Origin: Haemophilus influenzae
GTDB taxonomy: Bacteria > Pseudomonadota > Gammaproteobacteria > Enterobacterales > Pasteurellaceae
DNA: 64,000 nt
Assembly (NCBI RefSeq): GCF_900475755.1
Contig: NZ_LS483411.1
Coordinates: 1,736,001 to 1,800,000, forward strand
Direction: 5' to 3'
The notes beneath the pieces were generated by a model. It saw only the letters and a program-made list of their open reading frames with translations. It was not told the DNA's origin and did not search any database. The position numbers and the translations under genes were made by a program. Position 1 is the stretch's first letter. Every line of letters starts with the position of its first letter. Positions 1-64,000 of this stretch are shown here, one piece after another.

Positions 1-195
1 TTCAAAGGCGGTGAATTATTCTATTTCGCAGGTATTGATGAAGCGCGCTTTAAACGCCCGGTGTTACCTGGAGATCAAATGGAATTAAACGTTCAAGTGA
101 TTAAAGAACGCCGTGGTATCACTTCATTTACTGGCGTTGCCACCGTAAACGGCGAAATCGCTTGTGAAGCAAAACTAATGTGCGCTCGTCGTTAA
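1..195 (+). CDS. fabZ: 3-hydroxyacyl-ACP dehydratase FabZ, C-terminal part
   Basis: The window opens inside this gene; 64 C-terminal residues remain, starting [20 protein letters not shown] and ending CARR before the TAA stop. The residues include the [17 protein letters not shown] segment typical of the FabZ hot-dog fold. FabZ dehydrates 3-hydroxyacyl-ACP in fatty acid synthesis. It lies 13 bases upstream of lpxA, the classic fabZ-lpxA-lpxB arrangement that couples fatty acid and lipid A synthesis. The identification rests on the fragment and its neighbours; the catalytic residues are outside the window. Confidence 0.93.
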
Positions 196-208
196 TTAAG
201 GGGTAAAT

Positions 209-997
209 ATGATCCACCCAAGTGCAAAAATTCATCCAACTGCCCTCGTTGAAGAAGGTGCGGTAATTGGCGAAGATGTTTTTATTGGACCTTTCTGTAT
301 TATTGAAGGCAGTGTTGAAATTAAAGCTCGCACTGTATTGAAATCTCACGTTGTGGTACGTGGAGATACCGTGATTGGCGAAGATAACGAAATTTATCAA
401 TTCACTAGTATTGGCGAAGTAAACCAAGATTTGAAATATAAAGGCGAAGCTACAAAAACCATTATTGGTAATAGCAACCGAATTCGTGAACACGTGACAA
501 TTCATCGTGGCACGATTCAAGGCTGTGGCGTAACCTCTATTGGCAATAACAATTTATTAATGGTTAATGTTCACGTTGCACACGATTGCCAAATTAAAAA
601 TAACTGTATTCTGGCAAACAATGCAACGCTTGCAGGTCACGTAGAATTAGATGATTTCGTGATTGTTGGCGGTATGTCAGCGATTCATCAATTTGTGATT
701 GTTGGTGCACACGTTATGTTAGGCGGTGGTTCTATGGTAAGCCAAGATGTACCGCCTTATGTTATGGCGCAAGGCAACCACGCCCGTCCATTTGGCGTAA
801 ACTTAGAGGGTTTGAAACGTCGTGGTTTTGATAAACCAACCATGCACACAATCCGTAACATTTATAAAATGCTCTATCGTGGCGGTAAAACACTTGAAGA
901 AGTGTTACCAGAAATTGAGCAAATTGCGGAAACCGATTCAGCGATCAGTTTTTTTGTTGAATTTTTCAAACGTTCAACTCGCGGAATTATTCGTTAA
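209..997 (+). CDS. lpxA: UDP-N-acetylglucosamine O-acyltransferase LpxA
   Basis: Cytoplasmic enzyme for the first step of lipid A synthesis: it moves 3-hydroxyacyl from ACP to the 3-OH of UDP-GlcNAc. The 262 residues are the normal LpxA length. The N-terminal two thirds is a left-handed beta-helix with hexapeptide repeats (many I/V-G-x-x-x-x units from about residue 10 to 185). The segment with [12 protein letters not shown] around residue 122 contains the catalytic histidine region of the family. The C-terminal part is helical. ATG follows an AAGGGG ribosome site and sits 13 bases after fabZ. Confidence 0.97.
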
Positions 998-1015
998 TAA
1001 AACTTCTTCATTTTC

Positions 1016-1050
1016 AACCGCACTTTGCACACCAAAGTGCGGTTATTTTT
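1016..1050. terminator. Inverted DNA uptake sequences forming a hairpin between lpxA and lpxB
   Basis: AACCGCACTTTG (1016-1027) and CAAAGTGCGGTT (1033-1044) pair perfectly around a five-base loop, followed by ATTTTT. Both arms are Haemophilus uptake sequences. Such inverted pairs commonly act as terminators in this genus. Here it lies only 19 bases before the lpxB start, so it may reduce rather than end read-through into lpxB. Confidence 0.8.
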
Positions 1051-1063
1051 TAGGATAAATTTG

Positions 1064-2236
1064 ATGAACAAAACAAATCCAACCATTGCTCTTGTTGCAG
1101 GAGAAGTATCTGGTGATATTCTCGGTGCTGGTTTAATTCGCCAGCTCAAAGCACATTATCCTAATGCGCGCTTTATTGGTATTGCAGGCACAAGAATGTT
1201 GGCTGAAGGCTGTAAAACGCTCGTCGATATGGAAGAGCTTTCAGTCATGGGATTGGCTGAAATATTAAAACATCTTCCTCGTTTGCTGAAAATTCGTAAA
1301 AATGTCATTCAAACTATGTTGCAAGAAAAACCTGATGTTTACATCGGCATTGATGCGCCTGATTTTAATTTGGATGTAGAACTCAAGCTCAAAGCTAACG
1401 GAATTAAAACCATTCATTACGTGAGCCCCTCTGTATGGGCATGGCGTCAAAATCGTATCCATAAAATTGCCAAAGCGACCCATCAAGTTCTTGCCTTTTT
1501 GCCTTTTGAGAAAGCCTTTTACGATAAATTTAATGTCCCTTGCCGTTTTATTGGACACACAATGGCAGATGCTATTCCGCTCAAACCAAACCGTGCCGAA
1601 GCCTGCCAAATGCTACAGATTGATCCCGCACAACGCTATTTAGCTATCCTAGTTGGAAGTCGTGGTTCAGAAGTGGAATTTCTGGCTGAGCCTTTCTTGA
1701 AAACCGCTTTATTATTAAAAGAACAATTCCCAGATTTGCAATTGCTCGTTCCTTTGGTAAACGAAAAACGACGAATTCAATTTGAATCCATTAAAGCTAA
1801 AATTGCGCCAAATCTAGACCTGCATTTAATTGACGGCAATGCACGACAAGCAATGATCGCCGCTGATGCAACACTGCTTGCTTCAGGAACAGCAGCGCTT
1901 GAAGCAATGCTTTGTAAATCCCCAATGGTGGTAGGCTATCGAATGAAACCACTGACCTATTTCTTAGCAAAACGTTTAGTGAAAACTGATTATATTTCTT
2001 TACCAAACTTGCTTGCGAATGAAATGCTCGTGCCTGAAATGATTCAAGAAGAATGCACGCCAGAATTGCTCGCTGAAAAACTATCTGCTTATCTTTCTGA
2101 TGATGAAAGTGCGGTAAAAAATCGCCTTGTTTTAATTCAGCACTTCACGGATTTACACCAAAAAATTCAATGCAATGCCGATAAGCAAGCGGCTCAAGCG
2201 GTCATTGATTTATTAGAAGGAAAAGAAAATGTTTGA
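1064..2236 (+). CDS. lpxB: Lipid-A-disaccharide synthase LpxB
   Basis: Joins UDP-2,3-diacylglucosamine and 2,3-diacylglucosamine 1-phosphate to form the beta-1,6 disaccharide of lipid A, at the inner membrane. 390 residues, the usual GT19 length, starting [20 protein letters not shown]; the GEvSGDilG motif near residue 14 is the LpxB signature. The ATG at 1064 is preferred over an in-frame ATG at 1025, because the latter would put the uptake-sequence hairpin inside the gene and the family starts near VAGE. The end overlaps rnhB by eight bases. Confidence 0.96.
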
Positions 2237-2822
2237 ATATCCACAAGGCTATGAATTGATCGCTGGCGTTGATGAAGTTGGGCGAGGCCCTTTAGTTGGG
2301 GCGGTTGTCACGGCTGCCGTTATTTTGGATCCGAATAATCCAATTGAAGGACTCGCTGATTCTAAAAAACTTTCTGAGAAAAAACGTTTAGCCCTTGCTG
2401 AAGAAATCAAAGAAAAAGCCCTTGCTTGGGCATTAGGACGAGCTGAAGCTAACGAAATTGACGAGATAAATATCCTGCAAGCCTCCTTGCTGGCAATGAC
2501 TCGAGCAATAAAATCTTTAAAAATTCAACCGCACTTTGTGTTGGTTGATGGCAATAAGATCCCAAAAGATTTAGCTATTCCAGCGCAAGCCGTCGTAAAA
2601 GGCGATAGTATTGTGGCTGAAATCAGTGCAGCCTCTATTTTGGCGAAAGTGGCACGAGACCAAGAAATGGAAGAATTAGACAAGCAATATCCAGAATACG
2701 CTTTTGCCAAGCATAAAGGCTATCCGACCAAATTACATTTGGAAAAATTAGCTGAACTTGGCGCGTTACCGCAACATCGTCGTAGCTTTGCCCCAGTGAA
2801 AAAAGCACTAGAACAGTTTTAG
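2229..2822 (+). CDS. rnhB: Ribonuclease HII
   Basis: Removes ribonucleotides from DNA and RNA-DNA hybrids. 197 residues, normal for the family. The N-terminal [17 protein letters not shown] carries the acidic DE catalytic pair and the GRG(P) motif; a further conserved acidic site lies at VLVDGNKIP and another in the [12 protein letters not shown] segment. The start overlaps lpxB by eight bases, so translation is probably coupled. An internal uptake sequence lies near 2529. Confidence 0.96.
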
Positions 2823-3023
2823 AGGTTTAACAAAGGCTGTGTTTTAATACTGTGTTGATGCTTCACTAAAATTTGATACAGATAAACAAAATTTTTTGAC
2901 TTCTGTGAGTCAAAGAAAACAGGTTAAGAGAGTAATTAAACCTGTACGGTCGATAAATATACCTAAACACTCTGCTATTCCTTTGTAATAGCACATTAAA
3001 ATAACTTATGAGGATTGATAACG
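2823..3023. other. Intergenic region upstream of mod with inverted repeats
   Basis: About 200 bases with no gene. It holds an ACAGGTT/AACCTGT inverted repeat (about 2918-2946) and GCTATT/AATAGC (2974-2979, 2987-2992) just before mod. I see no strong sigma70 promoter or T-run terminator, although the mod promoter is likely to be here. Confidence 0.4.
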
Positions 3024-5095
<2,072 letters not shown>

Positions 5096-5106
<11 letters not shown>

Positions 5107-7882
5107 TAAAACGTTGTTTGAAGTAATTGAAAACCGCAAAGCTGTGTATTTGGAAGACGGAGATGATGAAAAATACAGGCTGCCTGAATTTGTTTCAAAT
5201 AATTTGAAATATCCGTTTTTTGAATGGCAAAAATCGGCTTTAGAAAACTTTGTGATTTTTGACCGCACTTCAAAATTAAAGGATTTTCCCGATATCAAAA
5301 ACCGCCCTACCCATTTGCTATTTAATATGGCAACAGGTGCAGGCAAAACGATGATGATGGCGGCATTGATTTTGTATTATTTTGAAAAAGGGTATCGGCA
5401 TTTTCTGTTTTTTGTGAATCAAAACAATATCGTGGATAAAACGGAAAATAATTTTATTGACCCAACGCACGCGAAATTTTTATTTCAGCCAAAAATTTTG
5501 CAGGGCGATAAGGTTATTCCTATTCGCAAAGTGGAAACGTTTAGCCTACATTCAGACGGCATTGAAATTAAATTTACCAGCATTCAAAAACTGCATAACG
5601 ATATCCACGCTGTACGAGAAAACCAAATCACATTGGCGGATTTGCACGAATTGAATCTTGTGATGCTGGGCGATGAAGCACACCATTTAAACGCTCAAAC
5701 CAAAAGCAAAAAACAAGGCGAATTAGAGTTAGAAAAGGAAATTAACGGAACTAGCGATGCCGAAATTGAACGCAAAGGCTGGGAACACACAGTTTTGGAA
5801 TTATTACTCAATAAAAAGGGTAATCCTAGCCAAAATGTGCTGTTGGAATTTACTGCCACGCTGCCTGAAAATGCTGACGTGCAACAAAAATACGCTGATA
5901 AAATCATCACAAAATTTGGGTTAAAAGAATTTTTGCAAAAAGGTTATACCAAAGAAATCAATTTGGTATCCAGTACACTGGACAAAAAAGAGCGAGTATT
6001 GCACGCTTTATTGTTTGCCTGGTATCGCCATCAAATCGCATTGAAATATGGCATTGCCAATTTCAAGCCTGTGATGTTGTTTAGAAATAAGACGATTGAT
6101 GAATCAAAAGCGGATTATTTGGCATTTTTAAATTGGGTAGAAAATGTGCAAGCGGATGATTTTTCGTTTTTAACGACATTTTCAACAAGCCTGAACGATA
6201 GCGATAACGCCAACGAACAAGGCAAAACCCGCACCGAACAAGCCTTAAAATTTATGCGGGAAAATGGCTTTGAGTTTGCACATTTAGCAAATTGGGTAAA
6301 ACAAAATTATCAAAAACATAATGTGATTATTACCAACTCCAAAACCAACAAAACCAAAAAAGAAAAAACCGACAGTGAAACGGAAAAATTGCTAAATAAT
6401 TTGGAAGCGGCTGATAATCCGATCCGCGCTATTTTTACGGTGGACAGATTAACTGAAGGTTGGGACGTTCTGAATTTGTTTGATATTGTGCGTTTATATG
6501 AAGGGCAAAACGGCGGCGGTTCAAATAAAAAATCGGGCAAAACGGCTGCCGCTACCGTATCGGAAAAGCAGTTAATTGGTCGTGGCGTGCGTTATTTTCC
6601 ATTTTCGTTTGAAGATAAACAGCCGAATAAACGCAAATTTGACAACGATATGCAACACGAATTGCGTATTTTGGAAGAATTGTTTTATTACACGCACGAT
6701 GAGCAATCCCGCTATATTTCAGAATTAAAAGCAGAACTTCGCAAAGATGGCTTTATTCCCGAAAACGATAAAGATAAAGTTTTAACCACATTCAAACTAA
6801 AATCTGAATTTGCAGATAATGAAAATTTTAAAAACTTATTGATTTGGGCGAATAAAAAAATCCCCAATCCCAATGCCAAAGCCAATAATGCAGACAGCCT
6901 AAAAGCCAATCCGCCACCGCAACCGCTTCCATTCCCAGTTCACGGCAAATTGTTGCAGGAAACGCAATTTACAGCCGATGAAAATGATGAAATAGCCTTG
7001 CAACTTGGCACACAAAATAATTTTCCTCGAACCATAAAAATGAGTGAAATGGAGCGACACATTTTCAATAAAGCCTTGCATATCAAAGGAAAAAATAGTC
7101 AATCTTTATTCCATTTCGATCGCTTGCAAAGCAAACTCAACATTCAAAATCGCAATGAATTGCAAAATAACTTGTTAAAAGATTGGCAAATTGAATTTTT
7201 GGGATTGGGGCAAGATAAACAGATTAGCCCAGATGACAAACTTGCAGGCTGCCTGAAAATCTTGGAAAAGGTTGAAAAACATCTCAATGAAAGTGATAAG
7301 CCATTTATCGGTACAAAAGAATTTACGCCTAAAAAATTATGGGAAATTTTTGGCACACCAAAACAAAAATGGGTCAAAAAAGATGATGTAAAAACTGCCA
7401 TTGCCACGCAAAATGATTGGTATGTGATGGATAATTTTGCTGGAACGAGTTTGGAAGAAGCGTTAATTCAATTTATTTCAGAGCGTTTGGGCGATTTGAA
7501 GTCTAAATATGATGTTCATTTAATCCGTAATGAAGAAGTGTTTAAATTGAATAACTTTGCTGATGGTGAAGGATTTATGCCGGACTTTATTTTATTGCTG
7601 AAAGACAAACAAAAATCTTCTTCCAATGGTGTAAACGACTTTTTGCATTACCAAATTTTCATTGAACCCAAAGGTGAGCATTTAGTGGAGACGGATATGT
7701 GGAAAAAAGAATTTTTAGAAGCCATCACAGCAGAATATGGCAAGGATAAGATTCTGCAAAAAGATACACCGCATTATCGTTTGATCGGTTTGCCGTTTTT
7801 TACTGACAATGAGAAAAATCCAAAAGAATATGAACAATTTACGAAGTCATTCCCTTTAGGGGAGGCATCGCTTGAAAAATAG
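5096..7882 (+). CDS. res: Type III restriction endonuclease subunit Res
   Basis: ATP-dependent translocase/nuclease partner of Mod. 928 residues. Helicase core: Walker A in MATGAGKTMMMAAL (about residue 78), DEAH box in GDEAHH (about 192), later superfamily 2 motifs at DRLTEGWDVLN and LIGRGVRYFPF. The C terminus has a PD-(D/E)xK type nuclease pattern, with GFMPDFILLL followed by IEPKGEH near residue 860. It looks intact. It overlaps mod by 11 bases, so when mod terminates early at the repeats, coupled translation of res may also drop. In the reference strain this region is known to be variable. Confidence 0.94.
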
Positions 7883-7919
7883 AGTGGTGTATTATTAAAA
7901 CACAACCTTAACAAAACAA

Positions 7920-7945
7920 GGGAGCATTAAAAAAATGCTCCCTTT
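7920..7945. terminator. Bidirectional terminator between res and the AhpD-like gene
   Basis: GGGAGCATT (7920-7928) and AATGCTCCC (7934-7942) form a nine-base-pair stem with an AAAAA loop and a TTT tail. It lies between convergent genes. Confidence 0.85.
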
Positions 7946-7981
7946 CTCTTAATCAACTTAACTTTATGGAATGATGAGTAA

Positions 7982-8323
7982 TTAAGCTTTCTGTACGCTA
8001 TATGCTTCTAATGCACGTAAAGAATAAGTATAAGCTGCACCTGCATTTAATGCGATAGCTGTTGCTAATGCAGCAGCAACTTCAGCTTCGCTTGCGCCAG
8101 CTTTTACCGCTTCTTCTGCGTGTGCACTAATACAGCTTTCACAACGCGTTGTTACAGCAACGGCTAATGCGATAAGTTCACGAGTTTTAGCGTCAAGCAC
8201 ATTGCCCTCTGCAGCTGCCGCGCCTAATGCTTGGTAAGCTTGTAACATTTTAGGGTATTGTTTACCCAATTCACCAAATGATTTTTTAACGTGAGATGTG
8301 TGTTCTTTCCAATCTGTAAACAT
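7982..8323 (-). CDS. AhpD-like/carboxymuconolactone decarboxylase family protein
   Basis: 113 residues of the small all-helical AhpD/CMD fold. The motif CESCISAH (about residue 60) is the redox-active CxxC with following histidine seen in AhpD-type alkylhydroperoxidases rather than in true decarboxylases, so a thiol-based antioxidant role is more likely. Long Ala/Glu-rich helices flank it. Transcribed away from the AraC-type gene, with 111 bases between the starts; that regulator may control it. A good ribosome site (AGGAGA) precedes ATG. Confidence 0.85.
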   Translation of the reverse strand: MFTDWKEHTSHVKKSFGELGKQYPKMLQAYQALGAAAAEGNVLDAKTRELIALAVAVTTRCESCISAHAEEAVKAGASEAEVAAALATAIALNAGAAYTYSLRALEAYSVQKA

Positions 8324-8434
8324 AATGTTCTCCTAAATATATTGAATTAATAACCAACTGGTGTGGCAAATTATAGGCGGATTAGATTATGATACTTGCT
8401 TATTTATCTCAATTTTTATCGCTAACATCTCATT

Positions 8435-9331
8435 ATGGACTATTTAGATAAACTTACCCATTTAGCACAAGTGCGTGGAGAAATTAATATTCGCTGTGAA
8501 TTTCAAGGCGAATGGCAAATATCTCATCAAGAAAAGGATGCAGGAAAAGGCATATTCCATCTTATTGAACAAGGCGAGTGCTGGCTTACACTAAATGAAA
8601 AACAATTTCATTTAAAAGAGGGGGATGTTTTTTTTCTTCCTCAAAATCAACCGCACTCTATGCATTATTCAGCAAATAAAAGAGCGGATATTCCTACAAA
8701 AAAAAGTCATCAAGGATTATTTGAGTTACATCAGATTGGACGAGGTACACCAGATTTAAAAATGTTCTGCGGTAATTTTTATTATCAACAAGATGCACTT
8801 CTTACAGCATCAATGCCTGAATATTTACATATAAATTTATGCGACACGCCAATTCATCCTTTAGTACAGCTTTTTTTACAAGAAGCGCAAAAAAATGATG
8901 CGGGTACGAAATCCGTCGTTGATGCACTTTCAAATGTACTTTTAATTTATATTTTACGCCACGCTATTCAACAAAATTTAATTGAACAAGGCATCTTATT
9001 TGCCTTGCAAGATAAGCGATTAAATACTGCACTGATCGCAATATTACAACAACCTCAAAATGATTGGCATATTGAACAATTAGCTGAACTTGCAACAATG
9101 TCTCGTGCAAACTTTATTCGTATCTTTCAACAACATATTGGTATGTCGCCAGGACGTTTTCTCACGAAAGTGCGGTTACAATCTGCGGCGTTTTTATTAA
9201 AACAATCACAACAATCTGTGCTTGCCATTGCTTTAGAAGTGGGGTATCAATCAGAAGCGCATTTTTGTAAAGTTTTTAAAAATTACTACCAACTTTCTCC
9301 AAGCCAATACAGAAAATCTGTCAGCCTATAA
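8435..9331 (+). CDS. AraC-family transcriptional regulator
   Basis: 298 residues. The N-terminal half is a cupin-like sensor domain (WLTLNEKQFHLKEGDVFFLP is the beta-barrel core). The last 100 residues hold two helix-turn-helix motifs: IEQLAELATMSRANFIRIFQ and VLAIALEVGYQSEAHFCKVF, followed by the usual SPSQYR end. The ligand is unknown. Neighbours (AhpD-like gene divergent, ABC exporter downstream) are the likely targets. This family often autoregulates. Confidence 0.9.
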   Translation: MDYLDKLTHLAQVRGEINIRCEFQGEWQISHQEKDAGKGIFHLIEQGECWLTLNEKQFHLKEGDVFFLPQNQPHSMHYSANKRADIPTKKSHQGLFELHQIGRGTPDLKMFCGNFYYQQDALLTASMPEYLHINLCDTPIHPLVQLFLQEAQKNDAGTKSVVDALSNVLLIYILRHAIQQNLIEQGILFALQDKRLNTALIAILQQPQNDWHIEQLAELATMSRANFIRIFQQHIGMSPGRFLTKVRLQSAAFLLKQSQQSVLAIALEVGYQSEAHFCKVFKNYYQLSPSQYRKSVSL

Positions 9332-9346
9332 GTTGATTTGTTTTTG

Positions 9347-9398
9347 TGCTATAATAATATGCACTTCTAAAAGGCAACCCACGTTGCCTTTTCTTTTT
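9347..9398 (+). promoter_or_regulatory. Extended -10 promoter followed at once by a terminator hairpin
   Basis: TGCTATAAT (9347-9355) is an extended -10 element without a clear -35. About 14 bases on, AAAAGGCAAC (9369-9378) and GTTGCCTTTT (9383-9392) form a perfect ten-base-pair stem with a T-run to 9398, then the ABC gene ribosome site. The hairpin may end the araC-type transcript or attenuate the exporter transcript. Confidence 0.6.
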
Positions 9399-9409
9399 AA
9401 GGAAAAGAT

Positions 9410-11254
9410 ATGTTTAACAAAATTTTTTCGTGGTTTGAAAATCGTTTAAATCCCTATCCAGAAAGCAATCCAACAACACCTAAAAAAGGTTTGTTCCGTT
9501 TTATTTGGTCTAGTATTACAGGAATGAAAGGCTGGATTTTTTTGCTCGCAATTTTAACCGTAGGTACAGGTGTAATGGAAGCTGTATTATTCCAATTTAT
9601 GGGAACGCTTGTAGATTGGTTAGGCACATTTACACCTGAAAAATTATGGCAAGAAAAAGGTCATTTATTAATTGGAATGGCTACCCTATTACTTATTAGT
9701 ATTGTGTGGGGATTTTTAGCTTCCACCGTGCATTTACAAACCTTACAAGGCGTATTTCCAATGCGGTTACGTTGGAATTTCCATCGTTTAATGCTTGGAC
9801 AAAGTTTAAGTTTTTATCAAGACGAATTTGCAGGTAGAGTATCCGCAAAAGTGATGCAAACTGCCCTTGCAGTACGTGACACAGTACTTACACTTGCAGA
9901 TATGTTCGTTTATGTATTGGTATATTTTATTACCTCTGGCGTAGTTCTAGTGGCATTAGATTCTTGGTTCTTATTACCATTCATTACTTGGATTATACTC
10001 TTCGGTTTGATCCTACGAACCCTCATTCCTAAACTATCAAAAACTGCACAACGACAAGCTGATGCTCGTTCTTTAATGACGGGACGTATTACAGATGCTT
10101 ATTCCAATATTGCTACAGTAAAATTATTTTCTCACGGCTCGCGTGAAGCCACTTATGCCAAGCGTTCGATGCAAGATTTTATGGTAACAGTACACGCTCA
10201 AATGCGTTTAGCAACATCACTAGACACGCTCACTTACGCTACAAATATTCTACTTACATTAAGCACCGCAATACTTGGCATTATTTTATGGAAAAATGGT
10301 CAAGTTGGTGTGGGTGCAATAGCAACGGCAACTGCAATGGCATTACGCGTAAACGGGCTTTCTCGTTGGATTATGTGGGAATCAGCCCGATTGTTTGAGA
10401 ATATCGGTACCGTAAACGACGGAATGAATACTTTAACTAAACCTCATACCATTGTAGATAAACCACAAGCATCGCCGTTACAAGTGAAACAAGGGGAAAT
10501 TAAGTTTAACGATATTACCTTTGCTTATGATCCAACAAAACCATTGCTCAATCGATTTAATCTCACTATCAAACCAGGGGAGAAAGTCGGACTGATCGGT
10601 CGTTCTGGCGCAGGAAAATCAACGATCGTGAACTTGTTGCTGCGTTTCTATGAAGCACAACAAGGCGAAATTACCATTGATGGACAAAATGTACTCAATG
10701 TGCAACAAGAAAGCTTACGTCGCCAAATCGGTTTAGTCACTCAAGACACTTCGTTGCTGCATCGTTCTGTACGTGACAATATTATTTATGGTCGCCCGAA
10801 TGCTACTGATGAAGAAATGGTTTTAGCTGCTGAACGAGCGGAAGCCGCTGATTTCATTCCATTCCTCACTGATGCTCAAGGCAGAAAAGGCTATGATGCC
10901 CATGTGGGAGAACGCGGGGTAAAACTTTCTGGTGGTCAGCGTCAGCGTATTGCTATTGCTCGTGTCATGTTAAAAGATGCGCCAATTCTATTGTTAGATG
11001 AAGCCACAAGTGCGCTGGATTCAGAAGTGGAAGTGGCGATACAAGAAAGTCTCGATAAGATGATGGAAAATAAAACTGTGATTGCCATTGCCCATCGTTT
11101 ATCCACCATCGCAGCGATGGATCGCCTGATCGTACTTGATAAAGGACAAATTGTTGAACAAGGTACGCACGCTGAATTACTAGAGCTCAATGGCTTATAT
11201 GCTAAACTTTGGAATCATCAAAGTGGCGGATTTTTAAGCGGAAATGCTGAATAA
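9410..11254 (+). CDS. ABC transporter, fused membrane and ATPase domains
   Basis: 614 residues, inner membrane half-transporter of the exporter type, working as a homodimer. Residues about 35-330 carry membrane spans (for example GWIFLLAILTVGTGVMEAV). The C-terminal ATPase domain has Walker A GRSGAGKST, signature LSGGQRQR and Walker B ILLLDEATSALD followed by the H-loop AHRLST. The substrate cannot be read from sequence; multidrug or lipid export is possible. SD AAGGAAAAG precedes ATG. It ends at an uptake-sequence terminator. Confidence 0.9.
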   Translation: MFNKIFSWFENRLNPYPESNPTTPKKGLFRFIWSSITGMKGWIFLLAILTVGTGVMEAVLFQFMGTLVDWLGTFTPEKLWQEKGHLLIGMATLLLISIVWGFLASTVHLQTLQGVFPMRLRWNFHRLMLGQSLSFYQDEFAGRVSAKVMQTALAVRDTVLTLADMFVYVLVYFITSGVVLVALDSWFLLPFITWIILFGLILRTLIPKLSKTAQRQADARSLMTGRITDAYSNIATVKLFSHGSREATYAKRSMQDFMVTVHAQMRLATSLDTLTYATNILLTLSTAILGIILWKNGQVGVGAIATATAMALRVNGLSRWIMWESARLFENIGTVNDGMNTLTKPHTIVDKPQASPLQVKQGEIKFNDITFAYDPTKPLLNRFNLTIKPGEKVGLIGRSGAGKSTIVNLLLRFYEAQQGEITIDGQNVLNVQQESLRRQIGLVTQDTSLLHRSVRDNIIYGRPNATDEEMVLAAERAEAADFIPFLTDAQGRKGYDAHVGERGVKLSGGQRQRIAIARVMLKDAPILLLDEATSALDSEVEVAIQESLDKMMENKTVIAIAHRLSTIAAMDRLIVLDKGQIVEQGTHAELLELNGLYAKLWNHQSGGFLSGNAE

Positions 11255-11285
11255 TATTGCGTTTATCATATTTAATAGCTAAAGC

Positions 11286-11316
11286 AAAGTGCGGTGAGTT
11301 TTCACCGCACTTTTTG
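11286..11316. terminator. Inverted uptake-sequence terminator
   Basis: AAAGTGCGGTGA (11286-11297) pairs with TCACCGCACTTT (11302-11313), loop GTTT, followed by further T. It serves the ABC gene and the convergent merP-like copy. Confidence 0.9.
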
Positions 11317-11331
11317 CTAGATATTTAACGT

Positions 11332-11610
11332 TTAATTCACGACTTCAGCTGTATATTTCAGCTTGTGAATCGCATCGAATAATTGCTGATTTGTGACTTT
11401 TGGATCTTCCACAACCGTCACTAAACCATCTTTAATAGATGCTTTTGTTGAAATAACGCCATCGATATTACGCAGTTCTTTATTGACTAAGTAAGCACAA
11501 AGCTGGCAATTCATTTCTTTTACTTTTAGCACAATTTGTTTGGTTTCATTCGCATGAGCGAAAGAAATTGCAAACAGCGAAAGCAAAAGTGCGGTACATA
11601 ATTTCTTCAT
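11332..11610 (-). CDS. MerP-like periplasmic metal-binding protein, first copy
   Basis: 92 residues: signal peptide MKKLCTALLLSLFAISFAHA, then a heavy-metal-associated domain with the metal site MNCQLC (M-x-C-x-x-C). It would bind a thiophilic cation such as copper or mercury in the periplasm. It is nearly identical in its first 60 residues to the second copy at 57752-58030 but differs at many C-terminal positions (TNQQLFDAIHKLKYTAEVVN here). Its partner merT is truncated here, so transport through MerT is doubtful in this copy. Confidence 0.85.
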   Translation of the reverse strand: MKKLCTALLLSLFAISFAHANETKQIVLKVKEMNCQLCAYLVNKELRNIDGVISTKASIKDGLVTVVEDPKVTNQQLFDAIHKLKYTAEVVN

Positions 11611-11618
11611 TTTTATTC

Positions 11619-11843
11619 CTAATTAGCTAATTCTAAAATCCAAGGCAAAATTGTTGGATAGGTTAAGAAAAAAATCATCACGATAAATACAATCCAATAT
11701 AAAACGATGAGTTTTTTACGGGAAATATATTTGCTACAAATGATTTTTTTGGAAAACATCAACAGCCAAAATCCATAGGTAAAGGCGCATAATGAAATTA
11801 TGAGCATGGGAATACGCAAATAATCATATTCGCCCAAGCCAAT
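11619..11843 (-). pseudogene. Truncated MerT-like transporter
   Basis: Only about 74 C-terminal residues remain ([18 protein letters not shown] onward), matching residues 47 to the end of the complete copy at 58039-58401. The N terminus with the CC metal-binding pair and first membrane spans is replaced by prophage sequence at 11844. An ATG at 11837 could start a 72-residue membrane fragment but it would lack the metal-binding part. Confidence 0.88.
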
Positions 11844-11921
11844 AAACCTGAGCTGATTAATAAGTTTGCGGACTTATTGGAAGGGTTTGGGGAGTTGTTG
11901 AATAAGGAATTTAAGGCGTGA
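11844..11921 (+). pseudogene. 3' remnant of a phage gene ahead of the large terminase
   Basis: An open frame runs from the merT junction to TGA at 11919-11921, encoding [20 protein letters not shown] and a short tail. Position directly before the gp28-type terminase suggests the gp27/small-terminase-position gene, but the fragment is too short to identify by sequence alone. Confidence 0.5.
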
Positions 11922-11927
11922 TAGTCA

Positions 11928-12041
11928 CCGTGGGTAGGTATACCCACGGCTAATTATAGCCATAGTGGTTCCCCTTTGGGGAACGCTAACCTACCCCATC
12001 GGAGTAGCATTATGCGTAACCCAGGGTATACCTACCCTGGG
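11928..12041. repeat. Three hairpins between prophage remnant and terminase
   Basis: CCGTGGGTA/TACCCACGG (11928-11936, 11941-11949), GTTCCCC/GGGGAAC (11968-11974, 11978-11984) and CCCAGGGTA/TACCCTGGG (12020-12028, 12033-12041) are perfect stems with three- or four-base loops. The first and third share GGGTA/TACCC cores, and CTACCCC lies between. No T-run follows; a regulatory or RNA-processing role is possible. Confidence 0.75.
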
Positions 12042-12057
12042 TAAACAGCGGAGATAT

Positions 12058-13698
12058 ATGAAAAATAAAGAATTATTAGCAGAATTAAAAGCCTATTCGG
12101 ACAGCTTGCGACAAAAGGTCGAGGCAAAGTTTGAGGGGTGGGATGATTCTCTTGCTGCCATTAGTGAGCGACGCAAAAAGGTGCTAGATCCTGTTTCGGG
12201 CTATGACTTTTTTGTGTCGAATTACTTTCTGCATTATGTGCGTTCTCGCTCTCGTTCGCAGTTGCATAACTATCTTTTTGAGCAATTGCCACAAGTATTA
12301 CAACAGCCATCATCAGTGCATTTAGCCATTGCTGCGCCACGTGGTGAAGCTAAATCGACCTTGGTCTCCCAGCTCTTTACACTTTACTGTCTTGTGACAC
12401 AGAAAAAACGCTATGCGTTGATTGTGATGGATAGTATCGACCAAGCCTATCCAATGTTGGAAGCCATTAAAGTAGAGTTGGAATTTAACCAACGTTTGCG
12501 CATTGATTTCCCTGAAATAGCAGGACAAGGGCGTGTGTGGCAAGCGGCAACCATTATCACAAAAGCCAATCAAAAAGTGCAAGTAGCAGGCTCTGGCAAG
12601 AAATTGCGTGGTTTACGCCACGGTGCTTATCGTCCTGATTTGGTGGTACTGGATGATATTGAAAATGACGAACAAGTGCGTAGCCCTGAACAGCGTGACA
12701 AATTGCACGATTGGTTGAAGAAAACTGTCCTTCCGTTGGGCGCGGCTGGGGATAAGTTAGATGTAGTGTATATCGGGACTATTCTCCATTACGACAGTGT
12801 TTTAAACCGCACTTTATCGAGTAAAGCGTGGAAGACAGCCAAGTTTAAAGCCTTAATTCGTCAGCCTGATGATATGAGCCTATGGGATAAGTGGGAGGAC
12901 TTCTACTTAAACGAAGGCGAAGCGGTAGCTGATGCTTTCTATACGCAAAATCAAGCGGCAATGGATAAAGGTGCGGTAGTAAGCTGGGCTGCTCGCCCGA
13001 TTTTAACCTTGATGAAAATTCGCGCTCGTGATGGGCATGCCACCTTTGATTCTGAATATCAAAATGACCCGTTAAGCAGTGATGATGCGATGTTTGCTAA
13101 TAGTTTGACTTATTGGACGGAATTGCCAGCGAATTTAATTTATTTCGGTGCACTTGACCCATCCTTAGGAAAAGCAGGGGCAAGCAGAGACCCCTCTGCC
13201 ATTTTAGTGGGCGGATATCATCGAGAAACAGGCAAGTTATATGTGGTGGAAGCGCAAGTGAAAAAACGTCTGCCTGATTTAATTATTGAAGATGTGATCC
13301 GTATGCAGAAGCAATACCACTGTCAGCGTTGGTTTGTTGAAACGGTGCAATTCCAAGAGTTTTTAAAAGATGAATTAGTGAAACGCTCGGCACAACGTGG
13401 CATTCCTGTTCCAGCGACGGCGACTAAACCAAATACAGACAAAATGTTGCGTATTGAGAGCCTACAACCCCACATGGCAAATAGTTTAATTTTGTTGCAT
13501 AGCTCGCAAGCTACACTGATTTCCCAGTTACGCCATTTCCCGAAAGCAGACCATGATGATGGCCCGGATGCGCTGGAAATGTTGTGGCGTAATGCAGTGG
13601 GTAGTTCGGCAGCGATTGAGTGGATTGGGTTGGATCAGTTGGATACGTTTGATGTGGAAGATGAAGACGATGATCTTTATTCGTTTTGGCGAGATTAA
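12058..13698 (+). CDS. Phage terminase large subunit (Mu gp28-like)
   Basis: DNA packaging motor, 546 residues. ATPase domain: APRGEAKST is the Walker A variant (about residue 91), LVVLDDIEND the Walker B (about 195). A C-terminal RNase H-like nuclease domain starts at GALDPSLGKAGASRDPSA and carries later acidic residues (DHDDGPDALEML). ATG at 12058 is chosen over an ATG at 11965 in the same frame, because the upstream part would cross the hairpin region and has no phage-like content. A weak GGAGA ribosome site precedes it. Confidence 0.9.
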   Translation: MKNKELLAELKAYSDSLRQKVEAKFEGWDDSLAAISERRKKVLDPVSGYDFFVSNYFLHYVRSRSRSQLHNYLFEQLPQVLQQPSSVHLAIAAPRGEAKSTLVSQLFTLYCLVTQKKRYALIVMDSIDQAYPMLEAIKVELEFNQRLRIDFPEIAGQGRVWQAATIITKANQKVQVAGSGKKLRGLRHGAYRPDLVVLDDIENDEQVRSPEQRDKLHDWLKKTVLPLGAAGDKLDVVYIGTILHYDSVLNRTLSSKAWKTAKFKALIRQPDDMSLWDKWEDFYLNEGEAVADAFYTQNQAAMDKGAVVSWAARPILTLMKIRARDGHATFDSEYQNDPLSSDDAMFANSLTYWTELPANLIYFGALDPSLGKAGASRDPSAILVGGYHRETGKLYVVEAQVKKRLPDLIIEDVIRMQKQYHCQRWFVETVQFQEFLKDELVKRSAQRGIPVPATATKPNTDKMLRIESLQPHMANSLILLHSSQATLISQLRHFPKADHDDGPDALEMLWRNAVGSSAAIEWIGLDQLDTFDVEDEDDDLYSFWRD

Positions 13699-13778
13699 TT
13701 GAAATCGGGTTTCGCCGATGGCGACCTACTTTTATGAAAGTGCGGTTGGTTTTTTTAGGGAGTTTTAAGGTGGGTTAA

Positions 13779-15401
13779 ATGGGATTTTTAGATAAGGTTA
13801 AAGGGCTTTTAAAAGGTGACAATACTGAGCCGACGCAAACTGATGAAGCGCAAGTAACGGCATCAGGTCGTGTATTAGATGATCACCCCTCTGCAAAAAT
13901 TACGCCTTCAAAATTAAAGCAGATTTTAGAGGATGCCGAAAACGGTGATATTCAGGCGCAGCATCAACTTTTCATGGATATTGAAGAGCAAGATAGCAGC
14001 ATTGCCGCCAATATGATGACACGTAAGCGTTCAGTGCTTACGCTAGATTGGCGTATTGTTGAACCACGTAATGCGACACCAGCGGAAGAAAAATTGCAAG
14101 CCGAGATTGATGAGTTATTTTATCAATATCCCAATCTTGAAGACTTGTTTATCGATTTAATGGATGCTGTGGGACACGGTTTTTCCGCGTTGGAAATTCA
14201 ATGGGCTCAGGTGGATGGCAAATGGGTTCCAAAAGGCTTTAAACCTTGTCCGCAGTCTTGGTTTAAATTGGATAAAGACGATAGTTTATTATTACGCACG
14301 CCAGCCAATCAAATGGGTGAGCCATTACGTCCTTTTGGGTGGGTGGTGCATCGCCATAAATCTCGTTCGACACAGTTGGCTCGTGATGGCTTATATCGCA
14401 CTTTAGCGTGGCTTTATATGTATAAGCATTATTCTGTGCGTGATTTTGCCGAGTTTTTAGAGCTTTATGGTATGCCGATTCGCATTGGTAAATATGGTGC
14501 CGGTGCCACTAATGCGGAGAAACGCACATTATTGCGTGCGTTGGCTGAAATTGGGCATAACGCAGCAGGCATTATGCCTGAATCGATGCAGATTGAACTG
14601 CATAATGTCGCTAATGCGGGTGCTACATCGGGTAATAATCCATTTTTACAAATGGTTGATTGGTGTGAGAAATCTATTGCTCGGTTGATTTTGGGGCAAA
14701 CTTTAACATCAGGGGCGGATGGTAAAAGCTCCACCAATGCGTTAGGTAATGTGCATAATGAAGTGCGTCGTGATTTGATGATTAGCGATGCGAAACAGAT
14801 TGCACAAACCATCACTCAACAAATCATTTTGCCGTATTTGCAAATTAATGTTGATCCGAATATTGCGCCACATCGTATCCCTTATTTTGAGTTTGACACA
14901 AAAGAATATGAAGATTTATCGGTCTTTGCAGAAGCCATCCCTAAACTTACGGGCATTGGCGTGCAGATTTCTGAAAGTTGGGTGCGGGATAAATTAGGAA
15001 TTCCTGAACCGCAGGAAGGCGAACTGATTTTAAGCACACCGCAAGGCGAGAAAACGGACGAAAAAACGACCGCACTTTCTGCCGTATTTAATCACGGCAA
15101 AGGCTGTACTTGCGGTTGTCGTGCTGCTGTGTTGTCGGCGCAGAATGGTAAAAAGGACGAACAAGATGAATTAGACGGTTTGATTGATGATGCACTGGCA
15201 AATGCGGATTTTAATCAACAGCTTGATCCTATGATGAAACAAATTGTAGGCGTGGTCATGGCAAGTGAAAGCTATGATGAAGCACAGGAAAAACTGATCG
15301 CACTTTATCCTGATTTAACCAGTGAAAGCCATCAAGCCTATTTGGCAAGTGCGGTATTTTTAGCTGATTTATTAGGAGCAGCCAATGCCGAGCGCACCTA
15401 A
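13779..15401 (+). CDS. Portal protein (DUF935, Mu gp29-like)
   Basis: 540 residues, forms the dodecameric portal through which DNA enters the head. The sequence has the DUF935 features: SSIAANMMTRKRSVLTLDW near residue 75, the RDFAEFLELYGMPIRIGKY segment and LILGQTLTSGADGKSS. Position after the terminase and before the head morphogenesis gene fits Mu order. It overlaps the next gene by 17 bases. The C terminus has a short cysteine cluster (CTCGC) common in Haemophilus homologues. Confidence 0.9.
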   Translation: MGFLDKVKGLLKGDNTEPTQTDEAQVTASGRVLDDHPSAKITPSKLKQILEDAENGDIQAQHQLFMDIEEQDSSIAANMMTRKRSVLTLDWRIVEPRNATPAEEKLQAEIDELFYQYPNLEDLFIDLMDAVGHGFSALEIQWAQVDGKWVPKGFKPCPQSWFKLDKDDSLLLRTPANQMGEPLRPFGWVVHRHKSRSTQLARDGLYRTLAWLYMYKHYSVRDFAEFLELYGMPIRIGKYGAGATNAEKRTLLRALAEIGHNAAGIMPESMQIELHNVANAGATSGNNPFLQMVDWCEKSIARLILGQTLTSGADGKSSTNALGNVHNEVRRDLMISDAKQIAQTITQQIILPYLQINVDPNIAPHRIPYFEFDTKEYEDLSVFAEAIPKLTGIGVQISESWVRDKLGIPEPQEGELILSTPQGEKTDEKTTALSAVFNHGKGCTCGCRAAVLSAQNGKKDEQDELDGLIDDALANADFNQQLDPMMKQIVGVVMASESYDEAQEKLIALYPDLTSESHQAYLASAVFLADLLGAANAERT

Positions 15402-16692
15402 GTTTGCCATTGGTGTAGAACCCAAACAAGCCATTGAGTTTTTGCGCCAAAAGAAAATGCTTGCCAGCAAGGTGTTAGTAAAAGAAATGCAGGATAGCGC
15501 ATTGGCACGTGCCACGACGATTGCGCGCTTAACTAGCCTTGATATGACAAAGGATATTTACCAATCTTTAGAAACCGCTATGCGTGAGGGCAAAGGCTTT
15601 CACGCTTGGAAAAAAGAACTGGTGAGTGAATTTGAACGCAAAAGCTGGATTTTTGGGAAAGATCCGTCTATTCGTGGTATTGATGGGCATTTACTGGCAG
15701 ATCCAAAAACAGGGGAATATTTTGGCACGCCGCGTCGGTTAAATACGATTTATCGTGTCAATATGCAGTCAGCTTATTCGGCTGCGCGTTATCAACGCTT
15801 GCGTGATAACGTGGATAATCGCCCTTATTGGCAATATTCCGCCGTGGGTGATGCGCGTACTCGCCCTGCCCATTTAGCATTGAGCGGTAAGGTGTATCGT
15901 TATGATGATCCGTTTTGGGCGACATTCTATCCGCCTAATGGGTTTAATTGTCGCTGTACGGTGATTGCGTTAGGCGATAGAGATTTGAAACGCCGTGGGA
16001 TTGATAAGCCTGACGATAGTTCTGAATTTTTGGTGGAAGTAGAACGCCCTGCGGATAAGCAAGGTAATCGTGAAAAGACGGTAGGGTTTAAATTACCTGA
16101 TGGCACGGTACGTGTGACGGATAAAGGCTTTGATTACAATGTAGGGCGATTAAACTACAAGCCTAATTTGGATCTTTATCCTGAAAAACTGGCGCATGCG
16201 TTTGCGAAGGTTGAGATGAAAGGTGGGGAGTTTAAGCACGATTTTGAATTTTTGGCAAAGCATGTGGCGGAGATGAAACAAACGCTCAGCCCAGATGGAA
16301 AAAAACTCACTGCTGATCAAATGTTACAGGTGCGTGATAGCCTTACCAAAAATTTTAAATTTGCAGCAGGTGTCTTGAGTGCGGAAAGTAAGGATTTATT
16401 GAAAAGCAAAACTGGCACAGTGTGGCTTTCTGATGATACTTTAATTAAGCAATTTAATAGTCGTGATGGGCAAGATTTTGGGATTGATGAGTATGAGGCG
16501 TTGCCAGATATCATCAATTCTCCCGAGCATTTACTACAAGTGAAAGATTTTGCAGATCGTTACACCTTTATTCGACAAGGGAAAATGCTTGTAGTGAAAA
16601 TATTACCAAAAGAAATCTTTGTGCTGTCGTTTAGACGAATAAAAGACAAAGAGCTTAAAAAGCTATTAGAAAAGGATTACGCACCTAGGTAG
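15385..16692 (+). CDS. Minor head morphogenesis protein (Mu gp30/F-like) with C-terminal nuclease-like domain
   Basis: 435 residues. Residues about 50-220 are the SPP1 gp7/Mu F head morphogenesis domain: YRVNMQSAYSAARY, VGDARTRPAHLALSGKVY and FYPPNGFNCRCTVIAL. After a linker, the last 110 residues (VWLSDDTLIKQF, DEYEALPDIINSPE, and RYTFIRQGKMLVVKI) resemble the phage-encoded Barnase/EndoU/ColicinE5/RelE-like (PBECR) nuclease domains that are often fused to this protein and injected with DNA. The domain call is by pattern only. Confidence 0.82.
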   Translation: MPSAPKFAIGVEPKQAIEFLRQKKMLASKVLVKEMQDSALARATTIARLTSLDMTKDIYQSLETAMREGKGFHAWKKELVSEFERKSWIFGKDPSIRGIDGHLLADPKTGEYFGTPRRLNTIYRVNMQSAYSAARYQRLRDNVDNRPYWQYSAVGDARTRPAHLALSGKVYRYDDPFWATFYPPNGFNCRCTVIALGDRDLKRRGIDKPDDSSEFLVEVERPADKQGNREKTVGFKLPDGTVRVTDKGFDYNVGRLNYKPNLDLYPEKLAHAFAKVEMKGGEFKHDFEFLAKHVAEMKQTLSPDGKKLTADQMLQVRDSLTKNFKFAAGVLSAESKDLLKSKTGTVWLSDDTLIKQFNSRDGQDFGIDEYEALPDIINSPEHLLQVKDFADRYTFIRQGKMLVVKILPKEIFVLSFRRIKDKELKKLLEKDYAPR

Positions 16693-16814
16693 GGCTCCCC
16701 ACACCTACACACAGTCCCGAGTCTATTTCACCTCTTCGCTTGCGATCTGGGAGATTCATCGCTTTTCTAAGTGCGTAGCAAAATATACCCCTGTTTATAG
16801 GTAAAAGCAACATT

Positions 16815-17231
16815 ATGATCGAAATTGAAATCAATAATGCGCAAGAAGTTGCCGTACTGCTTGAACGATTAGCGCAAGTCACGGCTCATCGTACTCCTTT
16901 AATGCGTAAAATTGCTGGTAAGATGGAATCGGCTGTCGCGCAGAACTTTGAAGTGGGTGGTCGCCCAAAATGGTTGGGGCTTAAATATCGCCAAGGCACA
17001 CCTTTAGTGAATTCGGAACGGTTGATGGAGAGCATCACTTCCGAATATAACAACGATGAAGTCATTGTGGGGACGAATGAGCCTTACGCGGCTATTCATC
17101 AATTCGGGGGGAAAGCAGGACGAGGTCGTAAAGTAGAGATTCCAGCACGCCCTTTCTTGATTTTAACACCTCAAGATGAAGCGGATATTTTGGAAGATAT
17201 ACAAGACTACCTCCAACGCTTAATTAAATAA
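16815..17231 (+). CDS. Phage virion morphogenesis protein (Mu gpG-like)
   Basis: 138 residues of the phage virion morphogenesis family (Mu G, P2 S type), thought to act in tail completion or head-tail joining. Typical features: FEVGGRPKWLGL near residue 50, then a YAAIHQFGGKAGRG segment and IPARPFL(I)L near the end. It follows a 122-base gap without clear genes. A hairpin terminator lies just after the stop. Confidence 0.88.
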   Translation: MIEIEINNAQEVAVLLERLAQVTAHRTPLMRKIAGKMESAVAQNFEVGGRPKWLGLKYRQGTPLVNSERLMESITSEYNNDEVIVGTNEPYAAIHQFGGKAGRGRKVEIPARPFLILTPQDEADILEDIQDYLQRLIK

Positions 17232-17235
17232 ATCA

Positions 17236-17272
17236 GAAAATCGCTCTAAATCGCACGTAGGGCGATTTTTTT
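17236..17272 (+). terminator. Terminator after gpG-like gene
   Basis: AAAATCGC and GCGATTTTTTT pair around CTCTAAATCGCACGTAGG, giving a stem followed by a seven-T run. It separates the first packaging and head genes from the protease-scaffold group. Confidence 0.8.
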
Positions 17273-17513
17273 ACTTTTAGGGTATAAGATTTCATCTTTA
17301 AATTTTTAAAACAATTTAAAACGGTTTTAAAGCGTTTTAAAATGGGTTTAGGTTGTTTTCAATCATTCAATCTTTCACGTCTTTAATCTGAGGCTTGTTC
17401 CTCATTGTCTAACATTTCAAATGATTTGGTTGCGCTGAAGCCAGTCATCTCTTGTTATCTCGTTCAATTCGATATTCTGCCATCCTAAATTGAGTTTTTA
17501 AGGATGGTTTCAG
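17273..17513. other. Gap before the protease gene
   Basis: About 240 bases without a convincing gene. Several TTTTAAA blocks occur (17300-17342), and GGATGG near the end supplies a possible ribosome site. A late promoter is likely because a terminator lies just upstream, but I cannot place one. Confidence 0.35.
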
Positions 17514-18551
17514 ATGAAATTAACCGTTGCCGCTTGTAGTTTTGAAATTGATAAGGCGAAGTATGGTCGTATCCAACTTTTACCTTATGGCAAATTTCGC
17601 GCCACAGACGGCAGACCAACCGATGTGGAGGCATGGTATGTAACAGATACAAATGGCGCGGATGTGGTGGCGTTGGCAAATAATCAACGCAATCCCCTCC
17701 CTATTGACTACGAACACCAAATTATTCACTCCCTAAAAAATGGCAAAGAAGCACCGAGTGCGGGCTGGATGGAATATTTCTATTTTACCCCACAAGGGAT
17801 TTTTGCTGATGTGCGTTGGACTGATAAAGCCGCAGACTATATCAAAAATGGCGAATATCGTTATATCTCGGCTGTGTTTGCTTACGACACAGAGGGCTAT
17901 GTTCGCAAGATCTTTCATGCTGCATTAACCAATACGCCTGCTTTAGATGGCATGGAGGAAGCAATGGTGGCAGCCAGCGTGAATTTGTTACAAGAGGACA
18001 ATCCAATGGATAAAAAATTATTAGCAGCATTATGCACACTGTTTGTTTTAAAAGCAGATGCAAGTGAGGCTGACATTACGGAGAAAGTGACCGCACTTTC
18101 GGCAGCTAAAGGCGATAGCTCTGTGGACGTGTTAGATGTTTACGCAAAATTAGCTGAAAAAGAACAATCGGTAGCAGCGTTATCCACACAAGTGGGCAAT
18201 CCTGATCCTGCTAAATTTGTGCCAGTCGAACAGATAGCCGCATTACAGGCTGATTTTAATGCGCTTAAAACATCTGTAGAAGCGGACAAGAAAGCGGCAT
18301 TGATCACAGCGGCATTATCGCAAGGCAAACTGGCTCCTGCATTAAAAGATTGGGCGCAAAGTTTATCTGTTGAGGCATTAAGTGCTTACTTAGAAAAAGC
18401 ACCTGCAATGGCCGCATTAAGTGGTGAGCCACAAGCAAAAGGCGATCCAGAGCAGAAAGTGGCAGCGTTAAGTGCTGCAGAGAGTGCCGCAGCAAAAGCG
18501 TTAGGCTTAAGCGAAAAAGATTATATGGCAACCTATAAGGAGCAAAAATAA
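17514..18551 (+). CDS. Prohead protease with embedded scaffold (Mu gpI/gpZ-like)
   Basis: 345 residues. The N-terminal 160 residues form the Mu I-type protease domain (LPIDYEHQ near residue 62 and HAALTNTPALDGMEE near 137 are the conserved core). The rest is Ala/Lys/Glu-rich, mostly helical, as in scaffolds. In Mu, scaffold Z is made from an internal start in the same frame; here an ATG at 18006 follows AAGAGGACAATCC and would yield a 181-residue scaffold. Stop overlaps the major head gene start by one base. Confidence 0.88.
   Translation: MKLTVAACSFEIDKAKYGRIQLLPYGKFRATDGRPTDVEAWYVTDTNGADVVALANNQRNPLPIDYEHQIIHSLKNGKEAPSAGWMEYFYFTPQGIFADVRWTDKAADYIKNGEYRYISAVFAYDTEGYVRKIFHAALTNTPALDGMEEAMVAASVNLLQEDNPMDKKLLAALCTLFVLKADASEADITEKVTALSAAKGDSSVDVLDVYAKLAEKEQSVAALSTQVGNPDPAKFVPVEQIAALQADFNALKTSVEADKKAALITAALSQGKLAPALKDWAQSLSVEALSAYLEKAPAMAALSGEPQAKGDPEQKVAALSAAESAAAKALGLSEKDYMATYKEQK
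18006..18551 (+). CDS. Predicted internally initiated scaffold protein (gpZ-like)
   Basis: In-frame product of the protease gene starting MDKKLLAALCTLFVLKADAS, 181 residues. The AGAGG six to ten bases upstream of the ATG is a fair ribosome site. It is inferred from the known Mu I/Z arrangement and the helical, low-complexity content. Confidence 0.55.
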   Translation: MDKKLLAALCTLFVLKADASEADITEKVTALSAAKGDSSVDVLDVYAKLAEKEQSVAALSTQVGNPDPAKFVPVEQIAALQADFNALKTSVEADKKAALITAALSQGKLAPALKDWAQSLSVEALSAYLEKAPAMAALSGEPQAKGDPEQKVAALSAAESAAAKALGLSEKDYMATYKEQK

Positions 18552-19474
18552 TGGATAAATTCAAAAAATCGGAACTTTTAAAAGCCCTTGATGAAGCCTT
18601 TAAAAAAGACTTTACAAGCGGTTTAAACGTGATTAATCCTCAATGGTCAGAAATTGCGATGAAGATTGCAAGTTCTACCGAAACCAATACTTACGGTTGG
18701 TTAGGGCATTTCCCAAAATTGCAAGAATGGGTGGGTAAACGTCGTTTACGCAAAATGCAAGCGCAAGGTATGCAAGTATCGAATAAGTTGTTTGAAAGCA
18801 CTGTTGCTATCCCTCGCACCAATATTGAAGACGACCAGGTCGGCTTATTTAGTCCGATGGTAAAACAAATGGGACAAAGTGCGGCGGAATTACCTGATGA
18901 TTTAGTCTTTGGCTTAATTAAACAAGGTAAAAGCACCCTTTGCTATGACGGGCAGAATTTCTTTGATGATGATCATCCTGTGTTTGCGGAAGTCGATGGC
19001 ACAGGCAATCAAACCACGCAAAGTAATATTACCAAAGGCAGTGCAGCAGGAAAACCAGCGTTTTATTTGTTGGATACGACGAATGCCGTGAAGCCATTTA
19101 TTTGGCAAGAACGCTTAACCCCTGAAATTGAGACGAAATTTGATCCGTCTAAATCCGATACGGTATTTATGGAAGATACCTATATTTGGGGCGTGCGTGC
19201 GCGTGGTAATGCAGGTTTTGCATTCTGGCAACTTGCTCATCGTGTAGAAGACAGCGAATTAACTGAAGAGGTCTTAATGGGCGTGTTGGCAAAAATGAAA
19301 TCCTTAAAAGGCGATGGCGGCAAGTTATTGAACATTCGCCCAAATGTGATTTTAGTGCCACCTACACTTGAATATACAGCAAAACGTTTAGTGGAAGCCG
19401 ATATTATCAACGGTACCAGCAATGTGTTGAAAGGGACGCTTAAAGTGATGGTGTCTTCACAGATTGTGGAGTAA
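18551..19474 (+). CDS. Major head subunit (Mu gpT-like)
   Basis: 307 residues, matching the usual length of Mu-like major capsid proteins. Landmarks are YGWLGHFPKLQEWVGKRRL near residue 55 and FFDDDHPV near 138, both conserved in the Mu gpT family. It forms the icosahedral head shell after protease processing. One-base overlap with the protease-scaffold gene couples translation. A strong hairpin without T-run follows. Confidence 0.93.
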   Translation: MDKFKKSELLKALDEAFKKDFTSGLNVINPQWSEIAMKIASSTETNTYGWLGHFPKLQEWVGKRRLRKMQAQGMQVSNKLFESTVAIPRTNIEDDQVGLFSPMVKQMGQSAAELPDDLVFGLIKQGKSTLCYDGQNFFDDDHPVFAEVDGTGNQTTQSNITKGSAAGKPAFYLLDTTNAVKPFIWQERLTPEIETKFDPSKSDTVFMEDTYIWGVRARGNAGFAFWQLAHRVEDSELTEEVLMGVLAKMKSLKGDGGKLLNIRPNVILVPPTLEYTAKRLVEADIINGTSNVLKGTLKVMVSSQIVE

Positions 19475-19486
19475 TCCGTCTCTTTT

Positions 19487-19522
19487 CTTGCCTTCCCCCA
19501 CTTACGAGGGAAGGCAAGAAAT
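19487..19522 (+). promoter_or_regulatory. Long hairpin after the major head gene
   Basis: TTCTTGCCTTCCC (19487-19499) pairs perfectly with GGGAAGGCAAGAA (19510-19522) around a ten-base loop. There is no T-run, so it is more likely to protect the abundant capsid mRNA from 3' exonucleases than to terminate fully. Confidence 0.7.
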
Positions 19523-19537
19523 GACTAGGAGGAAACT

Positions 19538-19843
19538 ATGGCAAAGAAACAGCAAAACAAGACAGACGATGAAGTGAAAACCGATTCTGCGGAAAACACC
19601 ACAGAAACCGACCGCACTTTAGACGAGTTGGATGACACGCCCAAAGGTAGTGATGCGATTCATCCTATTGCCTATGCGGTAAGGTTACGTGCAATTCATC
19701 CGCAAGCCTCTTATGGTCGCTGCGGCTATCGTTTTAACAAAGAAAGTTCGGTGGAAATTCCAGTTGAAAACTTGACAGGTGAGCAAGTCATTATGCTTGC
19801 TGAAGACCCATGGTTAGAACTTATTCCCATCTGCGATAAATAA
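19538..19843 (+). CDS. Mu gp35-like protein
   Basis: 101 residues. The first 45 are acidic and disordered (many Lys, Asp, Thr, Glu); the remainder (IAYAVRLRAIHPQASYGRCGYRFNKE) is the conserved part of proteins at this site in Haemophilus Mu-like phages. Good SD (AGGAGG) before ATG. Function is unknown; position suggests a head or connector role. Confidence 0.75.
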   Translation: MAKKQQNKTDDEVKTDSAENTTETDRTLDELDDTPKGSDAIHPIAYAVRLRAIHPQASYGRCGYRFNKESSVEIPVENLTGEQVIMLAEDPWLELIPICDK

Positions 19844-19852
19844 GGATGAGTG

Positions 19853-20284
19853 ATGCATTACGCCAGTGCAGAAGATTTTGTGTTACGTGTAGGGGAAGTG
19901 CAAGCCATTGAGCTGACCGACCTCGATTTGACTGGGCAAGTTAATGACAATTTGCTTGATGTCGCATTGTCTGACAGCTCAAGCCAAATTGATGGTTATT
20001 TGGCAGCACGTTATACCCTCCCTCTTGTGAGTGTGCCACAAAACTTAGTGCGACTTTGTTGTGATTTGGCTCGTTATCGTTTAGCGAGTATGTCTCATGT
20101 GACGATTACAGAAGAAATTATTACCCGATATAAATTAAGTTTAAAAGAACTTGAGGATATTAGTGTGGGTAAGATTTCGCTTGGGTTGCCGCCTACAGAG
20201 AATAATGATGCCAACGAACACGACAATGGCGTGATTTTTACTAATCCGAAAAACAGGATTTTTGCGCGTGATCACTCAAATTGA
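19853..20284 (+). CDS. DUF1320 protein (Mu gp36-like)
   Basis: 143 residues of the gp36/DUF1320 family, likely a head-tail connector. Hallmarks: the opening MHYASAEDFVLRVGE and SQIDGYLAARYTLPL near residue 45, with a helical CCDLARYRLAS segment. ATG 19853 is favoured over GTG 19850 because AAGGA is at proper spacing. It overlaps the next gene. Confidence 0.85.
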   Translation: MHYASAEDFVLRVGEVQAIELTDLDLTGQVNDNLLDVALSDSSSQIDGYLAARYTLPLVSVPQNLVRLCCDLARYRLASMSHVTITEEIITRYKLSLKELEDISVGKISLGLPPTENNDANEHDNGVIFTNPKNRIFARDHSN

Positions 20285-20930
20285 AAATGCTCTTGTAGAA
20301 CGCCTACAGCGTGGCTTAGGGCGTTTAGTCAATACCGTTAAAAGCTACGGTGGCGAGCTCGATGATGAAAGTCTTGGGACATCACGTTTGCCGATGTGTT
20401 TAGTCACTTTTGGGGGCGCACGTATCGAACGTATGGGCACTAATTTGAAGCGTCATCAATCCACAGCAAACTTTGTCATTATCGTGGCAGTAAATAGCTT
20501 GCGTAGCAATATTGCTGCACGACAAGGCGGAGCTGATAAACGAGAGGTGGGCGTTAATCAGTTGATTACAGCAGTACGCCGTTTGTTAGATGCGCAAACC
20601 TTGGGGCAATTAGTCAAGCCATTGAAACCGACAAGGGTGCGTACGCTCTTTAATAATGCCACTTTTAAAGGTGGGGCGATAACGGCTTATGCGATTGAGT
20701 ATGACGCAGTCTATGACGATTTGAGCCCATTAGAAGATGGCCGTTATCCTGAAATGACGCAGGATAGCAAAAATCCTGATTATTTGTTTACGCATTATCA
20801 TGGCGAGCTATCGCCACCAGATCCGATGTTAGAACGTATTGGTAACAACATTTATGACCCAATAAGCGGTGCCAAAGTGCCGTTTGAGGTGGAGACACAA
20901 AATGAAAGTGAAAGCAGCAATAGGCATTAA
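20268..20930 (+). CDS. Mu gp37-like protein (DUF1834)
   Basis: 220 residues from the GTG at 20268 (TTG at 20262 is an alternative two codons earlier). The start ITQIENALVERLQRGLGRLV and central RHQSTANFVIIVAVNSL segment are typical of gp37 family proteins, thought to be tail terminator or neck proteins. It overlaps the gp36-like gene by 17 bases and the next by 29, so this block is tightly coupled. Confidence 0.82.
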   Translation: MITQIENALVERLQRGLGRLVNTVKSYGGELDDESLGTSRLPMCLVTFGGARIERMGTNLKRHQSTANFVIIVAVNSLRSNIAARQGGADKREVGVNQLITAVRRLLDAQTLGQLVKPLKPTRVRTLFNNATFKGGAITAYAIEYDAVYDDLSPLEDGRYPEMTQDSKNPDYLFTHYHGELSPPDPMLERIGNNIYDPISGAKVPFEVETQNESESSNRH

Positions 20931-21084
20931 GGTGCCGATGGAACATCAGCCTTATACCTATATTGAACAAGTACCGGTAGAGGTAGAGCCGTCGATTTAT
21001 TATCAACGTCGTATTAATGATGGCGATTTGATTGTAATCACAGCAACACGTTCTCGTAAAGAAAAGGAGAAAGACAATGGCTGA
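20902..21084 (+). CDS. DUF2635 small protein (Mu gp38-like)
   Basis: 60 residues, starting MKVKAAIGIKVPMEH. It matches the short DUF2635 type (a compact VPxExxPYxYIE core and IYYQRRINDGDLI). The function is unknown; it always sits immediately before the sheath gene in Mu-like phages. It overlaps both neighbours, ending eight bases inside the sheath gene. Confidence 0.8.
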   Translation: MKVKAAIGIKVPMEHQPYTYIEQVPVEVEPSIYYQRRINDGDLIVITATRSRKEKEKDNG

Positions 21085-22492
21085 AATGAATATTGATTTT
21101 GATAATATCCCGACGAGTCTTCGTAAACCGGGTGTTTATACAGAATACAACTCACGCAATGCAGTGAGTACTTTGCCAACAAATGAGCAAAACGTCTTAA
21201 TTGTGGCACCAATGTTAAATGCAACAAAAGCATTTAGCGCACCGACACCGATTTATTCGGATGTAGATGCAAAAAATACATTTGGTGCTGGGTCTTGGGC
21301 TCACTTAATGGCGCGTATTGCTATCCAAAATAATGCCATGATTCGTTTAACGGTGATTGGTTTAAAAGAGAGTGATTCAGGTGTGGCGGCAACTGGCACC
21401 ATTACGCTAACAGGCACAGCAAGCAATGCAGGTGTGCTTAAAGTTGTCATTGGTGGTCTTGATTATGCGGTGGCAATCGCTAAATCGGAAACCGCCGCCA
21501 ACATTGCCGCCCGTTTAAATGCTGTGATTAATGCCGGGGAATATTGTCCTGTCAGTGCAACAGTCAATGAAGGTACCGTGACGCTTACCGCAAAATGTAA
21601 AGGCGAAATTGGCAATGAGATTAGTGTCAATGCCACATTAAGCGTAAATGATATGGCAGTGAATGTTTCTGCCCTTGCAAATGGTGCCGAAAATGCCGAT
21701 TTAGCAGCGGCATTAGCATCTGTAGCTGGTCAGCATTATCACGTGATTATCTCCCCTTTTGCGGATGATAAAAATGCGAAAGCTTTGCGCGAACATTTAG
21801 AGTCGGTAGCAAGTCCTGTTGAGAAAAAACCAGGTGTTGGCGTATTAGGTTTTAATGGTACGTTGGCAAGCGGTACCACTTATACCGAGAAAATTAATGC
21901 TAACCGTATTACAGTGGGTTGGTATAAAGGGGCGGTGGAATCTAATGCCTTAATCGCTGCGGGATATGGGGCGGTTATTGCAGGCGAAGAAGACCCAGCT
22001 AAACCGTTAAATACACTTGAGATTAAAGGTTTAACCCCTGTTGATGCCACTCAAACACCGTTAAAAACCGAAGTCAATCAGGCGTTATTCCACGGTTTAA
22101 CCCCTATTACAGTGGTAAATAATCGTGTGCAAATTATGCGTGCAATTACGACTTATACCAAGTCACCTGCGAATGTAGATGATCCTGCGTGGTTAGATTT
22201 AACCACAATTCGCACACTTGATTATACGCGTAAAGCCATTGAACAGCGTATTGAGTTACGTTTCCCTCGTGCGAAATTATCTAATCGCACCCCACCAAAA
22301 GTGCGGTCGGAAATCCTTGATGTGCTCTATCGTTTAGAGCAACAAGAGATTTTAGAAAATGTGGATGCGAACAAGGGTAAATTGCTTGTTGTTCGCAATG
22401 GCAAAGATCCAAATCGTTTAGATACGGCAATCCCAGCCGATGTGGTAAATGGCTTGCACGTTGTCGCTAACCGAATTGATTTAATTTTATAG
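21077..22492 (+). CDS. Contractile tail sheath protein (Mu gpL-like)
   Basis: 471 residues, normal for Mu gpL. Starts MAEMNIDFDNIPTSLRKPGV, the sheath family N terminus; VGVLGFNGTLASGTTYTEKIN and the domain ending VVANRIDLIL are the conserved sheath handshake regions. It builds the contractile outer tail tube. The presence of a sheath gene shows a myovirus-type tail. Confidence 0.93.
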   Translation: MAEMNIDFDNIPTSLRKPGVYTEYNSRNAVSTLPTNEQNVLIVAPMLNATKAFSAPTPIYSDVDAKNTFGAGSWAHLMARIAIQNNAMIRLTVIGLKESDSGVAATGTITLTGTASNAGVLKVVIGGLDYAVAIAKSETAANIAARLNAVINAGEYCPVSATVNEGTVTLTAKCKGEIGNEISVNATLSVNDMAVNVSALANGAENADLAAALASVAGQHYHVIISPFADDKNAKALREHLESVASPVEKKPGVGVLGFNGTLASGTTYTEKINANRITVGWYKGAVESNALIAAGYGAVIAGEEDPAKPLNTLEIKGLTPVDATQTPLKTEVNQALFHGLTPITVVNNRVQIMRAITTYTKSPANVDDPAWLDLTTIRTLDYTRKAIEQRIELRFPRAKLSNRTPPKVRSEILDVLYRLEQQEILENVDANKGKLLVVRNGKDPNRLDTAIPADVVNGLHVVANRIDLIL

Positions 22493-22501
22493 GGGGCGTA
22501 A

Positions 22502-22873
22502 ATGGAAAAATATGCTGGAATGGCGGTGTTAGAAGTAAATGGCGTTGAATTTGAAATTACCGATTTAAATGTCACAAAACAAACTGGGCGTAAATTAGTC
22601 AAAACTATGAACTCTGAAGGTCGTGCACGTGGCTTTGCTAAAGGCATTACGACCTGGGAGCTGTCAGTGACTGCTGCTCTGCCGATTGATGGTTCAGAGA
22701 TTGATTGGGCTGGTATCAGTGATGCGAAAATCACGGTATATCCGCTTAATCAAGAAGATAAGCGTACGTCTTACCTTGGTTGCTTTACTACCCAAGTAGG
22801 CGAGAAATACACGGTGGATAACGAAGCCGTTATTGATATCCAGATGAATGCGCTTAAAGAGGTAAAAGAATAA
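22502..22873 (+). CDS. Tail tube protein (Mu gpM-like)
   Basis: 123 residues. The compact beta fold with VLEVNGVEFEITDLNVTKQTGRK at the start and a GFAKG segment fits phage tail tube proteins of the Mu gpM family, the inner tube inside the sheath. SD GGGGGCG precedes ATG. The stop is joined by ATG overlap to the chaperone gene. Confidence 0.88.
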   Translation: MEKYAGMAVLEVNGVEFEITDLNVTKQTGRKLVKTMNSEGRARGFAKGITTWELSVTAALPIDGSEIDWAGISDAKITVYPLNQEDKRTSYLGCFTTQVGEKYTVDNEAVIDIQMNALKEVKE

Positions 22874-23214
22874 TGCGTTTACTTCTTGGTATCTCTTATG
22901 AAGACAAGCGTTATTTTGACTTTGACGTGCGATTACTAACCTTGGGTGGCGAATGTGCTGCCCTTGAGAAAGTCGCCGAGCTTGGTTTAGATGAGAAAGA
23001 AAACCTCACGAAAGCGGAGCAAATGCTCGTGGACTTGGCTTATTTATCTGAACAGCTTGATATTATCGGTATTGCGCAAGATAAGCTCACGCCACAGTTT
23101 TTACTGGATAACCTTGCCACGGATGATTATGTGCTGATTACGCAAGCTATCGCTGAACTACGAAAAAAGCACATCGACGCTGGGGAAAACCCGAGCAAAG
23201 CCGAAACCGAATAA
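22873..23214 (+). CDS. Tail assembly chaperone, short form (Mu gp41-like)
   Basis: 113 residues, helical, with AEQMLVDLAYLSEQLD in the middle. It works as the shorter of two chaperone products that load the tape measure. At 23163-23169 the frame reads A AAA AAG, the canonical slippery heptamer; ribosomes that slip by -1 there continue in the other frame to 23435. The usual stop is at 23212-23214. Confidence 0.85.
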   Translation: MRLLLGISYEDKRYFDFDVRLLTLGGECAALEKVAELGLDEKENLTKAEQMLVDLAYLSEQLDIIGIAQDKLTPQFLLDNLATDDYVLITQAIAELRKKHIDAGENPSKAETE

Positions 23215-23435
23215 AACAACATTACGGTGTGTTTGATGCCGAGAAGAATTACCGAAGTGCGGTTATTTTATTGGCTAAATTTGGGTTTACTGCTGAAGAA
23301 GTACGAGCAATGTGTCACGCTGAAGTTGCTGCGTGGGTGGCAAGTTGGCAATATTCGCAAGGTATTAAAACTCAGTCAGAAAAAGGCAACACGGTGCATT
23401 ACAACCTTATGCGTCGTAAAACTAAGGGGGCGTAA
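22873..23435 (+). CDS. Tail assembly chaperone, -1 frameshift fusion
   Basis: After -1 slippage at A AAA AAG (23163-23169) the reading frame is open without stops through 23433, adding GVFDAEKNYRSAVILLAKFG and CHAEVAAWVASWQYSQGI to the short form. The extension is typical of the longer Mu gp41 frameshift product. The second frame has no good ribosome site of its own, which supports the fusion. A strong terminator follows the stop. Confidence 0.8.
23163..23169 (+). promoter_or_regulatory. Programmed -1 frameshift site A AAA AAG
   Basis: Six A followed by G, correctly phased as A AAA AAG in the chaperone frame (codons CGA AAA AAG). A small GGGG/CCC hairpin potential occurs about 14 bases downstream. 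Confidence 0.85.
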
Positions 23436-23447
23436 GCCCCTTTTTTT
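23425..23447 (+). terminator. Terminator before tape measure gene
   Basis: GGGGC GTAA GCCCC followed by seven T, overlapping the last codons of the chaperone fusion. It may lower tape measure expression relative to tail tube. Confidence 0.85.
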
Positions 23448-23481
23448 GTGGATTTAAAATGAGTTTAAAGAGGGTTTAAAA

Positions 23482-25760
23482 ATGGCTGAGTTGAATTTAG
23501 CGTTGAAGCTGAAAGCGCAAGACCAAGCAAGTCGTGTGTTTCGACGAGCGCAATCGCAGATTACGCAAAGCACACGTGCTATGGCTCAAGCGCGTGAAAG
23601 GTTAGGTGTGCGAAGTGAACATAAAATCCAACAAGAAATTAATCATACCATTGCCGCTTATAACCGATTAAAACGTAGTGGCACAGCCACTAGTCGCGAA
23701 TTAGCGCGTGAGGCTGAAGCGACGCGCTCAAAAATTGCTGGGCTTAATGCGGAAATGGGGAAAACCACGTGGGGGCAACGATTAGGCAATGTTGGAACTG
23801 CCATTGCTAGTGTGGGCGCAGGCATGGCGGCTGGAGCTATGGTGATGGCACAACCTATGAAAAAGGAAATGGACTATGACCGACGCTTAGCGATGGTATC
23901 CAATACTGCCTTCTCCGACCGAGACGTAGCTGGGCGAATTGCAGGAAAGAAAGAATTACATGATGCGGTGAAAAGTGCGGTAGAAACTGGAGGGGGACGA
24001 AAGAAGAAGCCTTGGGCGCATTAGATAAGTTATTAGCCTCCGGTACTGTGAAAGCTGAAACCGCAATGAAGTTATTGCCTACTTTACAAAAAGGTGCGGT
24101 GGCAACAGGTGCAAGTACAGAAGATTTATCGGCGATTGCAATTTCCGCTATGCAGCAATTTGGCATCAGCGAAGATCAAATTGGTGCGGTATTAGATAAG
24201 GCTGTGGCTGCTGGGCAAGCGGGTAACTTTGAACTTGCCGATATGGCACGTTGGCTTCCACAACAAATGGCGGCAGCTAAATCGGCTGGGCTTTCGGGCA
24301 TGGATGGCTTTGAAGCATTATTAGTCGCAAACCAACAAGCGCGTGTTACCGCAGGGACAAGTGATGAAGCAGGTAATAACCTGGTTAATTTACTCGCCAA
24401 ACTTACGTCTAAAGAGACTGCAGATCGTTTTTCTAAATTAGAAATTAAAGGCAAAGATGGGAAAACCCACGGCATTGATTTTATTAAATCCATGGAGAAT
24501 GAGAAGAAACAAGGTAAGAATTCTATTGAGGCCTTTGGTTCTATTATGGATATGGTCGTAGGAGAAGACAAACGTTATCAAGCCTTAAAAGCGAAATTGA
24601 AAACAGCCAAAAAAGAAGAACAGCAAGCCTTAATAGAACAAATGACAAACTTAGTAGAAGGTACGGCCATTGGGCAGATTATTTCTGACCGTCAAGCCTT
24701 AATGGCACTTCTTGGGATTCGCAACAATGTTGAACTAGGCAAGCAAGTAAAAGAAGAAGTCACGAATTCTGAAGGCGCTACAGATAAGTCCCATAAAGTT
24801 GTGATGTCAACTAACAGTGCAAAAGTAGAACAAGCTAAAAATGCAGTTGAATTTGCACAAATGGAAGGCATGAAAAGTTTTAATGATGCTCTTGGTGATG
24901 CGGCTACAAAACTGGCTGAATATGCGAAAGCCTATCCTGATTTAACCTCTACACTGACTACAGCTGGCACCGTTATTACAGCATTAAGTACGGCTGCGAT
25001 TGCGGCTAGTGGTGCATTAGCATTATTGGGCGTTAAACGAGGCGGAATTGGGCTTAGTGATGTAGCAGATGTCGCTGGCAATCTAGGGAAAGGGAAAAAC
25101 GGTTTAAAAATTAAAGGGGGCGGTAAGTTAGGCAGTATTCTTAGTGCAGGGGCACTTTTTACCAGTGGTTTAATGATTGCTGGAGAACAACGTACAACGG
25201 AAGAAGCGAAGGCTGAAGAAAAAGCTGAGGCGAAAACTGCTCAAGAAAAACAGCTTGAAAACCAATTTTATCCCAATGCTTACGGTGGCAATAAACCGAC
25301 CACAACCCATTACGCACCGCAAGGTTTCGGTTATAACAAAAATTCTGTATGGGGGACGGCTTCTCGCTCGGGCGAAGTGGCTGAAATTGCACGTAAAGAT
25401 GAAGTTGCCGCTTTACGCCTTGAGCTAGGCACTCTCACTCAAGCCCAATATGATGAGCGCACGCGCCAAAGTGCGGTAAAAATTGCGGAAATTCGCAATC
25501 AGGGGAAAGGCTATTCAGGTTTATCTGTAGCGGCTAATGACACCGACTCCGCTTTAAGTCGCACACTGGGTGATTTATCTAGCTTGGCTAACTATCAAGC
25601 GGATTTTTAGCATTTTGGGCAAACCATTAGTGATGGATTAAAAACCGCCATTGAAAGCCAAAATTTTACAATTCAAAATCAAATTAAGATTGATATGGAT
25701 GGGCGACCTGTTTATGAAGGGGTTGCTGAAAATATCTATCAATCAATGAAACGGGGGTAA
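23482..25760 (+). pseudogene. Tail tape measure protein, broken by a frameshift and an in-frame stop
   Basis: Intact it would be about 759 residues and set tail length. Residues 1-170 are coiled coil and helix, with an AIASVGAGMAAGAMVMA segment. At 23992-23996 a five-G run sits where one more G would restore T-G-G-G-T-K-E-E-A; as written the frame ends at 24022-24024. The rest runs in the shifted frame (24012-25610) with hydrophobic LTTAGTVITALSTAAIAASG, then meets TAG at 25608-25610, after which the same frame stays open for 50 codons to TAA at 25760. The two lesions make a functional tail unlikely. Confidence 0.88.
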
Positions 25761-25762
25761 CT

Positions 25763-27097
25763 ATGGGTTGGACAATGCCTGTGCAACGTGCAAGTTTTCG
25801 CGGCGTGCGTTTCGATGTGCTTTCGGTGGATGATGATGTCTATCGCTCGACCATTGAGCATGCTTATCCTTTCGTCAATGGCGCAGACGTGGAAGATTTG
25901 GGATTAAATCCATTAACCGTGCGTATGCAAGCCGTATTTTATGGGACAGGCTATTATACGGACTTTAAGAAGTTTTTAAGCGTGTTACAAAAATCAGGGG
26001 CAGCAACATTAGTGCATCCGATTCGTGGGCGTTTGCAAAATATGATTTGCACTGGGGCGAGTTTTCACCACGAAGCAGAAATGATTGATTATGTGGCGTT
26101 AGATTTGACTTTTATTGAATCTACGCCAGCTAAACCGATTTTTGTCTTTAATTATTCCCTATTGGCAAAAATAGATGCCTTACTGACTGAATTAGAAAAT
26201 TTTGTTGATGATGTGATGGCATTGTATGGCGAATTTATGGAGATTGTTGCCTTTGCCGCTAATACAAAATCACGTTTGTTGGGTGTTTATGGCGCATTAT
26301 TTGGCTGTTTTGAGCAAGTGCGCGGGTTATTTGATTTTGACAAAACCAAGTATGGTGTGTCGCCTGTCGTGACACAAGATAACTTTAAAGCAAAATCTAG
26401 CCGTGCTGTGCGTGATTTGGTAACCATGATTGATTCTGGATTGCGCCAAATTGCTTCGTGCAAGGACTTAACCCTGCGTGCAAAATTTGATGAGGTACTC
26501 CGCACAATACGTCAAATCAAGCATATTCCTGCTGATTTAGTGAGTGGTAAGAATATTAAATCTGCCAAAGAACAAGCGGCGTTGAAATCATTAACGACCT
26601 CTTTTAGTAAGGACGATACTGAATCTGTGCATTTAATGATGCAGTTAGCCTCTAGTGTTGCTTTGTTGCGTATTGCCACTGAATTGGTAGAGGACGATGA
26701 TTTATTGCCACAGGATATTGAGTACATCACGACTCAAGTGCGGTCACAAATTATGGATAATTTACAATTGTTACGCAAACAAGCAGACGATGAACATCGT
26801 GGGGAAAATATCACGGTATTAAGCACACCTAATACGAGTTTTTATACGGCTGCGCACAATACGGCAGAGCAATTACGCAATAAAGCGCATAAGTTTACTC
26901 AACTTGCCCTTGCGGCAATTAATCGTAAACCGCCTTTAATGGTGCGTGAGGTGCCATTTAGCGGTACTGTGCAACAAATTGCACATGCATTTTATCAGGA
27001 TTACAAACGTGCAGATGAATTATTAAGATTGAATCCGCAGATCCGTTATCCGAATTTTGTTGAGCGTGGGGAGTGGTTAAACAGCTATGTCAAATAA
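25763..27097 (+). CDS. DNA circularisation protein (Mu gpN-like)
   Basis: 444 residues. The N-terminal domain (RASFRGVRFDVLSVDDD, then an NGADVEDLGLNP motif and the LVHPIRGRL loop) is the hallmark of the Mu N family, now thought to be a baseplate hub protein as well as a DNA circularisation factor. The C terminus has a LysM-like tail-associated element (FSGTVQQIAHAFYQDYKRAD). It overlaps the next gene by 11 bases. Confidence 0.88.
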   Translation: MGWTMPVQRASFRGVRFDVLSVDDDVYRSTIEHAYPFVNGADVEDLGLNPLTVRMQAVFYGTGYYTDFKKFLSVLQKSGAATLVHPIRGRLQNMICTGASFHHEAEMIDYVALDLTFIESTPAKPIFVFNYSLLAKIDALLTELENFVDDVMALYGEFMEIVAFAANTKSRLLGVYGALFGCFEQVRGLFDFDKTKYGVSPVVTQDNFKAKSSRAVRDLVTMIDSGLRQIASCKDLTLRAKFDEVLRTIRQIKHIPADLVSGKNIKSAKEQAALKSLTTSFSKDDTESVHLMMQLASSVALLRIATELVEDDDLLPQDIEYITTQVRSQIMDNLQLLRKQADDEHRGENITVLSTPNTSFYTAAHNTAEQLRNKAHKFTQLALAAINRKPPLMVREVPFSGTVQQIAHAFYQDYKRADELLRLNPQIRYPNFVERGEWLNSYVK

Positions 27098-28211
27098 TTA
27101 CCCTTATGAAAATGATGTTACGCTGGAAGTGGACGGTAAAGCCCACAATAGCTGGAAAAGTTATGATATTGATAGTGACTTTTTAATCCCTGCCGACGCC
27201 TTTAAATTTGATTTGGGCGTGCCTTCAAACAGTACGGTTTTACCTGATTTTTCGGGGGCTGAAGTGAAAGTGCGCATTAATGGCGAATTGGTGATGACAG
27301 GCATCGTGGATACGACACAGCACACTATTAGTAAAACTAACCGCACTTATAGCCTCAATGGGCGTGACCGTGCGAGTATCCTTGTGGATTGCTCTGCCCC
27401 CATTACCAATGTAAAAGGCTTGACTGTGTTAGATGCGGTAAAAAAAATTGTTGAACCACTTGGTATTAAAAAAGTGGCATTGCGTGCGGAAAATAATCCA
27501 ACATTAGATAAAGTCGATATTGACGTAGGCGAAACAGCTTGGAATGCGGCAATGCGTTGTGCGAACTCGGCAGGCTTGCACTTGTGGTTTGAGCCAAATG
27601 GAGAGCTGATTGTGGGCGGTGCGGATTACAGCACACCACCTGTGGCGACCTTGTGTTGTATGAAAGACGGCAAACGAAACAACTTTGAGCAGTCGGATTT
27701 AACGTTTGATGTGTCGAATCGGTTTAGCGAAGTCACTTTTCTTGCACAAAGCCACGGCAAGCAAGGGCAAGACAATAAAAACGATCTGAAATGGGTTTAT
27801 CACGATCCTGAAATGACTATCTACAAGCCGAAAACCGTGGTGGTATCTGATGTAGATAACTTGGAAGCCTTGCAAAAATGGGCGAAAAAATACATTGCGG
27901 ACAGTATGCTAGAAGGTTTTACCCTTACTATCGTTGTTCCCGATCACAAAATGCAAGACGGCACATTATGGCAACCAGGGCAACGTGTGCATGTAATTTG
28001 CGAGGAATATGAGATTGATGCCATTTTCTTTTTAATGGGGCGACGTTTTATGCTGAGCCGAAACGCTGGCACACAAACGGAACTACGCTTTAAACAAGAC
28101 GGCATTTGGACACCAGACGCTTACAACGCAAAAGCAGAAAAAGCACGTAAGCGTAAGGGCAAGAAATTAATGGCTACTAACGGACATGGCAGCTGGGTGG
28201 CTGCGAATTAA
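27087..28211 (+). CDS. Baseplate hub protein (Mu gpP/gp44-like)
   Basis: 374 residues of the phage late control D/gpP-type family. The opening VTLEVDGKAHNSWKSYDIDSD and the motif YSLNGRDRASILVDCSAP are typical. It forms the central hub on which the spike is mounted. The C terminus is basic (KARKRKGKKLM). Confidence 0.88.
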   Translation: MSNNYPYENDVTLEVDGKAHNSWKSYDIDSDFLIPADAFKFDLGVPSNSTVLPDFSGAEVKVRINGELVMTGIVDTTQHTISKTNRTYSLNGRDRASILVDCSAPITNVKGLTVLDAVKKIVEPLGIKKVALRAENNPTLDKVDIDVGETAWNAAMRCANSAGLHLWFEPNGELIVGGADYSTPPVATLCCMKDGKRNNFEQSDLTFDVSNRFSEVTFLAQSHGKQGQDNKNDLKWVYHDPEMTIYKPKTVVVSDVDNLEALQKWAKKYIADSMLEGFTLTIVVPDHKMQDGTLWQPGQRVHVICEEYEIDAIFFLMGRRFMLSRNAGTQTELRFKQDGIWTPDAYNAKAEKARKRKGKKLMATNGHGSWVAAN

Positions 28212-28220
28212 GGGGACAAA

Positions 28221-28856
28221 ATGAGACGATTAAGCCAAGTCATTCAACAAAAGGCGCAAGGTGCGGCAGAGGAAATCCGTCAAGCCTTTCGCGGTGTGCT
28301 GCACTTAGTGAAAAGTGCGGACAATATTCAGAAAGTTCAGGCTTCGGGGCTTGCCGATGAAACCTTGCAAGATGTAGAGTTGATGCAGCAGTTTGGCTTT
28401 ACTTCTGTGCCTCCAGCAAACACGCAAGCGGTGATTTTACCCATTGGCGGACAAACTACCCACGGTATTGTGATTGCAACCGAGAACGGTTCTTTCCGCG
28501 TAAAAAATCTGCAAGGTGGCGAAGTGACCATTTATGATGAAAGTGGCTCTAGCATTGTATTAAAAAAGGGGCGGTTAATTGAGATTGATTGTGATGTATT
28601 AAAGATTAACGCTGCAACAAAAGTGGATATATCAAGTCCACTGGTTGAAACCGATCAGGTCTTTACTGCCCAAGGGCAAATCAATGGTAATGGTGGTATG
28701 GCTGTGCAAGGTGGCAGTGGTGCGAGCTTTACTGGTAATGTACAGCAAAGTGGCGGTAGCTTTACGACCGACGGCGACGTGGAGGCTGGTACAATTTCGT
28801 TAAGGAACCACAAACATACTGGCGATAGCGGAGGCAAAACCAGTAAACCTGAATAA
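28221..28856 (+). CDS. Baseplate spike protein (Mu gp45-like)
   Basis: 211 residues. OB-fold start, then ILPIGGQTTHGIVIATENG and a region of beta-helix repeats with many Gly/Ser/Thr (QINGNGGMAVQGGSG). The end with LRNHKHTGDSGGKTSKPE has the His-rich HKH motif that binds iron at the tip of Mu-type spikes. It pierces the outer membrane. Confidence 0.9.
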   Translation: MRRLSQVIQQKAQGAAEEIRQAFRGVLHLVKSADNIQKVQASGLADETLQDVELMQQFGFTSVPPANTQAVILPIGGQTTHGIVIATENGSFRVKNLQGGEVTIYDESGSSIVLKKGRLIEIDCDVLKINAATKVDISSPLVETDQVFTAQGQINGNGGMAVQGGSGASFTGNVQQSGGSFTTDGDVEAGTISLRNHKHTGDSGGKTSKPE

Positions 28857-28864
28857 TCTAACCT

Positions 28865-28903
28865 TAAAGGAGATGCTGAAACCCTGCATCTCCTTTCTTT
28901 TTA
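28865..28903 (+). terminator. Terminator after spike gene
   Basis: AAAGGAGATGC (28866-28876) and GCATCTCCTTT (28886-28896) form an eleven-base-pair stem, followed by CTTTTT. Confidence 0.8.
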
Positions 28904-28925
28904 CCTCTTATCTTATCCTGTCAAT

Positions 28926-29276
28926 ATGGACAGAGAGATCAGCCCGTTTACCGGGGACTATACAAGTAAACAAATCAGTACGCTTGCCAATGCAGCGTAT
29001 ATCAGATTGACCACACCATTAGGCTCTTGGTGGGCAGATGGGCGTGTAGGCTCTCTGCTCCATCTTATTCCGCGCGAAAAAGATTTGTCGCACATAGGTT
29101 TAATTGCACAACAATATGCCGAAGAAGCCTTGCAACCCTTGATTGATGATGGACGTGCGGACGAAATTATTGTCAATCATACCCAACCACATAACGGTGT
29201 ATTGATTTTAGATATATCCATCCGAGATAACCGGGGCGAAACCTATCATTTTAAACACCCGGTAAAAGTCATTTAA
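28926..29276 (+). CDS. Baseplate wedge protein (Mu gp46/gpW-like)
   Basis: 116 residues of the GPW/gp25-like family; the segments TPLGSWWADGRVGSLLH and a C-terminal LILDISIRDNRGETYHF match. It forms part of the baseplate wedge. SD is weak. Next gene follows within 14 bases. Confidence 0.85.
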   Translation: MDREISPFTGDYTSKQISTLANAAYIRLTTPLGSWWADGRVGSLLHLIPREKDLSHIGLIAQQYAEEALQPLIDDGRADEIIVNHTQPHNGVLILDISIRDNRGETYHFKHPVKVI

Positions 29277-29290
29277 AAAGGGTTTAAACC

Positions 29291-30355
29291 ATGTTTATTG
29301 TGCCGAGTTTAGAAGATATTCGCCAAGCGATTTTGCGCGATGTGCAGTCATTAGAGCCGAGTGCTGATGTGAGCATAGATAGTGACTATTATGCACGTGC
29401 CAGTAGCCTTGCTGCTGTAGCGGAAGGTATTTATGCTCATCAAAAATGGATTATTAAACAATTCTTTCCCGATACTGCCGACACAGATTTTCTTGAAAAA
29501 CATGCTGGCTTGCGTGGTATTCGCCGTCGTAATGCGACTTATGCTAGTGGGCGTGGCGCAACAGTGACAGGTACCCCTGATGCGGTGATTAAAGTTGGAT
29601 TACAAATTAAAACAGACGATAACCGATTTTACGAAACCACCGAAAGTGCGGTGATTTCTGCAAGCGGTTCTGCCGTTGTTACCGTGCGAAGTCTTGCGAC
29701 AGGTGCCAGCCAAAATATTAAAACTGCGACAAAAGCAAACTTTATGGCAGCACCTTTAGGCGTGCAATCCGATGTGGTGCTAAATGATGTAATTGGTGCA
29801 ACGGACGCGGAAAGCGATGCGTCTTTGCTCGAACGTTTGCTTGAGATTATTCGCCGACCACCTGCTGGGGGCAATCGTTATGACTATCGTACATGGGCAT
29901 TATCGGTGGATGGCGTGGATGCTGCTTATGTTTACCCATTGCGTCGTGGGCTTGGTACGGTAGATATTGCGATCACATCAAATAACGATGTGCCAAGCGA
30001 TGAAACAATACGTCGCTGCCAAGAATATATTGACGATGTGCGCCCTGTGACCGCGCGAGAAAGCAAAGTGGTGAAACCTGATGTAACAAAAGTCAATTTT
30101 AATATTCAGGTAAAAATCAGTGGCGTGACCTTACCCGAAATTAAGGCAGCGATTTCCACCGCACTTGCGAATTATTTTAATACGTTAATCCCAGGCGATG
30201 ATTTGATTGTGTCGCAATGTGAAGCGGTGGTAAATAACTTGGTCGGTGTGGTTGACCGTAAGTTTACGGCACCTATCACTAATCTAAAAGCAGATGTGCG
30301 TACAAAAATTGAGTGGTTTCGGTTAGGTCAAATCACCGTTACGGAGATGGCATAA
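29291..30355 (+). CDS. Baseplate J-like protein (Mu gp47-like)
   Basis: 354 residues, baseplate J family. The N-terminal motif YYARASSLAAVAEGIYAHQKW, FLEKHAGLRGIRRR and the central RPPAGGNRYDYRTWALSVDG are all typical of J-like wedge proteins. One-base TAATG overlap with the next gene. Confidence 0.92.
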   Translation: MFIVPSLEDIRQAILRDVQSLEPSADVSIDSDYYARASSLAAVAEGIYAHQKWIIKQFFPDTADTDFLEKHAGLRGIRRRNATYASGRGATVTGTPDAVIKVGLQIKTDDNRFYETTESAVISASGSAVVTVRSLATGASQNIKTATKANFMAAPLGVQSDVVLNDVIGATDAESDASLLERLLEIIRRPPAGGNRYDYRTWALSVDGVDAAYVYPLRRGLGTVDIAITSNNDVPSDETIRRCQEYIDDVRPVTARESKVVKPDVTKVNFNIQVKISGVTLPEIKAAISTALANYFNTLIPGDDLIVSQCEAVVNNLVGVVDRKFTAPITNLKADVRTKIEWFRLGQITVTEMA

Positions 30356-30948
30356 TGCAAACTGACCACAAAAAGGTGTTAGCAAAACTTTATCCGCCTG
30401 TTTCATACGACGTAAATGGAGAGCGTTTTTTAGCACAGTGTGAGGTGGATGGTAATGCCTTTGACCGATTACAAAAAAGTGCGGTGGATTTATTGCAAAT
30501 TATTGAACCTGCCACCTCCAATACGATGTTGTCCGATTGGGAACATTTATGCGGCATAAAAACAGATTATACCAATAACTATCAAGCACGAGTAAAACGT
30601 GTTATTGCCAAGTTAAATGCAATTGGGGGCTTATCCATTCCCTATTTTAAACGGATTGCGGAAAGTATTGGATATCGTATCGAAATTAAAGAGTTTTCTC
30701 CCCTTGCGAATGATTTACCAACAACGGGGGATTTAGCACAATTTCGTAATGAAGCGCGCGATAACTTGATTTTTATGTGGCGAGTATCGGTGCTTAATGG
30801 GGATGACAATATTGTGTATTTTCGCGCAGGTAGTTCCTTTGCAGGTAATCATTTAGTGGAATTTGGCGACCCAATTATTGAGGAATTCTTCCGAGATTTA
30901 AAACCTGCACATACTTACTGTTATTTTGCTTATCAAACAGGATCTTAA
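30355..30948 (+). CDS. Baseplate/tail protein (DUF2313, Mu gp48-like)
   Basis: 197 residues of the DUF2313 family (gpI-like in P2). Features: KLYPPVSYDVNG near the start, then PATSNTMLSDWEHLCGI. The start ATG overlaps the gp47-like stop; the longer frame from an ATG at 30313 would run back into gp47 and is rejected. Confidence 0.85.
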   Translation: MQTDHKKVLAKLYPPVSYDVNGERFLAQCEVDGNAFDRLQKSAVDLLQIIEPATSNTMLSDWEHLCGIKTDYTNNYQARVKRVIAKLNAIGGLSIPYFKRIAESIGYRIEIKEFSPLANDLPTTGDLAQFRNEARDNLIFMWRVSVLNGDDNIVYFRAGSSFAGNHLVEFGDPIIEEFFRDLKPAHTYCYFAYQTGS

Positions 30949-30951
30949 TAT

Positions 30952-32931
30952 ATGAAAAGTTTAATGCCTCAAATTGATTCAAATGATGGCCTTTTTCACA
31001 ATGGTAATCCAGCAACAGGTGAACAAGGCACACGAGTAACCGATACGTGGCTTAATAATTTGCAAGACCGAGTACGCGATGTACAAGCGGAAGTGCATTA
31101 TGTGTTGCAAAAAGCGGGGTTCAAGCCCGTAGAAAATAAGCAAACTCAGCTTTATGAGGCGATTGTTAAGATTATTGATGACAACCGAAAGACGGCAAGT
31201 TTAACTCAAAAAGGCGAAACCAAACTTTACACAGGCTACGATAGCCAAAGTGAAGATTTAGCATTGACGCCTAAAACCGGTTATCAGTTAAAACAGCTTA
31301 TTGACTCCAACACACGCTCGCTTGGCAATGTTATCCCCAACAGCAAAAAATCCAGTGTAGTCAACAGTAACAGCAACGATACCGTGGCAACCTCTGCAGC
31401 AGTCAAGACAGCTTACGATAAAGCAGTCTCTGCCGAAGAAAACAACCTCTATCAGAAAATCTATGTTGGTAAAGATAATTTGCAATTAGATCTAACAGAT
31501 CGCCAGCAACTCATTAATCTTTTTGGCTATAGCTACCGCATTAACGGGCATTTATCATTCACCGCACATAACAATGCGCAAAGTAATATCACCGGCTTAC
31601 CGTTAACCACAAAAAGCCCGATTGCTGTCACATTTTATATTATTGGTGGTTATTCGTCTGTTTATTGTCATTATCCACTTTTAGGTCGCTCATTTTTTAG
31701 TCGCATCAATTTTAATAACACGGCACTTACATATAAATGGATTGAGTTGCTTACCAACACTGGGGAACAAACCATCAATAATCAACTGGTTTTAGCAACA
31801 AGAGGTTGGAGTAAAATCAAGTTTCCAATTGATAGCGGGGGGGTATGGCGTGTTGAAATGAATCCAAACAGCGAAACTGACCCACGTTTTAATTTTGTGT
31901 ACAAAATGAAAGATAACACGTCACGTTATTGCTCTTTCCCAGTATTAAGAAAAAATGAAGTCGTTGCGTATCAAGACTGGGTTAATGCACAAATAGCCGA
32001 AAATTTCACGCGTGGTAAACTGACCACACAAAATCTTAATGACATTAAAGCCTACGGTATTTACGCGCAAGAGGCGAATAGAGATGCTACACCTGAGCGA
32101 AATTATCCGACCAATTTTGCCGGGACGTTGATTGTCTATCCATCGGCTTATAACGTCATGCAGAAATACATCAATTTCCGCTCGGGCGAAACCTATCAAC
32201 GGAATGTCAATATTGACTTGCGCACATGGAGCGAGTGGCGACGGATTGATGGGCTTAATAGCGTATCTCGTTCAGGTGATAAGATGACTGGCTCATTAAT
32301 GATTGAGGGCAGTGCACCAGGGGGATTTGCCAATGGACTTATGCTTAAAAATAAAGCTGGGGGTCAAAATACAGGCGTATTTGTTGATTTTTATCAAACC
32401 GATAACATCCCTCGCGCATCAATGTTAATGAGGGATGCTGGTAATAATTCAACCCAAATTGAATTTCTGAACACTCCGGAAGGAGCGGATTGGTATAGAG
32501 ATAGCCGACAAGGAGTGCTTACAATTTCATCGACTGGGGGGTTGTGGAGTAAATCTTACGGCTGGCTGCATGATCACTTTTCCAAACAAGATGATATTCG
32601 CAATGTTTGGAACGAATTAAACAACACCTACCGAAAAAATAGATACCGACACCAGTATTATCCGCACCATTACAACAGTGCAGAAGTGTTTGATATACCA
32701 ATGGCAGATAATGGTGTAATGCGAGTAATTATTATGAATGTAACTATTAATGGCTACGCTAAAGTCAATCTACCTGAAGCATTTAATGGGAGCTGTGTGG
32801 TGCAAGCAACCGATGTTGGTGGCGGTCAAAAGCGTGTTGGTGCAAATATCCAAAATGGGAATGTTGTTGAAATCCACAATAGTGGACAAACAGACTTTCA
32901 AATTTTAGCTATAGGCTGGTATGGATGGTAA
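30952..32931 (+). CDS. Tail fibre protein (Mu gpS-like)
   Basis: 659 residues, probable host receptor-binding fibre. The N terminus (DSNDGLFHNGNPATGEQGT and VTDTWLNNLQ) is the phage tail fibre attachment region. The middle is Asn/Thr-rich with a GDKMTGSLMIEG motif typical of fibre repeats. The C terminus ends with aromatic residues (ILAIGWYGW). There is no invertible second fibre segment next to it, unlike Mu. It overlaps the assembly gene by seven bases. Confidence 0.88.
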   Translation: MKSLMPQIDSNDGLFHNGNPATGEQGTRVTDTWLNNLQDRVRDVQAEVHYVLQKAGFKPVENKQTQLYEAIVKIIDDNRKTASLTQKGETKLYTGYDSQSEDLALTPKTGYQLKQLIDSNTRSLGNVIPNSKKSSVVNSNSNDTVATSAAVKTAYDKAVSAEENNLYQKIYVGKDNLQLDLTDRQQLINLFGYSYRINGHLSFTAHNNAQSNITGLPLTTKSPIAVTFYIIGGYSSVYCHYPLLGRSFFSRINFNNTALTYKWIELLTNTGEQTINNQLVLATRGWSKIKFPIDSGGVWRVEMNPNSETDPRFNFVYKMKDNTSRYCSFPVLRKNEVVAYQDWVNAQIAENFTRGKLTTQNLNDIKAYGIYAQEANRDATPERNYPTNFAGTLIVYPSAYNVMQKYINFRSGETYQRNVNIDLRTWSEWRRIDGLNSVSRSGDKMTGSLMIEGSAPGGFANGLMLKNKAGGQNTGVFVDFYQTDNIPRASMLMRDAGNNSTQIEFLNTPEGADWYRDSRQGVLTISSTGGLWSKSYGWLHDHFSKQDDIRNVWNELNNTYRKNRYRHQYYPHHYNSAEVFDIPMADNGVMRVIIMNVTINGYAKVNLPEAFNGSCVVQATDVGGGQKRVGANIQNGNVVEIHNSGQTDFQILAIGWYGW

Positions 32932-33560
32932 AAAATATGATGTTATTTAATATAGAAACAAGCATGTTCGCACCTGATTATCTAGTAACAGATAATCAAA
33001 ATTGGATTGAAGTGAGCGATGAAGAAATTGATGGTATTTCTGCCAGTATAACCGGCGGTGGTGCGGTTTGGGCTGAAAATGGCAAAATCAAATGCTCGGG
33101 CAAGGCACCGAGTCGATTTCATGCTTTCAACATGGCGACTAAATCCTTTGAGCTATCGGAGGAAAAACAAACCGCACTTTTAGCCGAAACCCAAACTCGC
33201 CTTATCGCCAACATCGATGAGCACGCAGCAAAAATCTACAGTACATGGACACGCTTTGAGAGTGAGTATCGTGAGCGTCAAGCCGCAGCAGAAGCCTTTA
33301 AAGCGGCAAATTATGAAGGTGATTGCAGTCGATATATCTCAGATTTTGCGCAACGTGCCAGACTGGATAATAAGACCGCTGCAAACCTGATTTTGACACA
33401 GGCAGCAGGCTTGGAAAAGTTGCAAGTTGAGTTGGCTAACCAACGTATGCGCAAGTATGAAGTCAAAGCCCCTAATCTTACGCTTGAGCAACTGCAATCA
33501 ATCCATGATGACATTATCAAACAAATGGATAACTTGATGGAGGCATATCAAAATGGCTAA
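32925..33560 (+). CDS. Tail fibre assembly protein (Mu gpU-like)
   Basis: 211 residues. N-terminal part with AVWAENGKIKCSGKAPSRFH, and a long helical C-terminal half with EYRERQAAAEAFKAANYEGD, as seen in tail fibre assembly proteins of Pasteurellaceae phages. It is a chaperone for the fibre. ATG 32925 overlaps the fibre gene; 32937 is an alternative. Confidence 0.82.
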   Translation: MVKNMMLFNIETSMFAPDYLVTDNQNWIEVSDEEIDGISASITGGGAVWAENGKIKCSGKAPSRFHAFNMATKSFELSEEKQTALLAETQTRLIANIDEHAAKIYSTWTRFESEYRERQAAAEAFKAANYEGDCSRYISDFAQRARLDNKTAANLILTQAAGLEKLQVELANQRMRKYEVKAPNLTLEQLQSIHDDIIKQMDNLMEAYQNG

Positions 33561-34050
33561 GGTGTATTTGGCGATGTACAAACACAAACGCGACTGGCGC
33601 AAAGAGCCATTCAAAGAGCCATTCAAAGAGCCGACCGCATTACTCGATTTTTTACCAAAGGCAACTATTCTCACTGCGAGATTGCCATTGAGCGCATTGA
33701 GTTTGGCAATGGGCATCATTATGAGCATGCGACAGTGTATGACTGCTACTCATCATCGGTACAAGACGGTGGCGTGCGTTGCAAACAGATTGATGTGTCC
33801 GATAACACCAAATGGGATTTAATCCCACATCAACGATGTCACCGAGGCGCAAATCAAAGCCTGTTTTAACCGCACTTCTGGCAAAAAATATGACTGGTGG
33901 GGAGCATTAGGCATCGTGCTTGGGACCAAACAAAAACGCTCAAAGTATTTTTGTAGTGAGTGGTGCTTCAATGCGATTTTGGGCAGTGAAGAAGGCTGGC
34001 GGTTTAGTCCAAATCAACTGGCCGTAATGTTCAATAAAAGAAGAATTTAA
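33553..34050 (+). pseudogene. YiiX/papain-like cysteine hydrolase, two frameshifts
   Basis: The frame starts MAKVYLAMYKHKRDWRKEPF, then shifts by -1 near 33608-33630, where the 12-base unit GAGCCATTCAAA occurs twice. The next frame encodes TKGNYSHCEIAIERIEFGNG and YDCYSSSVQDGGVRC. One extra C near 33828 shifts back to YDWWGALGIVLGTKQKRS and KYFCSEWC, ending at TAA 34048-34050. Restored it would be about 165 residues. The SHCE and FCSEW motifs suggest a permuted papain-fold (YiiX-like) hydrolase with His and Cys catalysts; the function in the phage is unknown. Confidence 0.75.
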
Positions 34051-34225
34051 AAGGGGGGGTTACCCTGCACAAAGTTTAATTCAGTAAAGAAAAGACGGCG
34101 ATAACAACGGCACTAGGAATGCTCGTTGTTACCAGCTACGCAGAACGAACCTGCATATAGCCATATGCCGCCTACCTTGCGCAAGGCGGGCGGATTGTAA
34201 CAAATCTTTTAACTAGGAGAAATAT
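34051..34225. other. Gap between hydrolase remnant and com
   Basis: 175 bases; I find no long frame. A GC-rich stretch with small inverted repeats (GCCGCCTACCTTGCGCAAGG near 34170) precedes a good ribosome site AGGAG at 34216. It could include the com promoter. Confidence 0.35.
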
Positions 34226-34345
34226 ATGCAGTCAATTAAAGCAATCCGTTGCACATTTTGTAACAAATTATTGGCGAAAGTGGGGATAGTTGGTTATTTA
34301 GAAATCAAATGCCCTCGTTGCAAAACCGTTAATACTACACGTTAA
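34226..34345 (+). CDS. com: Com-like zinc-binding translational regulator
   Basis: 39 residues with two CxxC pairs, RCTFCNK and KCPRCKTVNTT, matching the zinc-ribbon of phage Mu Com, although shorter at the C terminus. In Mu, Com binds the mRNA ahead of mom and allows its translation. Here the next gene is a DNA adenine methylase instead of mom, suggesting the same switch controls the methylase. SD AGGAGAAAT is strong. Confidence 0.85.
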   Translation: MQSIKAIRCTFCNKLLAKVGIVGYLEIKCPRCKTVNTTR

Positions 34346-34406
34346 TTTGATTTGAGTGTCAGAATGCCTTGAGCATCGGAACGCCATAGAATAGAAAGGA
34401 AAAACT

Positions 34407-35256
34407 ATGGCAAATCAAAACACCTTTAAACAAGCTCCATTACCGTTTATCGGACAAAAACGAATGTTTCTTAAACATTTTGAAACAGTTTTAAATAAGA
34501 ATATTAAAGGTGATGGCGAAGGCTGGACGATTATTGATACATTCGGCGGCTCGGGCTTATTAAGCCACGCAGCCAAAGTAATTAAAACCAAAACACACGT
34601 AATTTACAATGATTTTGATGGATATGCGGAGCGATTGGCGCACATTGATGACATTAACAAGTTGCGTGCCGAGCTTTACTCTGTAGTTGGTAACGCTACG
34701 CAAAAAAATAAACGTATGACGAAGGATTGCAAAGCAGAATGCATCAGAATCATTCAAAACTTCAAAGGGTATAAAGATTTAAATTGCTTAGCGAGTTGGT
34801 TATTGTTCAGTGGGCAACAAGTAGCAACGCTTGATGACTTATTCCAACATGATTTCTGGCATTGTATTCGTCAGTCTGATTATCCAAAGGCAGACGGTTA
34901 TTTGGACGGCGTAGAGATTGTACGTGAATCATTCCACACGTTACTACCGAAATTTGCTGATAATCCCAAAGCATTATTTGTGTTAGATCCTCCGTATCTA
35001 TGCACACGCCAAGAGAGCTACAAGCAAGCAAGTAACTTACTTTGATTTAATCGACTTTCTACGTTTGATTAACATCACACGACCGCCTTATGTATTCTTT
35101 AGTTCTACTAAGAGCGAGTTTGTGCGGTTTATTGAATATATGGTCGAGGACAAAGTGGATAATTGGCAGACTTTTGACAACGCACAGCGCATTGTAGTCA
35201 ATGCTTCGGCTAGTTATACAGGCAAGTATGAAGATAACATAGTTTATAAATTTTGA
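34407..35256 (+). pseudogene. Phage DNA adenine methylase (D12 class), frame-shifted by a CAAG repeat
   Basis: Motifs: PFIGQKRMF near the start, DTFGGSGLLS (AdoMet-binding) and FVLDPPYLC (catalytic). At 35021-35032 three CAAG units shift the frame and TGA follows at 35043-35045 after YKQASNLL. With two units the frame reads YKQVTYFDLIDFLRLINITR and continues to TGA/TAA at 35256, giving 281 residues of normal form. It is probably either an inactivating slippage or a low-frequency switch. SD AGGAAAAACT is good. Confidence 0.85.
35021..35032 (+). repeat. CAAG x3 tetranucleotide tract
   Basis: Three CAAG units in the methylase gene; loss of one unit restores the reading frame to the conserved YFDLIDFL segment. 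Confidence 0.85.
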
Positions 35257-35316
35257 GTATGCTTTAGCCATTGAAAAGGCGTAAAATGATTGCGGAGTAG
35301 TGCGGAGGAGGTAACT

Positions 35317-35535
35317 ATGAATAAGCTCAAAATTGATAACGGCGATGAGTATATCGAAAAATTAGTAGCATTTGTATCTCAGTTTTACGCCGACAACCCA
35401 ATATTTACCGAACTAAACTTAACAGATGAACAACAAAATCTTCTTATGGATAAGCTAATCATGCCAAAATTCAAAGATATTTATGATGTTTCTTATCAAG
35501 CATTAAGGCAAAGCTATTTTAAGTTGAATGGCTAA
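35317..35535 (+). CDS. Small protein of unknown function, prophage right end
   Basis: 72 residues, acidic, mostly helical (NGDEYIEKLVAFVSQFYADN near the start, ending QALRQSYFKLNG). GGAGGAGG gives a strong ribosome site before ATG 35317, so it is probably expressed. I do not recognise a family. It follows the methylase in the same direction and is the last phage gene. Confidence 0.65.
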   Translation: MNKLKIDNGDEYIEKLVAFVSQFYADNPIFTELNLTDEQQNLLMDKLIMPKFKDIYDVSYQALRQSYFKLNG

Positions 35536-35546
35536 TAACAGGATTT

Positions 35547-35584
35547 AAACGCCCTTTAAATAGTAATTAAAGGGCGTTTTTATT
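35547..35584 (+). terminator. Terminator after last phage gene
   Basis: AAACGCCCTTTAA (35547-35559) pairs with TTAAAGGGCGTTT (35567-35579), followed by a short T-rich tail. Confidence 0.88.
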
Positions 35585-35603
35585 TGCTTTAAAGTTGTGA
35601 TTC

Positions 35604-35658
35604 ATTTTGCATAAATATTTTTTGGTTTATGCAAAATAAAAGCCTATTTTATGCAAAA
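35604..35658. repeat. Three copies of a 12-base motif near the prophage right end
   Basis: TTTATGCAAAAT at 35626-35637, its exact reverse complement at 35604-35615, and TTTATGCAAAA at 35648-35658. Position at the end of a Mu-like element makes transposase-binding sites plausible, but the motif is not the Mu consensus. Confidence 0.6.
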
Positions 35659-35683
35659 AGATTCGCAAAATTATACAATTAGC

Positions 35684-35836
35684 TTATTTTTCATTTTTGA
35701 TATTGGAGAAAATATTTGCCAAAATTGGACCCGATACATTGTGCCAGAAACTAAATAAAGCACTTGGTACCGTTGCAATTGGGTTGAAATGTGTGGCAGC
35801 CAGTGCGGCGCCTAAACCTGAGTTTTTGTTAAAAAG
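35684..35836 (-). pseudogene. C-terminal fragment of a bile acid:sodium symporter-like transporter
   Basis: About 50 residues remain, with [20 protein letters not shown] and [20 protein letters not shown], the end of BASS family transporters. Upstream sequence (35837-35904) has no homology to that family. The N-terminal domains are absent, so it is a deletion remnant between the prophage end and sapF. Confidence 0.7.
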
Positions 35837-35904
35837 AATGAAAAGAGCGGTCAATTTAAAGACGTTTTTTGAGATGTCTATCCCTAACTTGTATTTATAG
35901 GTGG

Positions 35905-36195
35905 CTAGGAAGTGTTTATTTGCCAAGCATTTTCATCAAGCAATTGACCAAAATGACTTTCTACAAGAAGGCGAGTGATGTTATTTTGAGGATTAGTGAA
36001 GCTCTCTCTTGGTGTACCCGATTCGATAATTTCACCTTGATCCATCACCAAGACTTGATCAGCAATGTGTTTGATAATGCCTAAGTTTTGCCCTACATAA
36101 ATATAGGAAAGCCCCAAATGTTCTTGTAAATCTAAAATTAAGTTAAGTAATTGAACACGTACAGAAGCATCTAATGCGCTAAGAACATCATCATT
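35905..36195 (-). pseudogene. sapF: SapF ATPase, 3' part (separated by IS element)
   Basis: Reads [40 protein letters not shown] and ends with [10 protein letters not shown]. It continues in frame from 38006, so removing 36196-38005 restores a protein of 268 residues. It holds the end of Walker B, the D-loop and the H-loop region (a Gln replaces the usual His in YVGQN). The gene expected next in the known sap operon, sapZ, is not present downstream. Confidence 0.92.
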
Positions 36196-36332
36196 GACAT
36201 CCTCCCCGCCCTAAAGGACGGGGATTCCTACTAGCTCCCACGCTTTGCGTGGGTTACTCTCGGTGGGTTCTTGTTGCTGACCTCTATTGAGATTCACTTC
36301 ACAAGCTCTACGGCTGTGTCCCAGCCTATATT
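36196..36332 (-). ncRNA. Predicted omega RNA region at the tnpB end
   Basis: 137 bases between the tnpB stop and the element end, containing two strong hairpins. TnpB guide RNAs come from the tnpB 3' end and the adjacent right end, with the guide read from flanking DNA. Here the guide would begin AATGATGATGTTCTTAGC inside sapF. This is inferred from family knowledge. Confidence 0.6.
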
Positions 36333-37469
36333 TTACGCTTGGACGATAGCTCGCCCACGCTCCAAAACGTTTAACGCCCCGACCACATCCGCATTTTCTG
36401 TGTAGTCACATTCTAAGCATTCAAAATCAGCCTGAGTTTGGCGATTTTCCTTTGCGGTATAACCGCAACAAGGGCAAGTTCGACTGGTGTTCTGAGGCGG
36501 GACAGCCACTAAAAAACCACCTAGCCATTGCGTTTTATAGTCCAATTGACGGCGGAACTCGAACCAAGATTGGTCTAATATCGCTCGGTTCAAACCTGAT
36601 TTCTGTTTCACATTTTTACCATGATCTTCCGCTGTGCCTTTGGCTGATTTGGACATATTCAACACCTGTAAATCTTCAACGTAGATCATTGCGTGGTTTT
36701 TGCTGATTTTGCTTGAAGTTTGGTGCAAGAAGTCTTTACGACAGTTAGCGATTTTGTGGTGCAATTTAGCGATTTTCGCCTTTAATTTCTGCCAGTTTTG
36801 GCTAAATTTAATCTTGTTTTTAAGTTGGCGTTGTAGTTTTGCTAGTTTGCCTTTGTGGGTTTTAAAGGCATTCAACGGCTTAAAATATTCACCGCTTGAA
36901 AGCGTTGCAAAACGGGCAACGCCCATATCTATCCCAATTTCTCCGCCTTGATGTGTTGGGATTTCATATTCAAATTCCGTTTGAATACTGGCAAAAAAAC
37001 GACCGCACTTTTGGCTAACTGTGACGTTTTTAATTTCGCCGACGACATCACGGCTGTTGCGATAACGAACCCAACCGATTTTCGGGAGATACAAGCGGTT
37101 GTTTTGTTGTTCCAGTTTGCAACCTTGCGGAAAACGAAAGCTCTCTTTCAAGCCTTTTTTCTTGAACTTCGGGAAGTCAGCACGCTTTTGAAAGAAGTTT
37201 TTGAACGCACTTTCAAGATCTTTCAGACTTTGCTGTAAAACTTGACTGTGGCAGTCTTTGAGCCAAATCAGTTCTTTTTTCCATTGCGGAAGCAGATTGG
37301 CTATTTTCGTATAACTGAATTTGACGCTGCGATCTTGCTCATATTGCTCATTCTGCCAAGCCAACGCCCGATTGAAGACAAAACGAGAGCAACCACAGAA
37401 CTGCTTAATTCTGCGGATTTGTTCGCCGTTTGGCATTATTTCGAACTTAAAGGCTTTGCGTAGTTGCAT
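36333..37469 (-). CDS. tnpB: TnpB RNA-guided nuclease
   Basis: 378 residues from the ATG at 37469. RuvC-like active site residues are all present: GIDMGVARFATLS (Asp), MIYVEDLQVLNMS (Glu) and ENADVVGALNVLERG (Asp). The zinc finger CPCCGYTAKENRQTQ with a second pair CLECDY is complete. N-terminal helix-turn-helix: YKIAN-type region. It is divergent from tnpA with the two starts 45 bases apart. It contains an uptake sequence at 37002-37010. It looks functional, so it may cleave sapF alleles that lack the element. Confidence 0.93.
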   Translation of the reverse strand: MQLRKAFKFEIMPNGEQIRRIKQFCGCSRFVFNRALAWQNEQYEQDRSVKFSYTKIANLLPQWKKELIWLKDCHSQVLQQSLKDLESAFKNFFQKRADFPKFKKKGLKESFRFPQGCKLEQQNNRLYLPKIGWVRYRNSRDVVGEIKNVTVSQKCGRFFASIQTEFEYEIPTHQGGEIGIDMGVARFATLSSGEYFKPLNAFKTHKGKLAKLQRQLKNKIKFSQNWQKLKAKIAKLHHKIANCRKDFLHQTSSKISKNHAMIYVEDLQVLNMSKSAKGTAEDHGKNVKQKSGLNRAILDQSWFEFRRQLDYKTQWLGGFLVAVPPQNTSRTCPCCGYTAKENRQTQADFECLECDYTENADVVGALNVLERGRAIVQA

Positions 37470-37514
37470 TGGCAAGGTTTAGAATATGATTTTCCCACAT
37501 TCTACACTTGGTCT

Positions 37515-37931
37515 ATGAAAAAAGAAACTGAAATCAGACACGGCAGGCATTGTGTTTTTAATATGCACGTTCACTTAGTCTTTGTTACAAAATACCGCCG
37601 TGATGTTTTTACGAAAGCGATTTTAGATGATCTCAATTTGATTTTCGAAAGCGTCTGCAATGATTTTGAAGCAAAATTAGTCGAGTTTGACGGCGAAGAC
37701 GATCACGTTCATTTACTCATTGAATATCCGCCGAAAGTGGCAGTTTCTACGCTAGTAAACAGCCTAAAAGGTGTATCAAGTCGAATGATTAGAAAGAAAA
37801 ATTACCCAAGTATCCGAAAAAAACTTTGGGGCAATCAGCTTTGGTCGCCCTCTTATTTTGCCGGTAGTTGCGGTGGTGCACCTATTTCAATTATTCGCCA
37901 ATACATCGAGCAACAACAAACACCCGATTAG
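37515..37931 (+). CDS. tnpA: TnpA transposase (Y1, IS200/IS605 type)
   Basis: 138 residues from ATG 37515 (an upstream frame start at 37464 overlaps tnpB). HUH motif DHVHLLIEYPP near residue 65, and the C-terminal helix with SYFAGSCGGAPISIIRQYIE carries the tyrosine expected to be catalytic. TnpA moves the element as single-stranded DNA by cutting next to a short target. Complete length and motifs suggest activity. Confidence 0.93.
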   Translation: MKKETEIRHGRHCVFNMHVHLVFVTKYRRDVFTKAILDDLNLIFESVCNDFEAKLVEFDGEDDHVHLLIEYPPKVAVSTLVNSLKGVSSRMIRKKNYPSIRKKLWGNQLWSPSYFAGSCGGAPISIIRQYIEQQQTPD

Positions 37932-38005
37932 TTAGCTTTGAAACGGCTACGCCGTTTGTGCCTTATATCTCCGCCCTGAAGGACGGAGTTTTACTGCACA
38001 GGGCT

Positions 38006-38521
38006 GATAATAATAATTTCAGGCTGAAGAATCAGTGCGCGAGCTAAGGCGATCCGCTGTTTTTGGCTCATTGAGAGATGTTTAATTTTAAGATTAGTAT
38101 AATCGGGATAAAGTCCCACTAATGAAAGCGTTTCAAAGATCTTTTGATTGCGTGTTTCTTCATCCCAATCGGTAATTAATTTCAATGGTGCGTCTAAGGC
38201 TTGTCCTATATTTAAGCGAGGGTTAAATGCTGAATTCGCATCTTGGAAAACCATTCGGATATGCTGTGCTCGATTATGAAAATCTTCAAATTGTAACGGT
38301 AAATCATTGAATAATATTTTTCCTGAAGTTGGGGGGGGAATCCCTGCGATCATTTTAACTAAGGTTGATTTACCCGAACCATTTTTACCAATGATCGCAA
38401 GCGTTTCTTTGCGATTAAGTGAAAAGCTTATCTCTTTTACTGCATAAAACTGCTCTGTACCAAAAAATTTAGCCGGACCTTCAAAGGTTTTGCTAAGATT
38501 TTCCACTTGTAGTAAAGGCAT
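38006..38521 (-). pseudogene. sapF: SapF ATPase, 5' part (interrupted by IS element)
   Basis: 172 codons from ATG 38521: Walker [16 protein letters not shown] near residue 42, Q-loop [10 protein letters not shown], and the signature [16 protein letters not shown], then Walker B PEIIII before the element. Beyond the junction the frame ends after three codons plus Gln. SapF is the second ATPase of the Sap peptide/potassium uptake system. The start overlaps sapD by one base (TAATG). Confidence 0.93.
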
Positions 38522-39574
38522 TATTCACTTCCTTTTGATTCTGTATTGAGCGTAAGTGGTGACGTTGTCATTTTATCTTTAAACTGCCTTTCTCGGATAT
38601 TTATTGGATGATGGCAGGAAAACTCGTGCTGTTTAATGCGATATCGGCTTGGCTTTTGAATACATTCACGTTGTGCGAAAGGACAGCGAGGCCCTAATCG
38701 ACACCCCATCGGCATTTGTTCCAGAATGGGGACAATGCCTTCCAATGTTCCCAATCGGCTTTTAAAACTTAAGGGGCGACTAAAGTCGGGAACTGAGTAG
38801 AGTAATGCTTGTGTATAAGGATGATGAGGCATTTCTAATAATTGCTCGGTTGGGCCAGACTCTGTATTTTGACCACAATAAAGCACAGAAATGCTATCAC
38901 ACCATTCACTAATACTTTTCAGATCATTACTCGCTAATAAAATCGTTGTGCCTTGGTTTTGATTCATGCTTGAAAGTAAGCGGAAAATTTGTAATGCTGT
39001 AATTGACTCCAAAGAATTGGTGGGCTCATCCGCAATTAATAAGCGAGGCTGATTTGCAATCGCTACTGCGATCATGACTTTTTGACCTTCACCTTCTGTG
39101 AGATCGTCAGGATAATGCCATAATGTCCAGGTGATCTTTAATACCTACACGGTGTAGTAATTCAATTGCTCGACGTTTTTTCCAGCCGAACCATTGCCAC
39201 CAATGACCTTTAAATGTCCAGTTCGGAATACTCTGAATAAGCTGTTTGCCGATTCTTCGGCTTGAATCTAGGTAGCTTAATGGATTTTGGAAAATCATTG
39301 AAATTTCTTTACCAACGATTTTTCGACGTTGATTCGGTGTTAGTTTAAGTAATTCAACATCATTAAAACGAAAACGGTCAGCCGTAACAATCCAGTTATC
39401 TTTAATGGAATTACTGATTATTTTAGCGATTAAACTTTTACCGGAACCGGATTCACCAACAAGTCCTAGAATTTCCCCTTCATTGACTGAAAGATTGACG
39501 CCGTCCACAATTTTTATACGGCCGTTTGGTGTTTGAATTTCAATATTAAGATTGCGAATATCTAACAGCGCCAT
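38521..39574 (-). pseudogene. sapD: SapD ATPase, frameshifted
   Basis: The first 155 codons (Walker [16 protein letters not shown] near residue 38) run into TGA at 39109-39107 after DIMALS. The continuation in the next frame, starting [20 protein letters not shown] (the ABC signature LTEGE region) and ADEPTNSLE, stays open to 38521. The length is 1 modulo 3, so one added or two lost bases near 39112-39124 explain it. The C-terminal cysteine-rich part ([16 protein letters not shown]) is typical. The ATPase is split exactly between Walker A and the signature, so it would be inactive. Confidence 0.9.
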
Positions 39575-39577
39575 GGG

Positions 39578-40465
39578 TTACTCGTAATATTTATTGATTG
39601 CTTTACACAATCCGTTAGTAAAAATAATGCTCAATAAAATGGTAAAAATAATAGCAAAACCGGGTAATAACACTGTCCATGGTGCAAGATAAATTAATTC
39701 TAATGAATCTTTAATCATTGCGCCCCATTCAGGCATTGGACGTTGTGCACCTAGAGAAATAAAGCTTAATGCTGCAATATCTAAAATAGCAACCACAAAT
39801 GCACGGGCGATTTCTTGCGTATAGGTAACACTAATATTCGGCAAAATGGTGCTTTTTAATAGCTCCCAGTTTGAAATCCCATCTAATCTTAGTAAGAGAA
39901 CATAGTCTTTCTTCAGCTCTTGTTGAATGGCTTGATAAATGGCATGTACAAAATACGGCAAAATAGCTAATAGGGTAGCAAATATGGCATTCATCAAGCT
40001 CGGTTCCATTAATGTTGAAATGATAATGGCAATCAACAAAATAGGAATGGATAAAAACGCATCAAAAATATGGCCTAAGACACGAAATTTAATCCCTTCT
40101 GACATGCCCGCAAGAATACCTAATGCACCACCAATAATCGCTACAGCAATGACGACTAAAAGAGATGAACCAAGGGTATAGTGCGTTCCCATGATGAGTC
40201 GACTGAATACATCACGACCGAGATCATCGGTTCCAAAGAAAAAGGCAATACGGCCTTTTTCGACCCAAGATGGCGGCATCAATTCTTCTCCCACAAATTC
40301 CATGCTTTCGTTATAAGGCATGATTAGCTTGGGAAAAAGTGCGATAAAAATAAGAAAAACAAATAAATAGAAACTAAATAACGCTACACGATTTTGACGA
40401 AAAAGCAACCAAATCTGAAAAAAGGAGGTACTTTCACGAAATTCATCAGGTTCTCTATCTTGCAT
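39578..40465 (-). CDS. sapC: SapC inner membrane permease
   Basis: 295 residues, DppC-like permease of the Sap ABC transporter, for antimicrobial peptide uptake and resistance. About six membrane spans (for example VALFSFYLFVFLIFIALFP near residue 30). The EAA-type loop that contacts the ATPases is around residue 200 (LLLRLDGISNWELLKSTILP). Overlaps sapB by 11 bases. It is intact although its ATPases are not. Confidence 0.92.
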   Translation of the reverse strand: MQDREPDEFRESTSFFQIWLLFRQNRVALFSFYLFVFLIFIALFPKLIMPYNESMEFVGEELMPPSWVEKGRIAFFFGTDDLGRDVFSRLIMGTHYTLGSSLLVVIAVAIIGGALGILAGMSEGIKFRVLGHIFDAFLSIPILLIAIIISTLMEPSLMNAIFATLLAILPYFVHAIYQAIQQELKKDYVLLLRLDGISNWELLKSTILPNISVTYTQEIARAFVVAILDIAALSFISLGAQRPMPEWGAMIKDSLELIYLAPWTVLLPGFAIIFTILLSIIFTNGLCKAINKYYE

Positions 40466-41420
40466 ACCATCCCTTCTTATTAAATGGATCTAATATAAAC
40501 ATGAGTAATTTGGCTAAGGTATCAATAATGATTATACAAATACCAATTACCACTACACCGGCAGAAATGCTATTGTAATCTTGTTGGGTTACAGCATTTA
40601 TGAGCCAAAGTCCAATACCAGGCCAGCCTAAGACTGTCTCTACTAGCATACATTGTGTTAACACTAAGGTAAATACACGAGTAAACTGTGGAATTAATAA
40701 TGGAAATGTATTTCGAAAAACATAACGTCTTAAGATCATCCATTTTGACCATCCACGAGTTACTGCTGCTTTAGCATATTCTTGCTGAAGTAGATAATTT
40801 GCTCGTTGTTGAATAATACGGATAAATTCCATTGTTGGTAGAATGCAAAGCACCAATGTGGGCAAGGCTAAATGTTGTAAAACGTTCTGTACTATTTTTG
40901 TTCGGTAAGTCACATCTAAAAACCACATATCAATGATGGGAAAACCTGTTATTGGTTTGATTTCATAGAGTAAATTATATTGTCCAATTGCTGCAATTTC
41001 CCAATTTTGAATTGCTGCAACATAAAGCAAAATAGGGGCTAACCAGAAACTAGGAATCGATAAACCAACATTCGAGATACTTTGCAATGTTCGTGAAAAA
41101 GCACCTTGATTATAGACCGCACTTAATACACCCAAAGGAATACTTAAAAGACAAGCTAATAAGAGCGCAGTAAAGCAGAGTTCTAATGTGGGTGGTAAGA
41201 CGGTGAAAATTAAATCTTTTAAGGATTTTCCGCCGTTATAAGTAATGCCCAAATCGCCTTGTAATAATGATGTTAAATAGTGATAGTAAGTACTATAAAT
41301 ATTATTGGTAATAAGAGCAGCATTAAGCGGATCACGCATTAAAATGACAAAGCTTAGCAAAGAGAGAATCAATAATAAGATAATCACCCAAACTATATGT
41401 CTAATTGCTGAAAGGAGCAT
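40455..41420 (-). CDS. sapB: SapB inner membrane permease
   Basis: 321 residues, DppB-like. The N-terminal membrane span (IRHIVWVIILLLILSLLSFV) and the EAA-type loop AKAAVTRGWSKWMILRRYVF near residue 220 are clear; the final stretch ends DPFNKKGWYAR. It pairs with SapC. ATG overlaps the original sapA stop (TAATG), which lies in a shifted frame here, so coupling of translation would be lost. Confidence 0.92.
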   Translation of the reverse strand: MLLSAIRHIVWVIILLLILSLLSFVILMRDPLNAALITNNIYSTYYHYLTSLLQGDLGITYNGGKSLKDLIFTVLPPTLELCFTALLLACLLSIPLGVLSAVYNQGAFSRTLQSISNVGLSIPSFWLAPILLYVAAIQNWEIAAIGQYNLLYEIKPITGFPIIDMWFLDVTYRTKIVQNVLQHLALPTLVLCILPTMEFIRIIQQRANYLLQQEYAKAAVTRGWSKWMILRRYVFRNTFPLLIPQFTRVFTLVLTQCMLVETVLGWPGIGLWLINAVTQQDYNSISAGVVVIGICIIIIDTLAKLLMFILDPFNKKGWYAR

Positions 41421-43119
41421 TATTTTTTCTCCTTAGTTTTCATAAAATATAAAGTAGAAAAATTGATGCTACCAAATGGTGTCATTTCTATGCCTTTTAC
41501 GTGCCACTTGCGACTAAAAGTCGTTGAACGTTTGCAATTGGCACAATAGGTAATTCATTTAAAATAAGTTCTTGTGCGCTATTATAAGCTTTAGAACGCT
41601 CATATAAATGATTAGTCGACAGTGCACGATCCATCATCTTATCAAATTCAGGGTTACACCAATTTGATAAATTTGTGATTTCATTTTGAGTATCACAACT
41701 TAAAATCGGGCGCATAAAACCATCAGGATCAAGGTTTCCTGCAAGCCACCCCGTTAAAATCAAATCGTAATCTTCAGTGTGATTGCGTAATTGTTCGGTT
41801 AAAAATGTACGTGTGACTGACCGCACTTTAACATCCACTCCAACCTTTGCTAAATCCCATTTGATAAGTTCAGCCATTTTAATGGGGGCAGGATTATATA
41901 CTTGCTCTTCGTTTATTACCCACATTTTCAATGCTAATTTCTTATCTCGTAAGATTTTTTCCGCTTTTGAAGGCTGATAATCATAAGTAAAATCAGGTGT
42001 GTTAATCGCCGAAGCCCAAGAAATATCAGGAATAATATTATTCGCTACAGTTGCCGTGTTATGATAAATGTTTCGTACAATTCTAAAACGGTTTAAGCTT
42101 TGCGAAATGGCTTGACGAATAGTTTTATCCTGCATTAACGATTTTTGAAAATTGAAAGCTAAATAAGCTAAATTCATCCCTTCTGTTGATTGTAAATAAT
42201 AAGAGGCATTTTTTTCACTTAACAAACCAAGTTGGCTGATTTCTGGAGAAGAAGCAATCTGACATTCATTATTAAAGAATTTTATTAAACGACCACTGCG
42301 CTCAGCTGAAAGATCTACAATAATATTTTTAATTTTGGCTTCTTTTTTCCAATACTCCTCATTACGTATTAAGCGAACATATTGATTATAAACGTAGTCT
42401 TTTACTTGGTACGGCCCCGTGCCGACAGGATGAGTATCCAATTGGGAGAGGTTATCATCAGCACTTAATTGGTATGCATATTCTTGCGAGAAAATAATAG
42501 AGTATTGACTGGCAAGATGCGACAGAATTGAGGCATCAGGTTCAAACAGTTCAATTTTGACCTGATAAGGATTCGTTGCTGTGATACTTTTAATTTTTTG
42601 ATTCAGCTTAATACTTTCAAAATAGGGAAAGTGAACCTTCTTGGCTTGCTCGTGAAAGATTCTATATTGTGGATTTTTATAGGTTACTACATCGTCTGAA
42701 AGTGTCGGTAGATAAGTATCATGCCCTAAAACACGATTAATCGAAAAGACCACATCTTCTGCATTAAACTCACGTGTTGGGGTAAACCAAGGCGTACGAT
42801 GGAATTTCACCCCTTGACGAAGATTAATGAGAATTTGTTTGCCATCAGATGAAATTGAATAGGATTGTGCTAACACAGGAACAAGTGCTGCACTGTGGTC
42901 TTTCATATCAAACAATTTGTTATAAATTTGCTCCGTCACCACATTCATACTGGTACCTGCGTCTGCAGTTTGCGGGTTAAAGGAAAAACCCGATGCATTT
43001 GTGCAGTATGTTAAGCCATTTTCTGTCAGCATTTTAGGTATGCGCGGGGCAGCTTGTGCCAGATTAATTAGGCTCAACCCACACAATAAAAAACAAAAAG
43101 TGACATTTCGATGTAACAT
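41420..43119 (-). pseudogene. sapA: SapA periplasmic peptide-binding protein, 3' frameshift
   Basis: The open frame gives 540 residues with a signal peptide (MLHRNVTFCFLLCGLSLINL then AQA-A) and an extracellular solute-binding family 5 body. It ends NVQRLLVASGT at 41497. In the next frame the expected end VKGIEMTPFGSINFSTLYFM continues to TAA at 41422-41420, overlapping sapB ATG. One base lost near 41500-41508 explains it. The missing 25 C-terminal residues include a core strand, so folding may be impaired. Confidence 0.85.
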
Positions 43120-43155
43120 AGCTTTATTATTAAAGACCGTTTTTTGATAAATTGA

Positions 43156-44544
43156 GTGAATTGTAAAATAATCAATCGTGGATTTGACCGCACTTTGCGC
43201 TTGGCTGTAACCGGGTTAAGTCGAAGCGGTAAAACGGCTTTTATTACGAGTTTGATTAATCAACTGTTACATATTAATCAAGAGGAAAATGCTCATCTTC
43301 CTTTATTTGAGGCTGCCCGAAATCAGTCTATTTTGGCGGTAAAACGAGTGCCTCAACAGGATTTAAGTATTCCACGTTTTGATTATGAAGCGAATCTCAA
43401 TGATTTAGTGAATAATCCACCACAATGGTGCCAATCTACTCGAGGGGTGAGTGAAACACGTCTTGCTATTCGTTTTGAACGTCAATCGGGCTTACTTCGT
43501 CATTTTAAAGAACGTGGCACATTATACTTGGATATTTTCGATTATCCTGGTGAATGGCTATTGGATTTACCTTTGCTGAATCTAGATTTTCAACAATGGT
43601 CACTTGAACAAGCTAAAATTACATCGGGTATTCGCCAACAGTTTGCCCAAGAGTGGTTGGATAAACTGAAAAAGCTCGACTTAAGTGCGGTCGTCAATGA
43701 AGATGTTTTAGCGCAGATTGCAAAATCTTATACCGACTATTTACTTGCTTGCAAAGCAGAAGGAATGCAATTTATTCAACCAGGCCGATTTGTCTTGCCT
43801 GGGGAATTAGAAGTCGCACCTGTTTTGCAATTTTTCCCGTTATTGCATTTGTCGGAAGAACAATGGCAAAAACTGAAAAGAGAGGCGAAATCCAATAGCT
43901 ATTTTGCCGTGTTAAATAAACGATATGATTATTATCGTAATAAGGTGGTGAAAGGCTTTTATGAAAATTATTTTTCTACTTTTGATCGCCAAGTAATTTT
44001 AGCGGATTGCTTAACGCCACTGAATCATAGCCAACAAGCCTTTATTGATATGCAAACAGGTCTTAATGAGCTTTTCAAAAATTTCCGTTATGGGAAACGC
44101 AATTTACTTAATCGCTTGTTTTCCCCGAATATTGATAAGCTCATGTTTGTGGCAACAAAAGCCGATCATATCACGACAGATCAAATTCAAAACTTAATTA
44201 GTCTGATGCGCCAATTGGTGCAAGAAGGCGGTCGTCATGTAGAATTTGAAGGGATTGATACAGAATATACGGCAATTGCTGCGATTCGAGCGACAAAACA
44301 AGTTTTAGTTAATCAAAACGGTAAACAAATCAAAGCTATTCAAGGTGTGCGTTCTTTAGATAAACAACTGATTACACTTTATCCAGGATCTGTTCCAAGT
44401 AAACTACCTAATGCTGAGTTCTGGTCAAAACAATCTTTTGACTTTGATTCCTTTGAACCTCAAGTTTTACAACAAGGTGAAAGCATCCCGCATTTAAGAA
44501 TGGATGCAGTTTTACAGTTTTTATTGGCGGATAGGTTTGATTAA
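43156..44544 (+). CDS. ycjX: YcjX-family GTPase-like protein
   Basis: 462 residues, DUF463. Walker A VTGLSRSGKTAFITS near residue 18; IFDYPGEWLLDLPL near 130 is the DxxG-type region and FVATKADHIT the NKxD-like site. In enterobacteria it sits with ycjF in a stress (PspF-related) group; cell role not well known. The start is GTG at 43156 with no good ribosome site and is only 36 bases from sapA. Its TAA (44542-44544) overlaps the hcsB stop codon, so the two genes converge with no terminator. Confidence 0.88.
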   Translation: MNCKIINRGFDRTLRLAVTGLSRSGKTAFITSLINQLLHINQEENAHLPLFEAARNQSILAVKRVPQQDLSIPRFDYEANLNDLVNNPPQWCQSTRGVSETRLAIRFERQSGLLRHFKERGTLYLDIFDYPGEWLLDLPLLNLDFQQWSLEQAKITSGIRQQFAQEWLDKLKKLDLSAVVNEDVLAQIAKSYTDYLLACKAEGMQFIQPGRFVLPGELEVAPVLQFFPLLHLSEEQWQKLKREAKSNSYFAVLNKRYDYYRNKVVKGFYENYFSTFDRQVILADCLTPLNHSQQAFIDMQTGLNELFKNFRYGKRNLLNRLFSPNIDKLMFVATKADHITTDQIQNLISLMRQLVQEGGRHVEFEGIDTEYTAIAAIRATKQVLVNQNGKQIKAIQGVRSLDKQLITLYPGSVPSKLPNAEFWSKQSFDFDSFEPQVLQQGESIPHLRMDAVLQFLLADRFD

Positions 44545-45761
44545 TTTTTATCCGGATGTAAGGGAAGGATCACTCGATTATAAAAACTACCATTAATCAT
44601 GGTTTTATTCAGATGATATTTGCGGTAAGCCTCAAATACAGGCATATCAGGCTTGGTTGGATTTTGCCAAAATGAAGCCAAATCCCCTTGGTGTGTAAGA
44701 CCTTCAAAATGATAATTAGCACGCCCAAGCGTAATAACGGGCATTCCATGTAATAAGGCTGAAATACCACTCGTACTGTTTAATGTTACCATGCCTTTTC
44801 CATGGCGAAGTAGAACAGGCAATGACACATCGTACACATAGAATAGTCGCCCTTTTAATTGAGGATAGCGGCTTTCAAACTCTAGAATAACAGACTCATA
44901 ATGAATAAAACCTCTATCCATTGGGTGGTGCTTAATGATCAAGTTTAAATGATTAGGCGCAGATGTAGCAAAAGACTGTAGTACTTCAGCTAAGAATTCA
45001 CCGACGCTATTGAAGTCGCAATGTACTTTTACTTGGCTGTCATCGTAAACTTGCAGTGGTACAATAAAAAAATAACCGAGTTCTCCTTTTGTTACTTTTT
45101 TTGCAAACGAGCGATCACGCAAGTAATAACAAGTCCGCTTAATGCCTGATGTAACCCAGAGTTTTATATAGTATTTCAGATTCAGAATACGGTGGTGCTG
45201 GTATTTCGGGTAATTATCTCGCCCCAAATAAGCTTTAATATAATAAGCGATTGCCACTTTTGCCATCGGTAAAAAACCTTTGGCTAATTTAAGTGGTACA
45301 GCTGGCTCAGGTAAATTTTCGGCTTGCTCAAGATAGAAATCTGCTTGACGAGGAAGAGGAGAGAACGCATTTACCCCTTGTTTTTCGAGTGTGACGTAAT
45401 CAGGACGGAAATAGCCTTCTTCAAACACCCAAAATGGAATTTTTTCATCTTGTGATATTTTTTTTGCAATTTTGTGGTATTTACGGTTGTCACCAAAGCA
45501 AACCATCGCATCAATATTGTGTTGTTTGCAAAATAGTTGCAAGTAAGGGTAGAACTCACTCACTGAGCCACGATAAGCAATCGTGTTTTCAATCGATGAC
45601 GGATAAAAATGCTCATCGCCACCGTTAAAATTGATTTTATAAACGGTTTTTCCTTGTCCCACTAACCAAGCTGAAAGATCGGTAAAAAAGTGGCCGATTG
45701 GTCCTTGCAAAAGTAAAATCCGTTTCGAACTTTGGACTAATTCATCTAAATAGTGGTTCAT
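44541..45761 (-). CDS. hcsB: HcsB capsule export protein (KpsS-like Kdo transferase)
   Basis: 406 residues from ATG 45761 (an in-frame ATG at 45803 would add 14). KpsS/LipB family: ILLLQGPIGHFFTDLSAWL near the N terminus, FWVFEEGYFRPDYVTLE in the middle, and LIIKHHPMDRG, then TLNSTSGISALLHGMPVIT near the end. It completes the poly-Kdo linker on the phospholipid anchor of the capsule. It is the last gene of a minus-strand unit fcs1-fcs2-fcs3-hcsA-hcsB. Confidence 0.92.
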   Translation of the reverse strand: MNHYLDELVQSSKRILLLQGPIGHFFTDLSAWLVGQGKTVYKINFNGGDEHFYPSSIENTIAYRGSVSEFYPYLQLFCKQHNIDAMVCFGDNRKYHKIAKKISQDEKIPFWVFEEGYFRPDYVTLEKQGVNAFSPLPRQADFYLEQAENLPEPAVPLKLAKGFLPMAKVAIAYYIKAYLGRDNYPKYQHHRILNLKYYIKLWVTSGIKRTCYYLRDRSFAKKVTKGELGYFFIVPLQVYDDSQVKVHCDFNSVGEFLAEVLQSFATSAPNHLNLIIKHHPMDRGFIHYESVILEFESRYPQLKGRLFYVYDVSLPVLLRHGKGMVTLNSTSGISALLHGMPVITLGRANYHFEGLTHQGDLASFWQNPTKPDMPVFEAYRKYHLNKTMINGSFYNRVILPLHPDKN

Positions 45762-45813
45762 ACGAAAATGATTATTGATTATATGATTAAGACATATTGC
45801 CATAACTGCATTG

Positions 45814-47856
45814 TTAAGTACGCAATGTGCGCACTAAATGCTGTAATTTGCCATATTGTTTTGCCAACCAATGGCGATGAATGCCACTGTGATTAAGCGC
45901 TAAACGCTGTGCTTTTAAAATTTCAATCGCTGTTTGAGCATTGGTTAGCTCACCCGTATTCGGATTAACATATTGTGGATAATAGACCAATGTGCCAGCA
46001 ATAAGTTCTAACAATGAAAGTTTTCGATTGCGGCGGTTAAAAGAGCAGTGATCAACGGTCAATCCCCAGTGGCTATAAAATGGCAAACCATAACAATGCA
46101 CCGTTTTGTTTCTTAGCAAGGCTTCAAAACCTGCAAGAGATGTCATGGTGTGTAGTTCATCCACGGCATTGATGCAGTCAAGCACGTTTTCTGTTTTTGC
46201 AATTTGATCCGCTAATTTGACCGCTTGCGATTCTGCAATATGACCAATGCGATTACCACTTACAACATCCGGGTGTGCCTTATAAACGATATAAGCTTGA
46301 GGATTTGCGGCGCGTACTGTTTTTAATAAATCTAAATTAGTGCGAATATTCGGTGAGGCAGTTCGAATAGAGGCATCGTCTTCGACCTGTCCTACCACTA
46401 AAATTTTCTTTTTGACTGTATTCGGTAAAGAAAATGTTCCTTCACCGACATTATATTTACCGATATGTTGCGATACCAACACATGTTGTAGCTGACTGGC
46501 TTCGATTAAATCTGCTTCGGTAAATTGTTGATGCTGCAAAATCTCTTCTAAGCGAGAAGGACTTTCTGCATTGAAATAGATACCTAAATCGTCACACACT
46601 AAAGAAAGTGGTGCAACCAAGTTTGAGCCAAGCCCAACTGAACGAATAAACCCATCTTCCATTCTGAGCACGTTAATATTATGCGCTTTAGCATAATTTA
46701 GCGCGGCTTCTTTACCCGTTCCCCATAGTAACAAGCGGTCATTTTTTGTGAATGTTTTACCATTGAGTTTGCTCACATCTTTAACAAAATGTAGCTTGCA
46801 GCTTGGTAAACGGAAAAACGGTTTAATAACCGCACGTTTCCACAAGGATATTCCAACGCAATAGAGATTGCCTTGTAAGCGCAAGTTAAGTGCTTTGGTG
46901 TGAATGATGTGGTTAATGACATCAAAAATCGTTCCCGATTTGCCGGTATTCGGATTCAAATAACGAGTATATTGAAAATACGCCGCATAAAACAGTTGTA
47001 AAATTGACCGCACTTTACGGCGCTCACTTTGTGCTAGCGCTTTAGCATTAGGATGACGATCATCCGTTACGCCCCAGCCAGCAAACCATGGTACGCCAAA
47101 AGTCACCACTGGTTTACCCACTAATAATGCTTCAAACCCCATTTGAGAGGTAACACAATAAACTTTCTCTACGGCTTTAATTAGCGAAATCGGATTGACG
47201 GGATCACCAAAAAAATGCACGTCGCTTGGATCATTTTCATTTGGCGAAAAATAACCCTGCTTTTTACCACTTAATACATCAGGATGGGTTTTCACTAAAA
47301 TTTTGGCATTGGGATTTTCTGTAATGGCAGCTTGTAACATTTGTGCAAAATGCTCAGTATCGGCTTGACCATATTTAACCGCTATATCGCCAAAGGTTTG
47401 GTCGATAACAAGCACTAATGGCTCGTCACCTTCTTTCTCATAATCCACTAATGTTTGGTTATATTTTGAAAGTTGATACGTCACAATTTGTGTCCGAGCC
47501 TTTTCCGCTAAAACCTCATCACATTCACCTGCCTGAATAAGCTGTTCCAATGTTGAGGGACGAGTCGTGTCGTAATAAATACCTAATTTATCCACGACCA
47601 TAGAAAGTGGTGGATAACCATCAACCCCTAGACCAAGAGAACGTAAAAAACCGTCTTCTAAGGCGATAAACGGTAAGTTATGCTTTTGTGCATATGCACG
47701 TGATTTTTTCGTGGAAGGACGTAACCCCCAACCCAACACAGAATCAGCCTTCGGCACAGAAAAAATGCGCGCGAAAGCCAATTTTTGATTAGGGAAAAAT
47801 GAGGCTAAATGCGGAATTTTTTTGATTCCGTGCGAGAAAATCAGAGCAGTTGGCAT
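45814..47856 (-). CDS. hcsA: HcsA capsule export protein (KpsC-like Kdo transferase)
   Basis: 680 residues with two tandem copies of the KpsC domain: LEDGFLRSLGLGVDGYPPLS (residue about 82) and MEDGFIRSVGLGSNLVAPLS (about 410), each followed by a DxLGIYY/F block and a later VKTHPDVLSG or YKAHPDVVSG block. KpsC makes the alternating beta-Kdo linker that anchors group II capsules. Region III of the capsule locus, shared among serotypes. Stop is 10 to 52 bases before hcsB. Confidence 0.94.
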   Translation of the reverse strand: MPTALIFSHGIKKIPHLASFFPNQKLAFARIFSVPKADSVLGWGLRPSTKKSRAYAQKHNLPFIALEDGFLRSLGLGVDGYPPLSMVVDKLGIYYDTTRPSTLEQLIQAGECDEVLAEKARTQIVTYQLSKYNQTLVDYEKEGDEPLVLVIDQTFGDIAVKYGQADTEHFAQMLQAAITENPNAKILVKTHPDVLSGKKQGYFSPNENDPSDVHFFGDPVNPISLIKAVEKVYCVTSQMGFEALLVGKPVVTFGVPWFAGWGVTDDRHPNAKALAQSERRKVRSILQLFYAAYFQYTRYLNPNTGKSGTIFDVINHIIHTKALNLRLQGNLYCVGISLWKRAVIKPFFRLPSCKLHFVKDVSKLNGKTFTKNDRLLLWGTGKEAALNYAKAHNINVLRMEDGFIRSVGLGSNLVAPLSLVCDDLGIYFNAESPSRLEEILQHQQFTEADLIEASQLQHVLVSQHIGKYNVGEGTFSLPNTVKKKILVVGQVEDDASIRTASPNIRTNLDLLKTVRAANPQAYIVYKAHPDVVSGNRIGHIAESQAVKLADQIAKTENVLDCINAVDELHTMTSLAGFEALLRNKTVHCYGLPFYSHWGLTVDHCSFNRRNRKLSLLELIAGTLVYYPQYVNPNTGELTNAQTAIEILKAQRLALNHSGIHRHWLAKQYGKLQHLVRTLRT

Positions 47857-47925
47857 GGTTCTAATTTGAATTTTTATATGATTGATTGTGTTTTTAATGC
47901 CTAAAAAAACATATCATACTTTTAG

Positions 47926-49065
47926 CTAACATAATAAAGTAATAGTATATTTTATGATTTCTATTTCAATATTTTTTGATATAGAAATTGGTTCTATAAG
48001 TACTTTAGTCTGATGTAGTTCTTCTATAAAATATGAGCATTCTATACTATGCAATGGTAACAATAATATTTTTTTTACATCATTCTTTATTATTTCTCCT
48101 TCATTGAAATATGTTATTTTTATTTCAAAATCTTGATTTTGTTTTTCATTGTTTTTTATTTTTAACAAAATAGAGTTGCTCTCTTTTTCTAAGTTGTTTG
48201 AGGTTATTTCAAAGACGCCATTTATTTTTTGTATATGATGTTTTTGTATTGTTTTTTTTGGCATGTCATCTGAAAAATTTCTAACGTTATATAGATAAAT
48301 ATTAGCAACTAAATTACTACCATATTCATTTAAGTGTTGTTTATCATAAAAATAGGCCTCTGTTTTTGGTACTATCAAGTCCAAATCAATAACCTTATAC
48401 CCAAGATAAGAATTCTCTCTAATAATATCATTCATCATTTTAAGTTGGCGTTTAGATGAATTTGAACAGCAAGTTGATATAAAGAGATCGATACTGTATA
48501 ACTCACATAGTTTAGATAGCATAATAATATTATTCTGTATCTGAATTAAATTATCTTGAATAGTTTTGAATCTAAAAACATCACTTTCTACTGATGGAAT
48601 AATATTAGAAAAATATTTACTATTGTTATAATATCCATTTTCATATAGTAAAGCAGAAAAATCACAGGAAGGTTGAGAGTATATAATAACGTCAGGCTTT
48701 AAAATAATAATTTTATTAAGTATAAGGTTAAATAAGTTTAACCCTGTAGAACCAGATACTCCAGCATTATATACTTTTACTTCTTTTCCTTCTTGAAATA
48801 GAAAGCTTTCTTCCATAATTGCGTTTATTCTCTTTGATTCATCGATAAAAATACTTTCTATGAATGAATCACCAACTAAAAAAATTTTTTTATCTTCTTG
48901 GATATTTAAATGAGATTGCATAAATCCATTATTGTCAACTTTCTGAAAATAAGATCTATTTTTTTGTAGTAAGGGGGATTTTTTTATATAACTTTCTGAT
49001 GGTGTATGAACTCTATGGATTCCCGGAAAAAATTCTTTTAGTCTAATGTGTCTCTTATTATTCAT
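47926..49065 (-). CDS. fcs3: Fcs3-like SGNH-family capsule O-acetyltransferase candidate
   Basis: 379 residues. SGNH motifs: FLVGDSFIES (block I Ser) near residue 60, YNAGVSGSTG (block II Gly) near 98, a YSQPSCD segment (block III position) and YDKQHLNEYGS with the DxxH catalytic pair near 240. The C-terminal 130 residues lack known motifs. An acetylated capsule would fit an O-acetyltransferase here. It overlaps fcs2 by eight bases. Very AT-rich with no uptake sequence, unlike its neighbours. Confidence 0.75.
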   Translation of the reverse strand: MNNKRHIRLKEFFPGIHRVHTPSESYIKKSPLLQKNRSYFQKVDNNGFMQSHLNIQEDKKIFLVGDSFIESIFIDESKRINAIMEESFLFQEGKEVKVYNAGVSGSTGLNLFNLILNKIIILKPDVIIYSQPSCDFSALLYENGYYNNSKYFSNIIPSVESDVFRFKTIQDNLIQIQNNIIMLSKLCELYSIDLFISTCCSNSSKRQLKMMNDIIRENSYLGYKVIDLDLIVPKTEAYFYDKQHLNEYGSNLVANIYLYNVRNFSDDMPKKTIQKHHIQKINGVFEITSNNLEKESNSILLKIKNNEKQNQDFEIKITYFNEGEIIKNDVKKILLLPLHSIECSYFIEELHQTKVLIEPISISKNIEIEIIKYTITLLC

Positions 49066-51721
49066 TTTTCAATACCTCATTTAATAATCTTTCACAGTTT
49101 TTATTATCATTATATTTATACATATTTCTAATTCTATATAGATATTCATTTTTAATAGAAAAATTAGAAATTATACTTTTAATAATTTCAGATATTAAAT
49201 CATCTGTGTTATAAGTTACTTTTCCTGGCGCCATGCTAGTAAAGTCAAAGAATCCTTTTTTATAGTGTTTTGAATAGAATTCATCTTCATCAAATTGGAA
49301 AAATATAGATGGTTTTTCTTTGTAAGAGAAATCAAAAAACACACTAGAATAATCCGTTATTAATAATGATGCTTCATTAAAAAGATCCTTGTAAGATAGA
49401 GATAATTCATCGATAATAAGAATTTCATTTGATTCTAACTGTTTAAAGTATTTAGCATACTGTTTAAATCCAGGATGTAAAACAAATTTAATAATAACAT
49501 TATTTTCTTTTAATGTATTAATTAGTAATTTATTTGATAATAAATCGACAAAATTTTTATAGTAGTCAGATTCTTTAAAGATTTCTAATTCAGCATGCAA
49601 TCCATTTTTTATAATATTTCCACTTAGATAGGATCTCCATGTGGGCATAATGAGTACAATCTTATCTTCATCTTTTTTCTTAATTAATTTATCATATCTT
49701 GGAAAACCCACATTAAATAAGTCTTCTTTATTAAAAAAGAAATTCTTATTTTTAAATATTGAATTTTCAAAGTTTGCTGCCGTTACAATTTTATAAATAT
49801 GCTTGTTAAATTTATTTGCAGCTATTTCTATGTTATTCATAGTTATACCATGCTGTAACCATATAATTTTTGTTTCTATCAAATCATTATAATATTTTAA
49901 ATGCTTAAATGATATTGGTTTAAAAAATGATGTTGCTAAATGCGATGTAAATATATACTTAGAATTTAAATAAAGTAACTTATGTTTTAGGCTATTTTGA
50001 ATGATAACTTTACCTATTTTCTTGATTCTACTTATATCTGGGGAATTTTTATCTAGAACAAAATAAGAGTTCTTAGCGATATGAGGAACCGATTTATTAA
50101 TATACGTAAAGAATGCTTCTGCATTATCATTAGCATTAATTGGTCGGTCATTAAATAGCCAGTACTTAGGTTTATTAAGTTTTAATAATCTTAACCATTT
50201 CCATGTTTTATGTCTTTTTCTTATTAAAAATAATGATTTTATCCTATTTGATATTTTATTAATTACAGTAGAGCTTTTTATATAAAAAGCTTTTTTATAT
50301 AAAGATATACTAGTATTCTGTTCAGAATAAAGCTTAAATAAATTTGAATTAAATACGCCATTGCCAAGGAATGGACTTTCGCTATATGTTCTAAGTCTAT
50401 TTACTATATGTAAGAAGCCATTGCTTTTTCTCTTAAAATAAAGTCGATATTCACCTTTTCTAAATACTGGTATTTCGAATCTAGAATATAATATGTTATT
50501 ACTTGATTTTATATCACAGCATTTATGAATATAGAGGCTGTCGCAATAATATTCTTTAATTGGTTTTATAATATTTTTACCTTTGTCCATTATAACAATG
50601 CTAAGATCTTCGATGTTAAAATTATTAAATAATGTTTCAATTATAAGAACATTTTTTTCAATACTAATATTTTTTATATCCAATGGTAAATCATTGCATT
50701 TAAATATTTTACAATCATCTATGTTAATATAAGCATCTTCATCTATTGTTAGATTCTTTCTATATATTTCTGAAATAAAGTCAATTTTTTGTTCTTGTGT
50801 TTCTAAATACTTTGTTTTATGTAAAATAAAATCTTTAGGAATTAGAGACATAAAATCTCTATATCTATTAATTATATGATTATAATCATTCTTATTCTGG
50901 AATATTTCAGGTTTTATATTTTTTATTCTTGATCTAAGCTGGTAAGCTATTAGTTCATAGAATAAAACTTGATCTTTTGCATTAACATTTTCTAATATTT
51001 GGATTGGGGTAATAAAAGCTTGTGGTTTTACTCTACTTAGGTCTACTTGTGATCCTCCTTCTTGTCTTCTTCTATAGTTGTATTGAACGCCATTTTCGCA
51101 CACATAGCCAAATTTATTAATATTACTGTAGATATTAAAATTAAATAGGGTGTCTTCTTCTCCAAATAATGAGGTATCAAATTTATTTTTCTTAATATTA
51201 TCTCTTGGATAGAATGAACTTGCAGATGAAAGTATAAAGTTATGTTGTTCTTTATCTAAATCAATAATTCTGTTTTTATTTCCAAGTAATCTATATTTAG
51301 GATGTAATCCAGAAGCAGCCTCAAAAAATACTAAAGGTATTGATATATGAGCTAAATTTTGAGAAGAATTTTGTGTAAAAAATTTATTTACTTCATAAAG
51401 TACAGATGGAGATAATGTATCATCAGGATCAAAGAAATTAATGTATTTCCCTTCTGCAAGGGTTAATCCTTTATTTCTTGTTCCAGATAATCCTAGGTTC
51501 TTCTCATTCTTGTAATATAAAATATTATTAGGATATTTTTTTCTAAATTTTAGACATATTTCTTCACTGTTATCAGGGCTACAATCATTAACTAAAATTA
51601 ATTGAACATTTTCTTCAAAATTAATTTTCTTTTGATTTATTATACTTAATATTGCTTCTTCTAACCATTGGTCAACATTATAAATTGGCATGATTATACT
51701 GAATATGAAATTGGTTTTCAT
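49058..51721 (-). CDS. fcs2: Fcs2-like capsule polymerase, GT2 plus CDP-glycerol phosphotransferase-like domains
   Basis: 887 residues. N-terminal GT-A fold: SIIMPIYNVDQWLEEAI, a NDCSPDNSEEI segment and YINFFDPDDTLS (DxD-type). The C-terminal third resembles TagF/CDP-glycerol glycerophosphotransferase enzymes: IIWLQHGITMNN, MPTWRSYLSG, FVLHPGFKQY and LITDYSSVFFDFSYKEKPSI. No gene for a CDP-activated polyol is nearby, so the second domain may use another donor. It likely builds the capsule repeat with the Stealth protein. AT-rich. Confidence 0.8.
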   Translation of the reverse strand: MKTNFIFSIIMPIYNVDQWLEEAILSIINQKKINFEENVQLILVNDCSPDNSEEICLKFRKKYPNNILYYKNEKNLGLSGTRNKGLTLAEGKYINFFDPDDTLSPSVLYEVNKFFTQNSSQNLAHISIPLVFFEAASGLHPKYRLLGNKNRIIDLDKEQHNFILSSASSFYPRDNIKKNKFDTSLFGEEDTLFNFNIYSNINKFGYVCENGVQYNYRRRQEGGSQVDLSRVKPQAFITPIQILENVNAKDQVLFYELIAYQLRSRIKNIKPEIFQNKNDYNHIINRYRDFMSLIPKDFILHKTKYLETQEQKIDFISEIYRKNLTIDEDAYINIDDCKIFKCNDLPLDIKNISIEKNVLIIETLFNNFNIEDLSIVIMDKGKNIIKPIKEYYCDSLYIHKCCDIKSSNNILYSRFEIPVFRKGEYRLYFKRKSNGFLHIVNRLRTYSESPFLGNGVFNSNLFKLYSEQNTSISLYKKAFYIKSSTVINKISNRIKSLFLIRKRHKTWKWLRLLKLNKPKYWLFNDRPINANDNAEAFFTYINKSVPHIAKNSYFVLDKNSPDISRIKKIGKVIIQNSLKHKLLYLNSKYIFTSHLATSFFKPISFKHLKYYNDLIETKIIWLQHGITMNNIEIAANKFNKHIYKIVTAANFENSIFKNKNFFFNKEDLFNVGFPRYDKLIKKKDEDKIVLIMPTWRSYLSGNIIKNGLHAELEIFKESDYYKNFVDLLSNKLLINTLKENNVIIKFVLHPGFKQYAKYFKQLESNEILIIDELSLSYKDLFNEASLLITDYSSVFFDFSYKEKPSIFFQFDEDEFYSKHYKKGFFDFTSMAPGKVTYNTDDLISEIIKSIISNFSIKNEYLYRIRNMYKYNDNKNCERLLNEVLKNE

Positions 51722-51729
51722 GTATCCTC

Positions 51730-52824
51730 CTAAAAATATAGATTTATGAAAGTGTTAAAATTTTTATGATAAAAATGGTTATTAGAACTAGAAGTATCAT
51801 TAATACAAAAAGAATGTGGTCTATTTCCATTCTCTTTTTTTTGTAATAACTTTTTATACTGTGCCTTAGCATTTGCGGAGCGAATATTAAAGTAATAGCA
51901 AATTTCAGGCGTAAGAACACTTTTCCCTTCTAAATACATGGCATAAGGTACAAAAAAAGTAGCGAGATTAAGATCGTTTTTACCCCTAAATCTATTTGAT
52001 AAAAAACTTTCAATCTCTTCTTTAAACACACTCCATATTTTTTCAAAAACACTTTTCTTGAGTGGAATATAGGAGTGAATTAGTGGTGTTTGTATGTTTA
52101 ATTCTTGTCCATACATTTTTCGTAATAAGCGTCTTGAATTCATTGAAGCGAGTAATGTAGGCGTAGTTGTACCTTTTGCATACATTTTATCTAAGTTTTT
52201 AATGGATAGGAAAATAGAGGCTAGCCCATTAGGTTTAAAAAAATGGCTTTTTTGTAAAGGTTTAGCTACAAATACATCATCATTAAAATAAATAAAATGT
52301 TCACTTAGGTTTGGAATTTTATGTAGATTAGCCTCAATAACATGTGAATTAAACGTAGGAAGATAATCGTGATCAATGATCTCACGATGATCCACAATTT
52401 TAATTTGGGAATCTTCATTATTAAGCCAATGTGGTATTTGATTATCCGTTACGATAAAAATGTACCGTACCCAAGGTAAGAATTTTTGTACACTTTTGAC
52501 AGAGTAAAATAGCTCGTTATGTTCTTCAAATCTGACATTATCTTTCGCATAGAATGCATAGTTGTTTGCTAGTTTCGAATAGTGCTGTTTCTTTTCCTGC
52601 CATTTTTCATCTTTATCATTAACCCATGTGAAAACGACATCAATAGGTATTGGTGTATTCATTAGCGAGCTTTCTAGTTTTTCCAGATTTTCTTGATGAG
52701 AGAGAACAGCTCGTTCATCTAATTCTTTAATTCCTTGTTCATTATTTATAATAGGGTATTTATTATTCAATGCGTCACGAAAAAATATGTGTGGCTTCGT
52801 AACAAATTTTTTTAGTTTTTTCAT
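51730..52824 (-). CDS. fcs1: Fcs1-like Stealth-family sugar phosphotransferase
   Basis: 364 residues. Stealth conserved regions are clear: CR1 IDVVFTWVNDKDEKW near residue 55, CR2 ELFYSVKSVQKFLPWVRYIF near 100, CR3 EHFIYFNDDVFVAKPL near 170, and a CR4-like end. Stealth enzymes transfer hexose-1-phosphate from UDP-sugar, forming phosphodiester-linked capsules. First gene of the fcs-hcs unit. A phosphodiester polymer of amino sugars fits serotype f, with serotype c as an alternative. Confidence 0.82.
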   Translation of the reverse strand: MKKLKKFVTKPHIFFRDALNNKYPIINNEQGIKELDERAVLSHQENLEKLESSLMNTPIPIDVVFTWVNDKDEKWQEKKQHYSKLANNYAFYAKDNVRFEEHNELFYSVKSVQKFLPWVRYIFIVTDNQIPHWLNNEDSQIKIVDHREIIDHDYLPTFNSHVIEANLHKIPNLSEHFIYFNDDVFVAKPLQKSHFFKPNGLASIFLSIKNLDKMYAKGTTTPTLLASMNSRRLLRKMYGQELNIQTPLIHSYIPLKKSVFEKIWSVFKEEIESFLSNRFRGKNDLNLATFFVPYAMYLEGKSVLTPEICYYFNIRSANAKAQYKKLLQKKENGNRPHSFCINDTSSSNNHFYHKNFNTFINLYF

Positions 52825-53185
52825 ATTAATATAACCTTACTAATTATATTTAGCATATAAGCGCTAATATATATTTTAGAATCATTATTAGCTTTTCTTG
52901 CTGTTTGTATAGCGGCTAGTTCAACTGGTGATTTTAGCCTATTTAGTATGAATTGTCAATTATCAAAAAAGTAAATGAATGTAATTTTAAATTATTATGA
53001 GATTTATAAAAATATAAACAATACATAAATCGTATTAATATTAAAGAGGGGATAAAAATTTTGATTCCTGATTGAATAAATGCTATACTCTGCAGGATTA
53101 TTTTCACGCATATGAGCGAAAATGATTTATGCAATATTTTGCAAGTCTTGACGTTTTTATTCCTAATCATGAGATGAGATATTCA
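52825..53185. promoter_or_regulatory. Divergent control region between fcs1 and bexD
   Basis: 361 bases with no gene. Minus-strand promoter: TTGACA (plus TGTCAA, 52954-52959) and TAAAAT (plus ATTTTA, 52931-52936) with 17-base spacer. Plus-strand promoter: TTGATT (53061-53066) and TATACT (53084-53089), also 17 bases. GCTAATA/TATTAGC (52863-52869, 52886-52892) forms a hairpin in the fcs1 leader. No clear JUMPStart/ops element. Confidence 0.75.
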
Positions 53186-54370
53186 ATGAAAAATTATCCA
53201 CTAAAAGCGGTCAGCTTTGCATTGATGTTTGGACTTTCCGCTTGTTCTTCGTTACCAACTTCAGGACCAAGTCATTCAGCGGTATTAGATATAAACCAAG
53301 GAGCTGATGCATCTGAGTTAGCAGCAAAAGTTAATGTAGTTGAGTTAAATGAATTACTCGTGCAACAAATGTACATGGCACAACAAAGTCAACGCTTTTC
53401 AGGGTTTGCAGATGTGTCTGGCAGCAGCGGTTATGCTGGTGCTGTAAATGTGGGTGATGTATTAGAGATCTCCATTTGGGAAGCCCCTCCAGCAGTGTTA
53501 TTTGGTACAACATTTAGTAGTGAAGGACAGGGCAGTGGCCATGTTACACAATTACCTTCACAAATCGTAAATAAAAATGGTACGGTAACCGTGCCATTTG
53601 TTGGAAATATCAGTGTCGCAGGTAAGACACCAGAGGTTATTCAAGCTCAAATTGTGGCAAGCCTTAGACGTAAAGCAAATCAACCACAGGCAGTAGTTAA
53701 AATTGCTAACAATAATTCATCAGATGTGATTGTTATTCGTCAAGGTAGTACTGTGCGTATGCCATTAACTGCAAATGATGAACGTGTTTTAGATGCAGTG
53801 GCTGCTGTAGGTGGATCAACAGAAAATATTGAAGATGTGACTGTTCAGCTTACGCGAGGAAATCAAGTGAAAACATTGGCATTTGAAACCTTAATTGCCG
53901 ATCCTAAGCAAAATATTGTATTACGTGCAGGCGATGTGGTTTCACTTTTAAATACGCCATATAAATTTACAGGGCTAGGCGCTGTAGGTAATAACCAACA
54001 GTTACGTTTTTCTAGCAGTGGTATTACGCTTGCTGAAGCGATTGGTAAAATGGGCGGTTTGATTGACACGCGTTCTGACCCACGAGGTGTCTTTGTATTC
54101 CGTTATATGCCGTTTGCACAATTAGACTCTAAAGCACAGCAAGAATGGGCGGCTAAGGGGTATGGTAATGGCATGGAAGTGCCAACCGTATACCGTGCGA
54201 ATTTATTACAACCGGAAACCATGTTTTTATTACAACGCTTCCCTATCCAAGATAAAGATATTGTATATGTGTCGAATGCACCGCTTTCAGAATTCCAAAA
54301 ATTCTTGAGAATGATTTTCTCGATTACCTCGCCGGTAACGAGTACGACCAATACGATCAGAAGTTATTAA
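53186..54370 (+). CDS. bexD: BexD outer membrane capsule export lipoprotein
   Basis: 394 residues from ATG 53186, with lipoprotein signal and lipobox (FALMFGLSACSS). Wza/KpsD-like polysaccharide export domain around residues 90-190 (VGDVLEISIWEAPPAVLFG), followed by SLBB-type repeats. It forms the outer membrane channel for capsule. Upstream ATGs at 53174 and 53129 would add non-signal sequence, so 53186 is preferred. Confidence 0.93.
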   Translation: MKNYPLKAVSFALMFGLSACSSLPTSGPSHSAVLDINQGADASELAAKVNVVELNELLVQQMYMAQQSQRFSGFADVSGSSGYAGAVNVGDVLEISIWEAPPAVLFGTTFSSEGQGSGHVTQLPSQIVNKNGTVTVPFVGNISVAGKTPEVIQAQIVASLRRKANQPQAVVKIANNNSSDVIVIRQGSTVRMPLTANDERVLDAVAAVGGSTENIEDVTVQLTRGNQVKTLAFETLIADPKQNIVLRAGDVVSLLNTPYKFTGLGAVGNNQQLRFSSSGITLAEAIGKMGGLIDTRSDPRGVFVFRYMPFAQLDSKAQQEWAAKGYGNGMEVPTVYRANLLQPETMFLLQRFPIQDKDIVYVSNAPLSEFQKFLRMIFSITSPVTSTTNTIRSY

Positions 54371-54384
54371 TTTAAGGGGATAAT

Positions 54385-55518
54385 ATGACAACCGAAAACC
54401 CAGTGGCACCGAAGAAAAAGAAGAAATCACTTTGGAATAAAATGAATTCGCTTTTTGGATTAACTGTATTGATTCCAACTGCTTTTTCTGCAGTATATTT
54501 TGGTCTATTAGCATCTGATATCTATGTTTCAGAATCTAGTTTTGTAGTACGTTCTCCTCGCAGTCAGTCTTCTTTAAGCGGAGTTGGTGCATTATTGCAA
54601 AGTACGGGTTTTTCTCGTTCACAGGATGATACTTACTCTGTGCAAGAGTATATGCGTTCACGTACAGCACTATCAGCATTAGAGCAAAGTTTGCCTCTTC
54701 GCACTTTTTATTCTGAAAAAGGCGATTTATTAAGCCGCTTTAATGGGTTTGGTTTGAATGATACACAAGAGGCATTCTATCGTTATTTTAAAGAACGTTT
54801 GAGTGTTGATGTGGATTCTATTTCTGGCATTGCAACATTGCGAGTGCATGCTTTTGATGCTGAAGAAGGTTATCAAATCAATGAGCGCTTATTGAAAGAA
54901 GGTGAATCATTAATCAATAGATTAAATGAGCGTGCAAGAAAAGATACGATTGAATTTGCTGAGCAGGCCGTAAAAGATGCAGAGAAAAATGTGAATGAAA
55001 GTGCACAAGCATTGAGTCAATATCGTATTAAAAATAAAATTTTTGATTTACCGGCTCAATCTGGCGTGCAAATTTCATTAATTTCAACGTTGAAAAGTGA
55101 ATTAATCCGAGTTGAAACTCAATTAGCACAATTAATTTCAATCACGCCAGATAACCCACAAGTACCCGCATTGCAAATGCGCCAGAAAAGTTTGAAAAGA
55201 GAAATTGATGAACAAACACGTCAATTATCAGGTAATGGAAATTCAGCTGCAACACAAACTGCAGATTATCAACGTTTAGTCTTAGACAATGAGCTTGCTC
55301 AACAACAATTGACCGCAGCAATGACATCTTTACAAAACACTCGCGGAGAAGCCGATCGCCAACAACTTTATTTAGAAATAATTAGTCAACCAAGTAAACC
55401 TGACTGGGCATTAGAGCCAAGTCGTATTTATAATATCATTGCGACCTTTATTGTCGGTTTAATGTTATATGGTGTATTGAGTTTACTTATCGCAAGCATA
55501 AGAGAGCATAAAAACTAA
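54385..55518 (+). CDS. bexC: BexC inner membrane-periplasmic capsule export protein
   Basis: 377 residues, KpsE/Wzz-like adaptor. N-terminal membrane span (LFGLTVLIPTAFSAVYFGLL), long periplasmic coiled coil (about 170-330), then a C-terminal span (IIATFIVGLMLYGVLSLLIA). It links the BexAB transporter to BexD. ATG at 54385 follows AAGGGG. Its stop shares one base with bexB start. Confidence 0.94.
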   Translation: MTTENPVAPKKKKKSLWNKMNSLFGLTVLIPTAFSAVYFGLLASDIYVSESSFVVRSPRSQSSLSGVGALLQSTGFSRSQDDTYSVQEYMRSRTALSALEQSLPLRTFYSEKGDLLSRFNGFGLNDTQEAFYRYFKERLSVDVDSISGIATLRVHAFDAEEGYQINERLLKEGESLINRLNERARKDTIEFAEQAVKDAEKNVNESAQALSQYRIKNKIFDLPAQSGVQISLISTLKSELIRVETQLAQLISITPDNPQVPALQMRQKSLKREIDEQTRQLSGNGNSAATQTADYQRLVLDNELAQQQLTAAMTSLQNTRGEADRQQLYLEIISQPSKPDWALEPSRIYNIIATFIVGLMLYGVLSLLIASIREHKN

Positions 55519-56315
55519 TGCAATATGGTGATCAAACAACGTTTAAACAATCATTAGCGATTCAAGGGAGGGTGATTAACGCATTACTTATGCGTGAAAT
55601 AGTCTCTCGTTATGGGCGTAAAAATATTGGCTTTCTATGGCTGTTTGTTGAGCCTTTACTCATGACTTTTTTTATTGTGATGATGTGGAAATTTATTCGT
55701 GCTGATAAATTTTCAACTTTAAATATGATTGCTTTTGTCATGACGGGCTATCCTATGGCGATGATGTGGCGCAATGCTTCGAATCGTGCAATTGGATCAA
55801 TTTCAGCAAATCTTAGCTTACTTTATCATCGAAATGTTCGTGTGTTAGATACTATTTTTACACGAGTTTTACTGGAGGTGGCGGGGGCTTCTATTGCTCA
55901 AATTCTTTTTATGGTAATCCTGGTGATGATCGGTTGGATTGATGCGCCACAAGATGTGTTTTATATGCTTATTGCATGGTTTCTCATGGCTATGTTTGCT
56001 TTTAGCTTAGGCCTAATTATTTGTGCTATCGCTCAGCAATTTGAGGTTTTTGGTAAAATTTGGGGGACCTTAAGTTTCGTATTGTTACCTATTTCAGGAG
56101 CATTTTTCTTTGTACATAATCTTCCATCACAGGCTCAATCTATTGCACTTTGGCTTCCAATGATTCATGGTACGGAAATGTTTCGTCATGGTTACTTTGG
56201 GGATACGGTAGTCACTTATGAGAGCATCGGATTTTTAGTCGTAAGTGATTTGGCTTTATTGCTAATTGGCTTAGTGATGGTTAAAAATTTCAGTAAAGGG
56301 ATTGAGGCGCAATGA
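55518..56315 (+). CDS. bexB: BexB ABC-2 type capsule permease
   Basis: 265 residues with six membrane spans in an ABC-2 family layout. The start [20 protein letters not shown] is the cytoplasmic amphipathic gate helix, typical of KpsM-type permeases. It moves the lipid-linked capsule through the inner membrane. It overlaps bexA by four bases. Confidence 0.95.
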
Positions 56316-56965
56316 TTCGTATGAATAAAGTGTGTAAAAAGTATCACACTAATAGTGGTTGGAAAACGGTACTAAAAGATATCAATTTTGAGTTAAAAAA
56401 AGGTGAGAAAATTGGGATCCTAGGACGAAATGGAGCAGGCAAATCAACACTTATTCGGTTGATCAGTGGAGTAGAACCCCCAACAAGCGGCACTATTGAT
56501 CGTTCAATGAGTATTTCTTGGCCATTAGCTTTTAGTGGTGCATTTCAGGGAAGCTTAACCGGGATGGATAACCTGCGTTTTATCTGCCGTTTATATGATG
56601 TTGATCCTGAATATGTGACTCGTTTTACAAAAGAATTTTCTGAATTAGGTGATTATCTTTATGAACCAGTGAAGAAATACTCTTCAGGGATGAAAGCTCG
56701 GCTTGCATTCGCTCTTTCTCTTTCTGTTGAATTTGATTGTTATTTGATCGATGAAGTAATAGCGGTGGGAGATTCTCGGTTTGCAGAGAAATGCAAATAT
56801 GAATTATTTGAAAAGCGTAAAGATCGTTCCATTATTTTGGTTTCACATAGTCCAAGTGCAATGAAATCTTATTGTGATAAAGCTGTGGTGTTGGAAAATG
56901 GTATGATGCACCATTTTGAAGATATGGACAAAGCGTATCAATATTATGATCAAACTCAAAAATAA
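56312..56965 (+). CDS. bexA: BexA capsule export ATPase
   Basis: 217 residues. Walker [17 protein letters not shown] near residue 38, signature [16 protein letters not shown] near 130, Walker [14 protein letters not shown] and H-loop LVSHSPS. KpsT family. Energises BexB. Last gene of the bexDCBA operon; no clear terminator within the next 100 bases. Confidence 0.95.
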
Positions 56966-57099
56966 TTAATAAGTAATGTCTTAATTTAAAATTGATAGAA
57001 AGCTAAAATTGGTTTAATTGTTAAGTCTTTAATATAAAGATAATTTTTTATTGATATTTAGGTAGAATCAATTTGAGTCTTTCTAAAGTAAAGAAGCTT

Positions 57100-57662
57100 A
57101 TGATGAAAATGAAACTCTCGTAGCATTAGCAATCAGCGGAATTTGTGCTGCTGGCGTGGAAAATGCGCATGACCATATGGCAAAACCAGCACATCCTTCC
57201 ATCGAAGTAAAAGTACAACAATCAGATCCTGCAAATGGTAACAAAGATGTAGGGACTGTAACCATTACTGAATCAAATTATGGTTTAGTGTTTACACCAA
57301 ATCTACAAGGTTTAGCTGAAGGTTTACATGGTTTCCATATTTATGAAAACCCAAGCTGTGAACCAAAAGAAAAAGACGGTAAATTAATAGCAGGTTTAGC
57401 GGCTGGCGGTCACTGGGATTCTAAAGGTGCAAAACAACATGGTTACCCATGGCAAGATGATGCTCACTTAGGTGACTTACCGGCTTTAACAGTATTACAT
57501 GATGGTACAGCAACTAACCCTGTTTTAGCTCCACGTCTTAAAAAATTAGATGAAGTTCGTGGTCACTCTATTATGATTCACGCAGGTGGCGATAACCACT
57601 CAGATCATCCTGCTCCACTTGGCGGTGGCGGCCCACGTATGGCATGTGGCATGATTAAATAA
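57100..57662 (+). pseudogene. sodC: Cu,Zn superoxide dismutase SodC, inactivated
   Basis: From ATG 57100 the frame reads MMKMKLS and hits TAG; one extra A in the A-run at 57112-57114 would give the signal peptide [20 protein letters not shown]. The mature protein frame is open to 57662 and has the [17 protein letters not shown] and GGHWDSKG metal segments. The copper site normally GFHIHENPSC is [10 protein letters not shown] here (Tyr codon at 57343-57345), so a copper ligand is lost too. This His-to-Tyr change is reported for H. influenzae sodC next to the capsule locus. Confidence 0.92.
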
Positions 57663-57679
57663 GTCGATTCTTAAAGATA

Positions 57680-57743
57680 AAAAGTGAGGTCAATTTCTAA
57701 AGAGTTTTAAAACCTCTCAAAAATCGACCGCACTTTTATTTTT
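57680..57743. terminator. Hairpin from degenerate inverted uptake sequences
   Basis: AAAAGTGAGGTC (57680-57691) and GACCGCACTTTT (57726-57737) pair with one mismatch, and T-rich sequence follows. It lies between convergent sodC and merP. Confidence 0.65.
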
Positions 57744-57751
57744 TTATCACT

Positions 57752-58030
57752 TTATTTAATCACTTCCGTTGTATATTCCAATTTGTGAATGGCATTAATC
57801 AATTGCTCATCAGCCACTTTGGGGTCTTCTACAACAGTAACGGTTCTATCTTTAATGGAGGCTTTAGTGGAAATCACGCCATCAATATTGCGTAACTCTT
57901 TATTCACTAAATAAGCACAAAGCTGGCAGTTCATTTCATTCACTTTTAGCACAATTTGTTTGGTTTCATTCGCATGAGCGAAAGAAATTGCAAACAGCGA
58001 AAGCAAAAGTGCGGTACATAATTTCTTCAT
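57752..58030 (-). CDS. MerP-like periplasmic metal-binding protein, second copy
   Basis: 92 residues with the same signal peptide and MNCQLC metal site as the copy at 11332-11610. It differs mainly after residue 60 (ADEQLINAIHKLEYTTEVIK). Its merT is complete, so this is probably the original locus. Together with MerT it would take up or hand over a thiophilic metal. Confidence 0.87.
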   Translation of the reverse strand: MKKLCTALLLSLFAISFAHANETKQIVLKVNEMNCQLCAYLVNKELRNIDGVISTKASIKDRTVTVVEDPKVADEQLINAIHKLEYTTEVIK

Positions 58031-58263
58031 TTTTATTCCTAATTAGCTAATTCTAAAATCCAAGGTAAAATTGTTGGATAGGTTAAGAAAAAAATCATCA
58101 CGATAAATACAATCCAATATAAAACGATAAGTTTTTTACGGGAAATATATTTGCTACAAATGATTTTTTTGGAAAACATCAACAGCCAAAATCCATAGGC
58201 AAAGGCACATAATGAAATGATAAGCATAGGAATACGCAAATAATCATATTCGCCTAAGCCAAT
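57752..58263. repeat. 512-base duplication of merP and merT 3' part, right copy
   Basis: Aligns to 11332-11843 without gaps in the same orientation, ending after AAGCCAAT (58256-58263). Beyond that this copy continues as an intact merT. Confidence 0.9.
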
Positions 58264-58401
58264 CAACCAAGTGGACGACACACCAAATACTAAATAAATT
58301 AATGGTGCGATGCAGCACAAGGTTGATGCCACCGCAGCACTTAGTGCGGCGGCTATGGCAACCCAAAAGGATTTATTAGAGTTTTTTAGATACGTAGTCA
58401 T
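58039..58401 (-). CDS. MerT-like inner membrane metal transporter, complete
   Basis: 120 residues from ATG 58401. Membrane spans include [24 protein letters not shown] with the paired cysteines expected in the first span for metal passage, then [17 protein letters not shown] and [17 protein letters not shown]. An in-frame ATG seven codons upstream is possible. It overlaps the end of the transglutaminase-like gene. Confidence 0.85.
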
Positions 58402-59485
58402 ATTTAAATTCTTTTGGGTCAAAGGAATTTAACGGATCGCCACCTACTTCTGCATATGGATAGCCGAAGTTATTGATTGGAGCCAGTTCTGGTTGTGGAT
58501 ATAAATCGAAGTCACGGGCATGATTAAATCCCACCCAGTTTGCTTCCCAGTTACCAAACAAATATTTTGCTACGGCTTGTGTATCTTTATCTTCAACAGA
58601 TTTTTTCTCTGCTAAACGCATTTTGGCAACGTCTGCGGAATCAACTGGTACCCATCCAAATCCTGCAAGGTAGAATTCAGCGCGGCAGTGCTGACCGCCA
58701 CTTACGTTTGCGATGCCTTGTTCATTTGCACTACCGAAGGCACCTTTTGAATATTTGCCCATTTTCTCTGCCGTACCTAAGCGAATACCAAAAATTTCAC
58801 GAGCAGGGATGCCTGCAGCACGAGCAAGTGCCACAAATACAGAGTTAATATCGGTACATTTACCTTTTAACACGCCAGTGGTAAGAATTTTTTCTACATC
58901 GCCGTCACCACAACCTAATACAGAATTATCACGTTCCATATTTTTTACGATCCAGTGGTGAATAAGTTCTGCTTTCTTCAATGGATTAGTTTCTTTACCT
59001 AGGATTTTGTCAGCAAATTCTTTCACAATGCCATCAGTTTTAATATGTGGAGTAGCTTTTAAGTATTCTTGTACATCCACGGAATACTGAATATCTTTTG
59101 GCGGAGTATAATTCTCTAAAGCACCTTTCACCATCGGTTCACGGTCTTTTGTTTCAATGACCATCGTGACTTTTAAATCACGTTTTTGTGCATCTTTATC
59201 CCAAGTGGCAAATAAGGTTTTCGCTCCGTATTTATTGTTTTCTGTTACATAGGCATTCATGTAATTACCTTCAAAGTGAATCGATTTCACTTGTTGGTAT
59301 TCCCCATTAAATGGTAATGGAACCCATAAATTGGTTTGTCCTTGCGAGCCTTTTGGCACAACTAAATCATAGGTTTGCGTGAATTCGTAAAGATGGGCGT
59401 CTGTATTGTAGTTTGGAATATTAGTGTTTGCATGAGCTAACGAGCCACATGCAGAAAGCACCGCAACTGCGATAAGTTTCTTCAT
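58376..59485 (-). CDS. Secreted transglutaminase-like protein
   Basis: 369 residues with signal peptide ([19 protein letters not shown]). The transglutaminase core has Cys in [20 protein letters not shown] near residue 212, His in [20 protein letters not shown] near 270, and Asp in WVPVDSADV, a complete Cys-His-Asp triad. Such proteins may be peptidases rather than crosslinkers. First gene of a unit with merT and merP. Divergent from dmsA. Confidence 0.87.
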
Positions 59486-59650
59486 GAAGAGATCCTCTAG
59501 TTAATAATAGTTAAACTTAACATATTAGATAAACTAATACGCCACTATGCTAACGGGTTTTTAAATCCATAGTCAATTTGTTATTCCAAAATTTATTAAA
59601 ACATCAATCTACTAAAATACCCTATAAATAATATACCTATTAATGATTAA

Positions 59651-59691
59651 TTGATTTGGCTCAAGTAAAACTTCTATACAAAGATTATAAT
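59651..59691 (+). promoter_or_regulatory. FNR-like site and -10 element upstream of dmsA
   Basis: TTGATTTGGCTCAA (59651-59664) matches the FNR palindrome TTGAT-N4-ATCAA in nine of ten positions. TATAAT lies at 59686-59691, placing the FNR site centre near -41, the class II position. It fits anaerobic control of DMSO reductase. Confidence 0.75.
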
Positions 59692-59738
59692 TAACTCGTT
59701 TTAGTTATTTTTCAATCTGACTGTGGGGGAACGATATA

Positions 59739-62159
59739 ATGAGTAACTTTAATCAAATAAGTCGCCGAGATTTTGTCAAGGCGTCATCTGCGGGAGCTGC
59801 ACTGGCAGTTTCAAATCTTACTTTACCTTTCAATGTAATGGCTAAAGAGACACAACGCCTCAATGAAAATAATCAAGAACGTATTGTTTGGAGTGCTTGT
59901 ACAGTAAACTGTGGTAGCCGTTGTCCATTACGAATGCACGTAAAAGATAACCGAATCACTTATGTGGAAACCGATAATACGGGGACAGAAACATATAATC
60001 TTGATCATCAGGTTCGCGCTTGTCTACGTGGACGTTCTATGCGTCGTCGAGTATATAACCCAGACCGTTTAAAATATCCAATGAAACGTATAGGTAAACG
60101 CGGAGAAGGCAAATTCAAACGAATCAGTTGGGATGAGGCTTTAACTGAAATTGCAGACGCATTGAAACGCAATATCAAAAAATATGGCAATGAATCAATT
60201 TATTTAAACTATGGTACGGGAACACTCGGTGGCACAATGGCTAAATCTTGGCCACCTGCATCCACTATGATCGCTCGTTTTATGAATTGTATTGGTGGAT
60301 ATTTAAACCATTATGGTGATTACAGCACTGCACAAATTGCTGTCGGTTTAGATTATACCTATGGTGGTGGTTGGGCATTGGGAAATGGAATGGCTGACAT
60401 TGAAAACACCAAATTAATAGTGTTATTCGGTAATAATCCTGCAGAAACTCGTATGAGTGGAGGTGGTTTAACTTATTGTATTGAACAAGCCAAAGCTCGT
60501 TCCAATGCCAAAATGATTATTATCGATCCTCGTTATAATGATACTGGTGCAGGGCGTGAAGATGAGTGGATCCCAATTCGTCCAGGCACTGATGCAGCCC
60601 TCGTTTCTGCCCTTGCCTATGTAATGATTCAAGAAAATCTCGTGGATCAACCTTTCTTAGATAAATATTGTGTTGGTTATGATGAAAAAACATTACCTGC
60701 GGATGCCCCTAAAAATGGTCATTATAAAGCCTATATTTTAGGTTATGGTAATGATGGTATCGCTAAAACCCCAGAATGGGCGGCTAAAATCACGGGTATT
60801 CCGGCGGAGAGAATTATTAAACTCGCACGTGAAATTGGTAGTACAAAACCTGCCTTTATTTCCCAAGGTTGGGGGCCTCAACGTCGTAGTAATGGAGAAT
60901 TAATCTCTCGTGCCATTGCGATGTTACCAATCTTAACAGGTAATGTTGGAATTCACGGTGGTAACACTGGTGCACGTGAAAGTGCGTATAGCATTCCATT
61001 TGTGCGGATGCCAACGCTAAAAAATCCTGTGAAAGCAAGCATTCCAATGTTTTTATGGACGGATGCAATTATTCGAGGCACAGAAATGACCGCACTTACA
61101 GATGGTATTCGCGGTGTTGATAAATTATCGTCCCCAATTAAAGTAATTTGGAATTACGCAAGTAACTGTTTGATTAATCAACACGCACAAATCAATCGTA
61201 CTCACGATATTTTACAAGATGATACGCAATGTGAAATGATCATTACTATTGATAATCATATGACATCTACTGCCAAATACAGTGATATTTTATTACCAGA
61301 TTGTACAACTTCAGAACAAATGGATTTCGCTTTAGATGCCTTTGTATCCAATATGGCATATGTCATTTTTGCAGATCAAGTGATCAAACCATCTTTTGAA
61401 TGTAGACCTATTTACGATATGTTGAGTGATTTAGCTGAGAAAATGGGCGTAAAGGAAAAATTTACTGAAGGACGAACACAAGAAGAGTGGTTACGCCATA
61501 TTTATGAGCAATCTCGAGAAAAATTACCTGAATTACCTACTTTTGAAGAATTTAGACAACAAGGTATTTTTAAAAAAGTTGATCCTAATGGCTTTAAAGT
61601 TGCATACAAAGATTTCCGTGATAATCCAGAAGCCCATCCACTTCAAACGCCATCTGGCAAAATTGAAATTTATTCTTCTCGTCTAGCTGAAATAGCAAAA
61701 ACTTGGAAATTAGCAGAAGATGACGTAATTCATCCCTTACCTATTCACACCCAAAGTTTTGAGCATTACGGTGATCCATTAATGGAAAAATATCCGTTAC
61801 AACTAAGTGGTTTTCACTATAAAGCGAGAACCCATTCAACTTATGGCAATGTGGATGTATTAAAAGCAGCTAATCCACAAGAAGTTTGGATGAATCCTAT
61901 TGATGCAGAACCTCGTAATATTAAAAATGGCGATATGATTCGTATCTTTAATGATCGAGGCGAAGTACGTATTAATGTAAAAATTACACCCCGTATTATT
62001 CCGGGGGTTGTGGCATTAAGCGAGGGGGCTTGGTATGCACCAGATAAAGATCGTATCGATCATTCAGGTTGCATTAATGTACTTACGACACAACGCCCAT
62101 CACCGCTTGCGAAAGGTAATCCGCAACATTCTAATTTAGTTCAAGTGGAACGTTTGTAG
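59739..62159 (+). CDS. dmsA: DMSO reductase catalytic subunit DmsA
   Basis: 806 residues. Tat signal at the start (SRRDFVKASSAGAALAVSNL), then an Fe-S cluster site beginning CTVNCGSRCPLRMHV and the CLRGRSMRRRVY region. Molybdopterin guanine dinucleotide binding domains follow (for example LSGFHYKARTHSTYGNVDVL). It reduces DMSO or other S/N-oxides on the periplasmic side as a terminal electron acceptor system. First gene of dmsABC. Confidence 0.94.
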   Translation: MSNFNQISRRDFVKASSAGAALAVSNLTLPFNVMAKETQRLNENNQERIVWSACTVNCGSRCPLRMHVKDNRITYVETDNTGTETYNLDHQVRACLRGRSMRRRVYNPDRLKYPMKRIGKRGEGKFKRISWDEALTEIADALKRNIKKYGNESIYLNYGTGTLGGTMAKSWPPASTMIARFMNCIGGYLNHYGDYSTAQIAVGLDYTYGGGWALGNGMADIENTKLIVLFGNNPAETRMSGGGLTYCIEQAKARSNAKMIIIDPRYNDTGAGREDEWIPIRPGTDAALVSALAYVMIQENLVDQPFLDKYCVGYDEKTLPADAPKNGHYKAYILGYGNDGIAKTPEWAAKITGIPAERIIKLAREIGSTKPAFISQGWGPQRRSNGELISRAIAMLPILTGNVGIHGGNTGARESAYSIPFVRMPTLKNPVKASIPMFLWTDAIIRGTEMTALTDGIRGVDKLSSPIKVIWNYASNCLINQHAQINRTHDILQDDTQCEMIITIDNHMTSTAKYSDILLPDCTTSEQMDFALDAFVSNMAYVIFADQVIKPSFECRPIYDMLSDLAEKMGVKEKFTEGRTQEEWLRHIYEQSREKLPELPTFEEFRQQGIFKKVDPNGFKVAYKDFRDNPEAHPLQTPSGKIEIYSSRLAEIAKTWKLAEDDVIHPLPIHTQSFEHYGDPLMEKYPLQLSGFHYKARTHSTYGNVDVLKAANPQEVWMNPIDAEPRNIKNGDMIRIFNDRGEVRINVKITPRIIPGVVALSEGAWYAPDKDRIDHSGCINVLTTQRPSPLAKGNPQHSNLVQVERL

Positions 62160-62169
62160 GGGGATAATT

Positions 62170-62787
62170 ATGGAACAATATGGTTTTTATTTTGATTCTG
62201 AACGTTGCACAGGATGTAAAACTTGTGAATTAGCCTGTAAGGATTACAAAGATCTTGGCACAGAAGTCAATTTTCGTCGTATTTATGAATATACAGGTGG
62301 TCAGTGGAATCAACAAGCAGATGGATGCTGGCATCAAAATATATTTGCTTATTATATGTCTATTTCTTGTAATCATTGTGCAGATCCTGCTTGTACAAAA
62401 GTTTGCCCAACTGGTGCAATGCACAAAAATGCAGATGGTTTCGTGATCGTCAATGAAGAAATTTGTATCGGTTGTCGTTATTGTCATATGGCGTGTCCTT
62501 ATGATGCACCGCAATATGATGCACAAAAAGGTCATATGACAAAATGTGATGGATGTTATTCTCGCGTAAAATCAGGTCAAAAACCGATTTGTGTTGATGC
62601 CTGCCCACTACGTGCATTGGATTTCGCTCCTATTGATGAACTTCGAGCAAAATACGGCACTCAAGCCTCCATCGCACCACTACCACCGGCTGATATCACT
62701 CAACCAAATTTAGTGGTAAAACCCAATAAACACGCTCGTTTAAGTAGCGATACAAGTGGGTTCTTAGGAAACCCAAGAGAGGTGTAA
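62170..62787 (+). CDS. dmsB: DMSO reductase iron-sulfur subunit DmsB
   Basis: 205 residues. Four [4Fe-4S] cysteine groups are visible: CTGCKTCELACKD, CNHCADPACTKVCP, CIGCRYCHMACP and CDGCYSR with CVDACP. It relays electrons from DmsC to DmsA. Normal length. It lies ten bases after dmsA and one base before dmsC. Confidence 0.95.
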   Translation: MEQYGFYFDSERCTGCKTCELACKDYKDLGTEVNFRRIYEYTGGQWNQQADGCWHQNIFAYYMSISCNHCADPACTKVCPTGAMHKNADGFVIVNEEICIGCRYCHMACPYDAPQYDAQKGHMTKCDGCYSRVKSGQKPICVDACPLRALDFAPIDELRAKYGTQASIAPLPPADITQPNLVVKPNKHARLSSDTSGFLGNPREV

Positions 62788-62788
62788 G

Positions 62789-63628
62789 ATGAATACAGGA
62801 TTATATGAACTGCCACTAGTATTTTTTACAGTTTTGGCACAAAGTGCGGTCGGTGCTTGGCTTGTTTTCACATTTGTACTATTAAATGAGAAAAATACAA
62901 AAAGTCGCACTTATATTCATAAAGTAATGTTTGTGATTTTGGCTTTGCTAGGTATTGGATTTATTGCTTCCATTATGCATCTTGGCTTACCTATACGTGC
63001 ATTTAATTCACTTAATAGAGTCGGCTCATCAATGATGAGTAATGAAATTGCCACTGGTGCAATATTTTTCGCATTAGCAGGTTTCTACTGGCTGATTGCA
63101 ATTTTAGGTAAAATGCCAGCTTCACTTGGAAATGTATGGCGAATTGTGACCGCCCTTATCGGCATACTATTTATGTATGTAATGAATCAGGTTTACCATA
63201 TTACAAGCATACCAACTTGGAATAATGCATTAACCTCTTGGTCATTCTATCTTACCGTTGTATTAGGTGGATTAACATTGAGCTATGCGTTATTAATCCC
63301 TAATAAACAACGTGAATATCAGCTTCAGCGTCTGCCAAGTTTATTTGCCATTGGAGTATTATTGGTCGCAATAGTCGCCATATATCAAGGCTTCAATTTA
63401 CACAATATTCACAGTGCTATTCAAAATGCCGCTGACCTCGTACCAAATTATGCCATAATGACCGTAACTCGCTTATGTTTACTTTCCATTGTAGCTTTCC
63501 TCTTATTCCGAGTGAAAAACATAGGACTATTAGGTATTTCCGTTCTATTAACGTTAGTAGCTGAAGGCATCGGTCGCGTATTATTTTATGGATTACATAT
63601 GACTTACGGTATGGCGATTGGTGGTTAA
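62789..63628 (+). CDS. dmsC: DMSO reductase membrane anchor DmsC
   Basis: 279 residues with eight predicted hydrophobic spans; it oxidises menaquinol and anchors DmsAB. The start TGLYELPLVFFTVLAQSAVG is typical, including the conserved ELPLVFFT segment. The ending LFYGLHMTYGMAIGG is near normal. A strong terminator follows, so the downstream chaperone gene probably has separate or reduced expression. Confidence 0.94.
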   Translation: MNTGLYELPLVFFTVLAQSAVGAWLVFTFVLLNEKNTKSRTYIHKVMFVILALLGIGFIASIMHLGLPIRAFNSLNRVGSSMMSNEIATGAIFFALAGFYWLIAILGKMPASLGNVWRIVTALIGILFMYVMNQVYHITSIPTWNNALTSWSFYLTVVLGGLTLSYALLIPNKQREYQLQRLPSLFAIGVLLVAIVAIYQGFNLHNIHSAIQNAADLVPNYAIMTVTRLCLLSIVAFLLFRVKNIGLLGISVLLTLVAEGIGRVLFYGLHMTYGMAIGG

Positions 63629-63633
63629 ATTAT

Positions 63634-63666
63634 GTTGAGGCGTATAGCATACGCCTCAATTTTTAG
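63634..63666 (+). terminator. Terminator after dmsC
   Basis: TTGAGGCGTAT (63635-63645) and ATACGCCTCAA (63649-63659) form an eleven-base-pair stem with AGC loop, then ATTTTT. Confidence 0.9.
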
Positions 63667-63739
63667 AAACGTTAATTAGTAATATTTAACCAACCCTCAT
63701 ATCCCCATTCACTAATGACAAATTGTTTTCGGAGATACT

Positions 63740-64000
63740 ATGCAAAATACTCTTCAACAAATTTCTATTTATGGGCGTTTACTCGGTGCAGTATTTTACT
63801 ATGAGCCTAATGATGCACGACTTACTGATATTTTGACATTCTTTCGCCAACCAAATTGGATGCAGGAATGGGAAATTTCATTTGATGTAAAAACACATAA
63901 AAAAATCACCGCACTTATTGAAAAAGGGCTGCAACAAAATATCACTGAACAATATCAGTATTTATTTATTGGTCCAAATGAATTACCTACGCCACCTTGG
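63740..64000 (+). CDS. DmsD/TorD-family Tat chaperone, N-terminal part
   Basis: The first 87 residues are inside the window (start MQNTLQQISIYGRLLGAVFY; near the end YQYLFIGPNELPTPPW). The YxxLFxGP.ELP.PPW motif is the TorD/DmsD signature. It is expected to bind the DmsA Tat signal and support cofactor insertion. GGAGATACT gives a good ribosome site. The gene continues past the window. Confidence 0.88.
   Translation, partial: MQNTLQQISIYGRLLGAVFYYEPNDARLTDILTFFRQPNWMQEWEISFDVKTHKKITALIEKGLQQNITEQYQYLFIGPNELPTPPW

What the first reader, a model, noticed from the sequence alone, without database searches (positions are those of the whole stretch)
36196..38005. Intact IS200/IS605-type element with TnpB inside sapF could guide cleavage of the empty sapF allele
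tnpA and tnpB both keep catalytic motifs. TnpB guides come from the element end plus flanking DNA, so the guide here would be sapF sequence starting AATGATGATGTTCTTAGC. An uninserted sapF from another strain would be a perfect target next to the insertion site, which could make the element spread by cut and repair when such DNA or cells are present. tnpB also holds an uptake sequence (37002-37010) that favours import by natural transformation, combining two routes of spread.
Basis: partly seen in the sequence, partly recalled or inferred. Interest (0 to 1): 0.7.

Follow-up and report, generated by a model that had tools for sequence, protein, structure and literature searches.

The report
Jumping gene in a borrowed transporter
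A complete, ordinary-type jumping gene carrying an RNA-guided DNA cutter sits in a spare transporter gene that this Haemophilus strain appears to have borrowed from a relative, and its guide RNA matches the uninterrupted form of that borrowed gene rather than the strain's own copy.

Summary
The element is real and looks complete: an IS200/IS605-family (IS605-type) insertion, window 36194-38006, with uninterrupted tnpA and tnpB, end hairpins, and a right-end RNA structure supported by covariation (19 of 33 pairs change on both sides; 0 of 500 shuffles as high). Four corrections follow. (1) The stated ends are 2 and 1 bases off; a natural empty site (G073) puts the guide at TGATGATGTTCTTAGC, not AATGATG. 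(2) The gene hit is not the host's own sapF but sap2F in a second sap operon, 97% identical to G073. This matches the published sap2 operon of H. influenzae type f, reported with short sap2D and sap2F and two transposases. The native sapF is uninterrupted and does not match the guide. (3) Relatives insert after TTTAT (25 of 27 ends); here it is ATTAT, so the empty site may be a weak TnpB target. (4) A perfect target was found in 1 of 140 family genomes (one per species), so spread into other species' sapF looks unlikely; same-species strains could not be searched. Re-cutting the element's own vacated site is the likelier role. The uptake sequence exists, but selection for it is not shown. Known kind; low to modest interest.

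The parts
36194..38006 (-). Whole IS200/IS605-family (IS605-type) element, 1813 bp, no target duplication; strand given in tnpB sense
   Evidence: Two-piece match of the flanks to the contiguous empty site in G073, 44+44 bases at 100%, printed; ends agree with relatives
36333..37469 (-). tnpB, 378 aa RNA-guided endonuclease family, D/E/D and zinc-finger positions kept
   Evidence: Pfam and NCBIfam; alignment to TnpB chains 8bf8/8h1j
37515..37931 (+). tnpA, 138 aa Y1 HUH transposase
   Evidence: Pfam Y1_Tnp, NCBIfam NF033573; aligned with transposase chain 2xm3
36194..36330 (-). Right-end (omega) RNA scaffold; the 5' limit is approximate (outermost supported pair at 36326)
   Evidence: Covariation on 26 copies: 97.7% of cells paired, 19 of 33 pairs change on both sides, 0 of 500 shuffles as high; all 33 pairs hold here; single-sequence fold z -4.7
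36204..36223 (-). Right-end hairpin (also expected to be the TnpA recognition hairpin)
   Evidence: Helix 6
37969..37988 (-). Left-end hairpin
   Evidence: Read; similar in relatives
38007..38011 (-). Target-adjacent motif ATTAT (family consensus TTTAT)
   Evidence: 25 of 27 left ends have TTTAT, one has neither, the window has ATTAT
36174..36193 (-). Predicted guide TGATGATGTTCTTAGCGCAT (sap2F sequence just beyond the right end)
   Evidence: Element boundary; that IS200/IS605 RNA scaffolds end at the element boundary is from PMC10711439 (passage seen)
38007..38521 (-). 5' part of sap2F (the ORF runs on into the element to 37991)
   Evidence: NCBIfam SapF model is the best match
35905..36193 (-). 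3' part of sap2F
   Evidence: 93% match to G073 over 35824-36193; stop at 35905
37002..37010 (-). Hin-type uptake core AAGTGCGGT inside tnpB
   Evidence: kept in 21 of 29 aligned copies
37091..37099 (+). Apl-type uptake core ACAAGCGGT inside tnpB
   Evidence: kept in 17 of 29 copies, no link with host type

Best explanation
This is a complete IS605-type element of a group that moves between Pasteurellaceae genera. It landed in sap2F, a gene of a second sap operon of H. parainfluenzae-like origin. TnpA would peel the strand out between ATTAT and the TGTCAA end as a single-stranded circle and reseal the flanks. TnpB, loaded with the right-end RNA and the adjoining sap2F bases as guide, would then cut the vacated site (motif ATTAT, target TGATGATG...), so that repair from a chromosome still carrying the element puts it back. 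Shown here: anatomy, exact ends, guide, motif, intact frames, covarying RNA and foreign origin of the gene. Inferred: that the RNA is made, that TnpB accepts ATTAT, and that cutting leads to retention. Cutting of alleles in other cells is plausible only for near-identical sapF (G073-like) or an empty sap2F in other type f strains.
For: Ends and empty site; protein families and alignment with solved TnpB and Y1 transposases; RNA covariation; TnpB 95-96% identical in G128, G129, G008 (other genus codes) and G064 (same genus), with the window copy sister to that of Actinobacillus ureae (G008) at 100/100 support, although the window's sap2 region matches G008 at only 66% over a part of its length; foreign sap operon and uninterrupted native operon; one report that an archaeal TnpB is relaxed at motif positions -5 and -4 (PMC11043419, passages seen).
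Against: The motif is off consensus, so TnpB activity at this very site is uncertain. In the fold of the free RNA, guide bases 4-12 pair with the RNA's own tail AGGAUGUCA, which might lower activity. No transcript or activity data were available. The genome holds one full copy, plus a solo right end and a decayed fragment, so recent movement in this host is not shown.
Confidence: 0.72

Rival explanations
1. One reading: the element spreads as a homing drive by cutting the uninserted sapF of other strains and being copied in, helped by an uptake sequence.
For: A perfectly matching natural empty site exists in G073; the uptake core is present and the host genome is rich in it, 1480 copies against 36 for the reversed control.
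Against: Only G073 of 140 species genomes has a perfect target; the host's native sapF does not match; motif off consensus; none of the other nine same-genus genomes has a match within 3 mismatches. Other strains of the same species could not be searched, which leaves this open.
Confidence: 0.12
2. A dead-end copy: inserted by TnpA at a tolerated off-consensus site in a decaying foreign gene, where TnpB cannot cut efficiently and TnpA excises poorly, so the copy simply persists.
For: ATTAT is the only clear one-base departure among 27 left ends; sap2D is also split and the published type f operon has the same two short genes (PMC3928620); the 10 g21 sapF alleles read all carry ATTAT, so the motif was probably off consensus before insertion.
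Against: Position -5 is reported as relaxed for one archaeal TnpB (PMC11043419); both frames and all 33 RNA pairs remain intact in this copy.
Confidence: 0.3
3. TnpB here has been taken up by the host as a regulator or defence protein rather than serving the transposon.
For: Nothing specific; TnpB exaptation is known elsewhere (recalled).
Against: tnpA, both ends and the covarying right-end RNA are present, and related copies sit at unrelated sites.
Confidence: 0.02

Closest known systems
ISDra2 (IS200/IS605 family, Deinococcus radiodurans)
   Same: Y1 TnpA plus TnpB with D/E/D positions and zinc finger, right-end RNA, hairpin ends; its TnpB (8bf8) aligns with residues 4-370 at 167.6 bits
   Different: Motif TTTAT/ATTAT here; ISDra2 uses TTGAT (recalled)
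H. influenzae type f KR494 sap2 operon with transposases HifGL_000683/000684 (PMC3928620)
   Same: Second sap operon of H. parainfluenzae type next to a sodC-capsule locus and a prophage, short sap2D and sap2F, two transposase genes (passages seen)
   Different: That paper calls it a composite-transposon-like structure; its main text holds neither 'IS200' nor 'TnpB' (0 occurrences); ends, guide and motif are worked out here
Sulfolobus islandicus TnpB7 (PMC11043419, passages seen)
   Same: TnpB with a TTTAA motif; the guide begins right after the conserved right-end bases
   Different: Different host and protein; tested in the laboratory, this one is not

Membership tests
IS200/IS605 family, IS605 type | Y1 HUH transposase TnpA | tested here: met
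   PF01797 E 3.7e-45, NF033573 above cut-off; HUH and Tyr positions aligned with 2xm3
IS200/IS605 family, IS605 type | Subterminal hairpins, insertion 3' of a short motif, no target duplication | tested here: met
   Empty site in G073; hairpins and motif in relatives
Close group of relatives of this element | Insertion after TTTAT | tested here: not met
   ATTAT here against TTTAT in 25 of 27 left ends; a property of the insertion site, not of the element, so membership is not in doubt
RNA-guided TnpB nucleases | RuvC D/E/D residues and TNB zinc finger | tested here: met
   NF040570 and PF07282 above cut-off; aligned with 8bf8
RNA-guided TnpB nucleases | Structured right-end RNA ending at the element boundary | tested here: met
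   Covariation on 26 copies; expression not tested
RNA-guided TnpB nucleases | Guided cleavage next to the motif | not testable with these tools
   Needs biochemistry
Homing drive into empty alleles of other strains | Matching empty alleles common in likely recipients | tested here: inconclusive
   1 of 140 species genomes perfect; strains within a species could not be searched

The most novel reading that the evidence does not exclude
In naturally transformable Haemophilus, TnpB could guard the inserted allele: DNA that would cure the element by recombination carries exactly the sequence its guide recognises, so imported empty alleles are cut and the insertion survives. An off-consensus, weak motif could make this cutting specific and tolerable for the cell.
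Probability: 0.1. Interest if true: 0.6.

Novelty: new member of a known kind. Interest (0 to 1): 0.25.

Why it matters
It gives exact ends, guide, motif and RNA structure for a TnpB element in a Haemophilus genome, and a natural experiment: an insertion next to an off-consensus motif with a perfectly matched natural empty allele in another species. It also shows that the broken gene is a second, borrowed copy, so the host's own sap operon is uninterrupted.

Tried and rejected
Dual uptake sequences: tnpB holds both the Hin-type and the Apl-type 9-base core. The Hin core is kept in 21 of 29 aligned copies and ranks 55 of 1129 windows for conservation (46 of 493 among windows with like amino-acid conservation); the Apl core is kept in 17 of 29 (rank 170 of 1129; 7 of 218 among like windows). 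Hin core: 16 of 18 copies in Hin-type hosts against 5 of 11 in others (Fisher one-sided p 0.018, rows not independent; G128 and G129, with only 357 and 334 copies, were counted as Hin-type), but pairs independent on the tree cannot decide (median p 0.5). Apl core: 2 of 4 in Apl hosts against 15 of 25, no link. Selection for uptake is not shown.

Rfam: two matches below their gathering scores, HgcC (25.5 of 50 bits) and sot0042 (21.7 of 88); sot0042 is, from recall, itself a TnpB-overlapping RNA, so this weak match may be genuine kinship; not followed. Plasmids: 98 records match, none over 80% of the element; the 10 listed match 2-15% of it. Phages: no match in near mode. A first left-end count used a pattern that itself demanded .TTAT and held one chance hit (L076), so I used instead; there, four of 31 rows (L040, L042, L047, L048, in the ycjX-like gene) were dropped as chance and L025 was kept as an end without TTTAT. 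Of 38 pairs predicted I dropped five before the count (columns 19-22 with 171-174, and 143 with 168); none of the five had a two-sided change. L030, L075, L077 and L078 were but left out of the 29 rows as partial or not wholly aligned. G079 of the g21 group was not read at the insertion site. Structure prediction could not be run.

Full report
What is there. The window holds a 1813-bp element at 36194-38006. Its ends are fixed by a natural empty site: in genome G073 the bases that flank the element here are contiguous, 44+44 bases at 100% (printed). In tnpB sense the flank ends ...ATTATTATTAT, the element runs CAGCCC...GGATGTCAA, and the other flank begins TGATGATGTTCTTAGC. tnpA (37515-37931) and tnpB (36333-37469) are divergent, uninterrupted and belong to the Y1 transposase and guided TnpB families. 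Both align with solved family members over nearly their whole length.

The RNA. On 26 right ends aligned over 177 columns, RNAalifold predicts 38 pairs. For 33 of them (five without two-sided changes were left out) 97.7% of 854 cells form standard pairs and 19 pairs have changes on both sides; none of 500 shuffles reaches either figure, and sliding the partners by 1-3 columns drops pairing to 36-52%. All 33 pairs hold in the window copy. The structure was derived from this same alignment, which favours the paired percentage; the two-sided changes are the stronger evidence. The free RNA with 20 guide bases folds at z -4.7, but in that fold guide bases 4-12 pair with the RNA tail.

The motif. 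An anchor inside the left end gave 31 rows among the loci fetched by then and the window; four lie in an unrelated gene and were dropped. Of the 27 left ends, 25 have TTTAT directly before the element, one (L025) has neither, and the window has ATTAT. The ten sapF alleles read from the g21 group all have ATTAT there, so this is probably the original target, not a later mutation. A paper on an archaeal TnpB reports relaxed needs at positions -5 and -4 and editing at weak motifs (PMC11043419, passages seen), so ATTAT may be a usable weak motif; for this protein that is untested.

Which sapF. The gene hit is not the host's standard sapF. Window 38007-43170 is 97.4% identical to G073, which has another genus code, and about 75% to a second sap operon of the same genome at about 1148-1154 kb, where sapF (274 aa) and sapD (349 aa) are uninterrupted frames. 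The layout (prophage-like genes, sap operon, ycjX-like gene, capsule genes with a Stealth and a TagF-like protein, sodC) matches region RgDF1 of H. influenzae type f KR494, whose paper describes sap2ABCDF of H. parainfluenzae type, short sap2D and sap2F, and two transposases; its table gives sap2 in 19 of 20 further type f isolates and not in Hib MinnA or NTHi 3655 (PMC3928620, passages seen). No name is given for this genome or for G073: type f H. influenzae and H. parainfluenzae-like are inferences from layout, from that paper, and from a same-genus genome (G064) whose contig length equals that of the H. aegyptius NCTC8502 record. The split of sap2D is also seen here; it was described only.

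Targets of the guide. TTAT plus 20 guide bases, up to 3 mismatches, in 140 family genomes gave 6: G073 perfect and G081 with 2 mismatches (both sapF), G057, G100 and G109 with 3 at places not examined, and the window's own right-end/flank junction. The native sapF has motif ATAAT and differs at 5 of the first 16 guide bases (read). In the host genome, TTAT plus 12 guide bases gave 14 places with up to 2 mismatches, the element's own junction among them, none perfect and one with a single mismatch, against 6 for the reversed control. So perfect matching was found only for the G073 allele, which equals the joint that would be left when this element excises.

Spread of the element. TnpB matches occur in 26 of 140 family genomes, many of them fragments; 18 hold an uninterrupted frame covering at least 373 of 378 residues (counted). 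The 34 loci include Haemophilus aegyptius, Actinobacillus ureae, Avibacterium, Gallibacterium, Histophilus and Ursidibacter, outside the family Neisseria bergeri and Pelistega, and distant ones (33-53%) mostly in cyanobacteria. One locus is titled Pseudomonas stutzeri NCTC11607, but its contig length equals that of family genome G128, so the title is probably wrong. In a tree of 29 copies the window copy is sister to the A. ureae copy with full support, while the window's sap2 region matches that host (G008) at only 66% over a part: the element has moved between genera. Among the 120 best of 7629 scored proteins, most rows that bear an organism name are Gallibacterium anatis or Avibacterium paragallinarum; Oligella urethralis also appears at 93% (only 8000 candidates were scored).

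Uptake sequence. AAGTGCGGT is at 37002-37010 (minus strand), with a T-rich tail like that of extended uptake sequences (recalled). The host has 1480 copies, about one per 1.2 kb, so one in 1.8 kb is what any long-resident sequence would show. tnpB also holds ACAAGCGGT, the core of the other Pasteurellaceae type (recalled), which this host does not enrich (56 copies against 49 for the control). Tests for retention are weak for the first and negative for the second.

How it most likely works. By the scheme known for the family (recalled; the paper I looked for is not held), TnpA excises the element as a single-stranded circle and TnpB cuts the resealed site, so that repair from a copy still carrying the element keeps it. 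The parts needed are present; transcription, cutting at ATTAT and excision are inferred. Homing into other strains is a minor possibility on what could be searched. I found no paper on TnpB in Haemophilus that treats this element in searches, nor one joining TnpB and uptake sequences in searches (listings seen; open-licence library only). The finding is a well-preserved member of a known kind in a published locus, with some new detail.

Noticed in passing
L041:4239-4427 (G000:C1:498238-498426): A solo right end (89% identical over 189 bases, no tnpB beyond its tail) lies between a U32-peptidase-like gene and a DUF1778-like/GNAT pair that resembles a toxin-antitoxin system (gene names from recall); it could supply a second guide RNA to TnpB in trans.
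   Followed up: partly
window 38521-39075 and 39107-39574: sap2D is split into two frames matching the two halves of the SapD model; agrees with the short sap2D published for type f KR494. Described only.
   Followed up: partly
window 35824-35826: About 0.8 kb present in G073 downstream of sapF is missing here (matches jump from L040:9942 to 10746).
   Followed up: no
L070, L078 (Neisseria bergeri) and L071 (Pelistega indica): Relatives of this element in betaproteobacteria, one N. bergeri left end being 96% identical over 53 bases; contamination was not excluded.
   Followed up: partly
G051 and G054 (Gallibacterium): Uptake cores are scarce: Hin core 62 and 114 copies (controls 57 and 50), Apl core 36 and 27, far below the hundreds to thousands of one core in most other family genomes.
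   Followed up: no
   Followed up: no
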